Source: [Chlorobium] sp. 445
GTDB lineage: Bacteria > Bacteroidota > Chlorobiia > Chlorobiales > Thermochlorobacteraceae
Assembly (NCBI GenBank): GCA_002763895.1
Contig: NSLH01000013.1
Location: 1-64,000 of the forward strand
Reading direction: 5' to 3'
Length of the DNA: 64,000 bases
Shown: in pieces, positions 1 to 64,000 of the stretch
Layout: every line of letters starts with the position of its first letter
How positions within the stretch are numbered: position 1 is the stretch's first letter
Notes under the pieces: generated by a model
The model's input: only the letters and a program-made list of their open reading frames with translations
Database searches by the model: none
What the model was told of the DNA's origin: nothing
Position numbers and translations under genes: made by a program

Positions 1-228
1 GACGCTATCGGAGCGATTGCCAATGCGGTTGTCGCGCGCGGGGCACAGGCGTTTGGACTATGGCCACGCGCAGGCTACGAGTTTGAGCAATCAAAAGGGC
101 TATATGATGAGCAGCACTTCTGGGGACTGGTGCTCGATTTTGAAAATCAAAGTGATTTGACCGATCAGCGTATTAAGCAGTGGTGCGCGCAAATTCGCGA
201 GGAACTCGGCATTGACGCTCAAGCATAG
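1..228 (+). CDS. fldA: Flavodoxin, C-terminal part (5' end outside window)
   Basis: The open frame runs from the first base to a TAG at 226-228 and gives the last 75 residues of a long-chain flavodoxin. Visible are the family's GYEFEQSKGL segment, the GLVLDFENQSDLT stretch and a final amphipathic helix ending near QIREELGID. Flavodoxins are small cytosolic FMN electron carriers that replace ferredoxin under iron limitation, for example between photosystem-derived reductant and NADP reductase. The FMN phosphate-binding loop lies upstream of the window, so only the family call is supported here. The next gene downstream on this strand is uncertain. Confidence 0.8.
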   Translation, partial: DAIGAIANAVVARGAQAFGLWPRAGYEFEQSKGLYDEQHFWGLVLDFENQSDLTDQRIKQWCAQIREELGIDAQA

Positions 229-317
229 AGGCGTAGCTTACATGTAGTTTTATTCTTTGCAAAGTTTATTTTCTTGCAATCTAACGCACGGGGTTGAGGA
301 AAATAAAATTTGAAAGT

Positions 318-602
318 ATGCAAATGCCTAATGAGATGATCAATATGCTAGAGTATGTGCGCTTCTATCTGCTGATTCTGGTATTTGCAATCGGTGTAGT
401 AGTGGGCGGCAGTGTTGCACTCTATTTAGCATTGCTTCAAAGCGTGCGGACAAAAAACCATTGTTGCCGCCCAAGCTACGCTGCGAATCGAGTGCCGCCT
501 AACGATTTAGTATGGCGCAGCAAATTATCAGAGCTACACCTTTCGCAGTGCCATTTGCAAGCAGAAGACTCACGATTTTTTCATGGCTTCTCGCTGAATT
601 GA
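318..602 (+). CDS. Possible small one-TM membrane protein, unrecognised
   Basis: A short frame with ATG choices at 318 and 324 (the open frame extends to a TTG at 294). It encodes a hydrophobic segment of about 23 residues (around YLLILVFAIGVVVGGSVALYL) followed by a polar Cys/His-containing tail. I do not recognise the family and there is no strong ribosome-binding site. The tail has a composition that could be non-coding read-through, so the true gene may be shorter or absent. It sits between flavodoxin and a gene on the opposite strand. Confidence 0.3.
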   Translation: MQMPNEMINMLEYVRFYLLILVFAIGVVVGGSVALYLALLQSVRTKNHCCRPSYAANRVPPNDLVWRSKLSELHLSQCHLQAEDSRFFHGFSLN

Positions 603-669
603 TAAATGAGTCTGAGCTAGCAAATTTGTACAGCGCTGAGAACGCTACGGCAAGTAGAGCGAGTTTAAC

Positions 670-948
670 TCAATCAGCTGAAAACATGGTCCAGATGCCG
701 ATAGCAACGAAGCCAATGCCCGCAATCCATTTGAGTGTTTTCGGAGAGATCCACTTACCGAGTTGCTCTCCTACGACAACGCTAATACCAGCTGCCAAGA
801 CCAGTGCCGTTGTGGCACCGAAGAAAATTGCCCACTTGCTTGTATCGTTTTTTGTAGCAAAAAGTACAGTCGCAAGTTGCGTCTTATCGCCAATTTCAGC
901 GAGAAAGACAGTGCCGAATACGGTAAAAAAAATGCTCCAAAATTGCAT
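670..948 (-). CDS. GDT1/TMEM165 (UPF0016) family half-size membrane protein
   Basis: This 92-residue protein has about three membrane segments and carries the family signature E-x-G-D-K-T (AEIGDKTQLATVLFA) near residues 18-23. GDT1/UPF0016 proteins are predicted cation (Ca/Mn)/H+ antiporters of the inner membrane. Eukaryotic forms have two such repeats, whereas many bacteria encode one-repeat proteins that must pair, sometimes as two adjacent genes. I see only one copy here, so it would act as a homodimer or pair with a copy elsewhere. It lies 85 bases downstream of the DUF2064 gene on the same strand, with a small perfect hairpin between them. Confidence 0.8.
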   Translation of the reverse strand: MQFWSIFFTVFGTVFLAEIGDKTQLATVLFATKNDTSKWAIFFGATTALVLAAGISVVVGEQLGKWISPKTLKWIAGIGFVAIGIWTMFSAD

Positions 949-984
949 CGTTGTTGGTTTGTGTTAAAAAAGTGTCGCTAGGAT

Positions 985-1002
985 GAAATTTAGGTAAATT
1001 TC
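985..1002. repeat. Perfect 7-bp inverted repeat upstream of the GDT1 gene
   Basis: GAAATTT (985-991), loop AGGT, AAATTTC (996-1002). It lies in the 85-base gap upstream of the GDT1-family gene on the minus strand. It has no T-run immediately after it, so an operator or simple mRNA hairpin is as likely as a terminator. It is too small to be one of the manganese riboswitches that often precede such transporters. Confidence 0.35.
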
Positions 1003-1033
1003 AAAAGTTGAAGTGAATGTGGTGTCTATTAAG

Positions 1034-1738
1034 TTACGTCATTGCAGAAACTGCAATCTGCTCACGGGTCGCTAGGTGTATCCTTGCAAGTGCAGCTGAA
1101 GTAAAGGGTAGATGGTCTTGCTGAAGATTTCGAGAAAGGCGCAAGAGATCATCGAGGGTATCGACATCGTACCAGTGTCGCAAGGTGAAAAGACGCCCTG
1201 AAAGGGGGATAATTTGGTGCAAGGTGGCGCGGTAGGTCTCAGACGAACTGTATGGCACGTTTTGGAAGGCCTCAGGGAAAAAGTGGTTCATACCGAGAAG
1301 GTAGTAGCCCCCGTCTGCTGCTGGACCGATGCATAGGGCGTTTTGTGAGTAATGCAGCGAGTCGAAGGCAGCGGTGATATAGTTCAGCGGCAAGTCTGGC
1401 GAGTCTGTGCCAATAATCACGATACGCCGAAAGCCGTCTCGGAAGAGCTCTTGAAAGGCGCGTTGCATGCGCTCGCCTAAATCGGTGCCTTGTTGTTCAC
1501 GTAAAGTAAAAGATTGTGCCGTCAAGTGTGCCTCCAAATCGCCGCCGTTGCCGAGCATCCCACTGACATATCCAAAAATCTCAACGTCTCTCAATGCCCG
1601 AACCTTTGCGAAGGTGTCTTTAACGAATGCGGCATAGAGTGCTGCGGCATCATCTGGAGAGAGTGCGGGTACAAGGCGCGTTTTGACCTTATTTGCTTTT
1701 GCCCATTTGAAAAATATGATTAACGCGGAGCTAAGCAT
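1034..1738 (-). CDS. DUF2064 / TIGR04282 family glycosyltransferase-like protein
   Basis: A 234-residue protein of the DUF2064 family, which has a GT-A/nucleotidyltransferase fold related to CofC and MobA. Conserved features seen are FFKWAKANKVKTRL at the N-terminus (nucleotide-binding loop), GTDLGERM, IGTDSPDLP with the presumed metal-binding Asp, and GPAADGGYYLLG. The C-terminal HWYDVDTLDDL is also typical. The exact substrate of the family is not established; members often occur near glycosyltransferase or arsenosugar/lipid genes. The start at 1738 places the conserved N-terminal strand within the first dozen residues, which fits the family. Confidence 0.8.
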   Translation of the reverse strand: MLSSALIIFFKWAKANKVKTRLVPALSPDDAAALYAAFVKDTFAKVRALRDVEIFGYVSGMLGNGGDLEAHLTAQSFTLREQQGTDLGERMQRAFQELFRDGFRRIVIIGTDSPDLPLNYITAAFDSLHYSQNALCIGPAADGGYYLLGMNHFFPEAFQNVPYSSSETYRATLHQIIPLSGRLFTLRHWYDVDTLDDLLRLSRNLQQDHLPFTSAALARIHLATREQIAVSAMT

Positions 1739-1838
1739 AGGACGCGCAGTTTAACCATAAAAGTTTTGTAAATTACAAATCTTTTAAGAGTGGCATAAAA
1801 ACGACGCAACAATCTTTCGTTGAATCATTCACAAAAGT

Positions 1839-4460
1839 ATGTCAAAATCCGCTGTTTCAGGAGCGAAAAAAGCAAAGAGGGCAGAGACCACGCGCGCTGC
1901 AAAGCCGCCTATCGAAGAAAAACCGCTCATCGCTGAGCCGTATCAAGACCTTGCTGCACTGCTGACCATTGGCGTACTGCTCCTGCTTTTCTTTTGGGAA
2001 GCACTGTTTGGGGGTAAAATTTTTATTACACCTGACAATACAGCTTCGCTTAGCTTGAAGACCTACATAGATGAAGCCATAGAACAAGGCGTCTTCCCGC
2101 AGTGGATTCCATACATATTCAGTGGTATGCCGTCATATGGGTCGCTCTTTACCACTGGCGATCGTGCCTTTGATGTGCTTAATGTGCTCTGGGGCAAATT
2201 CCTGCGGTTCATTACGGCGCCATCGAGCAATGATATTTCGGATTGGGTAATTGTGTATTTCTTCATCTATGGCGCTGGAATCTATACGCTCCTACGTATC
2301 AAAAAAGCAACACCATTTGCAGCGATGGTTGGGGCACTTGGTGGCACATTTGCTACGCTGTCGCTGGTGTGGATTCCTGTTGGGCATAACACCAAAATGG
2401 TGGCAATCTCTATGCTGCCTTTCACACTGGTGTTCTTGGAACGCTTGCGCGAAGAGCATGACTGGAAAAAGAACATCTTTAATCTTGCTGCGCTCGCATT
2501 TGTGCTCAACCTGCAAATTCGCTCTACGCATGTGCAGATGGTTTATTATGCTTATCTGGCGGTAGGGATTTACTTTCTTTTTGAACTTATTTCAGCGCTG
2601 GTGCGTAAAGAGTCGCTGCAAGCATGGCTACGCAGTGTTGCAGGTTTTGTTATTGCAGTAGCAATTGGCTTGTCAATGTCGGCAGATACCTATCTCTCGG
2701 TGGCAGAATACACGCCACACTCGATTCGCGGTTCTGCCAGCATCACAGAAGTGGCGCCTGAACTTAGCCTGCCAACTTCACCTGAGGCAAAGAAAAAACC
2801 TATGGGTTCGGGATTGGATTACGACTATGCGACAAGTTGGTCTTTTGGCGTAAGTGAAGTGCTGACGTTTTTTATTCCGTACTACTACGGCTACGGCAAT
2901 AACACATACTGGGGACCGCAGCCTTTTACAGCATGCCCACAATTTTTTGGTGCAACGATTCTGGTGCTTGCGCTTTTTGGCTTGATATACTATCGGCGTG
3001 AGCACTTCGTGCAGGCTCTAGGCGTGATTGGCACCATTGCTTTGCTTATCTCTTTCGGTAAGTATTTGCCCATACTGTTTGACCCGCTGTTTTACTTCTT
3101 GCCGTTCTTTAACAAGTTCCGTGCGCCCTCAATGATTCTGATTTTGCTACAAACCTCGGCATGCATTCTTGCCGGCTATGGCATCAAGGCGCTTTACGAC
3201 TTGCGTCAAACTCAGCCTGAGAAGGCTATGAAAGCACTGCAGTATATGGCGCTTGGCGCAGTAATCTTACTTTTTGTGGCAATGATTGGCGTCTCAAGCT
3301 ACGAACCTATTTATCTCAAAGAGTATGCGGCAAGTCCGCGCGGTCAGATGCTCATCAAACAAAATCCTGGAATACCCAATGTGATAAAGATGATTTCTGA
3401 TGAATATCGCTTGTTTGATAAAGTAAAAACCGATGTGGTCTTATCGCTGTTCTTTGTCAGCGTCGTGTTTGTAGGGGGATATTTCTTTGCACGCCGTCGA
3501 CTGTCAGCTGCAATTTTTGTGCCACTGGTAGTGATTGCCGTATTGTTAGACCTTTGGCGCGCAAGCGCGGATTTGCTCAAAGATCTCAAAGATGCACAGG
3601 AGCAGAAAGCGTTCTTTGAAAAGCCAGATTTCGTTGAGTTTTTGGAAAAAGATAAAAGCAAGTTCCGCATCAATCCCCATGATTTTAACAAAGAGCCAAA
3701 CTGGCTAGCCTATTTCAAGATGGAGAGTGTAGGTGGCTATCAAGGCGCAAAGTTGCGTCTCTATCAAGATTTGATTGAGACGGTTGGAATGGGTTCTACG
3801 GAAACCCCATTTTTCTTCATAAATCCTGTGATGACGGATCTGCTCAACATCAAATACATCGTGAGTAGTACGCCGTACTCGGTGGTGGGCTTCAAACCGG
3901 TCTTCAACGGCAGTGCGTTTGTTTTAGAGCGTGAAAATCCAACGCCACGATTGTGGTTTGTCAAGGAAGTGCAGCAAGCCACGAATGTAGAAGCCTTGAA
4001 GCATATCATTGCGCAAGACTTCAACCCGCGTGAAAGAGCCTACATTGAAAAAGAGGTGCCGGTACTTGACCCTGTCGATAGCACAGCACAAGTCGAAATT
4101 ACACGCTATGGCATTCAAGACATTGAGATTAAAGCCACAGCTACAGGCAATCATTTTCTCTTTATCAGTGAAATCTACTACCCATCGTGGAAGTGTTACA
4201 TTGATGGACAAGAGACTGAGATTTACAAGACAAACTATGCTTTTCGTGGCATTGTGGTGCCGAAAGGAACGCATGAGATTCGCTTGGTGTATGAATCGCG
4301 TACCTTTGAGATTGGTAAGGTGCTTTCAATCGGTGCAAATGCACTCTTGATAGGGATGTTTGGCTTTGCAGGATTTACAGCGTGGCAACGCCGCCGAACT
4401 TCAGAGATAGCGGCAGCAAGCGGCGCCTCAACGCCGAATGGCAGCGATGCAGCCAAGTGA
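1839..4460 (+). CDS. YfhO-family multispanning membrane protein
   Basis: An 873-residue inner-membrane protein with a cytosolic N-terminus of about 35 residues, then a long series of hydrophobic segments, a periplasmic region of about 250 residues (roughly 590-840) and a final membrane helix near residue 845. This is the architecture of YfhO proteins, GT-C-like enzymes implicated in modifying cell-surface glycopolymers with lipid-linked sugars. The C-terminal ESRTFEIGKVLS before the last helix is typical. The donor and acceptor cannot be read from sequence. It overlaps dprA by 23 bases, implying cotranscription. Confidence 0.8.
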   Translation: MSKSAVSGAKKAKRAETTRAAKPPIEEKPLIAEPYQDLAALLTIGVLLLLFFWEALFGGKIFITPDNTASLSLKTYIDEAIEQGVFPQWIPYIFSGMPSYGSLFTTGDRAFDVLNVLWGKFLRFITAPSSNDISDWVIVYFFIYGAGIYTLLRIKKATPFAAMVGALGGTFATLSLVWIPVGHNTKMVAISMLPFTLVFLERLREEHDWKKNIFNLAALAFVLNLQIRSTHVQMVYYAYLAVGIYFLFELISALVRKESLQAWLRSVAGFVIAVAIGLSMSADTYLSVAEYTPHSIRGSASITEVAPELSLPTSPEAKKKPMGSGLDYDYATSWSFGVSEVLTFFIPYYYGYGNNTYWGPQPFTACPQFFGATILVLALFGLIYYRREHFVQALGVIGTIALLISFGKYLPILFDPLFYFLPFFNKFRAPSMILILLQTSACILAGYGIKALYDLRQTQPEKAMKALQYMALGAVILLFVAMIGVSSYEPIYLKEYAASPRGQMLIKQNPGIPNVIKMISDEYRLFDKVKTDVVLSLFFVSVVFVGGYFFARRRLSAAIFVPLVVIAVLLDLWRASADLLKDLKDAQEQKAFFEKPDFVEFLEKDKSKFRINPHDFNKEPNWLAYFKMESVGGYQGAKLRLYQDLIETVGMGSTETPFFFINPVMTDLLNIKYIVSSTPYSVVGFKPVFNGSAFVLERENPTPRLWFVKEVQQATNVEALKHIIAQDFNPRERAYIEKEVPVLDPVDSTAQVEITRYGIQDIEIKATATGNHFLFISEIYYPSWKCYIDGQETEIYKTNYAFRGIVVPKGTHEIRLVYESRTFEIGKVLSIGANALLIGMFGFAGFTAWQRRRTSEIAAASGASTPNGSDAAK

Positions 4461-5568
4461 TGCAGCATTCATGCTCGAGCTTCTTGCGCTCTCCAGAGCG
4501 CCGTCTATTGGTGCAGCACGATTACGGGCAGTGGTCTCTTTTTTTCATGACCCCAGTCGCGCCCGAGATGCTACGCCCTCAGAACTCATGCGCATTGAAG
4601 GCATTGGTGAACAAATTGCACACTCACTTTATACCTACCTGCGCAGCACAGACTACCGCGCAGCACATATTGCTGCAGAACGCCAACTCGAGCAAGCTCA
4701 AAAACTGGGTGCAAAAATTTTAACGCTATGGGATTCCGCCTATCCTACGCTGCTCAAAGACATTTATGATGCGCCGCCTTACCTTTTTGTGCGTGGCACA
4801 CTGGCTCAGCATGCGCTGCGTATTGCTGTTGTGGGCACACGCCACCCGACCGAATACGGCAAGAATGTAACACGGAAACTCACCGCAGCGTTAGCTAATG
4901 CACAAGCTGAAATCGTAAGCGGGTTAGCCTTTGGCATAGATATTCTGGCACATCAGACTGCATTGGAATCAGGCACGCGTACACTGGCAGTTTTAGGCTC
5001 TGGCGTCGACACCATTTACACCGACCCCAAAGGCAAACTTTACCCTAAAATTATTGAGCATGGTGCGATTCTCTCTGAAGAGTGGCTAGGCACAGTGCCA
5101 ATTGCTGAAAACTTTCCGAAGCGTAACCGCATCATTTCAGGGCTCTCGCAAGGCGTGCTGATTGTGGAATCGGATGTCAAGGGCGGCGCAATGATCACGG
5201 CAAGATATGCGCTTGATCAAAACCGTGAGGTCTTTGCTGTGCCCGGCAGCATTTATTCGCACAAGTCCAATGGAACAAATGCACTGATTCGCGACAACAG
5301 AGCAAAATTAGTCATGAGCGCAGAAGATATTCTCTCTGAACTGCACGTGGAAACGCGCAGCACGCCCGAAGACCCTACACTTACTCTGCCAGACCTTTCC
5401 CCCGAAGAACTCAAAGTCTATCAAGCGCTTTCCGATACACCAATGCACATTGATGATCTTTGTGACAGCACAGGGCTTGATGTATCAGATGCACTGATCA
5501 TTTTGTTTGAGTTGGAACTAAAAAATTGTGCCAAACAATTGCCCGGCAAGTTTTTTCAGCGTGCTTGA
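4438..5568 (+). CDS. dprA: DNA-processing protein DprA
   Basis: A 376-residue DprA, the cytosolic protein that binds incoming single-stranded DNA during transformation and loads RecA. In order: a helix-hairpin-helix region (residues 10-70, SIGAARLRAVV and RIEGIGEQIA), the Rossmann core (75-300) with VVGTRHPTEYG, SGLAFGIDILAH, LAVLGSGVD and the FPKRNRIISGLS loop, and a C-terminal DprA winged helix (about 310-376). The start at 4438 overlaps the end of the YfhO gene; in-frame ATGs at 4447 and 4471 are alternatives. No other competence gene is in the window. Confidence 0.93.
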   Translation: MAAMQPSDAAFMLELLALSRAPSIGAARLRAVVSFFHDPSRARDATPSELMRIEGIGEQIAHSLYTYLRSTDYRAAHIAAERQLEQAQKLGAKILTLWDSAYPTLLKDIYDAPPYLFVRGTLAQHALRIAVVGTRHPTEYGKNVTRKLTAALANAQAEIVSGLAFGIDILAHQTALESGTRTLAVLGSGVDTIYTDPKGKLYPKIIEHGAILSEEWLGTVPIAENFPKRNRIISGLSQGVLIVESDVKGGAMITARYALDQNREVFAVPGSIYSHKSNGTNALIRDNRAKLVMSAEDILSELHVETRSTPEDPTLTLPDLSPEELKVYQALSDTPMHIDDLCDSTGLDVSDALIILFELELKNCAKQLPGKFFQRA

Positions 5569-5607
5569 AGAAAATGAAGTTAATGATGTTTTTCTGTGTA
5601 AAAATTT

Positions 5608-6020
5608 TCAAACCGGCGGTTCTACGTTCCTGAATGCTTTGCGCGCAACCGATGCAGAGATGATGCCTGAGAGTCCACCTACAACAATAGCAACGGCGAT
5701 ATCGTAAAGCAAGCGCATGATATACCCACCAAATAGCAAAAGTTGCAGGATGTTAAGTGCTAAGCAGCCAAGGAGTGTTGCCATAACGCTAATGCGAAAA
5801 GCCTCCCAGTAGCTCAAAAAAGTTTGTGTGTCTTGATGTAGTGGTATGCTGTAAGACCGCCGCATAGCACCATCCCGATGCCGTAACGATTCAGTTGATT
5901 GACGAAAGGAGTAATACCAATCACAAAGTAGATCAGGGCGCCTAAAAAAATAGAGCGCCTCGGACTAGGCAAAGTTGGACTAGCAGACTCAGGTAAGTCA
6001 GATAACTTAGGCTCAGGCAT
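5608..6020 (-). CDS. Unrecognised four-TM membrane protein, split by a frameshift
   Basis: Two overlapping minus-strand frames, 5814-6020 and 5608-5865, read as one 137-residue protein if one base is added to the T6 run (A6 at 5816-5821 on the plus strand). The first frame ends KTHKLF-stop, and the second continues with LSYWEAFRISVMA. The joined protein has a Pro/Ser-rich N-terminus and about four membrane helices in two pairs. The total length becomes an exact number of codons after the correction. I do not recognise the family; it resembles small DUF4199-like membrane proteins only in layout. It converges on dprA. Confidence 0.6.
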
Positions 6021-6070
6021 TGAAACTCCGTGAAAACGTGTAACTTCTGTAAAACTGTACGAGCGAAATT

Positions 6071-7999
6071 ATGGAATCTGTGCAAACTTTCCTTAGAGGT
6101 GTTGCGCCATTCTCACTCCTAAGTGATAAAGAACTTGAGGAATTAGGCAAGAAACTGCTCATTGAATTTTTCCCGAAAGATACGCTGATTTTGCGGCGCG
6201 ATGTCGACAAAGCTGAGTTTGTCTATGTCGTGCGCAAAGGCGCGGTGCACATTACGCGGGGTATTGCTGACGAAAATGAACGCTTGGTCAGCATCTGTGG
6301 TGAAAAGGACATCTTCGGTGTCTCATCTGTGCTCGAAAACGAAGCCTTTGTCTTCAATGCGAAGACAAGTCAAGACACGATTTGCTATCTTTTGCCAAAA
6401 GAGGATTTCAAGGCTTTGCTAAGTAAGCATAAAGCGCTCGCTGATTTTTTCTCATCCCAACTCTCGGTCTCACTGGCTAATGCGTATCTAGAAGGTACGC
6501 TTCGGCTCGCGCAGCGCAAGTCTACGGATGAACTCTCCTTGCTTTACAATCCGATTCGCAGTTTAATAAAGCGCAGCCCAGTGGTGTGTCCGCCTGAACT
6601 CTCCGTGCGTGAAGCTGCGGAAGTGATGACCTTAGAGCGTATCGGCTCAATTGTCGTTGTCGACGAACAGCGTCGCCCAATTGGGATTCTGACGGATACA
6701 GATATGCGCGCAAAAATCGTAGCGAAAAATATCCCGACCGATACCCCAATCTCGAAGGTGATGTCTTCACCTGTCATAACAATTGACGCTGAACAAAGCA
6801 TCTTGGATGGTCTGATGCTGATGACACGGCGACGCATCCATCATCTTTGCGTGACGGAATCGCAGGGCGCAACGGAACAGTTCCTAGGCCTTGTCTCTAA
6901 GCACGATTTGGTGCTCTTGCATGGCATTAGTCCCGTTGCTGCAGTCAAGAACTTAGAGTCGCAGCAAAACGTGCAAGGGTTGCTCGAGACACGGACACAG
7001 ATGGATGCAGTCATTGATTCGCTGATTTCGCAAGGTATTCGCGCTAGAAAACTCACGGAAATTATCACGGCATTCAACGACAAACTGACCGAGAAACTGC
7101 TTGAGTTTGCCATGCAACGCATGCAAGAGCAAGGTGAAGGCACGCCACCTTTGCCTTTTGCATGGATGGCGCTGGGCAGCGAGGGGCGTAAAGAACAAAC
7201 CACTGCCACCGATCAAGACAATGCAATTGTCTTTGAGAATACATCAGACAGTGAGCGTGCCAAAGCCTATTTCTTGAAAATGGCAGAGTTCGTGGTCAAT
7301 GACTTAGAGCAGTGTGGGTTCCCAAAGTGCAAAGGATTTATTATGGCGACCACACCAGAGTGGTGCGTCTCGCTCAATGAGTGGAAGCAACATTTTCGCA
7401 AGTGGGTACATTCTGCGCACCCGAAAGCCTTATTGCACTCGACCATCTTTTTAGATTTCCGTGCCCTCTATGGCAAAACAGAACTGATTGATGCACTCTA
7501 TGACACACTCTTCAAAGAAATAGACCAAGCACCCAACTTTCTCTTTTTCATGACGCAGAATGCACTGCGCACAAAGCCGCCGATTGGCTTCTTCGGTACA
7601 TTCGTAGTGGAATCGTCAGGTGAGAACAAGCACAAGTTTAATCTCAAAGAACGCGCCTTGCGCCCGCTGATTGATTCAGCTCGGATTCTTTCGCTGGCAG
7701 CACGCGTAGCAGAAACTTCGACGGTAAAGCGGCTTAGCCTTGCTAAAGAACAGGGGCTGTTGCGCGAGGCACTGCTTGAAAATGCCATCGAAGCCTTTGA
7801 TTACCTGATGACCTTACGCCTGACACATCATAGCCGGCAGCGGCAAATAGGCAAAACGCCTGATAACTTTATTGACCCTGACGATCTTTCTGCAATTGAG
7901 CGTAACGCAGTCAAAGAAGCCTTTCGTGTCATTGAAGAACTGCAAGCAGAACTGCGCGATAAGTTTGGCGGCGGCAGAGAAGTGCAACTCTATGAATAA
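6071..7999 (+). CDS. cNMP-binding / CBS / DUF294 nucleotidyltransferase-like regulator
   Basis: A 642-residue cytosolic protein with four recognisable modules: a cyclic nucleotide-binding fold (about 10-130), two CBS domains (about 165-285, including SIVVVDEQRRPIGILTDTD), a DUF294 nucleotidyltransferase-like domain with GSEGRKEQT and TDQDNA near residues 366-382, and the DUF294 C-terminal helical domain (about 490-630). The TDQD motif keeps the acidic pair expected for metal and nucleotide binding, so activity is possible. In many bacteria this protein is encoded beside a DEDDh exonuclease and the DUF4212/VC_2705-type symporter, as it is here. It is inferred to sense nucleotides and control uptake. 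Confidence 0.9.
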   Translation: MESVQTFLRGVAPFSLLSDKELEELGKKLLIEFFPKDTLILRRDVDKAEFVYVVRKGAVHITRGIADENERLVSICGEKDIFGVSSVLENEAFVFNAKTSQDTICYLLPKEDFKALLSKHKALADFFSSQLSVSLANAYLEGTLRLAQRKSTDELSLLYNPIRSLIKRSPVVCPPELSVREAAEVMTLERIGSIVVVDEQRRPIGILTDTDMRAKIVAKNIPTDTPISKVMSSPVITIDAEQSILDGLMLMTRRRIHHLCVTESQGATEQFLGLVSKHDLVLLHGISPVAAVKNLESQQNVQGLLETRTQMDAVIDSLISQGIRARKLTEIITAFNDKLTEKLLEFAMQRMQEQGEGTPPLPFAWMALGSEGRKEQTTATDQDNAIVFENTSDSERAKAYFLKMAEFVVNDLEQCGFPKCKGFIMATTPEWCVSLNEWKQHFRKWVHSAHPKALLHSTIFLDFRALYGKTELIDALYDTLFKEIDQAPNFLFFMTQNALRTKPPIGFFGTFVVESSGENKHKFNLKERALRPLIDSARILSLAARVAETSTVKRLSLAKEQGLLREALLENAIEAFDYLMTLRLTHHSRQRQIGKTPDNFIDPDDLSAIERNAVKEAFRVIEELQAELRDKFGGGREVQLYE

Positions 8000-8071
8000 C
8001 TGACATAAAGCTACACGCATGAGCAAGACTTGTCGTACAATGCAAGAAAGTACAAGCACAAATTCAAGCCG

Positions 8072-8785
8072 ATGAAGTGGATAAAACAACTCTTTGCACG
8101 CAAACAATCAGCGGTTGAGCTCCCTGATAATGTGGCACCGTATTTCAATGCCGAGTTACCTTCAAAAAAATTGCCAATTGATACCTTGCGGTTTGTTGTC
8201 GTCGATACAGAAACCACAGGCTTGAATCCTGCAAAAGGCGATCGGTTGCTTTCTATTGGTGCTGTTGCTATTGAAGGACTGCGTGTGGATTTGAGCCAGA
8301 TCTTTTTTGAGAAAATTTACTGCGAAAGACATTCCCCGCCAGAGACAATCGCCGTGCATCTGATCACACCAGAGGAAAGCCGTCATGCACCGCATCCCTC
8401 GGAAGTGTTACCCAAATTTTTGTCCTTCATTCAAAGTGATGTACTGATTGCGCATCATGCCCGTTTTGACTTAGCATTTTTGAATGCAGAACTTCAGCAT
8501 CACTATGGCAGAGACTTACGCAATTATTGCCTTGATACAATTGACCTAGCACATTTTTTAGCTAGTACCAATCAATCTTCTGAATATCTCGGCTTGAATC
8601 CGAGGCAGATGGAAGAGTATGAGTTAGGCAGACTTGCAGCTTCGTTGAATATACCTGTTGAAACGCGCCATGATGCACTCAACGATGCAATTACCACAGC
8701 GCAAGTTGCAGCTGTCTTGCTCAAACGCTTAACCAGAGCAGGTGTCTTGACACTGCAAGATTTGCTCTATCTTTCCCGCATTTAA
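8072..8785 (+). CDS. DEDDh 3'-5' exonuclease (DNA polymerase III epsilon-like)
   Basis: A 237-residue exonuclease of the DnaQ fold. All three Exo motifs are visible: Exo I VVDTETTGL, Exo II HHARFDLAFLN, and Exo III RHDALNDA with the catalytic His and Asp. I chose the ATG at 8072 (MKWIKQLFARKQ); the frame also extends to a TTG at 8030. It follows the CBS/DUF294 gene by about 70 bases on the same strand. The pairing of this exonuclease type with DUF294 and the symporter genes recurs across bacteria, so it is probably not the replicative proofreading subunit. Its real substrate, perhaps a signalling oligonucleotide, is unknown. Confidence 0.88.
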   Translation: MKWIKQLFARKQSAVELPDNVAPYFNAELPSKKLPIDTLRFVVVDTETTGLNPAKGDRLLSIGAVAIEGLRVDLSQIFFEKIYCERHSPPETIAVHLITPEESRHAPHPSEVLPKFLSFIQSDVLIAHHARFDLAFLNAELQHHYGRDLRNYCLDTIDLAHFLASTNQSSEYLGLNPRQMEEYELGRLAASLNIPVETRHDALNDAITTAQVAAVLLKRLTRAGVLTLQDLLYLSRI

Positions 8786-8833
8786 TCTGCCCCAAGCACG
8801 CACACATCACATTATTACCATTTGGTTAAGGAC

Positions 8834-8860
8834 TTGACAGATAACAAAAAAGTGTTATTT
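8834..8860 (+). promoter_or_regulatory. Candidate promoter with operator-like inverted repeat
   Basis: TTGACA at 8834-8839 matches a -35 hexamer, followed by a possible -10 TTATTT at 8855-8860 (15-base spacing, shorter than ideal). Between and overlapping them is a perfect inverted repeat ATAACA (8841-8846) / TGTTAT (8853-8858), placed where a repressor or activator dimer would sit. It lies about 370 bases upstream of the symporter operon start codon. The -10 assignment is weak. Confidence 0.4.
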
Positions 8861-9206
8861 TCCTTTCAAACAAAACAACAAGACGACGAAGCGACAAGCT
8901 AGTTTTGAATAACTAGCACGACTAAAAATTAGCTTAGTCCGCTAAACAAACAGGCTTTTCTGAACAAAATTTCGCAATCTGCAAAACAGTGTTGTTCCTT
9001 GTCAAGGCAGAACTGCCTGTATGGATTTGTCTTTAGCGGCAAAGCAATTTGCTGGTTTAGAAGCATGCGAGCATACTCACACTGAGGTGATGCTTCTGTC
9101 TAACTCTGTCGAACAATTTGTTCATAAAAGACTTTCATGAGAGCATTTATACTTTTTTACCTTTTTTACTTTTTTCTTTCATAAACAGAACAACAGGAGG
9201 CAAATC
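8861..9206 (+). promoter_or_regulatory. Long structured leader of the symporter operon
   Basis: No gene is seen between 8786 and 9206. The segment holds a series of inverted repeats: 8898-8904/8911-8917 (7 bp), GACTAA/TTAGTC at 8920-8925/8934-8939, a long-range CCGCTAAA/TTTAGCGG at 8939-8946/9032-9039, AGGCA/TGCCT at 9005-9009/9014-9018, and AGAAGCAT/ATGCTTCT at 9059-9066/9090-9097. A pyrimidine-rich stretch (9150-9179) then leads to a perfect AGGAGG before the ATG at 9207. I do not recognise a known riboswitch class. It may be a cis-regulatory leader or contain a separate small RNA. Confidence 0.5.
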
Positions 9207-9557
9207 ATGCAAGAGACAAAAGATAAATCTCAAACTCAGAGTGAAGCCATAGATATGTCGGCAGAGCTCGAGGAGTTTGAACGCTCGGGACAACTCTCTC
9301 AGGAGCAGTTACAGAATTACTGGAAAGAGAACCGCAATCTTGTGCTGACGCTCTTAGCAATCTGGGCAGCATCATCATTTCTGGTTCAACTGTTTGCATC
9401 AGCGCTCAACAACATTGTGATTGTGGGTTTTCCACTTGCCTACTACATGGGCGGACAAGGGACACTCATCATCTTCATGGTGTTGATTTATGTCTATGCT
9501 AAGAAGATGAATGAACTGGATGCAAAGTATAAACTGCAAGAGGAGGATGAGAAATGA
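9207..9557 (+). CDS. DUF4212 small subunit of sodium/solute symporter
   Basis: A 116-residue protein with an acidic N-terminal tail and two membrane helices (about residues 47-70 and 82-105). The N-x-K-x-x-x-x-x-L region YWKENRNLVLTLLAIW is the hallmark of DUF4212, the short partner encoded just before the VC_2705-type large symporter subunit. The start is fixed by AGGAGG seven bases upstream of ATG 9207. The stop overlaps the start of the large subunit by four bases (ATGA), so the two are translationally coupled and probably assemble in the inner membrane. Confidence 0.92.
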   Translation: MQETKDKSQTQSEAIDMSAELEEFERSGQLSQEQLQNYWKENRNLVLTLLAIWAASSFLVQLFASALNNIVIVGFPLAYYMGGQGTLIIFMVLIYVYAKKMNELDAKYKLQEEDEK

Positions 9558-11782
9558 AACTCAAGAACATCTTCACGCTCTACACGGCGGGTTTTGCGGG
9601 TTTGGTTGTCATATTAGGTATTTTGGAAGCCTCCAATGTGTTGCAATTGCAAAGCATCAGCTGGATTTTCATGGGTTTTTCGGTTCTGGTGTATGCCTTA
9701 ATTGGTTTTGTGACGCGCACAAGCGACCCCTCGGAGTATTATGTGGCGGGTCGTGGTGTGAATAGTATCTACAACGGCATGGCAACAGGTTCAGACTGGA
9801 TGAGTGCTGCATCGTTCATTTCCATGGCGGGTCTGCTCTTTGCGTTAGGGCATGCAGGACTTGCTTACATTGTGGGTTGGACAGGGGGCTATGTATTGCT
9901 GGCGCTTCTGCTGGCGCCTTACCTACGCAAGTTTGGTCAATACACGATTCCTGACTTTTTGGGAGCGCGCTACGATGGAAATGTGGCGCGCACAATTGGC
10001 ATCATCTGTGCTATCATCGTCTCCTTCACCTACCTGACGGCACAACTGACGGGGGTGGGTTTGATTGTCAGTCGCTTTATTGGATTGCCACAGGATATTG
10101 GAATCTATGTTGGATTATTGGGTGTGCTGGTTTGTTCGTTCTTGGGTGGCATGAGAGCGGTAACATGGACGCAAGTGGCGCAGTACATCGTGCTCATCAC
10201 AGCTTATCTCATTCCGGTGGTAGTACTCTCCACAGCGATTTTCAAAGTACCTCTACCGCAACTGACCTACGGTCAAGTCTTGCAGAGCATTACTGTAATG
10301 GAGAATCAGATTGCGGGCAGAGACACCCCCAATTTGCAGAACATTCCTGAGGAGCGGCTCAACAAGCGCATTGATCCCGAAAAAGAAAAAGAAACGCGAG
10401 CCTTGTGGGCAAATGATGTCAAGATGCTGACGGCGCGTCTATCCAATCCAGACTCTGCACTGCAAGCGATGCGTGCAAGTATTGACCAGCGTCTGGCGGC
10501 ACTTGCACCTGAGGCAGTTGAGGCAAAGAAGGCGGCACTTGAAAAAGAGAAAGCGGATATCAATGCGATGCTCAATGCGGCAGCGCCCACACAGGTGCTT
10601 GATGAAGCCAAGCGTGCTGAACTGACGGCGCGACTTTCCACGCTGGATAAAGAGCTTGCAGCACTTGCACCTGAAGCGGTTGCTAATGCCAAAGAGAAAG
10701 CGGAAAAAGAAAAGGCGGCATTGCCCAAAGATGTTGAAGATGCCAAGGCGAAATGGACGGCGGCACTGAACACTGCAAAAGCGCAATCTGCACCGCCCAA
10801 GCCTTACCTTGCCATTCCTGAAGGCATCGGTATGGTCAATTTCTTAGGGCTCATTTTCTGCTTGATGATTGGGACAGCGGGATTGCCCCACATTCTTACG
10901 CGTTACTACACGACCCCCAGTGTCAAGCAAGCACGCGCGTCAGTAGGCTGGTCGCTCTTTTTCATTTTCTTGCTCTATTTTACGGCGCCTGCCTATGCCG
11001 CGTTTGCCAAGTATGAGGTTTTCATCAATCTTGTTGGCACGCCAATTAGTGAATTGCCAGGCTGGATTGCACGCTGGAAAATTGTTGGGTTGTTTGATGT
11101 GGTAGATAAGAATGGGGATGGCATTGTGCAATTTGCAGACTTTGTTATCAAATCCACAGACTTTGTGGTGTTGGCGACGCCTGAGATTGCAAATTTGCCA
11201 GGCACGGTTACGGGTCTTGTGATGGCTGGTGGTTTAGCGGCCGCGCTGTCTACGGCAGATGGACTTTTGCTGACAATTTCCAATGCGATTTCACATGATT
11301 TGTATTACAAGATTATCAATCCGCAAGCCTCGGTGAGTGCACGCGTGTGGATATCAAAGATTTTGTTGGTAGTGATTGCGTTAGGGGCGGCCACGTTTGC
11401 AGCGTTTGTGAAGTTGCCTGTCATTGCAAACACGGTGGCGTGGGCGTTTAGTTATGCGGCGTCGTCGATTTTCCCAGCGTTAGTGCTTGGCATTTGGTGG
11501 CGTCGGACCACGGCAGCTGGGGCAGTAGCGGGGATGATTGTGGGGTTGGTCATCTCAATCTACTATTCGTTTGCGCACTTCAATGGGGCAGCAAATTGGT
11601 TTGGGATTGACAACCGCAGTGCAGGCCTCTTCGGTGTGCCAGCCGCATTCATCGTCATGATTGTGGTATCGCTGCTTACCCCTGAACCTGATAAGAAACT
11701 TCAGGAATTTGTCTACAGTGTTCGCTTCCCCAAAGGTGCAATGAAAGGCAAAGAAGTCGAAGCCCTCGGCTCCACATCTTGA
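9554..11782 (+). CDS. Sodium:solute symporter large subunit (VC_2705/ActP-like) with coiled-coil insertion
   Basis: A 742-residue inner-membrane member of the SSS family, closest in layout to the VC_2705 subfamily that pairs with DUF4212. Conserved parts include SEYYVAGRGVNSIYNGMA, SFISMAGLLFA, GTAGLPHILTRYYT and LAAALSTADGLLLTI. Residues about 245-415 form a soluble, Ala/Lys/Glu-rich coiled-coil insertion with two copies of an LAALAPEAV repeat, making it longer than usual family members. Residues 518-529 (DKNGDGIVQFAD) match an EF-hand-type calcium loop, with Asp in place of Glu at the last position. The substrate is probably a short organic acid such as acetate, but this is inferred from relatives. 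Confidence 0.9.
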   Translation: MKLKNIFTLYTAGFAGLVVILGILEASNVLQLQSISWIFMGFSVLVYALIGFVTRTSDPSEYYVAGRGVNSIYNGMATGSDWMSAASFISMAGLLFALGHAGLAYIVGWTGGYVLLALLLAPYLRKFGQYTIPDFLGARYDGNVARTIGIICAIIVSFTYLTAQLTGVGLIVSRFIGLPQDIGIYVGLLGVLVCSFLGGMRAVTWTQVAQYIVLITAYLIPVVVLSTAIFKVPLPQLTYGQVLQSITVMENQIAGRDTPNLQNIPEERLNKRIDPEKEKETRALWANDVKMLTARLSNPDSALQAMRASIDQRLAALAPEAVEAKKAALEKEKADINAMLNAAAPTQVLDEAKRAELTARLSTLDKELAALAPEAVANAKEKAEKEKAALPKDVEDAKAKWTAALNTAKAQSAPPKPYLAIPEGIGMVNFLGLIFCLMIGTAGLPHILTRYYTTPSVKQARASVGWSLFFIFLLYFTAPAYAAFAKYEVFINLVGTPISELPGWIARWKIVGLFDVVDKNGDGIVQFADFVIKSTDFVVLATPEIANLPGTVTGLVMAGGLAAALSTADGLLLTISNAISHDLYYKIINPQASVSARVWISKILLVVIALGAATFAAFVKLPVIANTVAWAFSYAASSIFPALVLGIWWRRTTAAGAVAGMIVGLVISIYYSFAHFNGAANWFGIDNRSAGLFGVPAAFIVMIVVSLLTPEPDKKLQEFVYSVRFPKGAMKGKEVEALGSTS

Positions 11783-11795
11783 TTTATGCTTTGCT

Positions 11796-11832
11796 AAGGC
11801 GCGCACACGCGCGCCTTGCATTGCTTTTTTTT
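11796..11832 (+). terminator. Rho-independent terminator after the symporter gene
   Basis: A perfect 9-bp stem AAGGCGCGC (11796-11804), loop ACAC, GCGCGCCTT (11809-11817), with further TGC/GCA pairing just outside. A run of eight T follows at 11825-11832. It separates the symporter operon from the porin gene, so the porin is either separately transcribed or reached by partial read-through. Confidence 0.85.
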
Positions 11833-11897
11833 GCTATCAACAGACAAAAAAACTTTTCAACTATCCAGTAACAACAAAACCATACAAGGAGACTATA

Positions 11898-13376
11898 ATG
11901 AGAAGATTATGCTACAGCTTGGTAGCACTAACATGTTTGTGCACCCTCTCTGCACAAGCCTTTGCCCAAGGCTCTGACACTTACGGCGTAGGAGCACGCT
12001 TCAACTTGGATTCTTTGGGCACCAAATATATCCGCTTCATTACCTGGCTTCAAATGTGGACACGCTTTCAAGAGCAGAATCCGGGCACAGTTATCAACGG
12101 TAACCCCGTCGATAACTTTTTTGATGTGGGTATCAGACGCGCACGGTTTCTTGCCTATGGCTCATTCGGAAAGGGCAGTCTCTTCATGTTCCACATCGGT
12201 ATCAATAACCAAACTTTCATTAATGCACAAACAGCTGGCAACGACCCTACAGGTCCTGCTAAGCGACCGCAACCATTCATTCACGATGTTTGGTATGAGC
12301 AACGCATCATTCCTGAACTCTACATCGGCTTCGGCTTAGCCTACTGGAAGGGACTTTCACGCATGACTAACACTAGTACACTGAACTTTTTAGGCATAGA
12401 CTCACCCATTTTCTCATGGCTTGTCATTGATGCAAGCGATCAGTTTGCCCGCATGCCGTCAATCTATATCAAAGGACAACTCTTTGAGAAACGCTTGGAC
12501 TATCGACTTGCTGTCAACCAACCATTTAGACCCGGAGCAGGAATTGCACCAACAACGAGTACTATCACGGCTGGAGGCACAACCACAGCAGGGCAACTGA
12601 CAAATGTGGCAAATTATAACCCCTTCTTCATGCAGAAATCATTTGAAGGCTATTTCTTCTGGCAATTCTTCGATATTGAATCACAGGTGCTGCCCTTTAT
12701 GGTCGGTAACTACTTAGGCACGAAACGCGTCTTCAATATCGGCGCAGGCTTTTATTATCATGGTGACGGAATGTCTACGCGAAAAGCCCCAAACTCTCGT
12801 ACGCCCGAGGTACAAGACCTGACGAAAGACTCCCTAAATACTCACGCTATTGCAGCATTTGGTGTGGATGCCTTCCTAGATTTGCCGATTGGTGAAGGCG
12901 CATCACGCAGTTCATTGACAGCATACGCACTCTTTGCCCGCTATGACTTCGGACCGAACAATATCCGCTATATTGGGATTATGAACATGGGAGCTGGGTT
13001 TAGCCCACAGACTTCCACTCCTGAACAGCGCATTGCAGGCTTAACAGGTATTGCCTATCCACTAATCGGTACAGGCAATCACTTCTTTGTACAAGCCGGC
13101 TATACTTTCCCAAAAACAGAAATCGGCAGATTTACGCCTTACTTTATGTTTACCTTCTCACAGTTCGATCGCCTCAAAGACCCCATGATTTTGCCTGAAC
13201 TAGGCTTGAATTACTTCATTGATGGTCATCATGCAAAGTTTACACTGCACTATCGCTTGCGTCCAACCTATCGTCAAGAAGTAACTGCACCATTTACAGG
13301 ACCTGATGGCTTGCCAGCAATTACAAGAGATGGTAGCAAAAATGAGTTTATCTTGCAATCTATGGTGTATTTTTAA
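11898..13376 (+). CDS. Outer-membrane porin-like beta-barrel protein
   Basis: A 492-residue protein with a clear signal peptide (LTCLCTLSAQAFAQ, cleavage near residue 24) and alternating aromatic strands throughout, ending in aromatic MVYF as outer-membrane barrels do. The N-terminal part (YIRFITWLQMWTRFQEQNPG, RRARFLAYGSFG) resembles phosphate-selective porin O/P-like proteins of Bacteroidota. AAGGAGA lies upstream of ATG 11898. Its position right after the symporter suggests it admits the same solute across the outer membrane, but the specificity is not visible. Confidence 0.82.
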   Translation: MRRLCYSLVALTCLCTLSAQAFAQGSDTYGVGARFNLDSLGTKYIRFITWLQMWTRFQEQNPGTVINGNPVDNFFDVGIRRARFLAYGSFGKGSLFMFHIGINNQTFINAQTAGNDPTGPAKRPQPFIHDVWYEQRIIPELYIGFGLAYWKGLSRMTNTSTLNFLGIDSPIFSWLVIDASDQFARMPSIYIKGQLFEKRLDYRLAVNQPFRPGAGIAPTTSTITAGGTTTAGQLTNVANYNPFFMQKSFEGYFFWQFFDIESQVLPFMVGNYLGTKRVFNIGAGFYYHGDGMSTRKAPNSRTPEVQDLTKDSLNTHAIAAFGVDAFLDLPIGEGASRSSLTAYALFARYDFGPNNIRYIGIMNMGAGFSPQTSTPEQRIAGLTGIAYPLIGTGNHFFVQAGYTFPKTEIGRFTPYFMFTFSQFDRLKDPMILPELGLNYFIDGHHAKFTLHYRLRPTYRQEVTAPFTGPDGLPAITRDGSKNEFILQSMVYF

Positions 13377-13468
13377 CAGCGTACTTTCGTACAAATAGCA
13401 GAACGACACCATTGGCAGGCGCATGATAGTGCTTGCCGAATTACTTAAACCTTAAATGAAGATTAGCA

Positions 13469-13906
13469 ATGAAAAAAATTTTTGTTTTACTTCTTATCAG
13501 CAGCGTGGCATACGGCTGTGCTACAGCGCGTATTGCCCCACCGCGTCCTATCAAAATTGTATGCTCAAATCTCTCCAAGTCCGAACTCGTGAAATTGGTA
13601 ACAACAGAGCTCAGGAAAGACAACTTCATAATTGAAACTGCAGATGAAGAAAAAGGGCTCGTGGAAGCAGAGCGTCCAGTTGCTTTCGTAGGCATCGGTG
13701 AAAATACGCTGGTCTTAGGACCGTATGCAATGAATATCTCCTATCAGAGCGATACAGTGGTTGTAAATTTCGAAACCGTGCGCTTCGACGCAAGTGGCAA
13801 AATCATCTTGATTGATACTTGGGATGAGCGTAACGCTAGCAGCTATGACCTCAAACACTTGAAGCCTATTTTGACCGCTATTCGAAATGCGTGTCAAGCA
13901 AAATGA
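13469..13906 (+). CDS. Small lipoprotein, first of a tandem paralogous pair
   Basis: A 145-residue protein with a lipoprotein signal peptide (MKKIFVLLLISSVAYGC, lipobox Cys17). The mature part begins with an APPRPIK stretch, followed by a compact alpha/beta domain that would lie in the periplasm attached to a membrane. I do not recognise the family. The gene at 13995 encodes a diverged copy with the same PPRPIK start, similar spacing and a C-terminal Cys (NACQ here, ALCR there), which suggests a recent duplication. It may be cotranscribed with the porin. Confidence 0.75.
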   Translation: MKKIFVLLLISSVAYGCATARIAPPRPIKIVCSNLSKSELVKLVTTELRKDNFIIETADEEKGLVEAERPVAFVGIGENTLVLGPYAMNISYQSDTVVVNFETVRFDASGKIILIDTWDERNASSYDLKHLKPILTAIRNACQAK

Positions 13907-13917
13907 CTGAAACCCAT

Positions 13918-13976
13918 AAAGACGGTTTGCAAGCTGGCGTAAATACACGCTATGGTCAAGCTGGCAGACCGTCTTT
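13918..13976. repeat. Inverted repeat with internal direct repeat between the lipoprotein genes
   Basis: AAAGACGGT (13918-13926) pairs perfectly with ACCGTCTTT (13968-13976). Inside are two copies of CAAGCTGGC (13930-13938 and 13957-13965) around a GCG/CGC hairpin. It could be a terminator-like stem or an mRNA stability element; there is no T-run. Its second arm ends about 18 bases before the next start codon. Confidence 0.45.
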
Positions 13977-13994
13977 GCTGTGATGAGGAGTTAA

Positions 13995-14417
13995 ATGAGA
14001 ACGGTATTCTTTATCGGTGCGCTTGTGCTATGGAGCGCCTGCACATCGGCTTTGCCGCCCAGACCGATAAAGTCACGATGTGCTGTGCCAACAGATGCTT
14101 TCATTGAAACTGCTGTGAAAGTCTTTGAAAGCAATGGCTACTATGTGCGAACTACGGATTTCGCACAAGGTGAAATTGTTGGATTTAAGCCAGAAAAAAT
14201 CTTCATGCTGGGCGATTCTCCTGTCAAAGCCGGTCCGTATCTTGTTACAGCGCGACTGCAAAATGATACGCTAACAATCACGGTCTTCACCGTCAAAGAC
14301 GATGAAAAAACCCCTGAGCGCAGTTGGGATGAAACGGCGACTGACGAGTTCGAGAAAAGTCAATATATGCCACTGCTAAGCGACCTTAGGGCACTTTGTC
14401 GCCCAGGTACTCGATAG
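13995..14417 (+). CDS. Small lipoprotein, second of a tandem paralogous pair
   Basis: A 140-residue protein with a signal peptide and lipobox (ALVLWSAC, Cys16). The mature region begins PPRPIKSRC and matches the preceding lipoprotein in order of segments: a helix, a stretch ending GEIVGFKPEK, then a beta-rich region with GPYLVTARLQNDTLTI. The family is not recognised. GAGGAG precedes the ATG at 13995. The 3' end overlaps the convergent Ig-like lipoprotein gene by 32 bases. Confidence 0.75.
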   Translation: MRTVFFIGALVLWSACTSALPPRPIKSRCAVPTDAFIETAVKVFESNGYYVRTTDFAQGEIVGFKPEKIFMLGDSPVKAGPYLVTARLQNDTLTITVFTVKDDEKTPERSWDETATDEFEKSQYMPLLSDLRALCRPGTR

Positions 14418-16173
14418 TAGAAAATCGTAACCGCGCGTCGGTTGTAGTCCAGCGCTTGCGCACACGCACACTGTCGAACCCCAAGGCGAAGCGCTGAGCA
14501 TGTCGGAATGGAAATGGACAACCGCCGTCCCACTTGTCGTAAGGTGACACTTTGGGCTGTTGTACGTAAAATGCGCTGAGAAAGTATCGCCCTTCAGGAA
14601 GTTCATTGAGTGTGAAGGGCACGAATGCAAAACCAGTAGCATCAGGTTGCACTGTGAGCAAAACGGGATAGAACCGATTCGCACCTAGAAGTTCCGCATA
14701 GAGAATGACTTTGCCTGCTGAATCGCTAACAACATTACCTTCAAGGCTGCCAAACTGGTCTTCTGATACAACTTGAAAGTGGCGTGAGATGAGCGTATCG
14801 CGCAGAGGCTGTTTGCGCGCACTGAGCAGCTTACCGTGATTGACAGTTACTCGATACCACATACCAAGCTCGAACCCACCCTGTGGCTGAATCTCCACAC
14901 GTGTAGCATCAATGAAAAACAGTCGATATGCCGTTGGTATGAACTGATTCCCAATCCCCTGCTCTAAAGTGAGGGCACTGGCTAACGAAGCGCGATTGAT
15001 AGCACCACTAAACTGCAAGAGCAAGGTTCTTCCTCTTGGCGATGGTACATATGCCTCGAGCATATTTCTTGCGCTGTCAGCAAAGGTAGGCTGCCAGAGT
15101 ATCTGCACCGTGTCAGGGGCGCTGCTGCCGTTGAACGTGGCTAACAGAGAGTCGCCAGAAGTGCCAAAGCGGTCTTTAACACCAAAGGCTTGAACCCCGT
15201 AGAGATGTTTTTCTACCAGAGAGTCTGTAACCAAAACCACTTGCTCACGACCACCTTCTACCAGCGAGTAGAGATCATAGACATTGACGAGACTTTTTGC
15301 GGTGGAATCGAAGATGGTGAACTGCGCAGCAGAAAGGCTATCAGGAGGCACATCTCGATCAAAACGCAGCACTACACTGTAGGCTGTGCGAGCATCGGCG
15401 ACTTGAAGCACAAGTCGTGACGTGTCAGGCTCTGTGGCAAAACGCATTAGCACGTTTTTCATGCCAGTATGCACAGGGTGAAAGGGCACCGCAAAGTTTT
15501 CCTGCCCGATATCGTAGCGCCGATTCGTCACTTTGTCCTCGATAGCGATGAGGCGGTAGTCTCCTTCGGTGAGGTAATTAAGTTGAAATACGCCGGCTGA
15601 GTCGGTTTGAGCAATGTAATCGGGTTTAAGTTTGGCTGGGTTAAGCGTATCAGCATAAAGTGTATCGCCTTTGGGCAAGAAATAGGCTAAGACAAGCGCC
15701 CCCTTGACGGGACGATTATTTTGCCCAAAAACCTTACCAGCAATAAAGCCCGAATCAATTTTATCGCCAGTGGAAAATGCAAACGTGTAGGATTTCTCGA
15801 GGGCATTACCGCGTGTGTCTTTGAGGTCATTTGTCAGCGTATAAGTGTAGGTACGGTTAGGCTTTAGGGTATCGTAGATAATGATTTCTGCGCTTGTGCC
15901 ACTGCCACGAATTTCGTAATCATCAAGCTCAGGCGAAAAGAAGATAGCAGAGCGCAGCGATTGTGTATTGACAAACTTATCAAACTCAATACGAATGAGG
16001 TTGCCCGAAAAACGTAACGCCCCTGAATCGGGGTAAATGCGAACAATTTTGGGCGGCGTACGGTCCTCTGGACCGCCTTGCGGTGCAACTTCTGTCGCAC
16101 AGGCTTGCAGCAGGGCAAGGGCAAACAAAAAAGTATAGCGAAAGATAACTTTATGGCACGATTCGTGCAGCAC
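14386..16173 (-). CDS. Ig-like domain lipoprotein (Big_5 type)
   Basis: A 595-residue surface or periplasmic lipoprotein. The signal peptide ends at a lipobox (LALLQAC), followed directly by APQGGPEDRTPP, the hallmark N-terminus of Bacteroidota/Chlorobi proteins with a bacterial Ig-like (Big_5/SbsA) domain. That domain spans about residues 40-140 (PPKIVRIYPDSG, IEFDKFVN, YTYTLTNDLKD). A carboxypeptidase regulatory-like fold probably follows (GKVFGQNNRPVKGALVLAYF), then further beta domains. No catalytic motif is visible. It converges on and overlaps the second small lipoprotein gene and diverges from glgA. Confidence 0.85.
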   Translation of the reverse strand: MLHESCHKVIFRYTFLFALALLQACATEVAPQGGPEDRTPPKIVRIYPDSGALRFSGNLIRIEFDKFVNTQSLRSAIFFSPELDDYEIRGSGTSAEIIIYDTLKPNRTYTYTLTNDLKDTRGNALEKSYTFAFSTGDKIDSGFIAGKVFGQNNRPVKGALVLAYFLPKGDTLYADTLNPAKLKPDYIAQTDSAGVFQLNYLTEGDYRLIAIEDKVTNRRYDIGQENFAVPFHPVHTGMKNVLMRFATEPDTSRLVLQVADARTAYSVVLRFDRDVPPDSLSAAQFTIFDSTAKSLVNVYDLYSLVEGGREQVVLVTDSLVEKHLYGVQAFGVKDRFGTSGDSLLATFNGSSAPDTVQILWQPTFADSARNMLEAYVPSPRGRTLLLQFSGAINRASLASALTLEQGIGNQFIPTAYRLFFIDATRVEIQPQGGFELGMWYRVTVNHGKLLSARKQPLRDTLISRHFQVVSEDQFGSLEGNVVSDSAGKVILYAELLGANRFYPVLLTVQPDATGFAFVPFTLNELPEGRYFLSAFYVQQPKVSPYDKWDGGCPFPFRHAQRFALGFDSVRVRKRWTTTDARLRFSTIEYLGDKVP

Positions 16174-16255
16174 GGTAGCGTTGTGATTCTCCTTAATTTT
16201 TGTTACCTTCGAGGCTCATTTTCTGTCTTTCAAAAACAGTAAGGACACGAATATA

Positions 16256-17731
16256 ATGCCAAAGAAACTAAAAGTTCTCTTCGTGGCGGGCGAAGTGGTC
16301 CCATTCGCCAAAACAGGTGGGCTTGCCGATGTGATGGGGTCATTGCCGCAAGCGGTGGAAGACTGTGGTAATGAATCAAGAATTATGATGCCAAAATACG
16401 GCGTGATTAACGACCGTAAGTTTCGTCTGCACGATGTCTTACGCCTCAAAGACATTCCAATCCCGATTGGCAACAAAACCGAGCTGCTGAGCGTGAAGGT
16501 AACCGCCCTACCATCAAGTAAAATTCAAACCTACTTCCTCTATAACGAAAACTACTTCAAGCGCGATGGGCTCTATGTCAGCCCTTCCACGAAGAAGGAC
16601 TATCAGGACAACGACGAGCGCTTCATTTTCTTTAATCGTGCCACACTCGAGACACTCAAAGCCTTAGGCTGGAAACCCGACGTGATTCACTGCAATGACT
16701 GGATGACCGCGCTGATTCCTGCCTATCTGAAACTTGTCTATAAAGACGATCCTTTCTTCAAAAATGTCAAGACCGTCTACACAATTCACAACATTGCGTA
16801 TCAAGGCGCATTTCATAAGAGCGCATTGCAAAAATCGGGCTTGCCTGAATCTGAATTCACGCCCGAAGGCTTGGAATTCTACGACAGTTTTAACTTTATG
16901 AAAATTGGCATCGTCTACGCTGATGCCATCACGACGGTCTCCGAAAAATACGCTGAAGAAATCCGCACCGACGATGAACTTTCCTGCGGCATGAAAGGCA
17001 TTCTCAATAAGCGAAAAAAAGATCTCTACGGCATTCTCAACGGTATAGATGAAAATATCTGGTCGCCAGAGCTCGATGAGTTTATTGAGAAAAATTACAA
17101 TGCCGATGATCTTGCAGCAAAACTTGAAAACAAACAAGCCCTACAGCGCCGATTGAAATTGCCCTACAATGAAAAGATCCCGATTATAGCAACTATCTCA
17201 CGGCTGGTTGATCATAAAGGCTTCGATCTGATAATTGAAGCCTTTGACAAAATTATGGCGCTGGATTTACAATTTGTGTTGCTCGGCACTGGCGAAAAAG
17301 AGTACGAAGATTTCTTCCGCAAAATGGCGGGCAAATATCCCGAAAAATTCAGTGCGACCATTTCCTTCAACGATGAACTTGCACACCTCATTGAAGCCGG
17401 CGCCGATATGTTCCTGATGCCAAGCAAATACGAGCCTTGCGGAATGAATCAGATGTATAGCCTTAAGTATGGCACCGTGCCAATTGTGCGTGCAACAGGC
17501 GGACTGTACGACACCGTCAAACCGTTCAAGAATGGTAAAGGCAACGGCTTTGTCTTTGAGAAGTATTCGGCAAGCGATATGCTCAAAGCTATCAAAGATG
17601 CACTTGAAGTCTATAAAGATCAAAAGACTTGGGTCAAAATCGTGCAGAACGGGATGGCAACCGATGTCTCTTGGGAAAACTCTGCAAAGAAATACAATGC
17701 GCTCTACCACAAAATTGTGGAAGGTAAATAA
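16256..17731 (+). CDS. glgA: Glycogen synthase (ADP-glucose)
   Basis: A 491-residue GT5-family glycogen/starch synthase, transferring glucose from ADP-glucose to a growing alpha-1,4-glucan in the cytosol. Key motifs are the N-terminal KTGGLADV loop (residues 20-27), HCNDWMTALIPAY, YTIHNIAYQG, and the C-terminal EPCGMNQMYSLKYGTVPIVRATGGL nucleotide-sugar site, which spans about residues 385-410. Length is normal for GlgA. AAGGA precedes the ATG at 16256. No other glycogen gene is adjacent; the downstream genes are a HAD phosphatase and a methyltransferase. Confidence 0.95.
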   Translation: MPKKLKVLFVAGEVVPFAKTGGLADVMGSLPQAVEDCGNESRIMMPKYGVINDRKFRLHDVLRLKDIPIPIGNKTELLSVKVTALPSSKIQTYFLYNENYFKRDGLYVSPSTKKDYQDNDERFIFFNRATLETLKALGWKPDVIHCNDWMTALIPAYLKLVYKDDPFFKNVKTVYTIHNIAYQGAFHKSALQKSGLPESEFTPEGLEFYDSFNFMKIGIVYADAITTVSEKYAEEIRTDDELSCGMKGILNKRKKDLYGILNGIDENIWSPELDEFIEKNYNADDLAAKLENKQALQRRLKLPYNEKIPIIATISRLVDHKGFDLIIEAFDKIMALDLQFVLLGTGEKEYEDFFRKMAGKYPEKFSATISFNDELAHLIEAGADMFLMPSKYEPCGMNQMYSLKYGTVPIVRATGGLYDTVKPFKNGKGNGFVFEKYSASDMLKAIKDALEVYKDQKTWVKIVQNGMATDVSWENSAKKYNALYHKIVEGK

Positions 17732-17761
17732 CATAAGAACGGCTGTTTTAATTTGACAGAC

Positions 17762-18373
17762 ATGCAACGCATAAAAGCACTATTTTTAGACCGAGACGGC
17801 ACGATTATTTACGATGAACTTGGCGGCTATGTCAAAACGATTGAACAAGTGCGATTTGTCCCCCGTGCAGAAGAAGCACTTGCAGCCGCAAAACAGGCTG
17901 GATACAAGCTCGTCTTAGTAACTAATCAAGCTGGCATTGCAAGAGGCATCATCACGGAGGAGCGCGTGCAAGAAATCAATCACTACATTCAAGCGCATCT
18001 CAAAGCGTGCGGTGCCGAGCTTGACCTTTGCTACTATGCACCTGCTCATCCTGACTACCCCAATCCACGTTATGACCATCTGCTCTCATGGCGCAAACCT
18101 AACGCAGGGATGATTGAACAGGCGATTGCTGATTTTGCAGTGCAAGGTGTTGAACTCGACCGCACAGCGTCGTATCTGATTGGTGATAAACAAATTGATG
18201 TCGCATGTGCATACCGTGCAGGACTGCGACCCATCTTGGTGATGACGGGGTACGGCGAATTAGAAAAATGTGAAGAGAAAAATACGCTGCCCTACCAAGT
18301 GGCAAGCGATATTTACGAGGCAATTGTGACATTCATTTTGAAGCGCGAACCGATTGATATAGAAAAAACTTAA
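17762..18373 (+). CDS. HAD-IIIA phosphatase, GmhB/histidinol-phosphatase type
   Basis: A 203-residue HAD hydrolase with all catalytic motifs: LFLDRDGTII (nucleophile and acid-base Asp), LVTNQAG, WRKPNAGM with the conserved Lys, and IGDKQIDVACA. The fold and length match D-glycero-beta-D-manno-heptose-1,7-bisphosphate 7-phosphatase (GmhB). However, the Cys/His zinc cluster usual in GmhB is missing: the segment reads YYAPAHPDYPNPRYDH. The substrate is therefore uncertain, though a lipopolysaccharide heptose role fits. I chose ATG 17762; the frame also extends to a TTG at 17753. Confidence 0.82.
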   Translation: MQRIKALFLDRDGTIIYDELGGYVKTIEQVRFVPRAEEALAAAKQAGYKLVLVTNQAGIARGIITEERVQEINHYIQAHLKACGAELDLCYYAPAHPDYPNPRYDHLLSWRKPNAGMIEQAIADFAVQGVELDRTASYLIGDKQIDVACAYRAGLRPILVMTGYGELEKCEEKNTLPYQVASDIYEAIVTFILKREPIDIEKT

Positions 18374-18409
18374 CAGCGTATCAGAACCTTCAAACAACGA
18401 ACCTGCCTA

Positions 18410-19204
18410 ATGCACACCGAAACAATTGTAAGAGAGTATGAGCGTGCTGCCAAAAGCGACGTGAATAATGTGACGTACCAGCGCTGCATGTGTGCCTACG
18501 AATTTGCACGCCAGCACATACAAGGCAAAGTGGTCTTAGATGTCGGTTGCGGCAATGGTTACGGCACAGCGTTGATGTCGCAAGATGCAAGAGAGATTAT
18601 TGGCGTCGACTACGATAAGGCAACTGTAGAAGCCAATGCGCGTGAGTATCGAGATCTTTCAAGTGTGCGCTTCGTGCAAGCTAAAGTACCGCCATTGCCC
18701 TTTGAGACCGATAGCATTGAGGTCATCGCTGCATTTCAGTTCATTGAGCATCTTGAACAGCGGCGTGAGTTTCTCAAAGAAGCCTTCCGTGTCCTGAAAC
18801 CCAAGGGCGTGTTGCTGCTGACAACGCCGAATGTCAAGCGTACGCTTGCACGCAATCCTTTCCACGTGCATGAATACACCTTCGATGAAATGGCAGCAGA
18901 GCTAGAATCCATTTTTCATAGCTACGAACTCTATGGACTGTGTGGCAATGAAAAAGTCGAAGCCTACTATCAAAAAAATGCAGAATGGGTGCGCAAAGTC
19001 ATGCGCTGGGATGTGCTGGGCATTCATAAATTTTTGCCAGCGGCACTCATCGCAAAGCCCTACAACATGATTACACATCTGATGCGTCAAAGCCTCAAGG
19101 AGCGGGTGAAGCATACCACCGACATCACAGTTGCAGATTTTCATCTTGTGCAAGAGAACCTTGACAACGCACTCGATATCTACGTGGTTGCCCAAAAAAT
19201 CTGA
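18410..19204 (+). CDS. SAM-dependent methyltransferase (class I)
   Basis: A 264-residue protein with the class I SAM-binding motif VVLDVGCGNGYG near residues 43-54, the acidic GVDYDKATV loop, and a Methyltransf_11-like core with FQFIEHL and FRVLKPKG. The substrate is not evident. It follows the HAD phosphatase by 36 bases and precedes a lipoprotein gene by 12 bases, suggesting an operon with glgA and the phosphatase. The unusual length of the C-terminal part (about 180-264) is partly basic and may bind the substrate. Confidence 0.85.
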   Translation: MHTETIVREYERAAKSDVNNVTYQRCMCAYEFARQHIQGKVVLDVGCGNGYGTALMSQDAREIIGVDYDKATVEANAREYRDLSSVRFVQAKVPPLPFETDSIEVIAAFQFIEHLEQRREFLKEAFRVLKPKGVLLLTTPNVKRTLARNPFHVHEYTFDEMAAELESIFHSYELYGLCGNEKVEAYYQKNAEWVRKVMRWDVLGIHKFLPAALIAKPYNMITHLMRQSLKERVKHTTDITVADFHLVQENLDNALDIYVVAQKI

Positions 19205-19216
19205 GATGCTCGCCTC

Positions 19217-20437
19217 ATGATGCGTTATCGCTTGCTTGGAGTCATTCTGCTTGCTGTAGGTGTGGCGGCGTGCGGCAATGAAAACATAGACCTTGTTGGG
19301 TCTGATACACGCTTTTTGCGCCCAAATCAACTCCTGACACTTAACACCGATACCGTAACGATTACAAACTTTCAGTTTGATTCTGTTGAGACCGGTGCTA
19401 GTAACGCAATCCCGACAATCATCGTTGGCATTAAGCAATTGCCAGATGGCAAAGAACTGCAGGCGATTGGAAGACTAAAATTTTCCTATCCACTTGCGCG
19501 ACTGGATTCAAGCCTCGACAATCGTCCTGGCGCCATTCTACGCATTGTTGATGTGGCACTGCTTACGCAACAAGTGCGTGCACAAGCCGATAGCGTCCCT
19601 TCGCTGACACCACTTGAAGCTGAAATTTTCCGCTCACCGACGCTGTGGAAGGGTGCTCAACTCTTCAACAATACGCCCTTCGTCGAAAGAGAAAAGCTTG
19701 CCGACATCCGCTGGCTAAAAGGTGATTCACTGAGCACCGAGACACCCTTACCGCTGTGGTACGGCGATTCGTTGCTGGCTGCAGCACGGCGTGGTCAAAA
19801 GTTTTTAGAAGATAGCACGACACTCACACTCTCTTTAGTGCCACGACGCGGCGAAGCCACTATCATCATCGATGTCTTGCGCACTTTCTTGCGTCTTACC
19901 TTTGATTTACGCACACCCACTGGCATTGAGCGCCGCACAATTCTCATCAATGCCTTCGATGCGGGCTATACAGGCAGCAAAAATTTTTCTATGATTGATC
20001 AGAGCGAGATTTTTCTTAGCCCTACGATTGGCGCGCGTTCCGTGCTCAAATTCGAGCTGCCGATGTTGCGTCCGGGTATAGTCATTGCACGCGCCGAACT
20101 AATTTTGCACCGCGACACGCTCTACACCCCGATGCAGTTTGGTGATTATCAAGTAGGCGTGGCCGCTGCTACAGCTGACAGACGCGCAAAACCAAACTTG
20201 CCAGAACAGCGAATGGTGGTAACAAACCGCAACCAATACAGTGTCATTGTAACCGGCAATGTGCAAGAATGGGCAAACCGACCTGCCACTAACTTTGGCT
20301 TGCTCTTACGCTCAGTCAGTCCATCTATCCCCGGCACAGAAGCAGGCAGTATTTCGCCACTGCGATTCTTTGGTCCATCTGCACCAGATTCACTGCGCCC
20401 ACGCCTCATTGTAACCTATGTCGTGAATAATTTTTAG
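19217..20437 (+). CDS. Beta-rich lipoprotein, DNRLRE-like C-terminal part
   Basis: A 406-residue protein with a lipoprotein signal peptide (LLAVGVAAC, lipobox Cys near residue 20). The mature protein is beta-strand rich. The second half (about 265-406) has the order seen in DNRLRE-type domains: an LKFELPMLRPG strand, an AELILHRD segment, VTGNVQEWA and a closing SLRPRLIVTYV. No enzyme motif is seen, so a surface-attached structural or binding role is likely. It starts 12 bases after the methyltransferase gene and converges on the GT2 fusion gene. Confidence 0.7.
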   Translation: MMRYRLLGVILLAVGVAACGNENIDLVGSDTRFLRPNQLLTLNTDTVTITNFQFDSVETGASNAIPTIIVGIKQLPDGKELQAIGRLKFSYPLARLDSSLDNRPGAILRIVDVALLTQQVRAQADSVPSLTPLEAEIFRSPTLWKGAQLFNNTPFVEREKLADIRWLKGDSLSTETPLPLWYGDSLLAAARRGQKFLEDSTTLTLSLVPRRGEATIIIDVLRTFLRLTFDLRTPTGIERRTILINAFDAGYTGSKNFSMIDQSEIFLSPTIGARSVLKFELPMLRPGIVIARAELILHRDTLYTPMQFGDYQVGVAAATADRRAKPNLPEQRMVVTNRNQYSVIVTGNVQEWANRPATNFGLLLRSVSPSIPGTEAGSISPLRFFGPSAPDSLRPRLIVTYVVNNF

Positions 20438-20488
20438 CACGCTATTCTTCAACTCTGGTGATGAACCTCAAGCGCTGTATCTGCAGCG

Positions 20489-22426
20489 TTATTGATGTGT
20501 GGAAAAAAGTGACTTGAAGAGAATTTCAAGGTCTAATCCTAACGAAGAATTTTTCGCGTAAAAAAGATCGGCTTGCTCGCGTTCGGCAGGGCGAGTGGCA
20601 TGCTGAAACTCAGCTAAACTCCACACGCCTTTGCGCCAAAGATAAATGCTGCTAGGTGAATAACTTGAATTGGCTTCGCTGGCTCCGACAAGCGTTTTTC
20701 TACCGCAAAGCACAGCCCACATGTCTGAAAGTGGCTTTTTGCGCCAAATCAGCAAGATGAGCGTTACAAATGGCAAAAGTGCAAGGTCAAAAATACGCTT
20801 GGAGAGTTGACGCGTAGGACGCAAAAGTGACAACTCCACATCAAGCAGCGGCATGGATACAGAAAAATCCTCGATAGAGCCTTTGCTGATGATCACATCT
20901 AATCCGCTCGGCGCAATTTTACACTCGACCGCAGAGCGACTGCATTTTGAAATTGCCGCAAGGGCTTCGGCATTGCTCACTTCAGAAGAGACAAACACCA
21001 GTTCATGAATACGATTGATGCGCACAATGTCGTCGATATTCTCGATGCGTCCGAGTGTCTGTTCATTAGCTATCCCATCACTTGCGCTGACATACCCTAC
21101 GAACTCATAATTCTTTGAGACATTAGCTTGCAATTTTGTAGCAACTTCTATCGCTGCTGCACCTGTACCGACAACCGCGAGCCGCCGCCGTTGAATTGCC
21201 GTGCCGCTGAAAGCTTTGAGTGCAGTTGCGCGCCAGAGCACGCGCCAGGTGCTCAAGAAAAATAGAGCACAAAGAAATGAGGCGGTCAGACCAACTCTGG
21301 AAAAGGCATATTGCTTGAAAAAGAACGTCAGCGAGGCATTGACCAAGAATCCAATCAGCAAAGCTACGCTGAGGGTTTTCAAAGAATACCGGCGCATGGC
21401 ACTGTATTGCCCAAACGCTAATAGCGAAGAAAACCAAATGCTGGTGTAGGCGGGTAGCACGATGCCTAAAAACTCTGCGGGATAAACTGCAAACTTGTAG
21501 CGAAACCCAATAAAAATGGAAAGCACGATAAGCGCAAGGTCAAGAAGCGGTGCAGCAAGTGGCTGAATCAAGCGGCGCAAAAACGCAAGCGAGGCACGCA
21601 AATAAATTCCTGCGACCAACAGCGCTTCAAAGAGACGCGAATAGCGCGAATGGTAATGCTTACGCACAAAAATCAGCATCGCTTCATAGAAGCGCACAAC
21701 GTAGTTGAAACTGTCTTTCTTTGTGCTCTCACCTTTGTAGTGAATAATCTGCGTCTCGTGGTAGTAGTAGATTTTCCAGCCAGCTTGCTTGATGCGGTAA
21801 CACAAATCAAGATCTTCACCATACATAAAAAACGATTCATCAAAAAAGCCAACTTGCTCAAGCGCAGCGCGACGCATAAACATAAACGCGCCCATCAGGG
21901 CATCAACTTCGTAGGTGGCATCAATCGGTAAGTAAGTTAGATTATAGCGCCCAAACCGCCGACTCTTCGGAAAAAGTGCCGAGAGACCAATGAGTTTATA
22001 GAGCGAGACCGCAGGCGTGGGAAAACTGCGCCGACACGAGAGCTGAAACGAGCCATCAGCATTGAGCAACTTACAGCCTGCAGCACCGATGGTCTCATCG
22101 CGCTCCATGAATGCAATCATTTTACGGAAGGTATCTTCCTCTACCAGCGTATCTGGATTGAGCGCAAGCACATATTGACCACGACACACACGAAAGGCTT
22201 GATTATTGGCTTTGCTGAATCCAACATTTTCACGATTGAAGATGAGATGCAGCTGAGGCAGGTGTGAAAACTTTGCCTTAAGCATAGCTTCTGTGCCATC
22301 GACGGAATTGTTATCGACAACGAAAATTTCTGTCTCAATACCTTCTGCAGCTTTCAGCACCGATTGCAAACATTGCTCCAGAAAGGTTTTGACGTTGTAA
22401 CTGACGATAACAACCGAAAGCGTCAT
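20489..22426 (-). CDS. GT2 glycosyltransferase fused to a degenerate sugar-phosphate transferase
   Basis: A 645-residue fusion. Residues 1-240 are a rhamnosyltransferase-like GT2 domain (SVVIVSYNVK, VVDNNSVDGT, ALNPDTLVEED, FFMYGEDLDLCYR). Residues about 270-405 hold several membrane helices, about 415-525 a Rossmann CoA-binding-like domain (RLAVVGTGAAA), and 540-645 a remnant of the WbaP/WcaJ-type polyprenyl phosphate sugar transferase (SKRIFDLALL at its start, FYAKNSSLGLDLEIL at its end). The catalytic middle, including the usual LVGPRP and DE motif, is reduced to GRKTLVGAS. Only the GT2 part is expected to be active. It probably acts in surface polysaccharide assembly. Confidence 0.85.
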   Translation of the reverse strand: MTLSVVIVSYNVKTFLEQCLQSVLKAAEGIETEIFVVDNNSVDGTEAMLKAKFSHLPQLHLIFNRENVGFSKANNQAFRVCRGQYVLALNPDTLVEEDTFRKMIAFMERDETIGAAGCKLLNADGSFQLSCRRSFPTPAVSLYKLIGLSALFPKSRRFGRYNLTYLPIDATYEVDALMGAFMFMRRAALEQVGFFDESFFMYGEDLDLCYRIKQAGWKIYYYHETQIIHYKGESTKKDSFNYVVRFYEAMLIFVRKHYHSRYSRLFEALLVAGIYLRASLAFLRRLIQPLAAPLLDLALIVLSIFIGFRYKFAVYPAEFLGIVLPAYTSIWFSSLLAFGQYSAMRRYSLKTLSVALLIGFLVNASLTFFFKQYAFSRVGLTASFLCALFFLSTWRVLWRATALKAFSGTAIQRRRLAVVGTGAAAIEVATKLQANVSKNYEFVGYVSASDGIANEQTLGRIENIDDIVRINRIHELVFVSSEVSNAEALAAISKCSRSAVECKIAPSGLDVIISKGSIEDFSVSMPLLDVELSLLRPTRQLSKRIFDLALLPFVTLILLIWRKKPLSDMWAVLCGRKTLVGASEANSSYSPSSIYLWRKGVWSLAEFQHATRPAEREQADLFYAKNSSLGLDLEILFKSLFSTHQ

Positions 22427-22625
22427 GATTTGGCAAGTTGAAGAGCCGAAATTTTTTGCGAAATTACAACAAAAAGCATCTCACGGTTGCACTTGAGCAC
22501 AGTGCATGAATCAAAGAACGGTGCACATAAACACGCAAAGCTGCGCAGACTACTGACAACGCTGAACATGACTGCGCTGAAAAAATTGTTGGAGCCGTAT
22601 TACTTGCATGGTCTAACCACATCGA

Positions 22626-23792
22626 ATGTCTAAAGCAATATCCAAATTATTTCTTGTAGCAGGTGAAGCCTCTGGTGATTTGCATGGTGCGTTTGTGCTG
22701 CGCCAGACGCTAAAAGCACTGCCAGATTTGCACGTGTTTGGTATCGGTGGTGTGCGCCTTGCAGAACTTGGCATGCAAGAGCTTTATCGCGCAGACGAAG
22801 TAAATGTTGTTGGCTTCGTTGATGTTGCCAAACGCATTGGCTTTCTGCGCCGTGTCATACATGATTTGAAGACAGCAATTGTTCAAGAAAAACCCGATGC
22901 CGCTCTGCTGATTGATTACCCAGGAATGAACTTGCGGCTCGCCAAATTTTTGAGTGAGCAGGGCGTGCCTGTCATCTACTACATTGCACCGCAGGTGTGG
23001 GCATGGAAAGAAAACCGCGTTGAACAAATTCGTAAGTATGTCTCTCGGCTCTTGGTGGTCTTCGAATTTGAAGTAGAGTTTTTCCAGCGCTATGGTATCA
23101 AGGCTGAATTTGTCGGTCACCCCATCGTCGAGGAAATTGCTGCACACGAGATACTGCCAAAGTCAGACTTTATAGCGCAGCACGCACTTGCACCGACGCA
23201 GCATTTTTTGGGACTGTTGCCCGGTAGCCGCAAAAGTGAAGTGATAGCAATGCTGCCGCCAATGCTCAAGGCAGCCGCACGCTTAGAACAAGAATGTGGC
23301 TTTCGGTCTCTCTTAGGTGTAGCTAACACGATTGATCAGAGGCTGTATGAGCGCGTGCTGGCAGATGCTCCTACAAAACCGCTCTTCACCTCTGCCTACC
23401 AAACAATGGCATACAGCGACCTTGTACTGGTAGCCTCTGGCACAGCGACACTGGAGACACTACTATTTGGAACCCCAATGATTGTGCATTACAAAACCAG
23501 TCGACTCAATTATGAAATCGGCAAACGCTTGGTGAAGATTAAAAAAATTGCATTAGCAAACATTATTGCTGAAGGACTTGCAGGCGAAAGGAAACTTGTG
23601 CCTGAACTTTTGCAAGATGCCATGAATCCAGAGACGATTTACCACACGGCAAAATCTCTGCTAAGCGATAGTATGCGAATGCAAGAGATACGCACTCGCT
23701 TACTTGCGGCAAGGTCAAAACTTGGTAGTCTATTGCCTTCACACGAAGTCTCAAAAGTGCTGATTGAGACACTACGGCAGAAGAAAGTCTAA
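22626..23792 (+). CDS. lpxB: Lipid-A-disaccharide synthase
   Basis: A 388-residue GT19 enzyme that joins UDP-2,3-diacylglucosamine and lipid X at the inner face of the cytoplasmic membrane during lipid A synthesis. Diagnostic motifs are GEASGDLHGA (residues 10-19), FGIGGVRLAELGMQ, IDYPGMNLRLAK, YIAPQVWAWKENRV, FVGHPIVEE and LLPGSRKSEV. The length is normal. It shows that the organism makes a Gram-negative outer membrane with lipid A. It stands alone, in contrast to the lpxA/lpxB clusters of proteobacteria. Confidence 0.95.
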   Translation: MSKAISKLFLVAGEASGDLHGAFVLRQTLKALPDLHVFGIGGVRLAELGMQELYRADEVNVVGFVDVAKRIGFLRRVIHDLKTAIVQEKPDAALLIDYPGMNLRLAKFLSEQGVPVIYYIAPQVWAWKENRVEQIRKYVSRLLVVFEFEVEFFQRYGIKAEFVGHPIVEEIAAHEILPKSDFIAQHALAPTQHFLGLLPGSRKSEVIAMLPPMLKAAARLEQECGFRSLLGVANTIDQRLYERVLADAPTKPLFTSAYQTMAYSDLVLVASGTATLETLLFGTPMIVHYKTSRLNYEIGKRLVKIKKIALANIIAEGLAGERKLVPELLQDAMNPETIYHTAKSLLSDSMRMQEIRTRLLAARSKLGSLLPSHEVSKVLIETLRQKKV

Positions 23793-23879
23793 CTTTCTGC
23801 AAAAAAAATTGTTGTACTTTGTGGTGGAGCCAAATTTGATTTGTAATTTTGTAGGGAAGTTTGTTCATCCAAATCATGA

Positions 23880-25109
23880 GTGCTCATGCCTGAAGCAATG
23901 CAAGCACCGCCATCTGTACTCTCCCTGCTATCCAACGATGCTGTACTGCGTCTGAGCGATTTCGACGGTACGGAACTTGCTTTCAAACGGTTGAGCAATC
24001 GAGACCTGCAGCGAAGGCGCTGGCTGTTTCGGCTAATGAACAGTCCGAGGCTTAACAAATTTGGCATTGCGGCGTTGCGCATGGCAATCAAGTGGCATTT
24101 GCCTGTTGAACCGCTTATCAAGGCGACACTTTTCCGACAATTCTGCGGCGGTGAGACGGCAGACGACTGTGCTGCAACTGTAGCAGAGCTGGCACAGGCC
24201 AATATCAAGACTATCTTGGATTACGCCGTCGAGGGTGAGTGCAGTGAAGCAGGCTTTGAGCGTGTTACTCAAATGGTCTTGCAAAACATTGCCTACGCAA
24301 AAGTAAATCCAGCCATTCCCTTTGCGGTCTTCAAAGTTACAGGCATTGCGCGTTTTGAGCTGCTTGAGAAAGTAAGCGCAAAGCATGCGTTATCTGGTGC
24401 AGAAAAGATTGAGTGGGAAAAAGTAAAAGAGCGTCTCAGGCGCATCACCACAGCAGCGGAAGCAGCAAATGTCCCTGTGATGATGGACGCTGAAGAATCT
24501 TGGATTCAAGATGCGATTGATGAACTTGCTATGAGCGCAATGCGTCAGCATAACCGCCAGCGCGCTATGGTCTTCAATACCATTCAACTCTATCGGCGCG
24601 ATCGGTTGGAATTTCTCAAAGCGTCCTTTGCTGAGGCAGAAGCAAAAGGATTTTACTTAGGCGTCAAACTTGTGCGTGGCGCCTATATGGAAAAGGAGCG
24701 CGAGCGTGCGGCACAGCTGGGCTACCCGTCACCAATTCATGACACCAAAAGTGATACCGACCGAGATTACGACGCAGCACTGGATTTTTGCCTGGCGCAT
24801 TTAGACCGCATCGCGGTGTGTGCAGGTACACATAATGAGGTGAGCAGTCTCAAACTGGCTAATGCCTTAGATAATCCTGGGCATCCTCATGTCTATTTTT
24901 CACAACTCTATGGCATGGGGGATCATATTTCCTACACACTGGCGGCAAACGGGTTTAATGTGACCAAATATGTCCCGTTTGGGGCTGTACGAGATGTTTT
25001 GCCATATCTAATGCGGCGCGCTGAAGAAAATTCTGCACTCTCAGGCTATGTGAGCCGCGAACTTCGCCTAATCGAGGCAGAAGTGGCGCGTCGGCGAAAA
25101 ATGTTGTGA
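23880..25109 (+). CDS. Proline dehydrogenase
   Basis: A 409-residue FAD-dependent TIM-barrel enzyme oxidising proline to pyrroline-5-carboxylate. Motifs include FAVFKVTGIARFELLEK, VKLVRGAYMEKERERA (active-site region), CAGTHNEVSS, QLYGMGDHISY and YVPFGAVRDVLPYLMRRAEEN at the C-terminus. It is the single-domain form as in eukaryotes and Bacteroidota; the P5C dehydrogenase partner is not in the window. The GTG at 23880 and the ATG at 23886 are both possible starts. It implies use of proline as carbon, nitrogen or electron source. Confidence 0.93.
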   Translation: MLMPEAMQAPPSVLSLLSNDAVLRLSDFDGTELAFKRLSNRDLQRRRWLFRLMNSPRLNKFGIAALRMAIKWHLPVEPLIKATLFRQFCGGETADDCAATVAELAQANIKTILDYAVEGECSEAGFERVTQMVLQNIAYAKVNPAIPFAVFKVTGIARFELLEKVSAKHALSGAEKIEWEKVKERLRRITTAAEAANVPVMMDAEESWIQDAIDELAMSAMRQHNRQRAMVFNTIQLYRRDRLEFLKASFAEAEAKGFYLGVKLVRGAYMEKERERAAQLGYPSPIHDTKSDTDRDYDAALDFCLAHLDRIAVCAGTHNEVSSLKLANALDNPGHPHVYFSQLYGMGDHISYTLAANGFNVTKYVPFGAVRDVLPYLMRRAEENSALSGYVSRELRLIEAEVARRRKML

Positions 25110-25278
25110 AAAATTATCACAGAAATGATTATGCTGCTCAACTTTTTACTGTATTTGCGAGATTCCCTACCACAAATCGCATGAAAATTGTTTTGGCATT
25201 ACTTTTGAAGTAGTGCACGCTGTTTTGCATTTTACTGAGGAGAGGAGTTTTTTTTAACCTTAACCGTTTTATAGAAGT

Positions 25279-26247
25279 ATGCCACACTCACTTCTTATAG
25301 TCGATGATGAACCTAACATCGTACAATCGCTTAGCCTGCTCTTTGATGACCATAAAGTTTATACTGCACACAGCGGCTTTGAAGCCTTAGAGTTTTTCAA
25401 GCGTGGTGAGCCAATTGATATCATCATTAGTGATCAGCGCATGCCCGGGATGTTAGGTGTTGAACTGCTGCGCGAAGTGTGTCGGATCAGTCCAAATACG
25501 GTGCGCATCTTGCTAACAGGCTATTCTGACTTAGATGCAATTATTGAATCCGTTAACGCCGGTGAAATTTTCCGCTACATCAATAAGCCGTGGCAGAGTA
25601 ACAAACTCAAGGAAACGGTCGCGCTCGCAGGTGAATATGCCGAAAGGCTTAAAAGGACGCCCAGACCTGCGCCAAAGACAGCGAGTACATCAGCAGGGCT
25701 ACTAAGTACGCTTGGGGTTAATTTACCGCCTACTGCAGTCAAAGAAAATTTGCTCTTCGTTGATCCAAGACCTGCAAACTTACAAGCCTATCAACAAGTG
25801 CTGGGTGATAAGTACGAGGTCTACACGGCAATAAATGCAGCAGAAGCCTTCAAAATTTTGAAAACAAAGCCGATTTCTGTACTGATTTCCGAAGTTAATC
25901 TACCTGATATCAGCGCAGCAGATTTTCTGGTTGCAGCGGCAATCGAAAAGCCTGATGTAGTAATGATTCTTTTAAGCGACAGCCGTGATGCCAGCATTGC
26001 GATTCGTCTCATCAATGAGGCGCAAGTCTTTCGCTATCTCGTCAAGCCGATGCAGCGAGAGCTGCTCAAATCCACGATCGAGCTTGCCATTTCACGCCAT
26101 CAAACACTGGTAAGCGCACCGCAACTCAACACGCGTGTTGTAGCTAACACACAACTGACAGCACCACTGTCGCAAAGTGATGCACACTCGCTCGAGGAAG
26201 CACTGGCTAAAGTGCGCGAACTGGCTAAAATGCGTAAGACCTACTAG
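25279..26247 (+). CDS. Double-receiver response regulator, second receiver degenerate
   Basis: A 322-residue protein with two receiver domains and no output domain. Domain 1 (about 4-120) is complete: VDDE acidic pocket, phosphoacceptor Asp52 in SDQRMPGM, Thr in LLTGYSD and Lys in INKPW, of the RpfG-like class. Domain 2 (about 155-275) has VDP instead of the double acid, Glu205 in place of the phosphoacceptor Asp (LISEVNLPD), and Ser in LLSDSRD, while keeping the Lys (VKPM). The Glu could mimic a permanently phosphorylated state. A short helical tail ends the protein. No histidine kinase is adjacent. Confidence 0.88.
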   Translation: MPHSLLIVDDEPNIVQSLSLLFDDHKVYTAHSGFEALEFFKRGEPIDIIISDQRMPGMLGVELLREVCRISPNTVRILLTGYSDLDAIIESVNAGEIFRYINKPWQSNKLKETVALAGEYAERLKRTPRPAPKTASTSAGLLSTLGVNLPPTAVKENLLFVDPRPANLQAYQQVLGDKYEVYTAINAAEAFKILKTKPISVLISEVNLPDISAADFLVAAAIEKPDVVMILLSDSRDASIAIRLINEAQVFRYLVKPMQRELLKSTIELAISRHQTLVSAPQLNTRVVANTQLTAPLSQSDAHSLEEALAKVRELAKMRKTY

Positions 26248-26272
26248 GACACAAAGAGCATATCAAATGCAT

Positions 26273-26297
26273 AAAGCCCGAATGGCCTTCGGGCTTT
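26273..26297. terminator. Bidirectional terminator between convergent genes
   Basis: AAAGCCCGAA (26273-26282), loop TGGCC, TTCGGGCTTT (26288-26297): a perfect 10-bp stem with A and T flanks, suited to stop transcription from the double-receiver gene on the plus strand and from xseA on the minus strand. Confidence 0.85.
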
Positions 26298-26333
26298 ACA
26301 ATTTCTACGCTGCACAGGAGTGCGCAAGGGCAG

Positions 26334-27524
26334 TTACAGCAGAACACGAACATGTTTGGTGCCATCGTGAAAATGCAGCATCAGTTCATCACCTGTTTGT
26401 GCTTCAGCCGCAGATCGAATGGCTCGCCCTTCCTTGTAAGCCACAACATATCCACGATGCAAGATTTGCTCATGTCCTAAAGCAGATAAGCGTTTGATTG
26501 CACTGTCAAGCGCTGAAGAAGTGTAATGCATACGCTGTATAATGCCGTGTGCAAGGCGTTCTTGTGCATAGTCAAGGCGCTGCAAGAGCGTATCAAGTTC
26601 GCGCTTTGGACGGTTGAAAGCATAGCTGTTCACAAGAGCGTCAAGATCGATTTTACACTGTTCAACTCTGTTGTATAGCGAGGTGTGCATTGTGCGGGTT
26701 ATGCGCGTGATTTGCTCTAAAATTTGCTCGGCAGGAGGCGCAACAATCTCTGCAGCCATCGATGGCGTGCTGGCGCGCACATCAGCGACATAGTCAGCAA
26801 TGGTGAAATCCGTTTCGTGTCCAACAGCACTTACAATTGGAATCTTGGAGCAAGAGATTTCATATGCAAGCTCTTCACTGTTGAAACACCAGAGATCTTC
26901 AATAGAGCCACCACCGCGTGCCAAAATCAGCACATCAGGGCGCGGTTGCATAGTGTTGAAATAGCGCACGCCTGCAATGAGTTCTTTAGTTGCCTCTTCA
27001 CCTTGCACACGTGCTGGATAAAGAATCAATTTTGCGACAGGATAGCGCCGCTCCAAAATCCTTCTCATATCTTCAATAACCGCCCCAGTCCGTGAAGTGA
27101 TAATGCCAATGCGTTCGGGCAAGTGAGGCAAAGGCTTCTTACGCGCTTCATCAAACAGACCTGCTGTACGCAACTTCTCAAACAATTGTAAAAACTTTTG
27201 TTTTAGATAACCTTCACCGACAGGCTGTGCTGAAAAGCAACTGACTTGATAGCGACCTTGTGGCACATAGACTTGCAATTCACCTTCTACCACAAGCTCA
27301 AGCCCGTCTTTCATCTCAAAGCGCAATTTCTCAGCATAATTGCGCCACATGACAGCGTTGATTTGTGCTGAAGCATCTTTAAGTGTGAAATAAAGATGGC
27401 CTGAAGTCTGTTGCCTGAAGTTCGAGACCTCACCGCGTAACCGTACAAAGCCAATGCCTTGCTCAAGGATTGCTTTGATATGCGCGCTGAGTTCGCTAAC
27501 CGAAAAAATCTGACTGTCAAACAT
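26334..27524 (-). CDS. xseA: Exodeoxyribonuclease VII large subunit
   Basis: A 396-residue XseA. Features in order: an N-terminal OB-fold (SVSELSAHIKAILE, VRLRGEVSNFRQ, HLYFTLKD), the catalytic region with RIGIITSRTGAVIEDM, LILARGGGSIEDLW and VSAVGHETDFTIADYVADVRASTPS, then a coiled-coil part and a C-terminal GYVVAYKEG strand. The enzyme degrades single-stranded DNA to oligonucleotides in repair. I place the start at the ATG at 27524 (MFDSQIFSVSEL); the open frame runs further to 27581 but the extra residues are not family-like. The small subunit XseB is not in the window. Confidence 0.94.
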   Translation of the reverse strand: MFDSQIFSVSELSAHIKAILEQGIGFVRLRGEVSNFRQQTSGHLYFTLKDASAQINAVMWRNYAEKLRFEMKDGLELVVEGELQVYVPQGRYQVSCFSAQPVGEGYLKQKFLQLFEKLRTAGLFDEARKKPLPHLPERIGIITSRTGAVIEDMRRILERRYPVAKLILYPARVQGEEATKELIAGVRYFNTMQPRPDVLILARGGGSIEDLWCFNSEELAYEISCSKIPIVSAVGHETDFTIADYVADVRASTPSMAAEIVAPPAEQILEQITRITRTMHTSLYNRVEQCKIDLDALVNSYAFNRPKRELDTLLQRLDYAQERLAHGIIQRMHYTSSALDSAIKRLSALGHEQILHRGYVVAYKEGRAIRSAAEAQTGDELMLHFHDGTKHVRVLL

Positions 27525-27599
27525 AGCTAATATGAGGTTGTGTGGATAGAGCAATTTGGTTAAGTTAGAATGATAGTACAAGACACTAACTAAAGCAAC

Positions 27600-29213
27600 A
27601 TGTCTTCAACACTAAGCGTTATTGCAAAATCTCTTGCGCCTGTGCTGGGGGTGCCCGAAGCAAAAGTGAGCGAGTGGTTGCAAATCGTAATGTATCGCGT
27701 ATGCGAAGAGCTCTTACTGTCAGGGACAGCTCAGCTCTCAGGCATCGGTGTAGTGCGCAAAGCGCATGTTCCATCACGACCAGTAGAGCGGGAGGATGTC
27801 ATTTTAGTGACGCCGCCACGTTACAGTGTGGAGCTCATGCCCGAATCCGATGACAGCAACGGCGGATTGCTCTACGATGTTGCACTTGAGAGCCTCGGCT
27901 TAGATGATGATCTGGCTGAAAAGTTTAGTGCAGGTTTTGCAACTGCCGTTCGAAAAACACTAGAGTTCAAAAATCGTGTAGAGCTCGAGCCCTTAGGCGT
28001 GATTGTACGGACCGAAAAAAATATAGCGTTAGAGCCATCGGAGTGGCTACTTGATTTGCTCAATAAGCCCTATCAAAATCTTGCGCCAATACCGCTCACG
28101 AAAAAATCCAGCGCTCAAACTCCGCAAAGTAACACATTATCTGCAAAACCTGAACTGAGCCAACAAGAGACTTCAGAGACAGAACATCGTGCAGAAACCG
28201 CAAAGCCAACGCAAGCGACCGCTTCTGCTAACTTAACTGCAGCGCCACCTACGCCGCAGGTTGCCCCAACCGGGTTTAATCCTGCTGACTTTGGTCTGGA
28301 CAATATCCCCGTAGAGAAGCAAGATGAAGAGAAAATTTTTCTGGAGCAGTCGGGTTTTCGGGCGGAGTTAGGCATAAAGCGCAGCAAAACAGAGAAGAGA
28401 AAGACCACATTTCAGCCGCCCATACCGTTGTCATTGGATGAGGTAGAATCCTTAGCAATAGACACACAGAAGGAGCAAGTGCGCAATTTTCTGGAAAATC
28501 AAGATACACCTCCTACTGAGCAAGCAAGTACAAAGACGGCTGCCGAAGCCGCACCACCGCTTAGAGTACCAAAAGAGGGCGTGAGCAAAAGCGCGATTTT
28601 TACACTCATTGGTGTCAGTGTTGCTGTCTTGGTAATCATCACCATGTTTTTCTGGGTGTCGCACAGTCACACGCCAGCTCCAAGTCCGACATCAAGCAGC
28701 ACGATGCCTGTCCCTGCTGCTAAAAGTGAAGCCAAAACATCCGATAGCCAACAAACCTCTGAAAAGGGTGCAACAAGCGCTGATAACACGGCATCATCAA
28801 AACAGAATAATGCCGCAGAAAATCTCATTGCAAAGCCATCGGGGTCTTCAAGTAGTAGTAAGCCCGTATCAGCGCCAACAGTGGAGCAAAAAAGTGTAAG
28901 AACAAATTCAGAACCCCCGGCCTCGGGCGAAAAAAGCAGTCTGCCGCCCGAACTCTCTACGCCTGTTAATGAAGCCAAAGGGGGTTGGGCAATTGTGGTA
29001 GCGTCACGTCCGACAGAAGCTGAAGCGCGGGAAGTTGCTACTATGTATGCGCAGAAAGGATTCAATGTAAGCATCAAGCCGCGCACAGTGAATGGTGAGC
29101 TGCGCTACCGTGTGCGGATTGGACAATTCGCACAGCAAAGTGATGCGCTCAAAGCCATCAAGCAATACTCAGCGCAGTTGCCAAAAGGTGCATTTCTCGA
29201 TAAAGTTCAGTAA
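27600..29213 (+). CDS. HU-CCDC81-like and SPOR domain membrane protein
   Basis: A 537-residue single-pass membrane protein. Residues 1-75 and about 85-145 match the two HU-like modules of CCDC81-type bacterial proteins (LSVIAKSLAPVLGVP; LAEKFSAGFATAVRKTL). A long Ser/Thr/Pro/Ala-rich linker follows, then a membrane helix near 325-350, a second low-complexity periplasmic linker, and a C-terminal SPOR domain (about 460-537: GWAIVVASRPTEAEAREVA, RYRVRIGQFAQQSDAL). SPOR domains bind denuded peptidoglycan at division sites. This architecture is typical of Bacteroidota and Chlorobi and may link the division site to a cytosolic partner. Confidence 0.85.
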   Translation: MSSTLSVIAKSLAPVLGVPEAKVSEWLQIVMYRVCEELLLSGTAQLSGIGVVRKAHVPSRPVEREDVILVTPPRYSVELMPESDDSNGGLLYDVALESLGLDDDLAEKFSAGFATAVRKTLEFKNRVELEPLGVIVRTEKNIALEPSEWLLDLLNKPYQNLAPIPLTKKSSAQTPQSNTLSAKPELSQQETSETEHRAETAKPTQATASANLTAAPPTPQVAPTGFNPADFGLDNIPVEKQDEEKIFLEQSGFRAELGIKRSKTEKRKTTFQPPIPLSLDEVESLAIDTQKEQVRNFLENQDTPPTEQASTKTAAEAAPPLRVPKEGVSKSAIFTLIGVSVAVLVIITMFFWVSHSHTPAPSPTSSSTMPVPAAKSEAKTSDSQQTSEKGATSADNTASSKQNNAAENLIAKPSGSSSSSKPVSAPTVEQKSVRTNSEPPASGEKSSLPPELSTPVNEAKGGWAIVVASRPTEAEAREVATMYAQKGFNVSIKPRTVNGELRYRVRIGQFAQQSDALKAIKQYSAQLPKGAFLDKVQ

Positions 29214-29263
29214 TCAGATTGCGTTCGCTTGAACGTGCAACATTTCAGAAAGGGGAAGTTACT

Positions 29264-30583
29264 ATGAATCCACAAACTCATCGCGCTGAGGTAAGCGACG
29301 AGCAATTCTCGCATCTTTTCAAAGTGCTGCAAGCAGAGCAGCGTCCAGCAGAAAGCAATAGCGATGCAAATAATTTGCATCCTCAAACGATGTGTCCAGC
29401 CTTCGGTGGACTGCGTGTGCTAACGCGCATTGACGGTGCGCAGGTCTGCATGGCAACTGACAAAGGCTGCATGTATGGCTTGACGTTTGTGACGCACTTT
29501 TATGCAGCACGCAAGTCTATTGTCTCCCCAGAAGTGATGTCCACACAGCTTGCCAGCGGCAGTATCATTGATGATTTGCGTGCAACGATTGAAGAGATTG
29601 CTAAAGATCCAACGATTCGCCTGATTCCCGTGGTAAGTTTATGTGTGGCTGAAACAGCTGGCGTAGCTGAAGAACTCTTGCCCAAAAAAGTGGGTCATGC
29701 TGAAGTGGTGCTAGTGCGCCTGCCAGCGTATCTGCTTAAATCGCATCCTGAAGCCAAAGATATTGCATTGGAAGCGGTGCTCAAACGGCTTGCAAAGTCT
29801 TCAAACAAACGCGAGAAATCGATTGTCATTGTCGGTGAAATTTTCCCGCTGGATGCCATGGCTATCGGTGCAGTCTTGCAGCGCATGGGTGTAGAGTCCG
29901 TCATTACGCTGCCTTCACAGCATATCGATGATTTCATTGAAGCAGGAAGCGTAAGCGCAGTAGCTATCTTGCACCCCTTTTATGAACTTACAGAAGAATT
30001 CTTCAAGACGCGTGGCGTACCGATTATTGCAGGTAATCCAGTCGGTGTCAATTCTACATATAAATGGATAAAAGATGTCGGCAAGGCACTCGGCTTAGAT
30101 GAAGCACGTGTTGAACAAGTGGCACAGGAAGAAAAAGCAAAAGTCAAAGCTGCGCTTGAGGCTAATCGACTCAAGGCGACCATTATCGTGGCAGGCTACG
30201 AAGGCAATGAATTTCCGCTTGTGCGTCTCTTGCTGGAAGCTGGAGCCAATGTCCCTTATGCGTCAACATCTATTGCGCGTACTGAACTTGGCGATGATGA
30301 CCACAAGTTACTGACCATGCTCGGCACAGAGTTGCGTTACCGCAAGTACCTTGAAGAAGATCGTCGCGCTGTGCTGCAATACAAGCCCGATTTGGTCGTC
30401 GGGACAACCTCACTTGATAGTTATGTCAAAGAGTTAGGCATACCTGCTGTTTATTATACCAATATTATTTCTTCGCGTCCGATTTACTTTGCACAAGGTG
30501 CAAGCGCTATGCTGCAACTGATGAACGCGCTTGTAGGAAAACGAGACGCATATCAAAAAATAAAAGCATTTTTCGAGGGATAG
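29264..30583 (+). CDS. bchY: Chlorophyllide a reductase subunit BchY
   Basis: A 439-residue nitrogenase-like subunit. The conserved N-terminal block has MCPAFGGLRVLTRIDGAQ and CMATDKGCMYGLTFVTHFY, and VSLCVAETAG, giving the cysteines expected to ligate the [4Fe-4S] cluster shared with BchZ. BchXYZ reduces ring B of chlorophyllide a on the way to bacteriochlorophyll a. The TTG at 29219 opens the frame, but the ATG at 29264 has AGGGGA seven bases upstream and gives the normal length. bchX and bchZ are not in the window, so the subunits are split in this genome. This is the strongest marker that the organism is phototrophic. Confidence 0.92.
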   Translation: MNPQTHRAEVSDEQFSHLFKVLQAEQRPAESNSDANNLHPQTMCPAFGGLRVLTRIDGAQVCMATDKGCMYGLTFVTHFYAARKSIVSPEVMSTQLASGSIIDDLRATIEEIAKDPTIRLIPVVSLCVAETAGVAEELLPKKVGHAEVVLVRLPAYLLKSHPEAKDIALEAVLKRLAKSSNKREKSIVIVGEIFPLDAMAIGAVLQRMGVESVITLPSQHIDDFIEAGSVSAVAILHPFYELTEEFFKTRGVPIIAGNPVGVNSTYKWIKDVGKALGLDEARVEQVAQEEKAKVKAALEANRLKATIIVAGYEGNEFPLVRLLLEAGANVPYASTSIARTELGDDDHKLLTMLGTELRYRKYLEEDRRAVLQYKPDLVVGTTSLDSYVKELGIPAVYYTNIISSRPIYFAQGASAMLQLMNALVGKRDAYQKIKAFFEG

Positions 30584-30665
30584 AATTAATGTGCAAGCGC
30601 GCGCAGGGCAAGAAGAAAAAGAACGCAGCGTTTGGAAATATGTCTCACATGTGAGTGCAGCAAGC

Positions 30666-30986
30666 TCAGCGCAGACTCCACAGAAAAGCTGAAAAGAGCA
30701 GCTCGCTGGCAACAAAGCCTATCAGCATAGTAGAAGAGAAGGGGATATTCATTTTCAAGACGAGTTGATAGACAAAATTTGCAGCAATCAGCATGGCAGA
30801 AGCAAATGTTGCGGCAAAAACCACTGAGCCTTCGCGTGTGGCAGGAATACTTACCTGAAAGCCATCTGTGGCGGCGTGTAGCAAGGCAAGTGCAGAGACA
30901 AAATTAACGAAGGCGGAACACAGCAGCAAATAAGAGAAAACATGCAAAGCTTTCTTCTGAGATGACGGTTGCATTTTTATGGGCAT
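30666..30986 (-). CDS. Small membrane protein with about three TM helices, unrecognised
   Basis: About 106 residues from the ATG at 30986 (the open frame continues to a TTG at 31013). Hydrophobic segments lie around VFSYLLLCSAFVNFVSALAL, VVFAATFASAMLIAANFVYQ and MLIGFVASELLFSAFLW. The spacing resembles small four-helix membrane proteins, but I do not recognise a family. It converges on bchY and diverges from the HD-GYP gene. Confidence 0.6.
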   Translation of the reverse strand: MPIKMQPSSQKKALHVFSYLLLCSAFVNFVSALALLHAATDGFQVSIPATREGSVVFAATFASAMLIAANFVYQLVLKMNIPFSSTMLIGFVASELLFSAFLWSLR

Positions 30987-31103
30987 AATCGAGATCTCAT
31001 GTAATTTCCTCAAATTTGAAAATAAGAAAATTTGTATTTTTAGAGTTTTGCCGGCACGCTAAAAAACCAAGATAGAGCATTTGTATCACTTAAAGGGAAG
31101 ACA

Positions 31104-33195
31104 ATGAGCACAAAGAAGATTTTAATTTTCGACCGAGTAGGGCTCTCGGCAGAGATTACACAAGACGCTCTGAAATCGTTGCAATACGCCTTCGAGTACT
31201 TTTCTCCAAGGCAATCCGAAGAGCATCTCAAAGCGATTGGCACTGCATTCCATATGACGCCCATCTTGCTGCTGGTAGATGTAACTATGCTGCACCGCAT
31301 CAATAAAATTATCCCGCAAAGTCTCTCAAGAATGTTTGCAGTAGCTGTGGTTGGCTTACCAGAAGAGTTTGAAGCGTTCGGTGATTTTAGCACACTGGTG
31401 CACAAGCAACAGCTGATTGACTTTCTGGAAATTCCTGTAAGTCCGTTACGCTTTAAGTTGCTTTTGCAGCGCGTACAGGTGCACTTCCAAGAGCGTGAGC
31501 GCCAAATGCTGCTGCGCCGAGAGCTTTCCGAACAGCGCGAAGAATTAGAAAAACTCAAGGACATTGGGATTGCACTCTCGAGCGAACAAGATATCACGCG
31601 CCTTTTGGAGATGATTCTTTCTATCAGCATGGAAATCTCTGGCGCTGACGCAGGCAGTCTTTACATCGTGGAGGAAAAACCGGGCGTAGAGTTTGACCGC
31701 AACAACTACCTTGCCAATAAGCAGCTACGCTTCAAACTAGCTCAAAATATCAGCCGTGAGGTGCCTTTCAAAGAGTGGGTGATGCCCATTACGCCAAATA
31801 GCATTGTGGGCTATGCTGCTCTGTCACGCGAGCCACTCAACATTCCTGATGTCTATCACTTGCCAGATCGTGTGCCGTACAGTTTCGGCGGTCGAGCATT
31901 TGACCAATCCATCAACTACCGCACAAAGTCGATGCTCACGGTGCCAATGCTTAATCACGACAAAGAAACAATTGGCGTCATTCAACTAATCAACAAAAAC
32001 CAGACTTTCGCATTGTCTTGCCAGACCCGCAAGATGCAGTTAAGCACATTATTCCTTTCACACGCAAAGATGAAACATTCATTTATGCGTTAGCATCACA
32101 GGCGGCAGTGGCGTACGAAAATCGGTTGCTCTACGACAGCATCAGAAATCTGTTCGAAGGTTTCATCAAGCGTCTGTTACTGCCATTGAAGCGCGAGACC
32201 CCACGACCTCGGGTCACTCAGAGCGTGTGGCAATTTTAACCGTTGGTATCGCTGAAGCCGTAGATAGAATTCAGACAGGGATATTCAAAAATGTTAAGTT
32301 CTCACGGCGCGACCTTGAAGAAATTCGTTATGCCTCGCTCCTGCATGACTTCGGCAAAATTGGCGTGCGTGAGCGGGTCCTGGTCAAAGCAAAGAAACTC
32401 TATGACTATGAAATGCACTCTATCAAGGAGCGCTACGCACTAATCAAAAAAGCCATTGAACTCAAATACACAAAACAAAAACTGCTCTATCTCTTGGAGC
32501 GTACACGCAGCGAAGTGGAGCCTGAACTGCGACGATTAGATGCAGAAATGGCAGAAAAAATCGCGGAGCTCGATAGCTTTTTGGAGTTCATCATCAAAGT
32601 CAATGAACCCAGCATTTTGCGTTCAGAAGGGTTTGGCAAATTGCGTGAGATTCAATCCAAAGTCTTTATCTACAGCGAAGATGAAGTCTATCCGTACCTT
32701 TTAGAACATGAAGTGCAGCGACTTTCCATTCCAAAGGGAAGCCTTGATGAACGCGAGCGACGTGAGATTGAATCGCATGTGACGCATACGTTCAACTTCC
32801 TGCGCAACATTCCCTGGACAAACGACTTACGCCGTGTACCTGAAATTGCTTTTGCACATCACGAAAAACTTGATGGGTCAGGCTACCCGCGCCACATCAC
32901 GGCTGAGGCGATTCCCCTGCAAGCCCGCATGATGACGATTTCTGATATCTACGATGCACTCACCGCACAAGACCGCCCCTACAAACCGGCAGTGCCAGCA
33001 GAAAAAGCACTAGACATTCTCCACTATGAGGTCAAAAGCGGTAAAATCGACAAAGACCTCTTCAATGTGTTTGTCGAAGCCAGAATCTTCGAGAAAGTAA
33101 CGCCTCTGAGCGAACCTGTCAGCATAAATCAGAATGGCACAGCATCTGAGAATTGCAGTGCCGAACATCATCATCACGACGGGCATAAGCATTGA
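31104..33195 (+). CDS. GAF / HD-GYP cyclic-di-GMP phosphodiesterase-like protein, two frameshifts
   Basis: Three successive frames (31104-32093, 32018-32239, 32227-33195) form one 697-residue protein if one A is added at 31995-31999 and one near 32168-32169. It starts with a weak receiver-like domain (KILIFDRVGLSAEI, VDVTM), then a coiled coil and a GAF domain (about 155-340, ending TVPMLNHDKETIGVIQLINK), then HD-GYP: ASVTAIEARDPTTSGHSERV in the shifted frame, LLHDFGKIGV and HHEKLDGSGYP. About 150 residues of coiled coil separate the HD and GYP parts. The C-terminus is His-rich (HHHHDGHKH). Domain order indicates c-di-GMP degradation, as written the gene is broken. Confidence 0.85.
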
Positions 33196-33225
33196 GTGCT
33201 TGTCAAAAGCGCAGGTTTGCATCCG

Positions 33226-33783
33226 TTACTTTTTCCATTTGATATTGCAGCCCACAGATGGCTTCTGCTCAATGGATATAGGACGACCTGCTAAAAGATC
33301 ATCAAGTGCAGCGCGCAAGTCCTTACCTGTTACTTCAATTGCATTGCCAGGTCGTGAGTCATCAAACTGACCGCGATAGACTAAGCGAAGAGAGCTATCA
33401 AAGAGAAAAAAGTCAGGGGTGCATGCTGCATCATAAGCGCGCGCTACCTCTTGTGTTTCATCGAACAGATACGGAAACACATATCCTAAACGCTGCGCAA
33501 CTTCCTTCATCTTTTCAGGTGAATCCTCAGGATAAGCTACAATATCGTTGGAGTTAATCGCAATAATCGAGACGCCTTTTGCGACATAGTCTTTTGCAAA
33601 TCGCACAAGCCCACCCTGAATGTGCTGAACATATGGACAATGATTGCAAATGAACATCACAAGCGTAGCTTTGTCAGATTTAAGTTCGGCAAGCGACATC
33701 ATTTTGCCTGACACCACGTCGGGTAGCGTAAAAGGCGGAGCCACTGTACCAAGTGGCAACATGGTTGAATAAGTCAGCGCCAT
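33226..33783 (-). CDS. Thioredoxin-fold redoxin (AhpC/TSA-like)
   Basis: A 185-residue protein from the ATG at 33783 (MALTYSTMLPLG), chosen because the longer frame to 33849 adds unrelated residues. It carries GTVAPPFTLPDVVSG, then VMFICNHCPYVQHI with a C-x-x-C, and AINSNDIVAYPEDSPEKM and YRGQFDDSRPGN. This is the pattern of the thioredoxin-like redoxins with an N-H between the two cysteines, probably a cytosolic thiol reductase or peroxidase-like protein. There is no signal peptide. It converges on the HD-GYP gene. Confidence 0.88.
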   Translation of the reverse strand: MALTYSTMLPLGTVAPPFTLPDVVSGKMMSLAELKSDKATLVMFICNHCPYVQHIQGGLVRFAKDYVAKGVSIIAINSNDIVAYPEDSPEKMKEVAQRLGYVFPYLFDETQEVARAYDAACTPDFFLFDSSLRLVYRGQFDDSRPGNAIEVTGKDLRAALDDLLAGRPISIEQKPSVGCNIKWKK

Positions 33784-33956
33784 AGGTTGAAGTGTGTTAA
33801 AGCAGTTACGAAAAAATGTAAGTCGAGTATTGGGAAAACCGCTGTACAATCTACAGTATTAAGCTCGGCAGAGCATCAAGTTTTGTAGCACAAAAATATG
33901 TGCTTTGACGTGCTTTTGCTAAATTCAAATACCCTGGCTCACAGAATAGTTTAGAG

Positions 33957-36068
33957 ATGAAGTTTGTGTACTCCTTAATGCTCTGGCTCGGTGGCATATG
34001 GTGCTGCGGGTGGACGCAAGAGCAGATAAAACCAGACCGAGACAGTCTGCTGAGCGAGCTTGCCGATGCGAGGGACACAGCGCGTGCAGAGCTCTTGCAT
34101 CGTCTTGTGCGCTACTATTGGCGTAATGAGCTCGATAGCGTAATGCACTATGCAAAAGAATTGCTCTGGCTGTCTCAAGCACTTAATTACAAGCGCGGTA
34201 TAGCGCATGCTTACAACGCAGTAAGTTATGTCTATGAGCGGCGTGCAGATTTCCCCAAAGCTATGGAGACCCGCATGCAGGCACTAGCAGCCTATGAATC
34301 TATAAAAGATAAAAACGGTATTGCATGGTGCTACCACAGCTTAGGCAATATCTACGACTATCAAGCAAAATATGACCTTTCTCTGGACTATCACTTCAAA
34401 GCGCTGCGATTGCGAGAAGAACTTCAAGACCGAAAGGGCATATTGTGGTCGCTGAACCGCATTGGAGATAGCTACGCAAACCAAGGCAAGCATTTACTAT
34501 CGCTCGAGTATCGCACAAAGGCACTGAAGTTAGCTGAAGAACTTGATGTGCAAGAGGGCATCTGCTCGGCAGCAATTGGCGTAGCCATGAGCTATCTGAA
34601 TCTTGCAGACTATGCAGAAGCAAAGCGCTATGCACTCAACGCCCTAACGATAGCTCAAAGAATTGGCGATCAGCGATACGCTGACATGGCACTGACGACG
34701 CTCGGTGAAAGCGAAATGCAAGAAGGCAATTATGACCAAGCCATGCAATACTTTATCAAAGGCTTAGCAATCCGTCAAGAGCGAAAGATGCAAAACGCCG
34801 TCGCAGAGTCGCTTGAGCGAATTGGAAGAACACTTTTTCTGCAAAAGAAATATGATGCCGCCCTGCAATATGCTCAGCGCGCGCTTGAAGTCGCTGAGCA
34901 AGTGCAAGCACGCAACGAAGCAAAAAACGCCTACAAACTGCTCTCCGACATTTACCGCAGCAAAAGTGATTATGCAAATGCACTGACCTACTTTGAGAAA
35001 TTTACAGCGCTGAAGGATTCACTTTTTTCGCTAGAGACGGAAAAGCACATCGCTGAATTGCAACTGAGCCTCGAAAACGAGCGCAAAGACCATGAAATCG
35101 AAGCCTTGCAAAAAGACCGTGAAGCGAAAATGATTGTGCAGCGCTCACTTGTACTTTTAGCCATGCTCTCGCTGATGATTATCGTGTTGATTGCCTTAAG
35201 CTATCGGCAGAAAGTAAAGCAGAATGCAAAACTCTCGGAGCTCAATGCCATGCTAACTGTCGCACGCGAAAAAGCTGACAAGGAGCGTCAAGCTGCCGAA
35301 GAAGCCAATGCGTTCAAGACCGAGCTGTTGGGGATTGCAGCACATGACTTACAAAATCCTCTTCAAAGCATTATGGGCTTCTCGATGCTGATGATCGAAA
35401 AATTGGAAGGGCAAGCTGAAGTAAAGTTCATGGCTGAAAACATCACGCATGCTGCTCGGCGCATGTTGCACATTATCACGGACTTGCTGAAGACCTCGGC
35501 GCTCGATAGCGGTACATTGATGTTGAACAAAAGGATGATCAATGTCAATGCACTGCTGCAAACTGTGATCTCAGAAAATATGTATGCCGCAGAGCGCAAG
35601 TTGCAAAAAATTACAGTGAGCCTTGAACCTCATCTTTATGCTGAGATGGATAGCGAACGAATGAGAGAGGTACTCGAAAATTTGATTAGCAATGCAATTA
35701 AGTATTCACCGAAAGGCACCTGTATCACAATCTCCAGTAATAGGAGAAGTAAAACCAGCGAGACTTCTCCCATAAGCCGTGCAGAAATACAAAACAACAA
35801 TCTTGATACCACCATTCTCATTAGCATTCAAGACGAAGGTCAGGGACTAACACAGGACGACATGAAAAAACTCTTCGGCAAATTCCAACGCCTCTCTGCG
35901 CGTCCGACGGATGGTGAAAGCTCAACAGGTTTGGGGCTTTCAATCGTTAAGAAAATCGTGGAGTTACACAGTGGCAGAGTCTGGGCAGAATCCGAAGGCA
36001 AGGGCAAAGGTAGCACATTCTTTATTGAACTGCCACTTATAGCGACTGAGTCAAAGGTCATTGCATAA
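33957..36068 (+). CDS. TPR-containing sensor histidine kinase
   Basis: A 703-residue membrane kinase. A signal-like hydrophobic N-terminus (1-20) is followed by a periplasmic TPR array (about 40-375, repeats such as GIAWCYHSLGNIYDYQAKYDLSLDYH, stretching over residues 120-145), a coiled coil, and one membrane helix (about 395-415). The cytosolic part has HisKA with His463 in AAHDLQNPLQ, and an HATPase domain with LENLISNAIKYSPKG, DEGQGL and GLGLSIVKKI. A basic low-complexity insertion lies within the ATPase domain (about 590-615). The phosphoacceptor partner is unknown; no receiver is adjacent. Confidence 0.92.
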   Translation: MKFVYSLMLWLGGIWCCGWTQEQIKPDRDSLLSELADARDTARAELLHRLVRYYWRNELDSVMHYAKELLWLSQALNYKRGIAHAYNAVSYVYERRADFPKAMETRMQALAAYESIKDKNGIAWCYHSLGNIYDYQAKYDLSLDYHFKALRLREELQDRKGILWSLNRIGDSYANQGKHLLSLEYRTKALKLAEELDVQEGICSAAIGVAMSYLNLADYAEAKRYALNALTIAQRIGDQRYADMALTTLGESEMQEGNYDQAMQYFIKGLAIRQERKMQNAVAESLERIGRTLFLQKKYDAALQYAQRALEVAEQVQARNEAKNAYKLLSDIYRSKSDYANALTYFEKFTALKDSLFSLETEKHIAELQLSLENERKDHEIEALQKDREAKMIVQRSLVLLAMLSLMIIVLIALSYRQKVKQNAKLSELNAMLTVAREKADKERQAAEEANAFKTELLGIAAHDLQNPLQSIMGFSMLMIEKLEGQAEVKFMAENITHAARRMLHIITDLLKTSALDSGTLMLNKRMINVNALLQTVISENMYAAERKLQKITVSLEPHLYAEMDSERMREVLENLISNAIKYSPKGTCITISSNRRSKTSETSPISRAEIQNNNLDTTILISIQDEGQGLTQDDMKKLFGKFQRLSARPTDGESSTGLGLSIVKKIVELHSGRVWAESEGKGKGSTFFIELPLIATESKVIA

Positions 36069-36173
36069 TAAGCGGTAAGGTAAATTGTCAGACTGCGGCG
36101 TGCAGTTCGTCGTTTGAGGCGCACAAATTGCTATCTTTACAAACTTGCACCAGCAACGGACCACAATCTTGGC

Positions 36174-37594
36174 ATGGCAGATAATCAAAAAGTAAATACG
36201 CTCTCCACGCTTGAGGCATGGATAGAAAAGCGGCGGCAACCCTTCACACTCAATGATGCAGCTGCAGGCACAGGCATTGCTGTGCAAGACCTTGTAAATG
36301 CGTTCGACGAATTGATTAGCAAGTACTACTGCCGTGTGCAAGCCACGTCGCAAGGCGATGTTATCTACGACTTTGGTGAAACGCTGCGGCGACGCAACGC
36401 TAAAACAGCAACTGAAATTTTTCTTGAGATTCTCAATTGGCTCTGGAAAGGCTTTCAAGCCATTTACAAGGTCTGTATTGCCCTCGTGATGGTGGTCTAT
36501 TTTGTCATCTTTGTCGTCATAATTGTGGTTGCCGTCATCCTAGCATCGTCTTCGAGCAAAAATGAAAAGAAAGGCTCTTCCCTGAATTTGAACATTATCG
36601 GCGATTTATTTGCAGCCATCTTTCGCTTCTCACACATGACAAATACGGTAATGTATGTAACAGACGCGGCAGGCTATCGCTATCCGCAGTATCAACCTGA
36701 GCCAGCTGCCCTCAACGAAAACAAAAAGGGATTCATGGCGTCTGTCTATGACTTTGTCTTCGGACCGCCGCGCGTGCCTGTCGACCACCTCAGCAATGAA
36801 AAAGAACTTGCTGCCTTTTTGCGGAAAATAGAGGAGTAACCGTTGGCGCAGAACTTCAAGCCCTGGCAGGCTGGACCACTGACCAAATGGAAGACTTCCT
36901 TGCCGCTTACTCAGCAAAGTTTCACGGACGATTGAAAGTTACAGAAGAGGGCGTGCTCTATGCCGAATTCGATGAACTCTTGCGCGGCAAAATCAAGACC
37001 GATGAAACGCAAATCGTCTACTACTGGGATGAATACGAGCCGGAATATCTTTGGACAGGCAACGACTTTGGGCGCAATCTTGTTATCGTACTTATGAATT
37101 TGTTTAATCTGATTTTCTCGTTTTTGGTGCTTACAGCAGAGCATACAATTCTGGAGTTGATTGTGATTACACCTGCAGTGCGCCTTGCACTGGGCTGGGT
37201 ACCGTTTATTTATTCTGTTTTGTTTTTTCTCATTCCACTCGTGCGTGGAGTGTGGGTACTCAAGAAACAGAAAGAGCGCCATGAAGCCAACATGCGGCGG
37301 CGCGTGATGAAAGCTATCTTCGCAAATCAAGCTGCGCCAAAAACCCTCGAGGAAATTGAAAGACTTGTAAATTCCGAGCCGAATATGGAAAAACTCTCAA
37401 GACAGACAATTCAGCACATTTTGGATAACTTACTGCTCGAGCTGCGCGGCAGACTTGAAGCAGATATGTCTGACGGTAAAGCGCGATATGTGTTTGAGCA
37501 AATTCATAACGAACTCAAAGCAATCGATGTGATCCGTCGCACGCGTGCCGTAAGCTATGATTTAGGTGACACAATTTTAGATTCAGGTGTGTAA
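36174..37594 (+). CDS. Membrane protein with three winged-helix-like repeats, one frameshift
   Basis: Two frames, 36174-36839 and the downstream one ending at 37594, join into a 473-residue protein if one A is added to the A4 run at 36825-36828; the join reads [17 protein letters not shown]. It has three similar soluble units, each a helix-turn-helix-like segment followed by a strand hairpin: residues 1-75 ([26 protein letters not shown]), about 208-275 ([29 protein letters not shown]) and about 370-473 ([24 protein letters not shown]). Hydrophobic helices lie between them (about 105-135 and 295-350). I do not recognise a named family. It precedes yidD by 11 bases. Confidence 0.65.
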
Positions 37595-37605
37595 TTTTTA
37601 CGAAA

Positions 37606-37926
37606 ATGACAAGTCAGCACGATAAAGATCAACAGACGCCCCAAGTGCATGAAGATAGCCCTGAACTCTGGTGGGGCTGGAAAATCACGAATTTCTTGCC
37701 AATTTTACTGATTCGCTTCTACAAACTGGTGCTTTCGCCTTATTTTGGAGGCAGTTGTCGCTTTGAGCCAACCTGTTCGAGTTATGGACTAGAAGCATTT
37801 CAAACGCATAACTTTTTTGCAGCGTTTTGGCTTACGCTATGGCGCATTCTACGCTGCAATCCATTTGTGAAAGGCGGATACGATCCTGTACCGAAACCGC
37901 ATTCACACAAGCACAAGCATTCATAA
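37606..37926 (+). CDS. yidD: Membrane protein insertion efficiency factor YidD
   Basis: A 106-residue YidD with the diagnostic core [41 protein letters not shown] and GGYDPVP. It is a membrane-associated helper that works with YidC in inserting proteins into the inner membrane. The N-terminus (about 30 polar residues) and the His/Lys-rich C-terminus are extensions of the core. It lies 12 bases upstream of yidC, the classical order, but the usual rpmH and rnpA genes are not upstream. Confidence 0.94.
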
Positions 37927-37938
37927 CATACACCGACA

Positions 37939-39732
37939 ATGGACAGAAACACGCTTATTGGCTTTTTACTCATCGGACTCATTTTTATTGTCTGGTTTCA
38001 ACTCCTCACACCTTCGACACCACCTAAGCCGCCGAAACCCAAAGTGCTAGATTCAGCGGCATTAGCCTATGCTGATTCGGTAGAAAAAGCCCTCGCCCAA
38101 AAAGCATTGCGCACCCAAAAAGTGGGCGAATTTGCAGCGGTCATGGAAGGCACTACCGACACCATCACCGTGGAAACAGACCTCTTTACAGCGAAACTTT
38201 CAAGTAAAGGCGCGACCCTCATCTCTTTCGTGCAAAAAAAGTACCTTGACTGGGAGCGCAAACCCTTCGACCTTATCACAGCAAAAGATGGGGCACTATC
38301 TTTGCTTTTTGAAACCACAGATGCGCGTCAATCTGTCGTCAATACAAATGACCTTTACTTTACACCAAAAACATCGGAGCGCAACTTCAAACTCAGTGGC
38401 AAGCAATCTGCAACAATTCCTTTTGAGATAGACCTTGCAAATGGCAAGCGCATCAAAGTCGTTTATACCTTTACAGGCGATAAATATCAAATTCGATACC
38501 AAACGGAACTCGTAGGCTTAAGTGAGCTTGTGCGGGGTGCAACCTACCAAGTTGCGTGGAATGGTGGACTAGCACATTCAGAAAAAGATGAAAACGAAGA
38601 AGCTAACAGTTCCTATGCTCATGCTTACTTTAACGGCTCACTCGAGAGATTGGATGCCGATAGCAAGGACAAAGAGTTCAAATTGCAGCCCGATGGCTCA
38701 ACGAAGTGGGTATCGGTGCAAAGCAAATACTTTCTTGCAGCTATCATTGCCGATGAACCTGCCGAAGGTGCCTATTTGCAAGGCAAACGCACTGTGAAAG
38801 ACGATAAGCATGTTTTTGAAGATTACACTGTTGCGTTAAAGCCACGATTGCCCGCCAATCAAAGCCTCGTACAACATGCTTTCACGCTCTACATCGGTCC
38901 TCTGGATTACGTCTTGGTTCGCGAAGCAGGATCCGATCTTGAAAAGACAATGGATTTCGGCTGGGAGTGGATTACACGCCCATTTGCAGAGTGGATTATT
39001 TTACCAGTCTTTAACTTGTTGGAACGCTTTATCTCAAATTATGGGATTATCATCATCATCTTTGCACTGCTGATTAAACTTGTTACCTATCCACTGACGG
39101 TTGCCTCCACAAACTCAATGAAGAAAATGGCGCAATTGCAGCCGCAAATTCAAGAACTGCAAAAGAAGTATGCAAACGATGCGGCAAAATTGCAAAGCGA
39201 ATTAGGCAAAATCTACAAAGAAGCAGGTGTTAATCCGTTGAGTGGGTGTTTGCCTGTACTGCTGCAAATGCCACTACTCTTTGCCATGTTCTATGTGATT
39301 CGCTCCTCAATCCAATTGCGGCAAGAGAGTTTCCTCTGGGCAAGCGACCTGTCCACAGCTGACGCTATTATCACACTTCCTTTCTCTATTCCGCTCTATG
39401 GCTCGCACATCGCAGTCTTTCCAATTTTGATGGCGATTACCACATATTTCCAGCAGAAAATCACGCCGACAAGCGCACCAAGCGAACAGACGAAAGTGTT
39501 CAATATTATACTGCCCATCATGCTCTTGCTCTTCTTCAACAACATGCCGTCGGGATTAGGACTCTACTACCTAATGTTCAATGTCTTCAGCATCGTGCAG
39601 CAGCTCTATGTCAATTGGCAAGCTAAACGCAACCCTGCGCCTGTCGGTTCTAAGCTGGCACCGGCGTCAAAATCAAATGCGGTACAAGAGACACAAAAGA
39701 AAAATCCCAAAAAGAAAGCAAAGGTAAGTTAA
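37939..39732 (+). CDS. yidC: Membrane protein insertase YidC
   Basis: A 597-residue YidC/Oxa1 insertase. N-terminal membrane anchor (about 5-22, MDRNTLIGFLLIG), a large periplasmic beta domain (about 30-340, with the characteristic LSSKGATLISF and TYQVAWNGGL), then five membrane helices with the conserved MKKMAQLQPQIQELQKKY cytoplasmic hairpin, the PLSGCLPVLLQMP segment and LPIMLLLFFNNMPSGLGLYY. A lysine-rich C-terminal tail may contact ribosomes. Length is that of the Gram-negative long form. It is cotranscribed with yidD. Confidence 0.96.
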   Translation: MDRNTLIGFLLIGLIFIVWFQLLTPSTPPKPPKPKVLDSAALAYADSVEKALAQKALRTQKVGEFAAVMEGTTDTITVETDLFTAKLSSKGATLISFVQKKYLDWERKPFDLITAKDGALSLLFETTDARQSVVNTNDLYFTPKTSERNFKLSGKQSATIPFEIDLANGKRIKVVYTFTGDKYQIRYQTELVGLSELVRGATYQVAWNGGLAHSEKDENEEANSSYAHAYFNGSLERLDADSKDKEFKLQPDGSTKWVSVQSKYFLAAIIADEPAEGAYLQGKRTVKDDKHVFEDYTVALKPRLPANQSLVQHAFTLYIGPLDYVLVREAGSDLEKTMDFGWEWITRPFAEWIILPVFNLLERFISNYGIIIIIFALLIKLVTYPLTVASTNSMKKMAQLQPQIQELQKKYANDAAKLQSELGKIYKEAGVNPLSGCLPVLLQMPLLFAMFYVIRSSIQLRQESFLWASDLSTADAIITLPFSIPLYGSHIAVFPILMAITTYFQQKITPTSAPSEQTKVFNIILPIMLLLFFNNMPSGLGLYYLMFNVFSIVQQLYVNWQAKRNPAPVGSKLAPASKSNAVQETQKKNPKKKAKVS

Positions 39733-39778
39733 ACCGTAGCGCCGAATAGAGACGCGCTTTGAGTTGCGCAAAAATTCA

Positions 39779-40381
39779 ATGATTGAGACGCTGTATCAGC
39801 TTGATGTCTGGCTGTTTCGCTGCATCAATGAAGGAGGTGGGCAGCCGTATCTTGATGGCATCATGCTGTTCATTACGGATTTCAAACGCTCTTGGATTGT
39901 TGCAGCGGCAGCATCGCTTTATATCGTCTGGACGCGTCGCAAAGAAAGTATAGCACCGCTGGTATTGTGTCTCATGGCAATTGGTATAGCTGACCAAACT
40001 GCATCTGGTTTCTTCAAACCACTCGTGCAGCGCACACGTCCATGCTTTGAACTTGAACAGGTACGGCTGCTCTTAGACCAAACGCACTCGTTTTCATTTG
40101 CATCCTCACATGCTGCAAATACAGCGGCAGTTGCAACAATCGTATGGGTGTTTTTCTCAAAATCTGGCACGATTGATAAGATAGTAGCGTGGAGTTTAGT
40201 CCTATTTGCATTCTTGTCGGGATACTCACGCGTCTATGTCGGTGTACATTATCCACTTGATGTCATAGCTGGGTGGGGGATTGGCGTCGGCGCAGGAGCA
40301 ATCACCTATCTGTGCTTTGCCTTTGTCTGGAAAAACTTTGTTGAGCCACGTCGAAGACATGCTGCTGACCATGAGCGCTGA
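39779..40381 (+). CDS. PAP2-family membrane phosphatase
   Basis: A 200-residue inner-membrane phosphatase with the three PAP2 motifs: KPLVQRTRP, SFASSHAAN and SGYSRVYVGVHYPLDV. The middle motif has Ser-Ser-His where many members have PSGH, but keeps the catalytic His. Members dephosphorylate lipid phosphates such as undecaprenyl diphosphate or phosphatidic acid on the periplasmic side. ATG at 39779 is the best start; the open frame begins slightly earlier. It follows yidC by 46 bases, so it could supply carrier lipid for envelope synthesis. Confidence 0.88.
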   Translation: MIETLYQLDVWLFRCINEGGGQPYLDGIMLFITDFKRSWIVAAAASLYIVWTRRKESIAPLVLCLMAIGIADQTASGFFKPLVQRTRPCFELEQVRLLLDQTHSFSFASSHAANTAAVATIVWVFFSKSGTIDKIVAWSLVLFAFLSGYSRVYVGVHYPLDVIAGWGIGVGAGAITYLCFAFVWKNFVEPRRRHAADHER

Positions 40382-40427
40382 AAATCAGGCATCGGAAGAG
40401 GGCAGAGAATAATGTGGTCAGATACGC

Positions 40428-41897
40428 TCAAGATGATGTTTTGCGCTCGCGCTTTGAGTAAGGCTCATTGTTAGTTAGAAAATTGCGCCACCACTTTTTC
40501 TCTGACTTAGCGTGGTGCTCAACTGAGGCTTGATGACCTTGCTTTGCTCCAGCCTGATGAGAATAAGTGTGCGAGGCAGAACTTGCTGTGCTCATGCCAA
40601 CTGTTGCGGCATTTGTCTGAAACGAGCTATGATGTGATGACGGTCTGCGCAATTTTTTCTCTGCGGTAGAAGCCTGACCCTGTGCACGCTCCGATGTGCG
40701 AGAGACAGACTTTGGCGGCGCAGGCGCTACAGAGTTACGATGAATGGCACGTGCAGCGTATTCAAACTCTGGATAGCGGCGCAGCTCGAAACGCGTGCCC
40801 ACATAACTGCAAATACGGCGGAAATAGTGAAACTCTTCGTCTGAGACAAGCGTCAGCGCGTCGCCTGTGGCAGAAGCGCGTCCTGTCCGACCAATGCGAT
40901 GCACGTAGTCTTCAGCAAAAGTCGGTACATCAAAGTTGATGACATGTGAAATGCCCTCGATATCAAGACCGCGGGCGGCAATGTCTGTAGCAACAAGGAC
41001 TTTGTAATGCTTCTTGCGAAATCCTGCTAATGCACGCTGGCGCTGGGCTTGCGTGCGATTTGCATGAATCGCTACTGCGGTTATGCCATGTCGCTCTAAC
41101 TGATGTGCAAGTTTATCTGCGCCGTGCTTAGTGCGAGAGAAAACTAAAACGCTATCCATCTCTACCGTATCGAGAATGTGAAAGAGCAAAGCGAGTTTTT
41201 GTTCCGAAGAAACTGCATAGAAGTGCTGTGTAACTGAAGTTGTTACGGCGCGTCGTTCCCCTATTTCCACAACTTTTGGCTGACGCTGAACAGTTGCCGC
41301 CAGCGATTCGATATTCTTAGACATCGTGGCAGAAAATAGCAGGGTTTGTCGCTCGCGCGGCATAGCAGCGATAATTTTTTTGACATCATTGACAAAACCC
41401 ATATCCAGCATACGGTCTGCTTCATCAAGCACAAGGATTTGCACATGTGAGAGGTCAATGGTACGGCGCTGAATATGATCAAGCAAGCGTCCGGGCGTTG
41501 CAATCAGAATATCCACACCGCGCCGTAACTGTTGCACTTGTTTGTGCATATCCGCGCCGCCATAAATTGTAGCTGAAGACAGTTTCATAAAGCGACCATA
41601 ATTTTTCACAGATGACTCAACTTGTGTAGCCAGCTCGCGCGTCGGTGTAAGAATAAGCGCGCGTATTAAGTGGCGAGTTGGTGTCGGCGTGCTCGAAAGC
41701 AAATTCAGCATAGGCAGCACAAATGCTGCGGTTTTACCCGTGCCGGTGTTGGCAAGCCCGATGATGTCGTTGCCTTGCACAGCGAGCGGAATTGCTTTGG
41801 CTTGAATTTCTGTAGGAGCGGTATAGCCCGTGGCAAGAATGCCTTGCACGAGCGCATCGGCAAGACCCAGTTGCGAAAATGACATATGTTGTTGCAT
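40428..41897 (-). CDS. rhlE: DEAD-box RNA helicase, RhlE-type
   Basis: A 489-residue helicase: Q motif (FSQLGLADALVQGILATGY), Walker A TGTGKTA, PTRELA, DEAD at the Walker B, SAT, and HRIGRTGRA. The helicase core ends near residue 370; the remaining part is a Ser/His/Gln-rich basic tail (SSHHSSFQTNA, ASVEHHAKSEKKWWRN), as in the RhlE group, which act in ribosome assembly and RNA turnover. Alternative ATG at 41885. The 380-base upstream region is without genes and could hold regulated 5' leader sequence. Confidence 0.93.
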   Translation of the reverse strand: MQQHMSFSQLGLADALVQGILATGYTAPTEIQAKAIPLAVQGNDIIGLANTGTGKTAAFVLPMLNLLSSTPTPTRHLIRALILTPTRELATQVESSVKNYGRFMKLSSATIYGGADMHKQVQQLRRGVDILIATPGRLLDHIQRRTIDLSHVQILVLDEADRMLDMGFVNDVKKIIAAMPRERQTLLFSATMSKNIESLAATVQRQPKVVEIGERRAVTTSVTQHFYAVSSEQKLALLFHILDTVEMDSVLVFSRTKHGADKLAHQLERHGITAVAIHANRTQAQRQRALAGFRKKHYKVLVATDIAARGLDIEGISHVINFDVPTFAEDYVHRIGRTGRASATGDALTLVSDEEFHYFRRICSYVGTRFELRRYPEFEYAARAIHRNSVAPAPPKSVSRTSERAQGQASTAEKKLRRPSSHHSSFQTNAATVGMSTASSASHTYSHQAGAKQGHQASVEHHAKSEKKWWRNFLTNNEPYSKRERKTSS

Positions 41898-42277
41898 TTA
41901 AGTGAAAAGACGCGCTATAAAATTGGAGTGAAACAGAATGAATGCAGATGACGGACAACTGGGGACTGTGATCGGCAGTTCGCCTGCTTCGCTTCGCCGA
42001 GCTTGGATGCAAGCGTGCAGCGAAATGCTCGCTTAGAACAAGCGTGTCTTGTTAAAAACTAAAGATACATGCAAATCCTGTAAAATCCTAAACCCTGCGC
42101 ACGAAATTGAAAATGAAAACGCAAAGGGCAAAAGCAAAGGGTGTAGATGTTCTTGTCTGCTAAGTCTTACAGGCTAATTGAGCCAGTCTTTTTTTGTGCA
42201 GTTTTGAAATCACAAAGAAGTTTGTGAAATTTTGCTTGTTGATTCCCATCTTCAATCTGCTGGAAGGAGGAAGTAAA
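41898..42277. other. 380-base gene-free interval with hairpins, possible small RNA locus
   Basis: No coding frame of credible composition. It contains GCTTG/CAAGC at 42001-42005/42010-42014 and AACAAG/CTTGTT at 42037-42042/42048-42053, then a T-tract terminator on the plus strand (42173-42196). It separates the divergent rhlE promoter (minus) from the ribosome-binding site of the small protein at 42278 (GGAGGA). Part of it should be the rhlE leader. Confidence 0.45.
42173..42196 (+). terminator. Plus-strand terminator with no obvious upstream gene
   Basis: GGCT (42173-42176), loop AATTG, AGCC (42182-42185), with two more pairs around an A-A mismatch, followed by C and a T7 run at 42190-42196. 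Any transcript ending here would start inside the rhlE-upstream gap or far upstream. Confidence 0.5.
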
Positions 42278-42685
42278 ATGACCGGCAAAGTTGACAAGCG
42301 CAACGAAAAACTGCTCTCCAACATCCAACTCGATAACTTCGACTTTCTTGAAATACCCGAACTCTACATCTACTCAGGAGAGCTAACACGCAAGGAAGTG
42401 GCATATTTGCGAGAGCGTTTGGAAGAAATGCGCCGTGTAAGAGAAAACTGCGACTACGAATCGCAAGTTCGTATGCGCCAAGCTAATGAGCGCGACATTG
42501 CACATTACTTCGGCGAAATGCGCTATCGACGCTTGCAACTTCGAATGCAGATGAACCTTAAAGAATATTGCGAGCGCTTCATTGAAAGTTCCGAAGATGA
42601 AGTGATGTCGCGTTTTTCTCTGCGCCGCATGATGCGTCGCATTGAGCGTACCCTCTCTCGTTGGATTCGAAATTTGAATGGATAA
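42278..42685 (+). CDS. Small charged helical protein, unrecognised
   Basis: A 135-residue cytosolic protein rich in Arg, Glu and Leu and predicted almost all helical. The start at ATG 42278 is set by GGAGGA a few bases upstream; the open frame reaches back to 42194 but those residues look like non-coding. No transmembrane segment or catalytic motif is seen. The stop overlaps the next glycosyltransferase by 8 bases, so it may belong to the polysaccharide locus. Family not recognised. Confidence 0.7.
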   Translation: MTGKVDKRNEKLLSNIQLDNFDFLEIPELYIYSGELTRKEVAYLRERLEEMRRVRENCDYESQVRMRQANERDIAHYFGEMRYRRLQLRMQMNLKEYCERFIESSEDEVMSRFSLRRMMRRIERTLSRWIRNLNG

Positions 42686-43808
42686 ATCGCGCAAAAAGAT
42701 TTTGCTCGTCGCAAATACTTCGTGGTTTCTCTACAACTTTCGCTTTGGTGTTATCAGGCACTTTCAAGCTCAAGATGTTGAGACGGTTGCAGTTGCGCCC
42801 AGTGATGCTTATGCTCAGCGGTTACGCAATCACGGCTGCCGCACCATAGATGTTTTTTTACAGCCGCGTGGTATCAATCCGCTAAACGATGTGCGCTATT
42901 TCTGGCATCTTTACAAAATCTATGCAGATGAGCACCCATCCCTCATCATCCACTATACCATAAAGCCGAATATCTATGGCTCGCTGGCAGCCATGTTGCT
43001 GGGCTTGCCCTCCGTGGCGGTCGTGAGTGGTGCAGGACATGCCTTTGCGCACAAGGGTTGGCTCAATAGCATCGCCAAGCTTCTGCTACGAAAAGCTCTG
43101 CGTTATTCAAGAGAAGTGTGGTTTGTTAATCCCGAAGACCGTGCACTGTTTGTGTCCGAAAAATTGGTCAGTTCAGAAAAAGCGTATCTTTTCCCCGGAG
43201 AAGGGATTGATACGCGTCACTTTTGTCCGATGACAGCTAGCACACACACTTCGTCAAAGAAAATCGTTTTTTTGCTGAGCGCGCGACTGCTGCGCAAGAA
43301 AGGAATCGAGCTCTACGCTCGAGCAGCAAAACAATTAAAGACCAAATATCCACACGCTGAATTTCGCTTGCTTGGCTTTCTTTCGGCAAAAGATCCGGCG
43401 TTTGTCTCCAGAGATGAGATTGAGCGTTGGAAGGACTACATCAGTTATTTGGGTGAAACACAAGAGGTTTTGCCTTATGTGCAAGCAGCGGACTGCGTGG
43501 TGCTCCCATCGCTATATCGTGAAGGCACACCGCGCACATTGCTCGAAGCAGCAAGTCTTGAGAAACCTGTAATCGCTACTGATTCAGTGGGTTGCCGTCA
43601 GATTGTTGAAGATGGTGTAACGGGTTTCTTAGTGCAGCCCAACAGCGTGAGTGATTTGGTAGAAAAGCTCGAGCGAATAATCACAATGCCAGAGGCAGCA
43701 CGCTTAGAAATGGGCAAACGCGCACGGCTAAAAATGATTAAGGAGTTCGACGAATCTTTGGTTCTGCGGTGCTACGATGACATGCTGCGTCGGCTTAAAC
43801 TGCTCTAA
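42678..43808 (+). CDS. Family 4 glycosyltransferase (PglA/CapM-like)
   Basis: A 376-residue GT-B enzyme of the GT4 type. N-terminal Rossmann domain starts KKILLVANTSWFLYNFR, then HYTIKPNIYGSLAA and SGAGHAFAH. The C-terminal donor-binding domain has LLSARLLRKKGIELYARAA, VLPSLYREGTPRTLLEAASL, which spans about 270-290, with the E-x7-E motif. It transfers a sugar from a nucleotide sugar to a lipid-linked glycan; N-terminal likeness suggests the same group as N-acetylgalactosaminyl/galacturonosyl transferases. It overlaps the opposite-strand gene by 14 bases. Confidence 0.88.
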   Translation: MDKSRKKILLVANTSWFLYNFRFGVIRHFQAQDVETVAVAPSDAYAQRLRNHGCRTIDVFLQPRGINPLNDVRYFWHLYKIYADEHPSLIIHYTIKPNIYGSLAAMLLGLPSVAVVSGAGHAFAHKGWLNSIAKLLLRKALRYSREVWFVNPEDRALFVSEKLVSSEKAYLFPGEGIDTRHFCPMTASTHTSSKKIVFLLSARLLRKKGIELYARAAKQLKTKYPHAEFRLLGFLSAKDPAFVSRDEIERWKDYISYLGETQEVLPYVQAADCVVLPSLYREGTPRTLLEAASLEKPVIATDSVGCRQIVEDGVTGFLVQPNSVSDLVEKLERIITMPEAARLEMGKRARLKMIKEFDESLVLRCYDDMLRRLKLL

Positions 43809-44916
43809 CAGCTTTTTCCAAGGCTTCAAGCACGCATTGCGCAGTGTTGAGCCATGAAAATTTCTTTGCTTGCGCATAGCCGCTTGTCACAAGACGCTGC
43901 CGCAACATCTCATTGCTCCACATGTCAAGTAGCCGATGCGTTAAGTCTTCCATGGTGTCGTATCGCAGTGCTGCATCGCCTGCGGTCTCGGGCATTGCGG
44001 TCCGATTAGCAATAATCACGGGGCACCCGACATGCATCGCTTCCACAATCGGCATGGCAAACGACTCATAGCGGCTTGTCATCACAAGTGCAACTGCTGA
44101 CGCATAAAACGCCCGCAGGTCTTCTGACTTTACATACCGTGCGCAAAAAACTTTTGTGTCCAACGCATGTTGCTCAATGAAGGCATCAATTGCTTCTTGA
44201 TCATTGCCAGCACTGCCGACCATCACCAGTCGTAGAGCAGGATTTTCGACCAAAGCCGCTCGGAATGCAGATAGCAGTTCGATGTAGTTTTTATACTTGT
44301 GGCTAATACCGACACTCAAGAAAAATTGGTCAAAAGGCACAGCGTATTTGTGGAGTGTGGCGCAGCGTTCTTCTTCAGAAATCTTTACCTCAAAATGTGG
44401 TGCCGCTGCCGCTGGCGCAAGCAAAATGCGGGCAGGCTCTATACCGTAGTGCTTGACAAGGTCAGACTTGGCATACTCCGATACTGTGAGAATATATGCC
44501 GCTTGCTTGATAGCGTGTGTAATCATGGTATCAAGATACCATCGGCGGGGGCGTTCAATGAGTTCAGGATAAACTTTGATGAGCGCATCGTGGACAATCA
44601 CAACAGCAGGCACATGGCTTAACACAGGCTTAGTAAAGAAGGGATAGAGCGTAACATCAACTTGCATATCACGCAGTCGCTTCGGCAAGATAAGTTGCTC
44701 CCAGGCAATGCGGTGTGCGGTGCCATATAATTTTACTTTCTCACTGTTCATGCTACTGGATTCAAACCCACTAGCGAAGTGATATGCGGCATCAGTGAAG
44801 ACCGTGAAATGATATGCAGAAGGAACTTGAGCCAGCGCTTTGAGCAAATGATGCGTGTACAAACCTGTGCCGGCATTTTGATTTTTTAGGAGCAGTGCAT
44901 CGATTGCAACATGCAT
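43795..44916 (-). CDS. Family 4 glycosyltransferase
   Basis: A 373-residue GT-B enzyme. The N-terminus has HVAIDALLLKNQNAGTGLYTHHLL, and the C-terminal domain shows FFLSVGISHKYKNYIELLSAF, VMVGSAGN and VMTSRYESFAMPIVEAMHVGCPVI with the E-x7-E donor site. It is the last gene of the minus-strand polysaccharide operon, 4 bases after the preceding glycosyltransferase, and meets the plus-strand glycosyltransferase at a 14-base overlap. Substrate unknown; the group includes mannosyl- and rhamnosyltransferases. Confidence 0.88.
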   Translation of the reverse strand: MHVAIDALLLKNQNAGTGLYTHHLLKALAQVPSAYHFTVFTDAAYHFASGFESSSMNSEKVKLYGTAHRIAWEQLILPKRLRDMQVDVTLYPFFTKPVLSHVPAVVIVHDALIKVYPELIERPRRWYLDTMITHAIKQAAYILTVSEYAKSDLVKHYGIEPARILLAPAAAAPHFEVKISEEERCATLHKYAVPFDQFFLSVGISHKYKNYIELLSAFRAALVENPALRLVMVGSAGNDQEAIDAFIEQHALDTKVFCARYVKSEDLRAFYASAVALVMTSRYESFAMPIVEAMHVGCPVIIANRTAMPETAGDAALRYDTMEDLTHRLLDMWSNEMLRQRLVTSGYAQAKKFSWLNTAQCVLEALEKAVRAV

Positions 44917-44920
44917 CGTT

Positions 44921-46042
44921 TTAGCTTCTCTGAATTATTTGAAGAATATGACTAAGCCTTGTTGCAACGGATTTCCACTCGGCATCAGCACGCTGCATAA
45001 TCACACCGCTACGGAAGCGTTGCCATGTTTCATGCTCGACCACAATAGAGTGCATCGCCTCTGCCCAACCGGCAATATCATGCGTTGCAATTGTTCTGCC
45101 TTCTACACCATCAGCAAGCAGTGAAGTGAAAGCTTGTGTTTTGCTGGCTAACACTGGTATGCCAACGCTTCGTGCCCACTGCAAAACACCACTTGCAGAG
45201 ACAAATCCTAAGTCTGAATACGGCATCGCGAGCGCATTGACCGACCGCAAAAATGCCATAATCTCAGGCTCATCTAAATAGCCTCTGAACTGCACGCTGT
45301 CCGTAAGCGCATACTTTTGTACCAGACCTTGAACGCGCTGCAAGTAGAGCGAGCCTTTTCTCGTAATCGGTTCGCCATAAATGACGAGACGCGGACAAGG
45401 TTTGTTTTCTTTCTTCAGGCGATATGCAGCTTCAATCAAAATATGCAAGCCTTTATGCGGATTGATGTAGCCGAAGTATCCCAGCGTGGGTACGGATGAA
45501 GTTGGAGCAGGTGCGCATTCAGGCGGGTCAAGATACAGCAGATGCGGAACATAAAACACCTGCGGCACAAACGGAAAAAATCGCTTAAACTTTTCTTCTA
45601 AGATTTGTTTGCCAAGGGGCGTGAGTGTAACGAAGATGTCGCACTGCTGAATCATGTCTCGTTCAAGCGTCCAATCCAGTGCATCTAGAAAAAGGCGTCG
45701 CAGGGCGCGCGTCAATGTGAAGGCGGACATCTTTTCCAAGAGAGGCGTCATTTCAACGGCAAAGCGCGGTGGGTCATGAATAGTAATCAGTCGCCGCAGG
45801 TCTGGTCGCTGCTTTTTCTGACGGCGGAGTGCCTGAAAAATTTTGCCTTCGCCCACGCTCATCTCTGCCATGATGATGCTGTGCTTGGGCAGAGAGCGAT
45901 AGCATTGCTCAAACTCCATGTCATCGACACGGCGGAAGACAAATTCGGGAGCATATTTTTTCATCGCAGAACAAAGCAGGCTCGCATACTGAGAAATGCC
46001 ATTGAGAGGATGCAACTTCGGGGTAAGATAGATAATTTCCAT
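44921..46042 (-). CDS. Family 4 glycosyltransferase
   Basis: A 373-residue GT-B fold glycosyltransferase. Visible features are EIIYLTPKLHPLNGISQYASLL at the N-terminus, TLGYFGYINPHKGLHILIEAA at the start of the donor domain, RLVIYGEP and NALAMPYSDLGFVSASGVLQWA with a modified E-x7-E region (the first Glu is replaced by Ser/Gly-rich sequence). It starts 5 bases after the PorU-like gene stop, on the same strand, and its own stop is 4 bases before the next glycosyltransferase. The substrate cannot be assigned. Confidence 0.85.
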   Translation of the reverse strand: MEIIYLTPKLHPLNGISQYASLLCSAMKKYAPEFVFRRVDDMEFEQCYRSLPKHSIIMAEMSVGEGKIFQALRRQKKQRPDLRRLITIHDPPRFAVEMTPLLEKMSAFTLTRALRRLFLDALDWTLERDMIQQCDIFVTLTPLGKQILEEKFKRFFPFVPQVFYVPHLLYLDPPECAPAPTSSVPTLGYFGYINPHKGLHILIEAAYRLKKENKPCPRLVIYGEPITRKGSLYLQRVQGLVQKYALTDSVQFRGYLDEPEIMAFLRSVNALAMPYSDLGFVSASGVLQWARSVGIPVLASKTQAFTSLLADGVEGRTIATHDIAGWAEAMHSIVVEHETWQRFRSGVIMQRADAEWKSVATRLSHILQIIQRS

Positions 46043-46047
46043 TGCAG

Positions 46048-49000
46048 TCAGCGTACGATAGCAAGTCGCTCCGTTTTGGTAATCGTGCCTTTGGATGAGC
46101 GAACAACAACACGATAAAGATAAACGCCATTAGCAAGCAGATCGCCATCTTTATCACGTCCGTCCCAAGGAATGCGGTAGTATTCACTCCATCCTGCATT
46201 GATGACAGGCATAACATCAAGCTCCTGTACCAGCCGTCCAGCGATGGTATAGATAAAAATTTTGAATTCTGTAGGTCGTTCATCATCGGGGCTCGTGAGG
46301 CGAAAAGCAAATTCGGTTTTGTCCGAAAAGGGATTCGGGTAGTTGAAAAGATTTTCTACTCTGAATTCTGAGTCGACACGAAAGCGCACCACAGTGGAGG
46401 CGCTATCAGCAAGATTTCCAGCAGCATCGCGTATAGTGGCAAAGAGTGTATAGTCGCCGTCGGTAAGCGTTGGCGTGAAGATGGCAGTCGCAGTAGGGTT
46501 ATTCGCTGTAGCTGGTATAAAAGTCAGTTGCTGAGATTGGGCGTAGAAAATCGGGCGGCGATTGAGAAACACTCGAATGGCATTTGTGTCGGTAAGCGAG
46601 AGTGTATTATCAAATGCTCGAATCACGATGCGCGGACGCTGGCGAACTGTTTCACCGTTGCTGATGCGTCGTCCATCGAACTCAATGGTAGCGGTCGGAC
46701 GCACCGTGTCTGCTCGCACGAAAATGGAAAGGCTAGCGCGGTTGTTTTGCTTTGAGAGCTCGGCTAAACGTGAGTCAGGGTCGAGTTCCAGCGCAAGTGT
46801 TTGCAATCCAGTTTGCACAAAAGCAGGCAAGGTTATGGTGAGCGGATGTGTTGCGCCTGCACTTAGTGAATCGATTTGAAGGGTTTGCAGAGTTTGTCGC
46901 TGACCGGTGGGCAAGACGAGTGAGATGCGAACGGTGATGGAGTCAAGCCGTGCTTGACCTAAGTTTCGCACTTCAGCTGAAATCGATATAGGTTCGCCTG
47001 CGTCAAGAGAATCGTGCTCGGCACGGAAAGTGCGGTAAGAAATAGCTGCATCGCCGGCTTTGGTGTAAGTCAGACGCACAGTGGTGAGCTTGGGAGCTAT
47101 GCCTGTGTTAGTGTCACGTTGAAGTAATGCATGCAGTCGCAGATAGGGATACCGCTTTGCATCGATGAATGAGAGGTCTATACCAGCACTTTGCGTGGTT
47201 GTCAGAAGTGAATCTTCTTTGCCATCGAGACGCAGACCCAGCACGGTAAAGCGGGTTTGTGTGCGGTTGCCAGTGCTTTGCCACGAAAGCTGCTGCCAGC
47301 GCGAGGCTGGACCAATACGGTCGGTTGCAAAGCCGGCACTGAGGCGTTGAATCGTGATGGCGGTGTCAATGGTGGTAACGATTCCAGCAGAGTCGCAGCC
47401 CTGTAACGATGAAGCACAGCGCGTGCCCCATGCTTCGGCATAAAAACGGCGGTTTTTGAACCAATAAATGCCCACGATTCACGAAAGCGCAAATTGCCAA
47501 AGTGTTGGCTGCCGAGCTGCTCAAGGCGTTGACGAATGGGATTCATTGGCAGATCGCGTGTGTCGGGAATGGCATCGACCAGACTTATCAGCGCAAGTTG
47601 ATGCGGTGCCATATTATCGATTAAACGATTAAAGCGAGCGGGCAAGGAAGTATCAGGATTGATAAGTGTGTAGGGGAACATGGTCAGAAAGTCAAAGTTT
47701 TCTACGCGCGTTACACGCACAACTTGCGATGTGTCTAAGATGGCGATATTCAAGCCGCGCAATGGTCCGCGCGGTGGTGTGCTAAGTCCGATGACATCAA
47801 ACTGACGATCATCGCCGACAATAATTTCATAAAAAAGATTGGGTAATTGCGCGTTTAGTCCCACAGAGCGTACAATGAGCGGCAAGCGACCATCGCCATT
47901 GGTAAGACCGTCAGACACGCGGTTTAAGCCCACCAGTTGATTACGCCAGAGTTGTGAACCGAGCTGTTGCCATGCGTCTGCATCACTTGATTCATCGGAG
48001 AAGGTTACAGGCAAGATTTGCCATGGTGTTTCGTCAGAACCATCAAGGCTGCGGACGCGCCAGAAGTAAGGCACATTTGCAAGCGGTGGAAGATTGGGTT
48101 GCCACTCCGTCGTGTAAAGTCCTTCAGGTACATTAGCGCTGCGCTGACAAAGAGGGCTATCGAAGCGGTCGGTTGTATCAAGTTCAAATTGATAGATGCG
48201 CTCACTTTTGGGGCGTTCGCTTGGGTTGAGGACAACGAAACGAGGTGATAAGCGCAGCATCGTGCCAAAGGCTTGTGGCGTTGCAACAGCAACGGCATTT
48301 GTGAGTACATTGATACGCAACGAAGCGCGATTATTCTCTTTTGAGACTTCCACAATGCGATTGCTTTCATCGAGGCGAACTTCAAGGTCGTGTATGCCTA
48401 ATCTGCCTGAAAAATCCAATCTGACCACGATAGAATCGCGCAGACCAATCGGACGCAGAGTGGTATCGAGCACTAAAATTGGCGTTGGACTTTCTGCCCA
48501 GCGGTCATAGATGCGCACATTGACGCTATCACGAGTAGCTAAGCCATAGTTTGAGATGACAAGAGCAAGCGGCTGCAGGTCGCTTTCGTTGAGCACAGGA
48601 TTAAGAAATGTGAGTTGCTCGGGCGTGAGTGCCAAATCAGGCAAGGTGGCAAGTGCCATAGGTTCGGCGGGGTCGCCTTGAATGTTGTAGTGATCGATGG
48701 TGCCTTCCACAGCAGCGCTGAAAAAAGCAAATTGCTCGCTAAACGCACGATGCGCTGAAAACCAGATTTCGCCTGCGGTGCGCTGCGCATTTTGAATCGC
48801 TCGAAAGACATTCTGGCTCAGCATATGATCTAACGATGGAAAGCCCCAGCCGGCTGTTCCAATGAAGCAAAGTGCACCACCATTGGGTGAGAGTAGAAAT
48901 TGTTCGGTAAAGGATTTCCCGAAAGGTTCTGCAAAGCGACCAGTGTTACATGTCCAACTCAGCACGAGCGGATAGCGACCACGATTTTGCAGTGTGAGCG

Positions 49001-51593
49001 GATCGCCAAGGGCAAGGTCCCAGCTGTTTGAGCCGGCGTGTCCAATGTAATGCACTAGAGCGGCGCCTGTTGCCATAGCGTTACGAATCTGCGACTCGAG
49101 TTGTGTACTGATAAAAGGATTTTGGTCGTCGCGATAGAGCGTATCAGCTCTGCCAGCGATTGGCGGCGGTATGATGAAGTTAGAGATAATGCTGTTAGAG
49201 TAAGTGCGAAAAAGTTGCTGCTCCAGCAAATTGAATCCACCATTGACAAAAAGAAAATTCTTATGCCATGCTTCTGCTCTAAATGGTTGGCTATCGCCAA
49301 TGAGCTTGCGCAGATATGTTTCAGCTTCAGCGACGCTATAGACAGGAATGCGCCCAATCATCATTTTTGGAATGTTGCGAAAGCGTCGAGTTGGGGCATT
49401 ATCGAAACTCACAAACCAGATGTCGCTAACGGGCTGTCCATATGTTGGTACAAGTGCAGGGCGCGCTCGTGAAACAGGCAGGTTGCCTTTGAAGTCGCGG
49501 TTGGCGCCACCGAAGAGCAAGACATAGCGCGGTTGTGGTGCGCGCCAGTTCTCAAAAGCATATTTCAAAAACTGCCGAATCGCTATAGGGTCATAGAGGC
49601 CGAAATTAAACTCATCATAAATCTGCTCGGTCTCTACAACTTCAACGCGATAACTACCGCCTTGAGCTGAGGCGCGATGCGCTGCCAAACGACTTGCTTG
49701 CTCGCAAAAAAGCGGATGCGTGATGATAATGTAATCAGCAGTGCGACTGGGATTGCGAAGTAACGGCTTTGCGTTATGTAGCCGAATAAGCGGGCGATAA
49801 AAATTTCGCCGCTCGGCAAACACATAAGTTTTGTTTGCTTCAACACCGATGCGCAATCGCTCGACACTTTGAGCTGTGATAGTTAGTCGAACAGTGTCAG
49901 TAAGGTTGTAGAGTGTATAGTCGCTATCCTGTATGCCTGCAAGCTCAAGATCTTGGGCGGCGTTATCGGAGGCAAAAAAGAATTGACGTGATGCTGTGGG
50001 CAGCGTGAAATTGCGCGGGAAAGAAAATTCAATCCAGTCTAAGGCAACAATTGCAATGCTGGTCTGGGCACTTGTGCGTCGCAGACGATAGAGCAGTTGA
50101 TTTTGTCCATTGCGCAGCACTGCAGCGTTGAACGATAGTGTATAGACATTAGCTCCCCTGCTCGAGAGTGAGATTGAACCAATCGATGTGCCGTTGAGAA
50201 TAATTTCAAACTCTGCGGTGCCAGAAGTGGTATGCGCAAAACGCACAGCGGCGCGTGCTGTGCCAGCGCTCACTACGCCTTCAAGTTGAAAAGTAGTCTG
50301 TGCCGTGTCGATTGGCAGAGAGGGGTTAGATTGAAAATACCGCTGCGCCCAACCTTCACCGAGCACACGCTCAGTAACATACTGACCTTGCTCTGTAAGT
50401 GCAGCGACATAGATACAATCTTGCTCAATGCGATGTGTGGCAAGAAAACTTTGTGAGAGCGCAGTGCCTCTTGGCGTTGCAGTTGCCGTTACCACACGCC
50501 GACCTTGCGTACCGCCCCATGTAAGCCAATAGACATTGGTATCGCTGTACACATTTCGTAGCTCTGTAACACTGCCAATCACATTGCCTGTAAATTCGTC
50601 CAGTACAGGCTCGGGCGTAGCACGATTAAAGCTGCCAAGAAACTCGATTTCATCGTTTGCATCAAGTCGCCCATCTTCTTCGCCGCGCACGAAAATCGGT
50701 AGTTCTTTGCCCTTGTAAATGAGTCGCAAAGTACGTGGATTGATGCCCGAAAGACTGACTCCTGCTGCTGCAATCTCAGCACCAGAGAGGCGATAGAGAC
50801 CATCTTCTGTGGTCAGTAGTTTGAGGTAAGGCTGAGAAGGATTATACCAATTTGCGGTGCTATCACTTGCTATGCTCATAACTTCGGGCAATGTAGAAGA
50901 ACTGACTCGGAAGGCTTTGGCTTCGTTGTAGTTTAGCAGATGTTGGCAAAGAAATTGCTCATCGAGAAAGCTATGTGTGTGCGGTTGAACCAGCGTGTTG
51001 GAGTTTGGGGCTTTTACAATCGACCAGTTGACTTCTATCAAGCGATGCCAGCGCAGTTCCTTTCGTGCAGCTGAATACTGCAGCGGTGCAATTTGTACTT
51101 GCGCCACATATTGTGTCCCCACATAGAAGTAACGCACAACATTTGCTATCGATGCCGGCAGAAAGTCTGCCGAAGCATAAGCTGCACTGTTTTTAAGTCT
51201 TTGTGTGATATTACTCTCTTGCAGTAGGGTATTGTCACTTGCTACAGGCGCTAAACGAATATTCTGCTTGGTTTCCCCTGCAAGACGCTTTGCTGAAACT
51301 GTAAGTGTGGCACCAGCAGGCAGACCAATGTAAATGGATTTGACCGGCACAAACGGCACAAGTTCGTATGAGGACATAGCTTTAAGTGCCGCTTCAGGCA
51401 AATGTCCTGCATCAAATTCAGCGTAGAAGAGTTTTGTGCTACCAATCGTTTCCTCTCTTAGACGTAAATCATAAGTTTGCACAAAGGTTTGACCAGAAAA
51501 CTGCTCGGTGGGTTTAGGTTGAGCGTAAAGAAGAAATGGAAACAGCGCAACGCAGCATAGCGCAAGCCTTTTCACAATAAGCACAATACGCAT
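46048..51593 (-). CDS. porU: PorU-like gingipain-fold sortase with T9SS-type C-terminal domain, one frameshift
   Basis: Frames 47202-51593 and 46048-47475 become one 1848-residue protein when one base is added to the A5 run at 47442-47446. A signal peptide (LALCCVALFPFLLYAQ) opens the protein at ATG 51593. The peptidase C25 domain has LLFGGANRDFKG, the catalytic His852 in HYIGHAG and Cys882 in SWTCNTG. After it come Ig/CARDB-like repeats (SKENNRASL; SKQNNRASL) and a C-terminal FlgD/T9SS type A-like sorting region (NYPNPFSD, GVYLYRVVVRS). PorU removes C-terminal signals from secreted proteins and joins them to anionic LPS. ATG overlaps the ligase stop (TAATG). Identity versus another C25 peptidase is inferred. 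Confidence 0.85.
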
Positions 51594-52962
51594 TAGGCAA
51601 TTTTCACAGTTTGAGATAGCGTGAGAACTTTTGCTTGCAAGTTGAGCCATCCTATCATCACCCCTATGGCAAGCCAAAAGTGAACGGCAACCAATGAACC
51701 AAGCGTAAAAAATAAGGTCAAAATGACCACAAATAAACCCAAGAGTATGATGCCGTGCGCTTTACTCGTCTCATCTGGAGCGCTTACAGTGTGAGTGAGT
51801 AATGCTTTCAAAAGTTTTGCAAGAGCATAGAAAAAAACGCTGGCGCCCACAAGACCTGTCTGTACAAGTACATTGATATAGATGATGGAAACTGCTTGCG
51901 GTGTGGCATCTACGCTTGGCGCATAGATTTCAAAGAAGTAAGGAATAAATGGACCAATGCCGATAAGGGGATGATCAAGAAAAATTCTCAGTCCGACTTT
52001 AGCTTGATGGAATCTTGCAACGCGCGACACAGCAGAGATATCCGTCTCTTCAGCAAAAATTTTTGCAGAAATGCATTATCTATTGCGCTAAGCACAAACT
52101 CGCATTGCCCAGCGAATGTGATGACAAGCAGGATAGCGAGCAGTGTGAGGAGGGTTGTTTTGATAACTTGCCGAAGCGGATAGATGAGTATCGGTACAAG
52201 CAGAGCAAAAAGTATCATGCCCACCAAAGCCGATGTCGAAAAAGAAAGTAGCAGCGCCACGATATTAAGCAGAAAAATCAATTTGAGCCATTGCGGCAGC
52301 GACGAGCGTTTCTCACTCGACTGCCACTGCATGATAGCCATCACGGTCAGTGGAAGGATAATGCTAAGATATCCGCCATAGGGACCGGGCTCAAAATAAG
52401 TGGAGGCAAAGCGGACAATGCCACTCTCAAAAAAAATTCCGCGCGGCGCATCAGGGCGTTCAATAATTCTGTTGAACTGCAGTGCTTGAATTTCAAAGCT
52501 AAATAAAAAGCTAAAGAGTTGATAGAGTGCATAGAGTGCTGGAAACACTGACCCGAGTGCGGCTACTGTTAAAACTGTTCTCAACCCATTTTGCACTTCT
52601 GTAATGAAGCGAACCACTTGCCAGGCAAAAAGCATATTGAGCAACAGGTAGAGATTGATAGTAAAGCGTGAGCTATCCAGCGAACCGATGTATTTCAACT
52701 CAGGTAAATCACCAAAGTTGAGTAGTTCAATATACCCTGCAATTTCAGCGCATACGCTAATGAGAAAGAATGCTAACCCGAGCTTTTGCCACTCAGACAT
52801 AGATTGATTTTCACGCATGTCCAAGAGCGAAAGCGCACCAAGCAGGAGCAAGAGCAATTGATAGGTTTTTAGACTGATACCAGCTATGGAGACATAAAGC
52901 AACTGCTGCAAAGGAATGGTGAAAACAACTGTCAGCAGTACGGCGTAGCGAAGGGTGTTCAT
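51593..52962 (-). CDS. O-antigen ligase/polymerase-like membrane protein, one frameshift
   Basis: Two frames (51988-52962 and 51593-52030) give a 456-residue multi-spanning protein if one T is added (A5 at 52055-52059 on the plus strand); the join reads LQKFFAEETDISAVSRVARF. About 10-12 membrane helices are seen, with a periplasmic loop, and the Wzy/WaaL-type motif region around FEPGPYGGYLSIILPL and, after the shift, HQAKVGLRIFLDHPLIGIGPF, typical of the O-antigen ligase superfamily. It could ligate O-antigen to lipid A-core or polymerise repeats; sequence alone does not decide. The start at ATG 52962 overlaps the preceding GT2 stop by four bases. Confidence 0.82.
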
Positions 52963-54011
52963 GGGTACTGTCGCATTGCGTCCCAAATTGCTTGTGCCTG
53001 TGCGCGCCGACCGTTTAGCCATTGACGAAAAAAAGATAGGACAAGCCGCAGATAAACCAGTGGCAGAGACTGCGGATAAAACTTGCGCACAAATTTAATC
53101 CGACTGCGCGTTGTATAAAATACCGACATTGCACTCCACTTTCTCGGTGTATTACCAACGCTTTGCCCGCTTTTGTGGTAGACAATACTTTTTTCGGCAT
53201 ATCCTAACCTAAACTGTCCATGAGCCCGCATAGTCCAATCTAATTCCTCGAAGTAAAGAAAATACTCTTCGCTCATCAACCCGACTGTTTCTAAAAAAGC
53301 CTTTGAGACCAGCATAGATGCGCCCATGACATAATCCATTGAGGCGCAACACTGATGACGATGTTCAGACGGGAACTGCTCAAGGGGCTGATTTTCAGCG
53401 ATGTGTGAGGTCAGACCGAACCACTTGTTGTAGTGTCCGCCTCCAAGCGTTTGAATCAGCGTCGGATGGTGATAGTAAAGTAGGGTTGAGCCGCAAAGTC
53501 CGATGGTCGTGTCTTGCAAGGCATGCTCAACGAGGTTCAGCAAGGCGTCGGGTGCAACAACGGTATCGCTGTTGAGAAGCCAAATGTAGTCAAAGTCGCC
53601 TTTGGCAAGTGCATAGCGTAAGCCAATGTTATTGCCAGCAGCAAAGCCACGGTTCTCACCAGTTTGAATGAAGATGAGTTTTGCATCGTGTTCATCTGCG
53701 CTGAGTGCAGACTCAACATCGGCGCAAGTGTACTCACAGTAAGTGATTGGTTTGTCAATTGGTGGGTAAGAATATGAACGCAGTGCGTTGTGCGGTGGTG
53801 TCCACACCGAAAGCCGCCCGGTTGCCCATTGCTGAATGTGCCAAAGCGAATCATCGGTTGAGCCATTATCACACACAATGACACGATAGTGTGGATAGTG
53901 CAGGCGAAAGACACTCTCCAAGCACTCAATCGTATCTTGCCAGCCATTCCAGTTCAGCAGCAGAATATAGACTTTTGGAAGGCTATCGTGATTTAATCGG
54001 CTGTGATACAT
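52959..54011 (-). CDS. Family 2 glycosyltransferase
   Basis: A 350-residue GT-A enzyme with KVYILLLNWNGWQDTIECLES, VCDNGSTDDSL, GFAAGNNIGLRYAL, WLLNSDTVVAPD (metal-binding D-x-D-like) and FLYFEELDWTMR, as in rhamnosyl- and galactosyltransferases. A short basic tail follows (HKSGQSVGNTPRKWS). The start at 54011 overlaps the previous GT4 gene by 19 bases. It is cytosolic or membrane-bound and adds a sugar to the lipid-linked repeat. Confidence 0.9.
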   Translation of the reverse strand: MYHSRLNHDSLPKVYILLLNWNGWQDTIECLESVFRLHYPHYRVIVCDNGSTDDSLWHIQQWATGRLSVWTPPHNALRSYSYPPIDKPITYCEYTCADVESALSADEHDAKLIFIQTGENRGFAAGNNIGLRYALAKGDFDYIWLLNSDTVVAPDALLNLVEHALQDTTIGLCGSTLLYYHHPTLIQTLGGGHYNKWFGLTSHIAENQPLEQFPSEHRHQCCASMDYVMGASMLVSKAFLETVGLMSEEYFLYFEELDWTMRAHGQFRLGYAEKSIVYHKSGQSVGNTPRKWSAMSVFYTTRSRIKFVRKFYPQSLPLVYLRLVLSFFRQWLNGRRAQAQAIWDAMRQYP

Positions 54012-55093
54012 TGCTCAAATTTTTTTACAGCACTCTCCCAAGTAAATCGTTGGATATACTGATGTCCATTCATTGCAAGTTGAATACGGAGTTGCGGATT
54101 TTCAATGAGCTGCAAGATATTTGCTGCCAGTGCCTCAGGCTTTCGAGGTGGAGAGAGTAAAGCCGTCTGCTGATGAATGCCGTAATCAGTGTGACCACCA
54201 ATCTGTGTCAGACAGACAGCTGCACCGCATTGCATGGCTTCAGCAGGTGGTAAAGCCATACCTTCTACCCAACTTGGACTAACAAAAATTGCTGATGCGT
54301 TGTAGAGCTCACATAACTGACGCTGTGGCGGGTTTTGGACATACTCTATCCACGCAGGTAGATTGGGTGGCGCATTGGGTGTGCCAAAAAGACGCACAGT
54401 AAGTGTATCAACAGTTTGTTTAACGATGTTCAGTGCGGCAAGACCATCTGCTGAGCCCTTCCAGGGCATCGTATGATACATCATGATAACCGTTGTGGGC
54501 GAGCGTCTGTCAATAGGGTGCATAAGTGAAAAGTAGCCATCTTGATAATCCACACCCTGCGATACCCAACAAGCGCTTTCACCTCTGGAAGCCAAGAACG
54601 TCTGTAGCCACTTTCCCGTAACTAATTTTTTTAGGGGTAATTTCCATGTGGCTTGTGCGCGCTGTGATAAGACGGGGTCGCTGGTAAAGGCGGATTCATC
54701 GTTTTGAATTAAATAAAATTTTCGACCTTTAGAGTCAGGATAAGCAGCTGCCCATTCGGCACTCTCCCAAGCTGTAGCAATCACCACATCTGCGTCAGGA
54801 ATCCAACGCACATCCAAACTCGGTCTCCAAAGCAGTCTTACGCTTTGTGCAAGTCGTATCCATTGATCGGGCTTGTAGCCGCCTTTGTAGCCCAGACTTC
54901 TCAAAAGAAAAAGTAGAGCGCGCTTTATCTTATGCTGACTTGTAGCTTGCCTGTCGTAAGGCACGTTGCCAGTTGCTGCAACAAGTGTTACACAATGCCC
55001 TCTTTGCGCAAGCCGATTCGCGTATTCTATCACAACTTTCAAACCACCTACGGGATTATAGAGCGGCATTGGGCACAAAAAGGTAATCTTCAT
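53993..55093 (-). CDS. Family 4 glycosyltransferase
   Basis: A 366-residue GT-B enzyme starting at ATG 55093 (MKITFLCPMPLYNPVGG), chosen because it overlaps the flippase stop by four bases (ATGA) and gives the normal GT4 N-terminus. The C-terminal domain has TTVIMMYHTMPWKGSADGLAAL, VRLFGTPNAP and FVSPSWVEGMALPPAEAMQCGAA with the E-x7-E donor site. The substrate is unknown. It belongs to the coupled polysaccharide operon. Confidence 0.88.
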   Translation of the reverse strand: MKITFLCPMPLYNPVGGLKVVIEYANRLAQRGHCVTLVAATGNVPYDRQATSQHKIKRALLFLLRSLGYKGGYKPDQWIRLAQSVRLLWRPSLDVRWIPDADVVIATAWESAEWAAAYPDSKGRKFYLIQNDESAFTSDPVLSQRAQATWKLPLKKLVTGKWLQTFLASRGESACWVSQGVDYQDGYFSLMHPIDRRSPTTVIMMYHTMPWKGSADGLAALNIVKQTVDTLTVRLFGTPNAPPNLPAWIEYVQNPPQRQLCELYNASAIFVSPSWVEGMALPPAEAMQCGAAVCLTQIGGHTDYGIHQQTALLSPPRKPEALAANILQLIENPQLRIQLAMNGHQYIQRFTWESAVKKFEQCITAD

Positions 55094-56385
55094 CTTGCCA
55101 CACGAGACCAACGATGAGTATTCTTCGGTAATGAAAACCACAAATACAAAGCTGTAATGATGGCTTCACCTAAAAGAGTGGATGCTGCTGCAGCAAGCGT
55201 GCCATATGCTCTAACCAGCAAAAGCGATAGCATAATGCTTGCCAGCGATCCCGTTAAGCAACCTGTCATCACTGCCGTGTCTTGTTTATTCACAATTAGT
55301 GTGTAGGCATAAATTTGACCAATAAAGTTGATAAACTTTGCGCATGCAAGAAACACAAGTGGAAAAGACCCACCAGCAAATTCTGCCCCAAAGAGCACAT
55401 CATAGATGATGGAACTCGAGAGTATCAACGCGCCTGTGGGCACAATGCCAATTGCAACGAAGAGCCATAGCATGTTGCGGCGCTCTCTGTTGAATACTGC
55501 TTCACCTGCTGCATGGCACTCGACAAAACGCGGCAAGAGTAAATTATAGAAACTACTAAAAACCATGTCCAATGCCCCAGCGATGATGAGCGCGCTACGA
55601 TAAGCGCCAATTGCTTGCTCAGGGACAGCTGTGGAGAGAATTAAGAGCTGAAAGTTCGTGTAAAAAAATTGAGCAACCGCAACCAGCCAGTATTTCCAGG
55701 ATGTTCCAAGCAGTTGAAAGACACGATGTGTATGCAGTTTTGGTGAATGTGAGGGAGCTATGATCATTGAGGCAACGAGCCATGTTGCAGCCGTGGATAG
55801 CACATTCAAGCCAACAAAAACGACTAAATCAGAACCTAAGGGCATTTTTGGCAAAAAAGTTGAGTAGATGAGCGCAGTCAAGAGAGAGCTGATTGCCGTA
55901 ATGAGATTTAGTGTGCGCAGTTTCCCCAAGCCTTGAAAAAAATAGACAAGATTGAGTGCGTTGCATAACAACAAAACTGCACCAAGTTGCCACACTGCCC
56001 ACTGTTCTGCCGAGACAAGCAAGCGTGTGATAATCACCCAAAGTAAGGCAAGAAGTAGGGCAATAGACAAACGAAATCTTGCCACAGCAGTCAGTAAATT
56101 GCGCGACTGAGCAGGATGTTGTGCAATTTCACGCGAGACAATAGGGTCGAGTCCGCCGTGAAATAAAAGTGAGACCTGCATTGCCCAAGTTATGATGATG
56201 CCAGAGACACCGAAGTTTGAAGCGCCGACACACTGTGCAGCAAACGCACTTGCCACAAAACTCACTGCTCTCGAAGAGATATTCAACAGCGAAATACTGA
56301 CGCCCTCTCGCATCAAAGATGATGAGCCTAAGTGAGCAGCCTTTTGCATGAGTAATGCCAGACACTTTTTACACGTCTCAATCAC
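55090..56385 (-). CDS. Wzx-type polysaccharide flippase (second copy)
   Basis: A 431-residue MOP-superfamily flippase with about 12 membrane helices. N-terminus SISLLNISSRAVSFVASAFA then GASNFGVSGII is typical. It would move the lipid-linked oligosaccharide across the inner membrane. It is a clear paralogue of the flippase at 57368: both have the SFVASAFAAQC/AFFASAFAAKC segment, the LxFHGGLDPIVSREIA/LYQLGLDTVATRRIA block and a similar ending. Its stop overlaps the next gene's start (ATGA). Two flippases may serve two different glycans. Confidence 0.88.
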   Translation of the reverse strand: MIETCKKCLALLMQKAAHLGSSSLMREGVSISLLNISSRAVSFVASAFAAQCVGASNFGVSGIIITWAMQVSLLFHGGLDPIVSREIAQHPAQSRNLLTAVARFRLSIALLLALLWVIITRLLVSAEQWAVWQLGAVLLLCNALNLVYFFQGLGKLRTLNLITAISSLLTALIYSTFLPKMPLGSDLVVFVGLNVLSTAATWLVASMIIAPSHSPKLHTHRVFQLLGTSWKYWLVAVAQFFYTNFQLLILSTAVPEQAIGAYRSALIIAGALDMVFSSFYNLLLPRFVECHAAGEAVFNRERRNMLWLFVAIGIVPTGALILSSSIIYDVLFGAEFAGGSFPLVFLACAKFINFIGQIYAYTLIVNKQDTAVMTGCLTGSLASIMLSLLLVRAYGTLAAAASTLLGEAIITALYLWFSLPKNTHRWSRVAR

Positions 56386-56426
56386 GCTTTCTATAAAGTT
56401 AAAGTGAGCCCTATCTTAAGAGGAGA

Positions 56427-57371
56427 TTATTTTTGGAACACAATGACAAGTGTGTGACCAAGCAATGGCTCAGCTGCTAATTCCTTTTGATTCATGGCAG
56501 AAAGAAAATTGGAGAATTTGACGATGAGACGCGTCGAAAACCGCAGGTCTACAGCGCAGCGATAGCTTGGGGCAAAACGGGCTCTCAAGCGGTCAAAAAA
56601 CATTGCTTCTCTATACCATTGCCAATGGACATGTGGCAATGGCTCAAACGCCACAGCACACACTTTCAACTTAAATTGATAGCCAATGTGTCTCAGCGCT
56701 GCTTCATTCCAGCGCGTAACATGATGCGGTGGAACATTGTAAATGTGATTAAGAGTCTTCCCAATAAATCCATCATCATTTGGAACTGAGAGAATCAAGT
56801 ATCCATTGGCTGAGAGCAGCGCCAACATTTTTTCAAGGAAGGCTTTTGCATCTGCAACATGTTCCAGCACCTGAAAAGCACAGACCACATCAAATGCGGA
56901 GTATTGACGTTCAACCATTTGCTCGAGCATGATATTTTCCACGTTTATTCCTGCAGCCTGCGCTGCCACGACCGCCGCGGGGTTTGTTTCTATGCCAAGA
57001 TAATCGGGATGCTTGGAAGACAAAAATTTTGCAAATGCACCATCACCGCAGCCGACTTCTAAGACACGTGCAAAAGGCTTGATAAAATCAGCAGCAAGTG
57101 CAAATTCAAATTTGTGTTCCTCATAATAATTTCCTTTCAACTGCAATTGCTGATAAAATAAAGCCGAGCCACAGACTGCAGGATAAAAAAACTTCACGCA
57201 GGAGTGCGGAGCATAGTAAAACCCAAACTCCGCAATGCCCTCAAACTCCGATGAGACATCAAGCCCGATGCGTCGGTACAGTTTTATGACATCTAACGAC
57301 GCAATCCGTTGTAGCAATTCCACCTTCGTGCTATAAGTTAGCGGACAGCGCGGCACAGTTGTAGCACTCAT
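56427..57371 (-). CDS. SAM-dependent methyltransferase (class I)
   Basis: A 314-residue enzyme with RVLEVGCGDGAFAKFL (SAM-binding), the acidic GIETNPAAVVAA loop and VVCAFQVLEHVADAKAFLEK, as in Methyltransf_11/23 proteins of polysaccharide loci. The N-terminal ~95 residues are an extension without a known fold. The start codon is embedded in the upstream flippase stop (ATGA). It could methylate a sugar of the O-chain or a capping residue, but the target is not shown. Confidence 0.87.
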   Translation of the reverse strand: MSATTVPRCPLTYSTKVELLQRIASLDVIKLYRRIGLDVSSEFEGIAEFGFYYAPHSCVKFFYPAVCGSALFYQQLQLKGNYYEEHKFEFALAADFIKPFARVLEVGCGDGAFAKFLSSKHPDYLGIETNPAAVVAAQAAGINVENIMLEQMVERQYSAFDVVCAFQVLEHVADAKAFLEKMLALLSANGYLILSVPNDDGFIGKTLNHIYNVPPHHVTRWNEAALRHIGYQFKLKVCAVAFEPLPHVHWQWYREAMFFDRLRARFAPSYRCAVDLRFSTRLIVKFSNFLSAMNQKELAAEPLLGHTLVIVFQK

Positions 57372-58687
57372 CTGACATTGCGTTGAAACATCTTCACCCA
57401 GATGACGGAAGCCACGTTAATCAAGACCTCGCCAGTTGCAGCGCTCCATGCTGCCCCAAGCGCCCCAAGATTTGGAATGAGAACAATGCTTAGCCCAATG
57501 CTCGTAGCGGAGCCGATAACGCAGATCATCAAAAAATCAAGATCGCGCTTCATGGCTACAAGCGTTTGCACATACACTTGGGCGATAAAACCTGTAAGTC
57601 GGGCTATGGCTAAGATGCGAAACGCTTCAGCACCTACTAAAAACTCACGACCTAAAAACACATCATAGAACACTGGTGAAGCAAACCATGCTACAAGCAC
57701 AATTGGCACGCTCATCGCTCCAAATAACCAGAAAGCACGCTGCTGCTGCTGCCTCAAAATCTCTTGTCCCTGTTCTTTCCACACCACAATACGCGGCAAG
57801 AGCAGGAGGTAGAAACTTTGTAGAAAAAAATCAAGACCTAAAATCAAGCTAAATGCGGTGCGATAGATGCCAGCTTCACGTGTGTTAGAGAGCATTTCCA
57901 CGATTGGAACTTGAAAGAACGTAAAAAGTCCAGTAACCAACGCCGTCAGAAAATACTTCCATGATTCACTGAGAAGCTCTGGCAGCAGCGCACGCGGCGT
58001 ACGAAACAGTGCCATGGAAATCGGAGCGCGACCAAACTCACGCCAGTATGCCAGCCAACTCAGTGCGACAACAACTGCAGTCGATGCAAAAGTGAAAGCC
58101 AAATCCAACCCTGCAGGTGCCCCCGGCTTGAAGATGAGAAAGATACCAATAGCAGAAAGGGTGGTCGCAAGGGCTTGAATGCCGTTCAGAACAGGCATCT
58201 TTTCAATGCCCACAAAGACAAAGTGAAGGAGTGAGGCGTTTAGCCAAAGAATGAGACTTGCCAGACACCATGCTGCTCTGCGAGGTTCATCTACTATAAG
58301 CCACACCGCAACGTTCCAAATCAGCATCATAGCACTTGCCACACATACTCGAAGTGTAACGATGGTCTCAACAAGTTCGCGTGTGCTATCGGCATATTTG
58401 TTTGCAGCGATGCGACGCGTTGCTACAGTATCTAGACCGAGTTGGTAGAGTATGCCAATTTGCAAGGCGGTGGTATGAGCGACACCTGAGATGCCATAGT
58501 TCAGTGCGCCCATACACTTTGCGGCAAAGGCAGAAGCAAAGAAGGCTAAGACTTTGGAGAGACTGTTAAGAAGCAGGCTCAGTGAAGCATGCCGAATAAA
58601 CTGTGATTCATAAAGCCGCTTTAGCACTGTAAGCGTTTTCGCATATAGAGAGGGCTGCGTCTCATGTGGCTCTACGGGAAGGCTCAT
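57368..58687 (-). CDS. Wzx-type polysaccharide flippase (first copy)
   Basis: A 439-residue MOP-superfamily flippase with about 12 membrane helices, beginning LLLNSLSKVLAFFASAF and GALNYGISGV after a cytosolic N-terminus of about 35 residues. It overlaps the OstA-like gene stop (ATGA) upstream and the methyltransferase start downstream. Compared with the copy at 55090 the core is similar in order and length, but sequence is diverged, so the duplication is not recent. Confidence 0.88.
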   Translation of the reverse strand: MSLPVEPHETQPSLYAKTLTVLKRLYESQFIRHASLSLLLNSLSKVLAFFASAFAAKCMGALNYGISGVAHTTALQIGILYQLGLDTVATRRIAANKYADSTRELVETIVTLRVCVASAMMLIWNVAVWLIVDEPRRAAWCLASLILWLNASLLHFVFVGIEKMPVLNGIQALATTLSAIGIFLIFKPGAPAGLDLAFTFASTAVVVALSWLAYWREFGRAPISMALFRTPRALLPELLSESWKYFLTALVTGLFTFFQVPIVEMLSNTREAGIYRTAFSLILGLDFFLQSFYLLLLPRIVVWKEQGQEILRQQQQRAFWLFGAMSVPIVLVAWFASPVFYDVFLGREFLVGAEAFRILAIARLTGFIAQVYVQTLVAMKRDLDFLMICVIGSATSIGLSIVLIPNLGALGAAWSAATGEVLINVASVIWVKMFQRNVR

Positions 58688-60055
58688 TGAACGGGTTTTT
58701 CGGTTTCACGCCACTGGAAGCCGGGCAAGTTCAAATCTTTACGAAAGAGCAAACGTTCGGGGTATTGCTCACCTTCGACATCGCCACGAATTAGAATGCG
58801 ACGCACACGGTTGTTTTGAAAGTAAATGCTAATCTCATCGCCGCTTGAGGCATTAGCACCGCGTGGTTTGGAACCGTCGTAAGTGTAATACAAGCTCCGT
58901 GCTTGCCGATAGACATCCGCTTGTTGAATGCGCGAGCTATCATCAAACATAATCATCATATTGACACCAGAGACCTGACTGAACTTCAAGCCTGTTTTAT
59001 CCAATGAATCTTTTGAGGCAAGAAACGCATTGCGATAGACAAAGACTTTCTCAATGCGCAAATTTTTTGCCACGCTCTTTGAGCTGCACCACGATAGAAT
59101 CCCCCGTGAGTTGAGAGCGTTCAAACCAGACAATGGGATTGCCGAACAGTAAAATTTTTTGGTCTTTAAGTCGATAGATAGCGTTTTTAGCTTTGGCGTA
59201 GAGCTCTCTGCCCCAGCGAATGCGCACGCTGTCTTGCATCTCAACGCGCTGCACACTGTCTTTTTCGCCGCGATACGAATCCATGCGTGCAGCACGAATG
59301 AAGAGTGTATCAATTTTGCCGCTTTGTGTGCTATCGATTTTCGTAAGCAGGGGTTGTTCAATGATGAAACTGTAGCCGCGTGTGTTGAAGTGTTCAGCGT
59401 ATCCGCCGGTGATGGTTGTATTATCGGCTAAATTCATAAGACGCACATTGCGAAAAGCCTGTGAGCGAGCATCATTGCGAAAATAGACCAGACTATCGCA
59501 GAAGACCATTTGCACACTATCTTTGAGCGAGACATTGCCACTGAAAACGGCGCGCCGTTCATTGCTGAAATAAATCCCTGAATCGCTTTTGAGCAAGACT
59601 TTGGTATCGGAGAGCGTTACATCTTTTTTGAGTTCAGAGCGTCTTTCATCAGGAAAATAGAAGCCCTCGTAGCCAGTAATTGTAACAGTATCGCGCACAA
59701 TTTTGACATTGCTGACTACACGAATTTTGCGTGTGGTCAGATACTGCAGAGCTGTGTCGCACTCGACGGTGGTGGTGCTCTCTCGGAAGAGGACATTGCC
59801 GATTGCGGAGCGAAATTCTTCGCGTAGGGGGGGTGAGAAGGTGCTATCTAAAAACTCTCCGCCTGAAACTTCATCTGCCCGCTCCAAGATAACAGTAACA
59901 AGTTTGACGGTATCCTGTGCAGCCGTTGGCTTTGAACTTGGCTGTGTTTGTGCGCTGGCATGCAAGTGCAAGCACAAAGCAACCACGAGACTGAGTAACA
60001 TGCCTACATGAATCCACCACGAAGTATTATTTTTGCACGCCAATTTCTTTAACAT
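58684..60055 (-). CDS. OstA/LptA-like periplasmic protein, one frameshift
   Basis: Frames 59051-60055 and the later part of 58684-59361 join as 456 residues if one base is removed from the A3T6 run at 59060-59068; the join reads LKERGKNLRIEKVFV. A signal peptide (LLSLVVALCLHLHASAQ) precedes repeats of the OstA type: VVSNVKIVRDTVTITGYEG, YFSNERRAVFSGNVSL, IYFQNNRVRRILIRGDVEG. These beta-jellyroll units carry lipopolysaccharide across the periplasm. It heads the operon and is 15 bases from wecB on the other strand; an ATG at 60001 would lengthen that gap. A terminal OstA-like domain is in the shifted frame. Confidence 0.82.
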
Positions 60056-60070
60056 AAACAGAGTTCAGAC

Positions 60071-61174
60071 TTGCGAAAACTGATTTTAGTTGCAGGCGCG
60101 CGGCCTAACTTTATGAAAATTGCACCCTTGCACCGCGAACTGCAAAAATCTCGAAACTATCACTCCATCATTCTCCACACAGGGCAGCACTATGATGAAA
60201 AAATGTCCAAAGTCTTCTTCGAAGACCTTGAGCTGCCGCAACCTGATATTTACTTGGGCGTAGGCTCAGGCTCGCACGCCGAACAGACTGCAAAGATAAT
60301 GGTCGAATTCGAAAAAGTGCTGCAAAAAGAAGTCCCCGATATGGTAATTGTGGTCGGCGATGTCAATTCTACCTTAGCCTGTTCTATCGTTGCAGCAAAG
60401 ATGCTGGTGCCAGTTGCACATGTCGAGGCGGGACTGCGTAGCGGCGATCGAACCATGCCCGAAGAAATTAACCGCATTGTTACCGACAGCATTTCGGATG
60501 TGCTTTTTGTCAGCGAGCCTTCTGGGCTACATAACCTAATCAATGAAGGTGTGCCCGAGGAAAAAATTTTCTATGTGGGCAACATTATGATCGATAGCCT
60601 TGTCTGGCACATCGATAAAGCAAACAACTCCAAAATTCTTGAAGAATTAGGACTTTCACCCAAAAGTTATACGCTGGTTACCCTGCATCGCCCAAGCAAT
60701 GTTGATGAAAAAGAGAGCCTTGAGAAAATCCTGCGAATCTTTGAGGCTATTGCAACGAAGTCAAAAGTTGTATTCCCGATTCACCCGCGTACGCGCAAGA
60801 TGCTTGAGTCTTTCGGACTGATGGAAAAAGCGCAAGCTATCTCGGCGCTGAAACTCATTGAGCCACAAGGCTACATTGAGTTTTTGAAACTCATGAAAGA
60901 AGCATCGCTTGTGCTGACAGACTCAGGTGGCGTGCAGGAAGAGACCACTGTGCTCGGAGTGCCTTGCCTAACGATGCGTGAAAATACCGAGCGCCCGATT
61001 ACAATTGAAGTTGGTACGAATTTGCTCGTTGGCACCGATGAAGATGAAGTGCGTCGGGCTGCACTCAAGACGCTGAGCGGACATGTCAAACGTGGTAAAA
61101 TTCCGGAAAAGTGGGATGGGCGCACCGCAGAGCGAATTGTCAAACATCTCAATGAGATTTTTTCAACTTGGTAG
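60071..61174 (+). CDS. wecB: UDP-N-acetylglucosamine 2-epimerase (non-hydrolysing)
   Basis: A 367-residue WecB/MnaA converting UDP-GlcNAc to UDP-ManNAc in the cytosol for surface polysaccharide or enterobacterial-type antigen. Motifs: GARPNFMKIAPL, LHTGQHYDEKMS, GDVNSTLACS, HVEAGLRSGDRTMPEEINR, LHRPSNVDE and TDSGGVQEE. The start is a TTG at 60071, because the motif GARPNF must be included and no ATG lies upstream in frame. The close divergence from the polysaccharide operon suggests shared regulation. The stop overlaps the next convergent gene by 12 bases. Confidence 0.95.
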   Translation: MRKLILVAGARPNFMKIAPLHRELQKSRNYHSIILHTGQHYDEKMSKVFFEDLELPQPDIYLGVGSGSHAEQTAKIMVEFEKVLQKEVPDMVIVVGDVNSTLACSIVAAKMLVPVAHVEAGLRSGDRTMPEEINRIVTDSISDVLFVSEPSGLHNLINEGVPEEKIFYVGNIMIDSLVWHIDKANNSKILEELGLSPKSYTLVTLHRPSNVDEKESLEKILRIFEAIATKSKVVFPIHPRTRKMLESFGLMEKAQAISALKLIEPQGYIEFLKLMKEASLVLTDSGGVQEETTVLGVPCLTMRENTERPITIEVGTNLLVGTDEDEVRRAALKTLSGHVKRGKIPEKWDGRTAERIVKHLNEIFSTW

Positions 61175-61789
61175 ACGGCGCGCAACCACAGCATAGAGCG
61201 GGTCGCCAAACTGCGGGCTCCGGTCCAGCATTTGAATTCGATGCCAGTTCCCTGCACGCTCCAAAAAACTCTTGACAAGGTGCTGATGCTGTAAGTCGTC
61301 AGTATAGAGCCAGATAAGAATAGCTTTGGTTGGAAAACATCGATTAGAGAAGGTAATTACCAGCGGGGCGTCAGGCTTGAGCACGCGTCCGACTTCACGC
61401 AGCACCGCAACGGGGTTGGTCAGATAATCAATTGAGACACAAATTGCAGCCCCATCAAATTCGCTGTCCTTAAATGGTAAAACATGATTGACGTTTAGGT
61501 TTTGCACTACAAATTCAGCAAGACGTGGATTTGCGGCAAGTTCTTGACGGTTCATGCCCAAGCCAACCACGCGCCGATACGGCACGTCATCGGGCAAGTG
61601 ACTCACCCAGCTGCTCATCAAATCTAAAATCGCTGAGTGAGGTGGAAAGTATTCGCGATAGAGTTGCGTTACAGCAGCAATAGCGCCATCATCAATATGC
61701 GTAACAAAGCGCGGCACACTGTAGAAAAGTTCATCTGGCGATTCATCTTGACGGCGAAATGCTTCTTTGGGTAAATCGTCTAACAGCAT
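61163..61789 (-). CDS. SAM-dependent methyltransferase-like protein
   Basis: A 208-residue class I methyltransferase-like protein. The SAM-binding region is HSAILDLMSSWVSHLPDDV, in which the usual Gly-rich motif is replaced by DLMSSWVSHLP, and later GLGMNRQELAANPRL and GAAICVSIDYLTNPVAVLREVGRVLK (residues about 110-135) are as in the Methyltransf_11 family. This variant of motif I, with a serine-rich loop, is known in a group of uncharacterised bacterial proteins. The target is unknown. It converges on wecB. Confidence 0.8.
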   Translation of the reverse strand: MLLDDLPKEAFRRQDESPDELFYSVPRFVTHIDDGAIAAVTQLYREYFPPHSAILDLMSSWVSHLPDDVPYRRVVGLGMNRQELAANPRLAEFVVQNLNVNHVLPFKDSEFDGAAICVSIDYLTNPVAVLREVGRVLKPDAPLVITFSNRCFPTKAILIWLYTDDLQHQHLVKSFLERAGNWHRIQMLDRSPQFGDPLYAVVARRLPS

Positions 61790-61814
61790 AGGTTTTAGGT
61801 TTGTTAATGTTGCA

Positions 61815-62921
61815 CTAAAAGTTCAGCGCTTTAGCATAGCCTGTAAGTTCCACATAGCCTTTGCCAGTAAGTGTGTTTTTCCCGCGTGTGCCTGTAAGTC
61901 TGACACTGCCTTCCCAATACGTGATGCGCGTGGATTCTTGTGTGAGCAATTCTTGATCTTGCACAGTCGGCGTAATTGTTACTTGCAAATCCAGTTTCGG
62001 TATACTGAGCTTCCACTTCGCTGGGTAAGTAGCGCCAGACTTTTTAGAGCTGTATAGCTCTAAAACCTCGAGATTAAAATCGTCTTTTGTCAAATGTTGC
62101 GTTGAGCCATCAGCGGCAACAAATGTACCACTTGAAAATCGACCAATGCTGCCATCAGCTTGACGCAGGGTATAGACCATAAGCTCGGTGCTGTCAGAAA
62201 ATTGCATCGAAAACCAATCCCAGCCAATGGAGTTTTTATCTAACTGTGAGGTGCCAAATTCGTGATCTTTCCAACTCTCACCCTCGACGGTGTAGCGCGT
62301 GCCGTTGAGCGTAAGCGCACCCGTAGATTTCAGGCGCGTGTAGGAGTAGTACATCGAAGCATTTTGCGGCGATTCACCTTTTTGCGAGTAGCCTTTTTCG
62401 CCGTGTAGCACCGCAGGTTTGAGTGCTTCGAGAATCAAGACAAGTGAGAGCGAATCACTTTCAGCTTGCAGGAGCATATACTTTCCGACATCTTGCACAG
62501 ACCAATTGCCAATGAAGACTTTGTAGTAGTCTTCTTCGGCATTTGCTTCCCCGAAAGCGCCTCGCGACTGTTTTTCCTTGAAATAAAACTGGCGAGTGTC
62601 TTCATCAGTAACAGCAAAATGTGCAAAGTAAACATGCTTGCGTGAAGCGTCATCACTGGCTTTTGCATCTTCAAGTGAGAGTGCGGTGCGGAAAAAGGTC
62701 AGTTGATAGCCAAACTGACGTCCTTCTTTCGAAGTTAGATGACCAGTGTAATACCACCACTCTGTTCGATAGGCATGATGCGAGGCATGGTCTTTTGGCA
62801 GTGAAAGTGTGTAAGCAGGTGAAGCATACTCAAACGCGTTACGCTGCTGACAAGCTGTAATGATGACAAACGAGAAAAAAAGTATAAAACTAAGCGAGAG
62901 CAAAAGCAAGTATCGCTGCAT
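61815..62921 (-). CDS. AttH/CrtC-type lipocalin-like lipoprotein
   Basis: A 368-residue lipoprotein: signal peptide and lipobox SFVIITAC (Cys near 24), then the lipocalin-like double domain seen in COG5621/AttH and in the carotenoid 1,2-hydratase CrtC family: TEWWYYTGHL, YQLTFFRTAL, WSVQDVGKYML, WKDHEFGTSQLDKNSIGWDWFSMQF in part and TYPAKWKLSIPKLDL. In green sulfur bacteria a CrtC-like enzyme adds water to chlorobactene, so a carotenoid role is possible. The lipoprotein signal instead favours the secreted-hydrolase-like subgroup; function remains open. Confidence 0.8.
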   Translation of the reverse strand: MQRYLLLLSLSFILFFSFVIITACQQRNAFEYASPAYTLSLPKDHASHHAYRTEWWYYTGHLTSKEGRQFGYQLTFFRTALSLEDAKASDDASRKHVYFAHFAVTDEDTRQFYFKEKQSRGAFGEANAEEDYYKVFIGNWSVQDVGKYMLLQAESDSLSLVLILEALKPAVLHGEKGYSQKGESPQNASMYYSYTRLKSTGALTLNGTRYTVEGESWKDHEFGTSQLDKNSIGWDWFSMQFSDSTELMVYTLRQADGSIGRFSSGTFVAADGSTQHLTKDDFNLEVLELYSSKKSGATYPAKWKLSIPKLDLQVTITPTVQDQELLTQESTRITYWEGSVRLTGTRGKNTLTGKGYVELTGYAKALNF

Positions 62922-63141
62922 ATACGAAGTTTAGGAGACGTTGATACCTTAAGTTGAAAACTTTTATATTCCGACTAAACCCTTGAGACTGCAAACAAGT
63001 TTTATGGTAAATGCATACCAAAAGTTCAGGTTGCAGCGATTTTAAGCTTGCTGCTATCCTCATCTTTTTTACGCATCACCAAAAACAGTGCATGCGCTCA
63101 AGACATTATGAGAGAAACATAAAAACAAAGAAAGTGTTCAA

Positions 63142-63214
63142 GCCCTTGTAGCTCAGTGGATAGAGCAGCGGTTTCCTAAACCGTGTGTCGGCAGTTCGAT
63201 TCTGCCCAAGGGCA
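63142..63214 (+). tRNA. tRNA-Arg (anticodon CCU)
   Basis: A complete 73-base cloverleaf. Acceptor GCCCTTG (63142-63148) pairs with CAAGGGC (63207-63213), D stem GCTC/GAGC, anticodon stem GCGGT/ACCGT with loop TTCCTAA (anticodon CCT), a five-base variable loop GTGTC and T stem GGCAG/CTGCC with TTCGATT loop; discriminator base A. It reads AGG codons. CCA is not encoded (the DNA continues CACCA after the discriminator). It lies 36 bases before the NtrC-type gene. Confidence 0.95.
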
Positions 63215-63250
63215 CACCAACCACACTAATAAAATATACGCTGCTAGCAG

Positions 63251-64000
63251 ATGATAAGTATTTTGGTAGTAGACGATGAACATACAATTACAGAGTTCAT
63301 TAAGGAAGCGCTATCTGAGGAAGGCTATCTTGTTGAGACGGCAGGCAATGGCAGAGAAGCCTTGAGCATCGCTAGAAAGTTTTCTCCTGATATTGTTATT
63401 CTGGACTTTATGATGCCCGACATGAATGGGCTGCAAGTACTTACTGAACTCAAAAAACTCGACGAGACCATACAGGTGTTGATGCTCACAGCTTATAACT
63501 CTGTGCCCACGGCGCTTCAAGCGATCCGACAAGGTGCTGCAGATTACATCTTGAAGCCCTTTGATTTAGACGCACTGAAAATTTCAGTAGATAAGCTGGT
63601 TGAGAAAATCACGCTGAAAAATCAATTGCGCTATTTGCAAGAAAAATGTTGCAAAACGCCTTGCAGGTTCAGACTTTGTGCTTTGCCCTTCGCCGCAGAT
63701 GAGCAAGGTCTATGAACTTGCCATGCAAGTGGCACAGACCAATGATACTACAGTGCTCATTCAAGGTGAAAGCGGCACGGGGAAAGAACATGTCGCAAAG
63801 TTTATTCACTTGCAGTCCATGCGCAAAGCCAAACCTTTTGTGGAACTCAATTGCGCTGCCATCCCCGATAATCTCTTAGAATCAGAGCTATTTGGTTATG
63901 AGCCAGGGGCATTTACAGATGCGCGCGCCAAAAAAATCGGCTTGCTGGAATACGCTGATGGTGGTACACTCTTTCTCGATGAAATCGGTGATATGCCGCT
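63251..64000 (+). CDS. NtrC-family sigma-54 response regulator, frameshifted, 3' end outside window
   Basis: Frame 63251-63715 encodes a receiver domain ([14 protein letters not shown], phosphoacceptor in [23 protein letters not shown]), and the reading then continues in another frame with [12 protein letters not shown], the Walker [16 protein letters not shown], the GAFTDA loop that contacts sigma-54 and FLDEIGDMP. One A added to the A5 run at 63642-63646 connects them ([15 protein letters not shown]). The effector, a DNA-binding HTH, lies beyond the window. It is likely to activate sigma-54 promoters in response to a kinase not present here. Confidence 0.9.

Follow-up and report, generated by a model that had tools for sequence, protein, structure and literature searches.

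The symporter encoded in the window (the whole 64,000-nt stretch of [Chlorobium] sp. 445 DNA that we analyzed) probably carries a folded, extracytoplasmic helical domain in external loop 3 (EL3) of a LeuT-fold, Na+:monocarboxylate-type transporter, a domain that marks one subclade of the VC_2705 family, hereafter clade B, and whose helical hairpin was duplicated in the window's own family. The position of the domain, its homology to a betaproteobacterial counterpart, the duplication, and the predicted fold were all established by computation, and the topology of the transporter would place the domain in the periplasm.

A helical domain between core TM6 and TM7

The gene at 9554..11782 (all coordinates refer to the forward strand) encodes a 742-aa large subunit of the VC_2705-type (TIGR03648) sodium/solute symporters, matching the full TIGR03648 profile (positions 2-547 of 547; E 8.8e-217; 720.9 bits against a cut-off of 320.75). 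Its AlphaFold2 model, built from 62 aligned sequences, had a mean pLDDT of 90.3, and in Foldseek searches the core matched the SSF structures SGLT2, CHT1, SiaT, NIS, and vSGLT (E 2.4e-12 to 6e-9), so that the modeled core is of the SSF/LeuT fold. An S-T pair, S566 and T567, which we take to lie at the sodium site in SSF proteins, is conserved in the clade B alignment. The start of the gene overlaps by four bases the preceding gene, which encodes the 116-aa small subunit (DUF4212/TIGR03647; 9207..9557; TIGR03647 E 3.9e-26, PF13937 E 4.8e-27). Pfam SSF covers the symporter piecewise, leaving residues 225-433 unmatched.

Within this gap, the loop joining core TM6 and TM7 is 199 aa long (residues 232 to 430), compared with 39 to 51 aa in ordinary members, an excess of roughly 155 residues. 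The inserted domain itself spans residues 245-421 (10286..10816). Residues 246-415 (10289-10798) are hydrophilic and rich in Ala, Lys, and Glu (39, 19, and 18 of 176, respectively), with 28 basic residues (K+R) and 28 acidic ones (D+E), and contain no Cys, His, or Phe. AlphaFold2 places seven helices between core TM6 and TM7 (residues 235-254, 275-297, 299-316, 319-341, 351-369, 373-388, and 394-412), the last six at a pLDDT of approximately 95 to 98, with the tip at residues 342-350 less certain; modeled alone, the insert adopts the same fold as within the whole symporter. An earlier, sequence-only reading of this DNA, which had described residues 245-415 or so as an Ala/Glu/Lys-rich helical insertion in a loop of the transporter and had called for the loop to be mapped onto a predicted structure, is therefore borne out by composition, loop length, and model alike.

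Both ends of the domain are anchored by conserved residues. In the base helix, TYGQVLQSITVMENQI (residues 235-254; 10256..10315), Y239, L243, and E250 are nearly invariant across 62 sequences and the Y/L/E positions are found again in clade B proteins with either loop length, two of the short-loop ones (L203 and L204) retaining YGQA..I..E. On the returning strand, the base segment LPKDVEDAKAKWTAAL... (residues 390-412; 10721..10789) contributes P391, A397, and W401, and these, together with E250, E278, and L317, are nearly invariant in the same 62 sequences, while the tip varies. Given these anchors and the confident model, disorder or a low-complexity artefact was ruled out. Compared with the genus mate, the insert is 84% identical and the core 94%, so that the insert is the faster-evolving part. 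Where it can be estimated, its dN/dS of 0.08 to 0.11 points to purifying selection, dS being saturated.

Positive charges on the symporter loops are concentrated on the inside (19 K/R, compared with 8 outside), and SSF topology places the TM6-TM7 loop on the periplasmic side; the insert is therefore predicted to be periplasmic. The insert site would correspond to external loop 3, with core TM6-TM7 equivalent to LeuT TM5-TM6. A search of PDB structures with the insert alone returned nothing significant (best E 0.14; Foldseek), hence function could not be read from the fold. Its confident all-helical model matched hairpins of the dynein stalk, HlyD, and Smc, but only weakly; no Pfam match exceeded the cut-off, and PDB sequences returned generic coiled-coil matches only. 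The "coiled-coil" label given in the sequence-only reading is a possible description, compatible with the model.

Elsewhere in the symporter, the long external loop between TM8 and TM9 contains an EF-hand-like acidic stretch, DKNGDGIVQFADF (residues 516-531; 11099..11146; PF00036 E 0.056, below cut-off), in which D518, N520, and D522 of the DKNGDG loop are invariant in the clade B alignment (62 sequences). A DKNGDG-type motif is also present in many ordinary Bacteroidota symporters. The stretch is a possible periplasmic calcium site.

Distribution and descent of the long loop

Insert-type symporters were found in seven further genomes of the window's family, one of them represented by a contig-end fragment only, and G005 lacks one. 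The remainder of the order encodes a different, approximately 46%-identical symporter type with about 31 aa at the insert site. Across 297 genomes of the phylum, only the window's family had matches with a profile span greater than 600 aa. In one metagenome-assembled genome (MAG) of the window's genus (G002:C72:22771-24992), the symporter is broken into two frames, probably by an assembly frameshift.

Beyond the phylum, all 80 of the best relatives in a GTDB-wide search (mixed alignment) carry a homologous long loop, and nearly all are Betaproteobacteria, bar one window-family member, Chloroherpetonaceae SKYG21 (MAG); among these relatives the betaproteobacterial loops measure 132 to 177 aa. 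Loop lengths were 197 to 213 aa in the window's family, 96 to 177 aa in the betaproteobacterial proteins, 47 to 61 aa in a short-loop branch of clade B, and 39 to 51 aa elsewhere. Counted by hand from the listed spans of full-length TIGR03648 matches, the long form accounted for about 63 of 83 full-length members in a Burkholderiales sample, and for roughly 22 of about 120 Pseudomonadota genomes with a TIGR03648 match over the cut-off. Among plasmid-borne relatives, the 40 best matches spanned at most 72% of the query and the long insert was not seen.

With the shared flanks trimmed, the loops of the window's family and of the Betaproteobacteria aligned by hhalign at E 9.3e-9 with a score of 53.9, while control scores reached 16.6 at most in 40 column shuffles and 11.5 for the reversed profile. 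These betaproteobacterial homologs rule out a recent insertion private to the window's lineage. In a core-only tree, from which the loop columns were removed, clade B received full support (100/100) and comprised the proteins with the insert together with a few short-loop ones from Pseudomonadota (L201-L204); an extra N-terminal helix was common to all clade B members examined. The window's family formed one branch (100/98) beside a Pseudomonadota branch (91/88); simple transfer from within the Betaproteobacteria is unsupported, since the family branches beside the betaproteobacterial group and not inside it. A topology grouping the window's family with the Betaproteobacteria to the exclusion of the short-loop branch was not rejected (p-AU 0.387), and the domain may either have had a single origin or have arisen at the base of clade B and been trimmed in one branch.

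By sequence comparison, the insert is a subclade feature of the VC_2705 family, the norm in Burkholderiales and not peculiar to the window's symporter. The earlier statement that a loop of this kind is missing from the typical large subunit is true of most of the family, though not of clade B. The two findings that would have told against the insertion, universality in the family and predicted disorder, do not hold in full. More generally, an "insertion" recognized against the average family member can be an ordinary subclade feature.

Tandem duplication of the hairpin

The motif LAALAPEAV occurs twice in the insert, 54 aa apart, at residues 314-322 (10493..10519) and 368-376 (10655..10681), with the two copies 86% alike at the DNA level over 28 nt. 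Each lies at a break between two helices, where its proline starts the next helix in the AlphaFold2 model. As delimited by self-alignment and the model, the surrounding units comprise residues 303-347 (10460..10594), with parts of helices 299-316 and 319-341, and residues 357-408 (10622..10777), with parts of helices 351-369, 373-388, and 394-412. Aligning one half of the insert with the other gave a best score of 79, whereas 300 shuffles gave a mean of 37.3 (sd 5.9) and a maximum of 67 (p = 0.003), in agreement with the two related units beginning LAALAPEAV that the sequence-only reading had described. Within the window's family, the same comparison returned p = 0.003 for the genus mate G001 (L083) and for G007 (L081), 0.01 for G003 (L084), and marginal values of 0.07 to 0.08 for G004 (L080) and G006 (L082); no internal duplication was seen by half-versus-half alignment in six betaproteobacterial loops. 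Because the score exceeds all shuffles and the family members return such p-values, we consider the duplication real and clearest in the window's genus.

With boundaries drawn by alignment to the window's model, the betaproteobacterial domain runs from a stalk helix through a hairpin with an NAPxxEI turn to a returning stalk helix. Subtracting one 54-residue repeat from the window's form leaves about 145 residues, the betaproteobacterial length. In the window's family, one helical hairpin, which LAALAPEAV marks, was duplicated in tandem, for a gain of approximately 54 residues. The basic form would be a single helical hairpin on a conserved stalk, duplicated in tandem before the window's family diversified. 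Orthologous units are more alike across family members (0.44-0.92) than are the two units within one protein (0.17-0.40), which places the duplication before the radiation of the family. In the model, the breaks at LAALAPEAV may be either hairpin turns, in which case a two-helix stalk would bear a head of four helices, or kinks in a long straight arm.

Gene neighborhood, possible roles, and known systems

Upstream of the two subunit genes (6071-8785) lie genes for a DUF294 protein, with cNMP-binding, CBS, and nucleotidyltransferase domains, and a DnaQ-like exonuclease; the order DUF294, DnaQ-like exonuclease, DUF4212, symporter also occurs in several Betaproteobacteria (e.g., L089, L100, L107, L115, and L132). 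Acetyl-CoA synthetase (acs) genes were found in the flanks of clade B symporters at eight loci (L127, L130, L139, L140, L144, L117, L102, and L092), directly upstream in L127, and adjoin the symporter in Cupriavidus-like genomes with a detached DUF4212 gene. The presence of acs beside several clade B symporters suggests an acetate-like substrate.

As to what the domain does, we tentatively propose that the arm covers the outward-facing entrance as a lid or serves there as a docking element, and that it could constrain the gate or hold either another copy of the symporter or a partner from the periplasm or outer membrane. A conserved base with a tip of variable length is as expected for such an arm and would fit it better than a passive spacer. 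Transport itself would not need the insert, since the short-loop branch of clade B does without it. It is rather doubtful that the insert is instead a neutrally tolerated, low-complexity helical spacer, resized by slippage or duplication and having no specific partner. The 47 to 213 aa range of loop length in clade B, the Ala/Lys/Glu-rich composition, and the evolution of the insert ahead of the core would all fit a spacer too, but the near-invariant residues that anchor the domain at either end in 62 sequences, a dN/dS of about 0.1, very high model confidence, and retention of the domain by most Burkholderiales members argue against it.

Specific partners for the proposed arm are harder to support. 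The sequence-only reading had named DUF4212 as a candidate, and its gene does overlap that of the symporter in the window and flank most clade B members, as an interface between the insert and the small subunit of a two-subunit transporter would lead one to expect. However, DUF4212 flanks 79 of the 82 loci examined, the majority of them short-loop, and is as faithful to members with loops of 39 to 50 aa, so the pairing needs no insert; moreover, five long-insert genomes (Cupriavidus and others) keep their single DUF4212 gene apart from the symporter, and the protein, judged by its sequence, would have no more than a short loop exposed beyond the membrane. We regard this interface as very improbable. 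Directly downstream of the symporter, a gene at 11898..13376 encodes a porin-like outer-membrane protein (weak ExtI porin match, E 1.8e-9). It adjoins the symporter at five loci of the window's family (L080, L081, L083, L084, and L086), where the insert is longest, and at no betaproteobacterial locus; among the loci examined, this neighbor is limited to the window's family. An insert reaching the outer membrane to dock this protein, and so coupling outer-membrane passage to uptake, would account for the synteny but is very improbable, given that betaproteobacterial loci have the domain yet no such porin beside them. Scarcely more probable is the broader conjecture that clade B is a transporter type whose periplasmic arm captures a partner (an outer-membrane porin, a periplasmic binding protein, or another symporter), with the duplicated hairpin lengthening the arm to fit the co-encoded porin.

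Stav et al. (PMC6429828) reported a riboswitch candidate preceding TIGR03647 genes and stated that the solute carried by the associated VC_2705-type transporter was unknown; no Rfam match for a riboswitch of this type was found at 8000-12000 in the window. Our literature search on DUF4212 and VC_2705/TIGR03648 returned nothing on DUF4212 and no account of such an insertion.

VC_2705-type symporters are widespread, and their natural short, single-hairpin, and double-hairpin forms provide a ready series for testing external domains on LeuT-fold transporters. The usual systems of TIGR03648 with DUF4212/TIGR03647 share with the window the LeuT-fold core, the adjacent small-subunit gene, and the S-T pair. 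Their TM6-TM7 loop is typically, though not by definition, 39 to 51 aa long, whereas the window's symporter has some 155 extra residues there in addition to an extra N-terminal helix. Betaproteobacterial members of clade B (e.g., Tepidimonas, Polynucleobacter, Hydrogenophaga, Azoarcus, and Cupriavidus) have a homologous insert, the extra N-terminal helix, and approximately 41 to 51% full-length identity to the window's protein; unlike the window's family, they have one hairpin, in a loop of 132 to 177 aa, and lack the second, duplicated hairpin, the longer loop, and the downstream porin gene. As an analogy of working only, from an unrelated family and sequence, the K+-Cl- cotransporters (SLC12) are LeuT-fold proteins in which extracellular loop 3, linking core helices 5 and 6, is large, forms an ordered, folded domain, and stands over the outer entrance.

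Follow-up and report, generated by a model that had tools for sequence, protein, structure and literature searches.

A PorU2-type C25 protein encoded within an O-antigen-type glycan operon, a putative second type IX secretion sortase

Introduction

In Porphyromonas gingivalis, the C25 sortase PorU of the type IX secretion system (T9SS) acts through a Cys/His dyad, forming a thioester and passing the cargo on to an amine of the A-LPS that PorZ delivers (PMC10202324). The A-LPS pathway (Wbp/Vim, WbaP, GtfC, GtfF, VimF, WaaL) together with PorU-PorV-PorQ-PorZ provides the closest described parallel to the locus analyzed here: a glycan built by glycosyltransferases (GTs) is flipped and ligated, and a C25 sortase then attaches T9SS cargo to it (PMC13086638, PMC10202324). 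NCBIfam holds a further model, NF052324, annotated as "putative type IX secretion system sortase PorU2". We know of no description of the P. gingivalis A-LPS sortase gene lying inside a glycan operon. The name PorU2 is absent from the literature searched (subscription papers and preprints excluded), and within the same scope a layout with a sortase gene in a glycan operon is not described in the titles and abstracts of the T9SS papers found; the family, though named, is putative.

Results

A C25 peptidase gene lies inside a glycan operon

The locus lies in a 64,000-nucleotide stretch of DNA from [Chlorobium] sp. 445, the whole of which we call the window. Sequence, Pfam and blast clusters all confirm the ten genes that an earlier note, made from the sequence alone, had placed on the minus strand from 60055 to 43795, in the same order. 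The first is an OstA/LptA-like LPS-transport protein (OstA_2/LptD_N; 58684..60055, frameshifted; PF13100 OstA_2 1.4e-16, PF03968 2.3e-11), followed by a Wzx-like polysaccharide flippase (57368..58687; PF01943 1.8e-10), a SAM methyltransferase (56427..57371; PF13489 3.4e-20) and a second flippase (55090..56385, its ATG start probably at 56349), which shares a blastp cluster with the first and matches a custom flippase profile. Next come a GT4 glycosyltransferase (53993..55093; assigned by its GT4 cluster, a set dominated by GT4 families), a GT2 glycosyltransferase (52959..54011; GT2 cluster, 69% identity to its counterpart in G125, a genome of the same genus), and a frameshifted Wzy_C O-antigen ligase/polymerase (51593..52962; PF04932 on the C-terminal piece, tblastn across the break). 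The C25 cysteine peptidase gene (46048..51593) follows the ligase, and two more GT4 genes close the series (44921..46042, 69% identity to the G125 counterpart; and 43795..44916, GT4 cluster, 65% identity). With a flippase, several GTs and a Wzy_C ligase/polymerase, the operon is of the O-antigen/LPS glycan type.

The earlier description of these genes as joined by overlaps also holds, five of the nine junctions being ATGA or TAATG and one a 19-nt overlap. ATGA links the OstA-like gene to flippase 1, flippase 1 to the methyltransferase, flippase 2 to the GT4 gene, and the GT2 gene to the ligase; the GT4 and GT2 genes share the 19 nt. The C25 ATG does overlap the ligase stop, as had been claimed, in a TAATG at 51595-51591 with the ATG at 51593 and one base common to both. 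A gap of 41-77 nt separates the methyltransferase from flippase 2, and the spacings are 5 nt from the C25 gene to the next GT4 and 4 nt between the last two GT4 genes. From this arrangement we infer that the ten genes are cotranscribed.

Flanking the operon are a divergent WecB-like UDP-GlcNAc 2-epimerase gene (60071..61174, plus strand; PF02350 7.8e-111) and a convergent GT4 glycosyltransferase gene (42678..43808, plus strand; PF00534 2.5e-28). The epimerase is the sole donor-sugar gene recognized beside the operon, and possibly belongs to the same system. No obvious gene for biosynthesis of an amine-bearing linking sugar was found within the window, a difference from the P. gingivalis A-LPS pathway.

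Three of the genes are frameshifted in the assembly and continue in another frame: the OstA-like gene (59051-60055, then 58684-59361), the ligase (51988-53022, then 51593-52030, with the break near 52063-51997) and the C25 gene (47202-51593, then 46048-47475, with the break near 47442-47457, where the FAM3/ILEI domain ends). G125 encodes an unbroken ligase of 479 aa (PF04932 2.9e-12) and an unbroken C25 protein of 1845 aa, and its tblastn alignment crosses the ligase and C25 breaks at 63-73% identity; because the G125 genes are intact and the match spans both breaks, these are likelier to be assembly errors than decay, and the frameshifts in the window are probably artifacts of this kind. The order GT2-ligase-C25-GT4-GT4 is identical in G125.

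The C25 protein is of the PorU2 type

The window protein, with the intact G125 copy as guide, comprises in Pfam terms a C25 propeptide, the C25 domain, ILEI/FAM3, CARDB repeats, Big_13 and a FlgD-type C-terminal domain (CTD). Its best model is PorU2 (NF052324, cut-off 450), which the front piece matches over nearly its whole length with 431.4 bits (7e-129) and the back piece with 39.8. The intact same-genus copy scores 434.6 and, like the window protein, falls just under the cut-off; two same-family copies reach 453-456. Against the PorU model (NF033707, cut-off 420) the window protein scores 259.8 bits, with 81.5 for the back piece. We built a maximum-likelihood tree from 63 C25 domains, which include 42 PorU2 (seven of them over the cut-off) and 20 PorU. 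The PorU2 lie together, without exception, to one side of a 100/100 branch, and so do the PorU with respect to another. The catalytic His and Cys are present in the window protein, in GHAG and WTC motifs, and are kept in every row of the alignment of these 63 domains, including all 42 PorU2.

By these sequence comparisons the window protein is PorU2-type, a member of a sister clade to PorU and of the same clade as the NCBIfam PorU2 proteins, slightly below the curated cut-off. We rejected its identification as PorU itself (260 bits against a cut-off of 420, in a separate clade of the tree), and the naming of it as PorU-like in the earlier note was wrong. The two types are alike in having a C25 propeptide, a C25 domain with the His/Cys pair, a T9SS C-terminal domain and an association with the T9SS. 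They differ in that the window PorU2, of ~1850 aa, carries ILEI and CARDB and is encoded in a glycan operon, whereas PorU is ~1370 aa long and most commonly neighbors PorV. The genome encodes three C25 proteins, among them a canonical PorU on contig 40 that scores 943 bits on the PorU model, compared with ~260 for the window protein, and lies away from glycan genes. By analogy with PorU, the window protein would be a transpeptidating sortase; it may instead be a simple protease or a surface glycan-binding protein.

PorU2 carries a FAM3/POMGnT1-stem-like domain

The FAM3/ILEI domain of the window protein (47455..47760, minus strand) matches PF15711 with 37.9 bits (2.7e-9; cut-off 27). With a profile made from the ILEI region, this domain is found in 38/42 PorU2, but in none of the 20 PorU nor in the third C25 protein of the genome; among the replication loci described below it is present in 19 of 20. 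Compared with the PDB, the ILEI-region alignment matches FAM3B (6.6e-25), FAM3C, FAM3A, the POMGnT1 stem (5.9e-20) and a cell-surface hyaluronidase. The same proteins are retrieved by fold with an AlphaFold prediction for the G125 domain (pLDDT 84.6, pTM 0.83): FAM3B with TM 0.67 and POMGnT1 with TM 0.63-0.65. The domain thus resembles POMGnT1 stem/FAM3 in both sequence profile and predicted fold, but those are animal proteins, whereas here a bacterial C25 peptidase carries it.

Sugar binding by FAM3 and POMGnT1-stem domains occurs through known Arg/Asp/Arg residues. Because the PorU2 domain shares its profile and fold with the POMGnT1 stem and FAM3C, both of which bind GlcNAc (PMC9802357), a putative glycan-reading role for it is the natural reading of the sequence and the model.

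PorU2 genes, unlike PorU genes, are linked to glycan genes in many families

The earlier note had proposed looking for a conserved neighborhood of this kind. We chose 40 PorU2 loci by family and score, blind to their neighbors; the discovery set consists of the 32 usable loci outside the high-scoring group (the window's own locus included), and 20 further PorU2 loci form the replication set. At least two glycan genes lie within ± 4 genes of PorU2 at 22/32 discovery loci and 19/20 replication loci, whereas this is the case at 0/20 canonical PorU loci in the same genomes; the corresponding Fisher p values of 3e-7 and 3e-10 overstate the significance, since related genomes are not independent. 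T9SS-cargo loci of the window's genome give 0/20, with one glycan gene among 138 neighbors. In the combined set, 11 of 17 families contribute one or more loci with two or more glycan genes. Since discovery loci went in part into the GT profiles, more weight goes to the replication loci and to the scan of PorU neighbors with Pfam; in that independent scan, 80 PorU neighbors include 15 PorV and only 2 GT2. The first 80-gene Pfam set is biased, coming from only 20 loci with visible runs, and it is the ± 4 locus count that is unbiased. The linkage recurs in many families, while PorU sits outside glycan operons in all 20 loci examined, a further difference from the P. gingivalis pathway.

The commonest PorU2 partner is a WecG/TagA/CpsF transferase gene directly upstream (PF03808). 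A WecG-type GT lies within ± 4 genes at 30/52 loci, often overlaps PorU2 by 4 nt, and is the same gene upstream in many genera; in the window's Chlorobiales-like family its place is taken by the Wzy_C ligase. Genus g2, which belongs to the window's own family, shows no such linkage, and a survey of named genomes returned only two distant loci. One family in the window's order, apparently Chlorobiaceae, has no C25 match at all.

The seven loci that score highest with the PorU2 model behave differently, with glycan linkage in one. A gene of the PorV2 cluster lies directly upstream in four of them: in the one high-scoring locus scanned it is PorV2 (NF052325), and in three more a gene of the same cluster. 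Loci above 550 bits often follow PorV2 and mostly lack glycan genes, unlike window-type loci. No PorV2 partner was found beside the window gene, the best match in the genome (233 bits, cut-off 325) being on another contig.

A T9SS is present, and in one family PorU2 is the only PorU-like enzyme

Absence of a T9SS from this genome, which would have told against a sortase, was rejected: SprA (1335 bits), six matches to the PorV family, PorZ, PorU and about 30 CTD proteins are all encoded, which settles the earlier note's question of whether T9SS genes and CTD proteins accompany the operon. Given this complement, PorU2 would be a second enzyme here. The situation differs in family f34, where six genomes from three genera have SprA (1555-1747 bits) and no PorU or PorZ over the curated cut-offs, and where the best match to the PorU model is a PorU2-type gene. 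With PorU2 the only PorU-like enzyme beside SprA, something must process CTDs there. This fits PorU2 serving as a T9SS sortase and is the best genomic evidence for that function, short of proof of transpeptidation; the lack of PorZ in the same family fits glycan binding inside PorU2 itself.

Discussion

Our preferred reading, to which we assign a probability of roughly 0.6, is that the operon makes and exports an LPS/O-antigen-type glycan and encodes, with it, a second T9SS sortase, one from the PorU2 clade that is dedicated to this glycan and produced along with it as its acceptor. The GTs and the methyltransferase would assemble an undecaprenyl-linked glycan, which the flippases would translocate and the Wzy_C protein polymerize or ligate, with the OstA-like protein aiding transport. 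PorU2, made from the same transcript as the glycan genes, would pass first through Sec and next, by virtue of its own C-terminal domain, through the T9SS. At the surface its C25 domain would cut the CTD of certain cargo to give a thioester, and the FAM3/POMGnT1-stem-like domain would hold the co-produced glycan as acceptor, so that cargo becomes joined to glycan; acting in cis, this domain may cover part of the role that PorZ plays for PorU. That cleavage proceeds via a Cys thioester and that the cargo passes to a glycan amine is proposed from what is known of PorU (PMC10202324), and the glycan of the same operon is proposed as acceptor from the linkage and the domain; glycan binding, transpeptidation and the identities of glycan and cargo are likewise proposals. 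The earlier suggestion of joint production, as a single unit, of a glycan and a sortase-like enzyme gains support from the conserved linkage with its controls, to which the FAM3/POMGnT1-stem-like domain adds. In arriving at this estimate we counted against it that the window copy of PorU2 is frameshifted, that the linkage is not universal and that the window holds no obvious gene for an amine-bearing linking sugar.

A distinctly less likely account keeps the glycan and drops the sortase: PorU2 would use its FAM3-like domain to anchor or organize, at the cell surface, the polysaccharide that the operon makes, and C25 would serve only self-maturation or act as a protease on other proteins. The domain and the operon linkage also suit this account, and C25 peptidases such as the gingipains are ordinary proteases; what speaks for a sortase instead is the catalytic pair kept throughout PorU2, and the f34 genomes, in which PorU2 stands alone beside SprA while CTDs need processing. 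Rather improbable is a reading in which PorU2 uses the canonical A-LPS-like acceptor of PorU, for instance for a subset of cargo, and the operon is only its usual neighborhood. This genome does have both PorU and PorZ, and the PorU2 clade is sister to PorU, but at least two glycan genes are never found at PorU (0/20) and usually are at PorU2, and the FAM3-like domain belongs to PorU2 alone.

That a C25 gene simply landed in a large, recombinogenic glycan island seems very improbable. Islands differ in gene content, and genus g2 lacks the island; nevertheless the PorU, cargo and replication controls largely refute chance adjacency (19/20 blind replication loci against 0/20 for PorU and 0/20 for cargo), and the same WecG gene lies directly upstream, overlapping, in many genera. 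The five-gene order is kept in the sister species, and because this core order is conserved in G125 and the linkage recurs in many families, the association exceeds chance.

More broadly, and somewhat short of an even bet, PorU2 operons may constitute a second widespread T9SS attachment system, in which one operon supplies a dedicated glycan and its own sortase, reading that glycan via the FAM3/POMGnT1-stem-like domain. Such a system would work beside PorU-PorZ or, in some lineages, replace it, and would place different proteins on a different sugar anchor. According to a 2025 study, linking sugars may be made by several pathways across Bacteroidota (PMC11969387). Should the glycan that PorU2 uses be the one from its own operon, then for dozens of uncultured lineages the gene neighborhood by itself would point to the sugar that anchors T9SS cargo. 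If true, the arrangement would be a compact two-part system of a glycan operon and a sortase with a built-in glycan reader, and bacteria would have, in the FAM3-like domain, a relative of a glycan-reading domain of animals, carried by an enzyme with possible action on glycans.

Genes adjoining PorU2

At loci L060, L062, L063 and L066, genes of a single cluster directly precede PorU2 proteins that are among the top scorers with the PorU2 model (>550 bits); the L060 member of this cluster was identified as PorV2 (NF052325), and the gene order at the four loci suggests that PorV2 and PorU2 form a separate pair. Directly downstream of PorU2, loci L068 (13898-16585), L053 (6525-7247) and L072 (13762-14436) encode proteins with a T9SS type A C-terminal domain (CTD), one of which also has a Ycf48-like repeat region; it is possible that these three proteins are dedicated substrates. 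In several families, the first or second gene on the downstream side of PorU2 is a conserved one encoding about 440-450 aa (L070, 13745-15064; L067, 13746-15092; L076, 13816-15174); a Pfam scan of the L070 copy gave no match. PorU2 itself reaches 2398 aa at L071 (169-7365), where it carries two ILEI domains.

The ten genes of the window's glycan operon contain three frameshifts, at 59051-59361, 51997-52063 and 47442-47457; the latter two lie near A or T runs, and all three are probably assembly errors.

Further C25 proteins and family f34

A further C25 protein, of about 1900 aa with a CTD and no ILEI domain, is present in families f10 and f33 (loci L121, L122, L130, L132, L134 and similar ones). 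At L121, the locus annotated, its gene follows those for a DegT aminotransferase, a bacterial sugar transferase and a PglF-like dehydratase and precedes GlmS and two kinase-like genes; genes of similar size to these neighbors recur at the other loci of this type. This protein is possibly another sortase adjoining an amino-sugar pathway.

The window's genome encodes a third C25 protein on contig 19 (L005, 5427-9860), with a PorV-like gene directly downstream; the layout is similar at L127, L128 and L129 in other Chlorobiales-like genomes, and glycan genes are absent from all four loci.

Six genomes of family f34 (G345, G329, G310, G195, G199 and G386) encode the translocon SprA and give no match above cut-off to PorU or PorZ; PorU2 appears to be their sole PorU-like enzyme.
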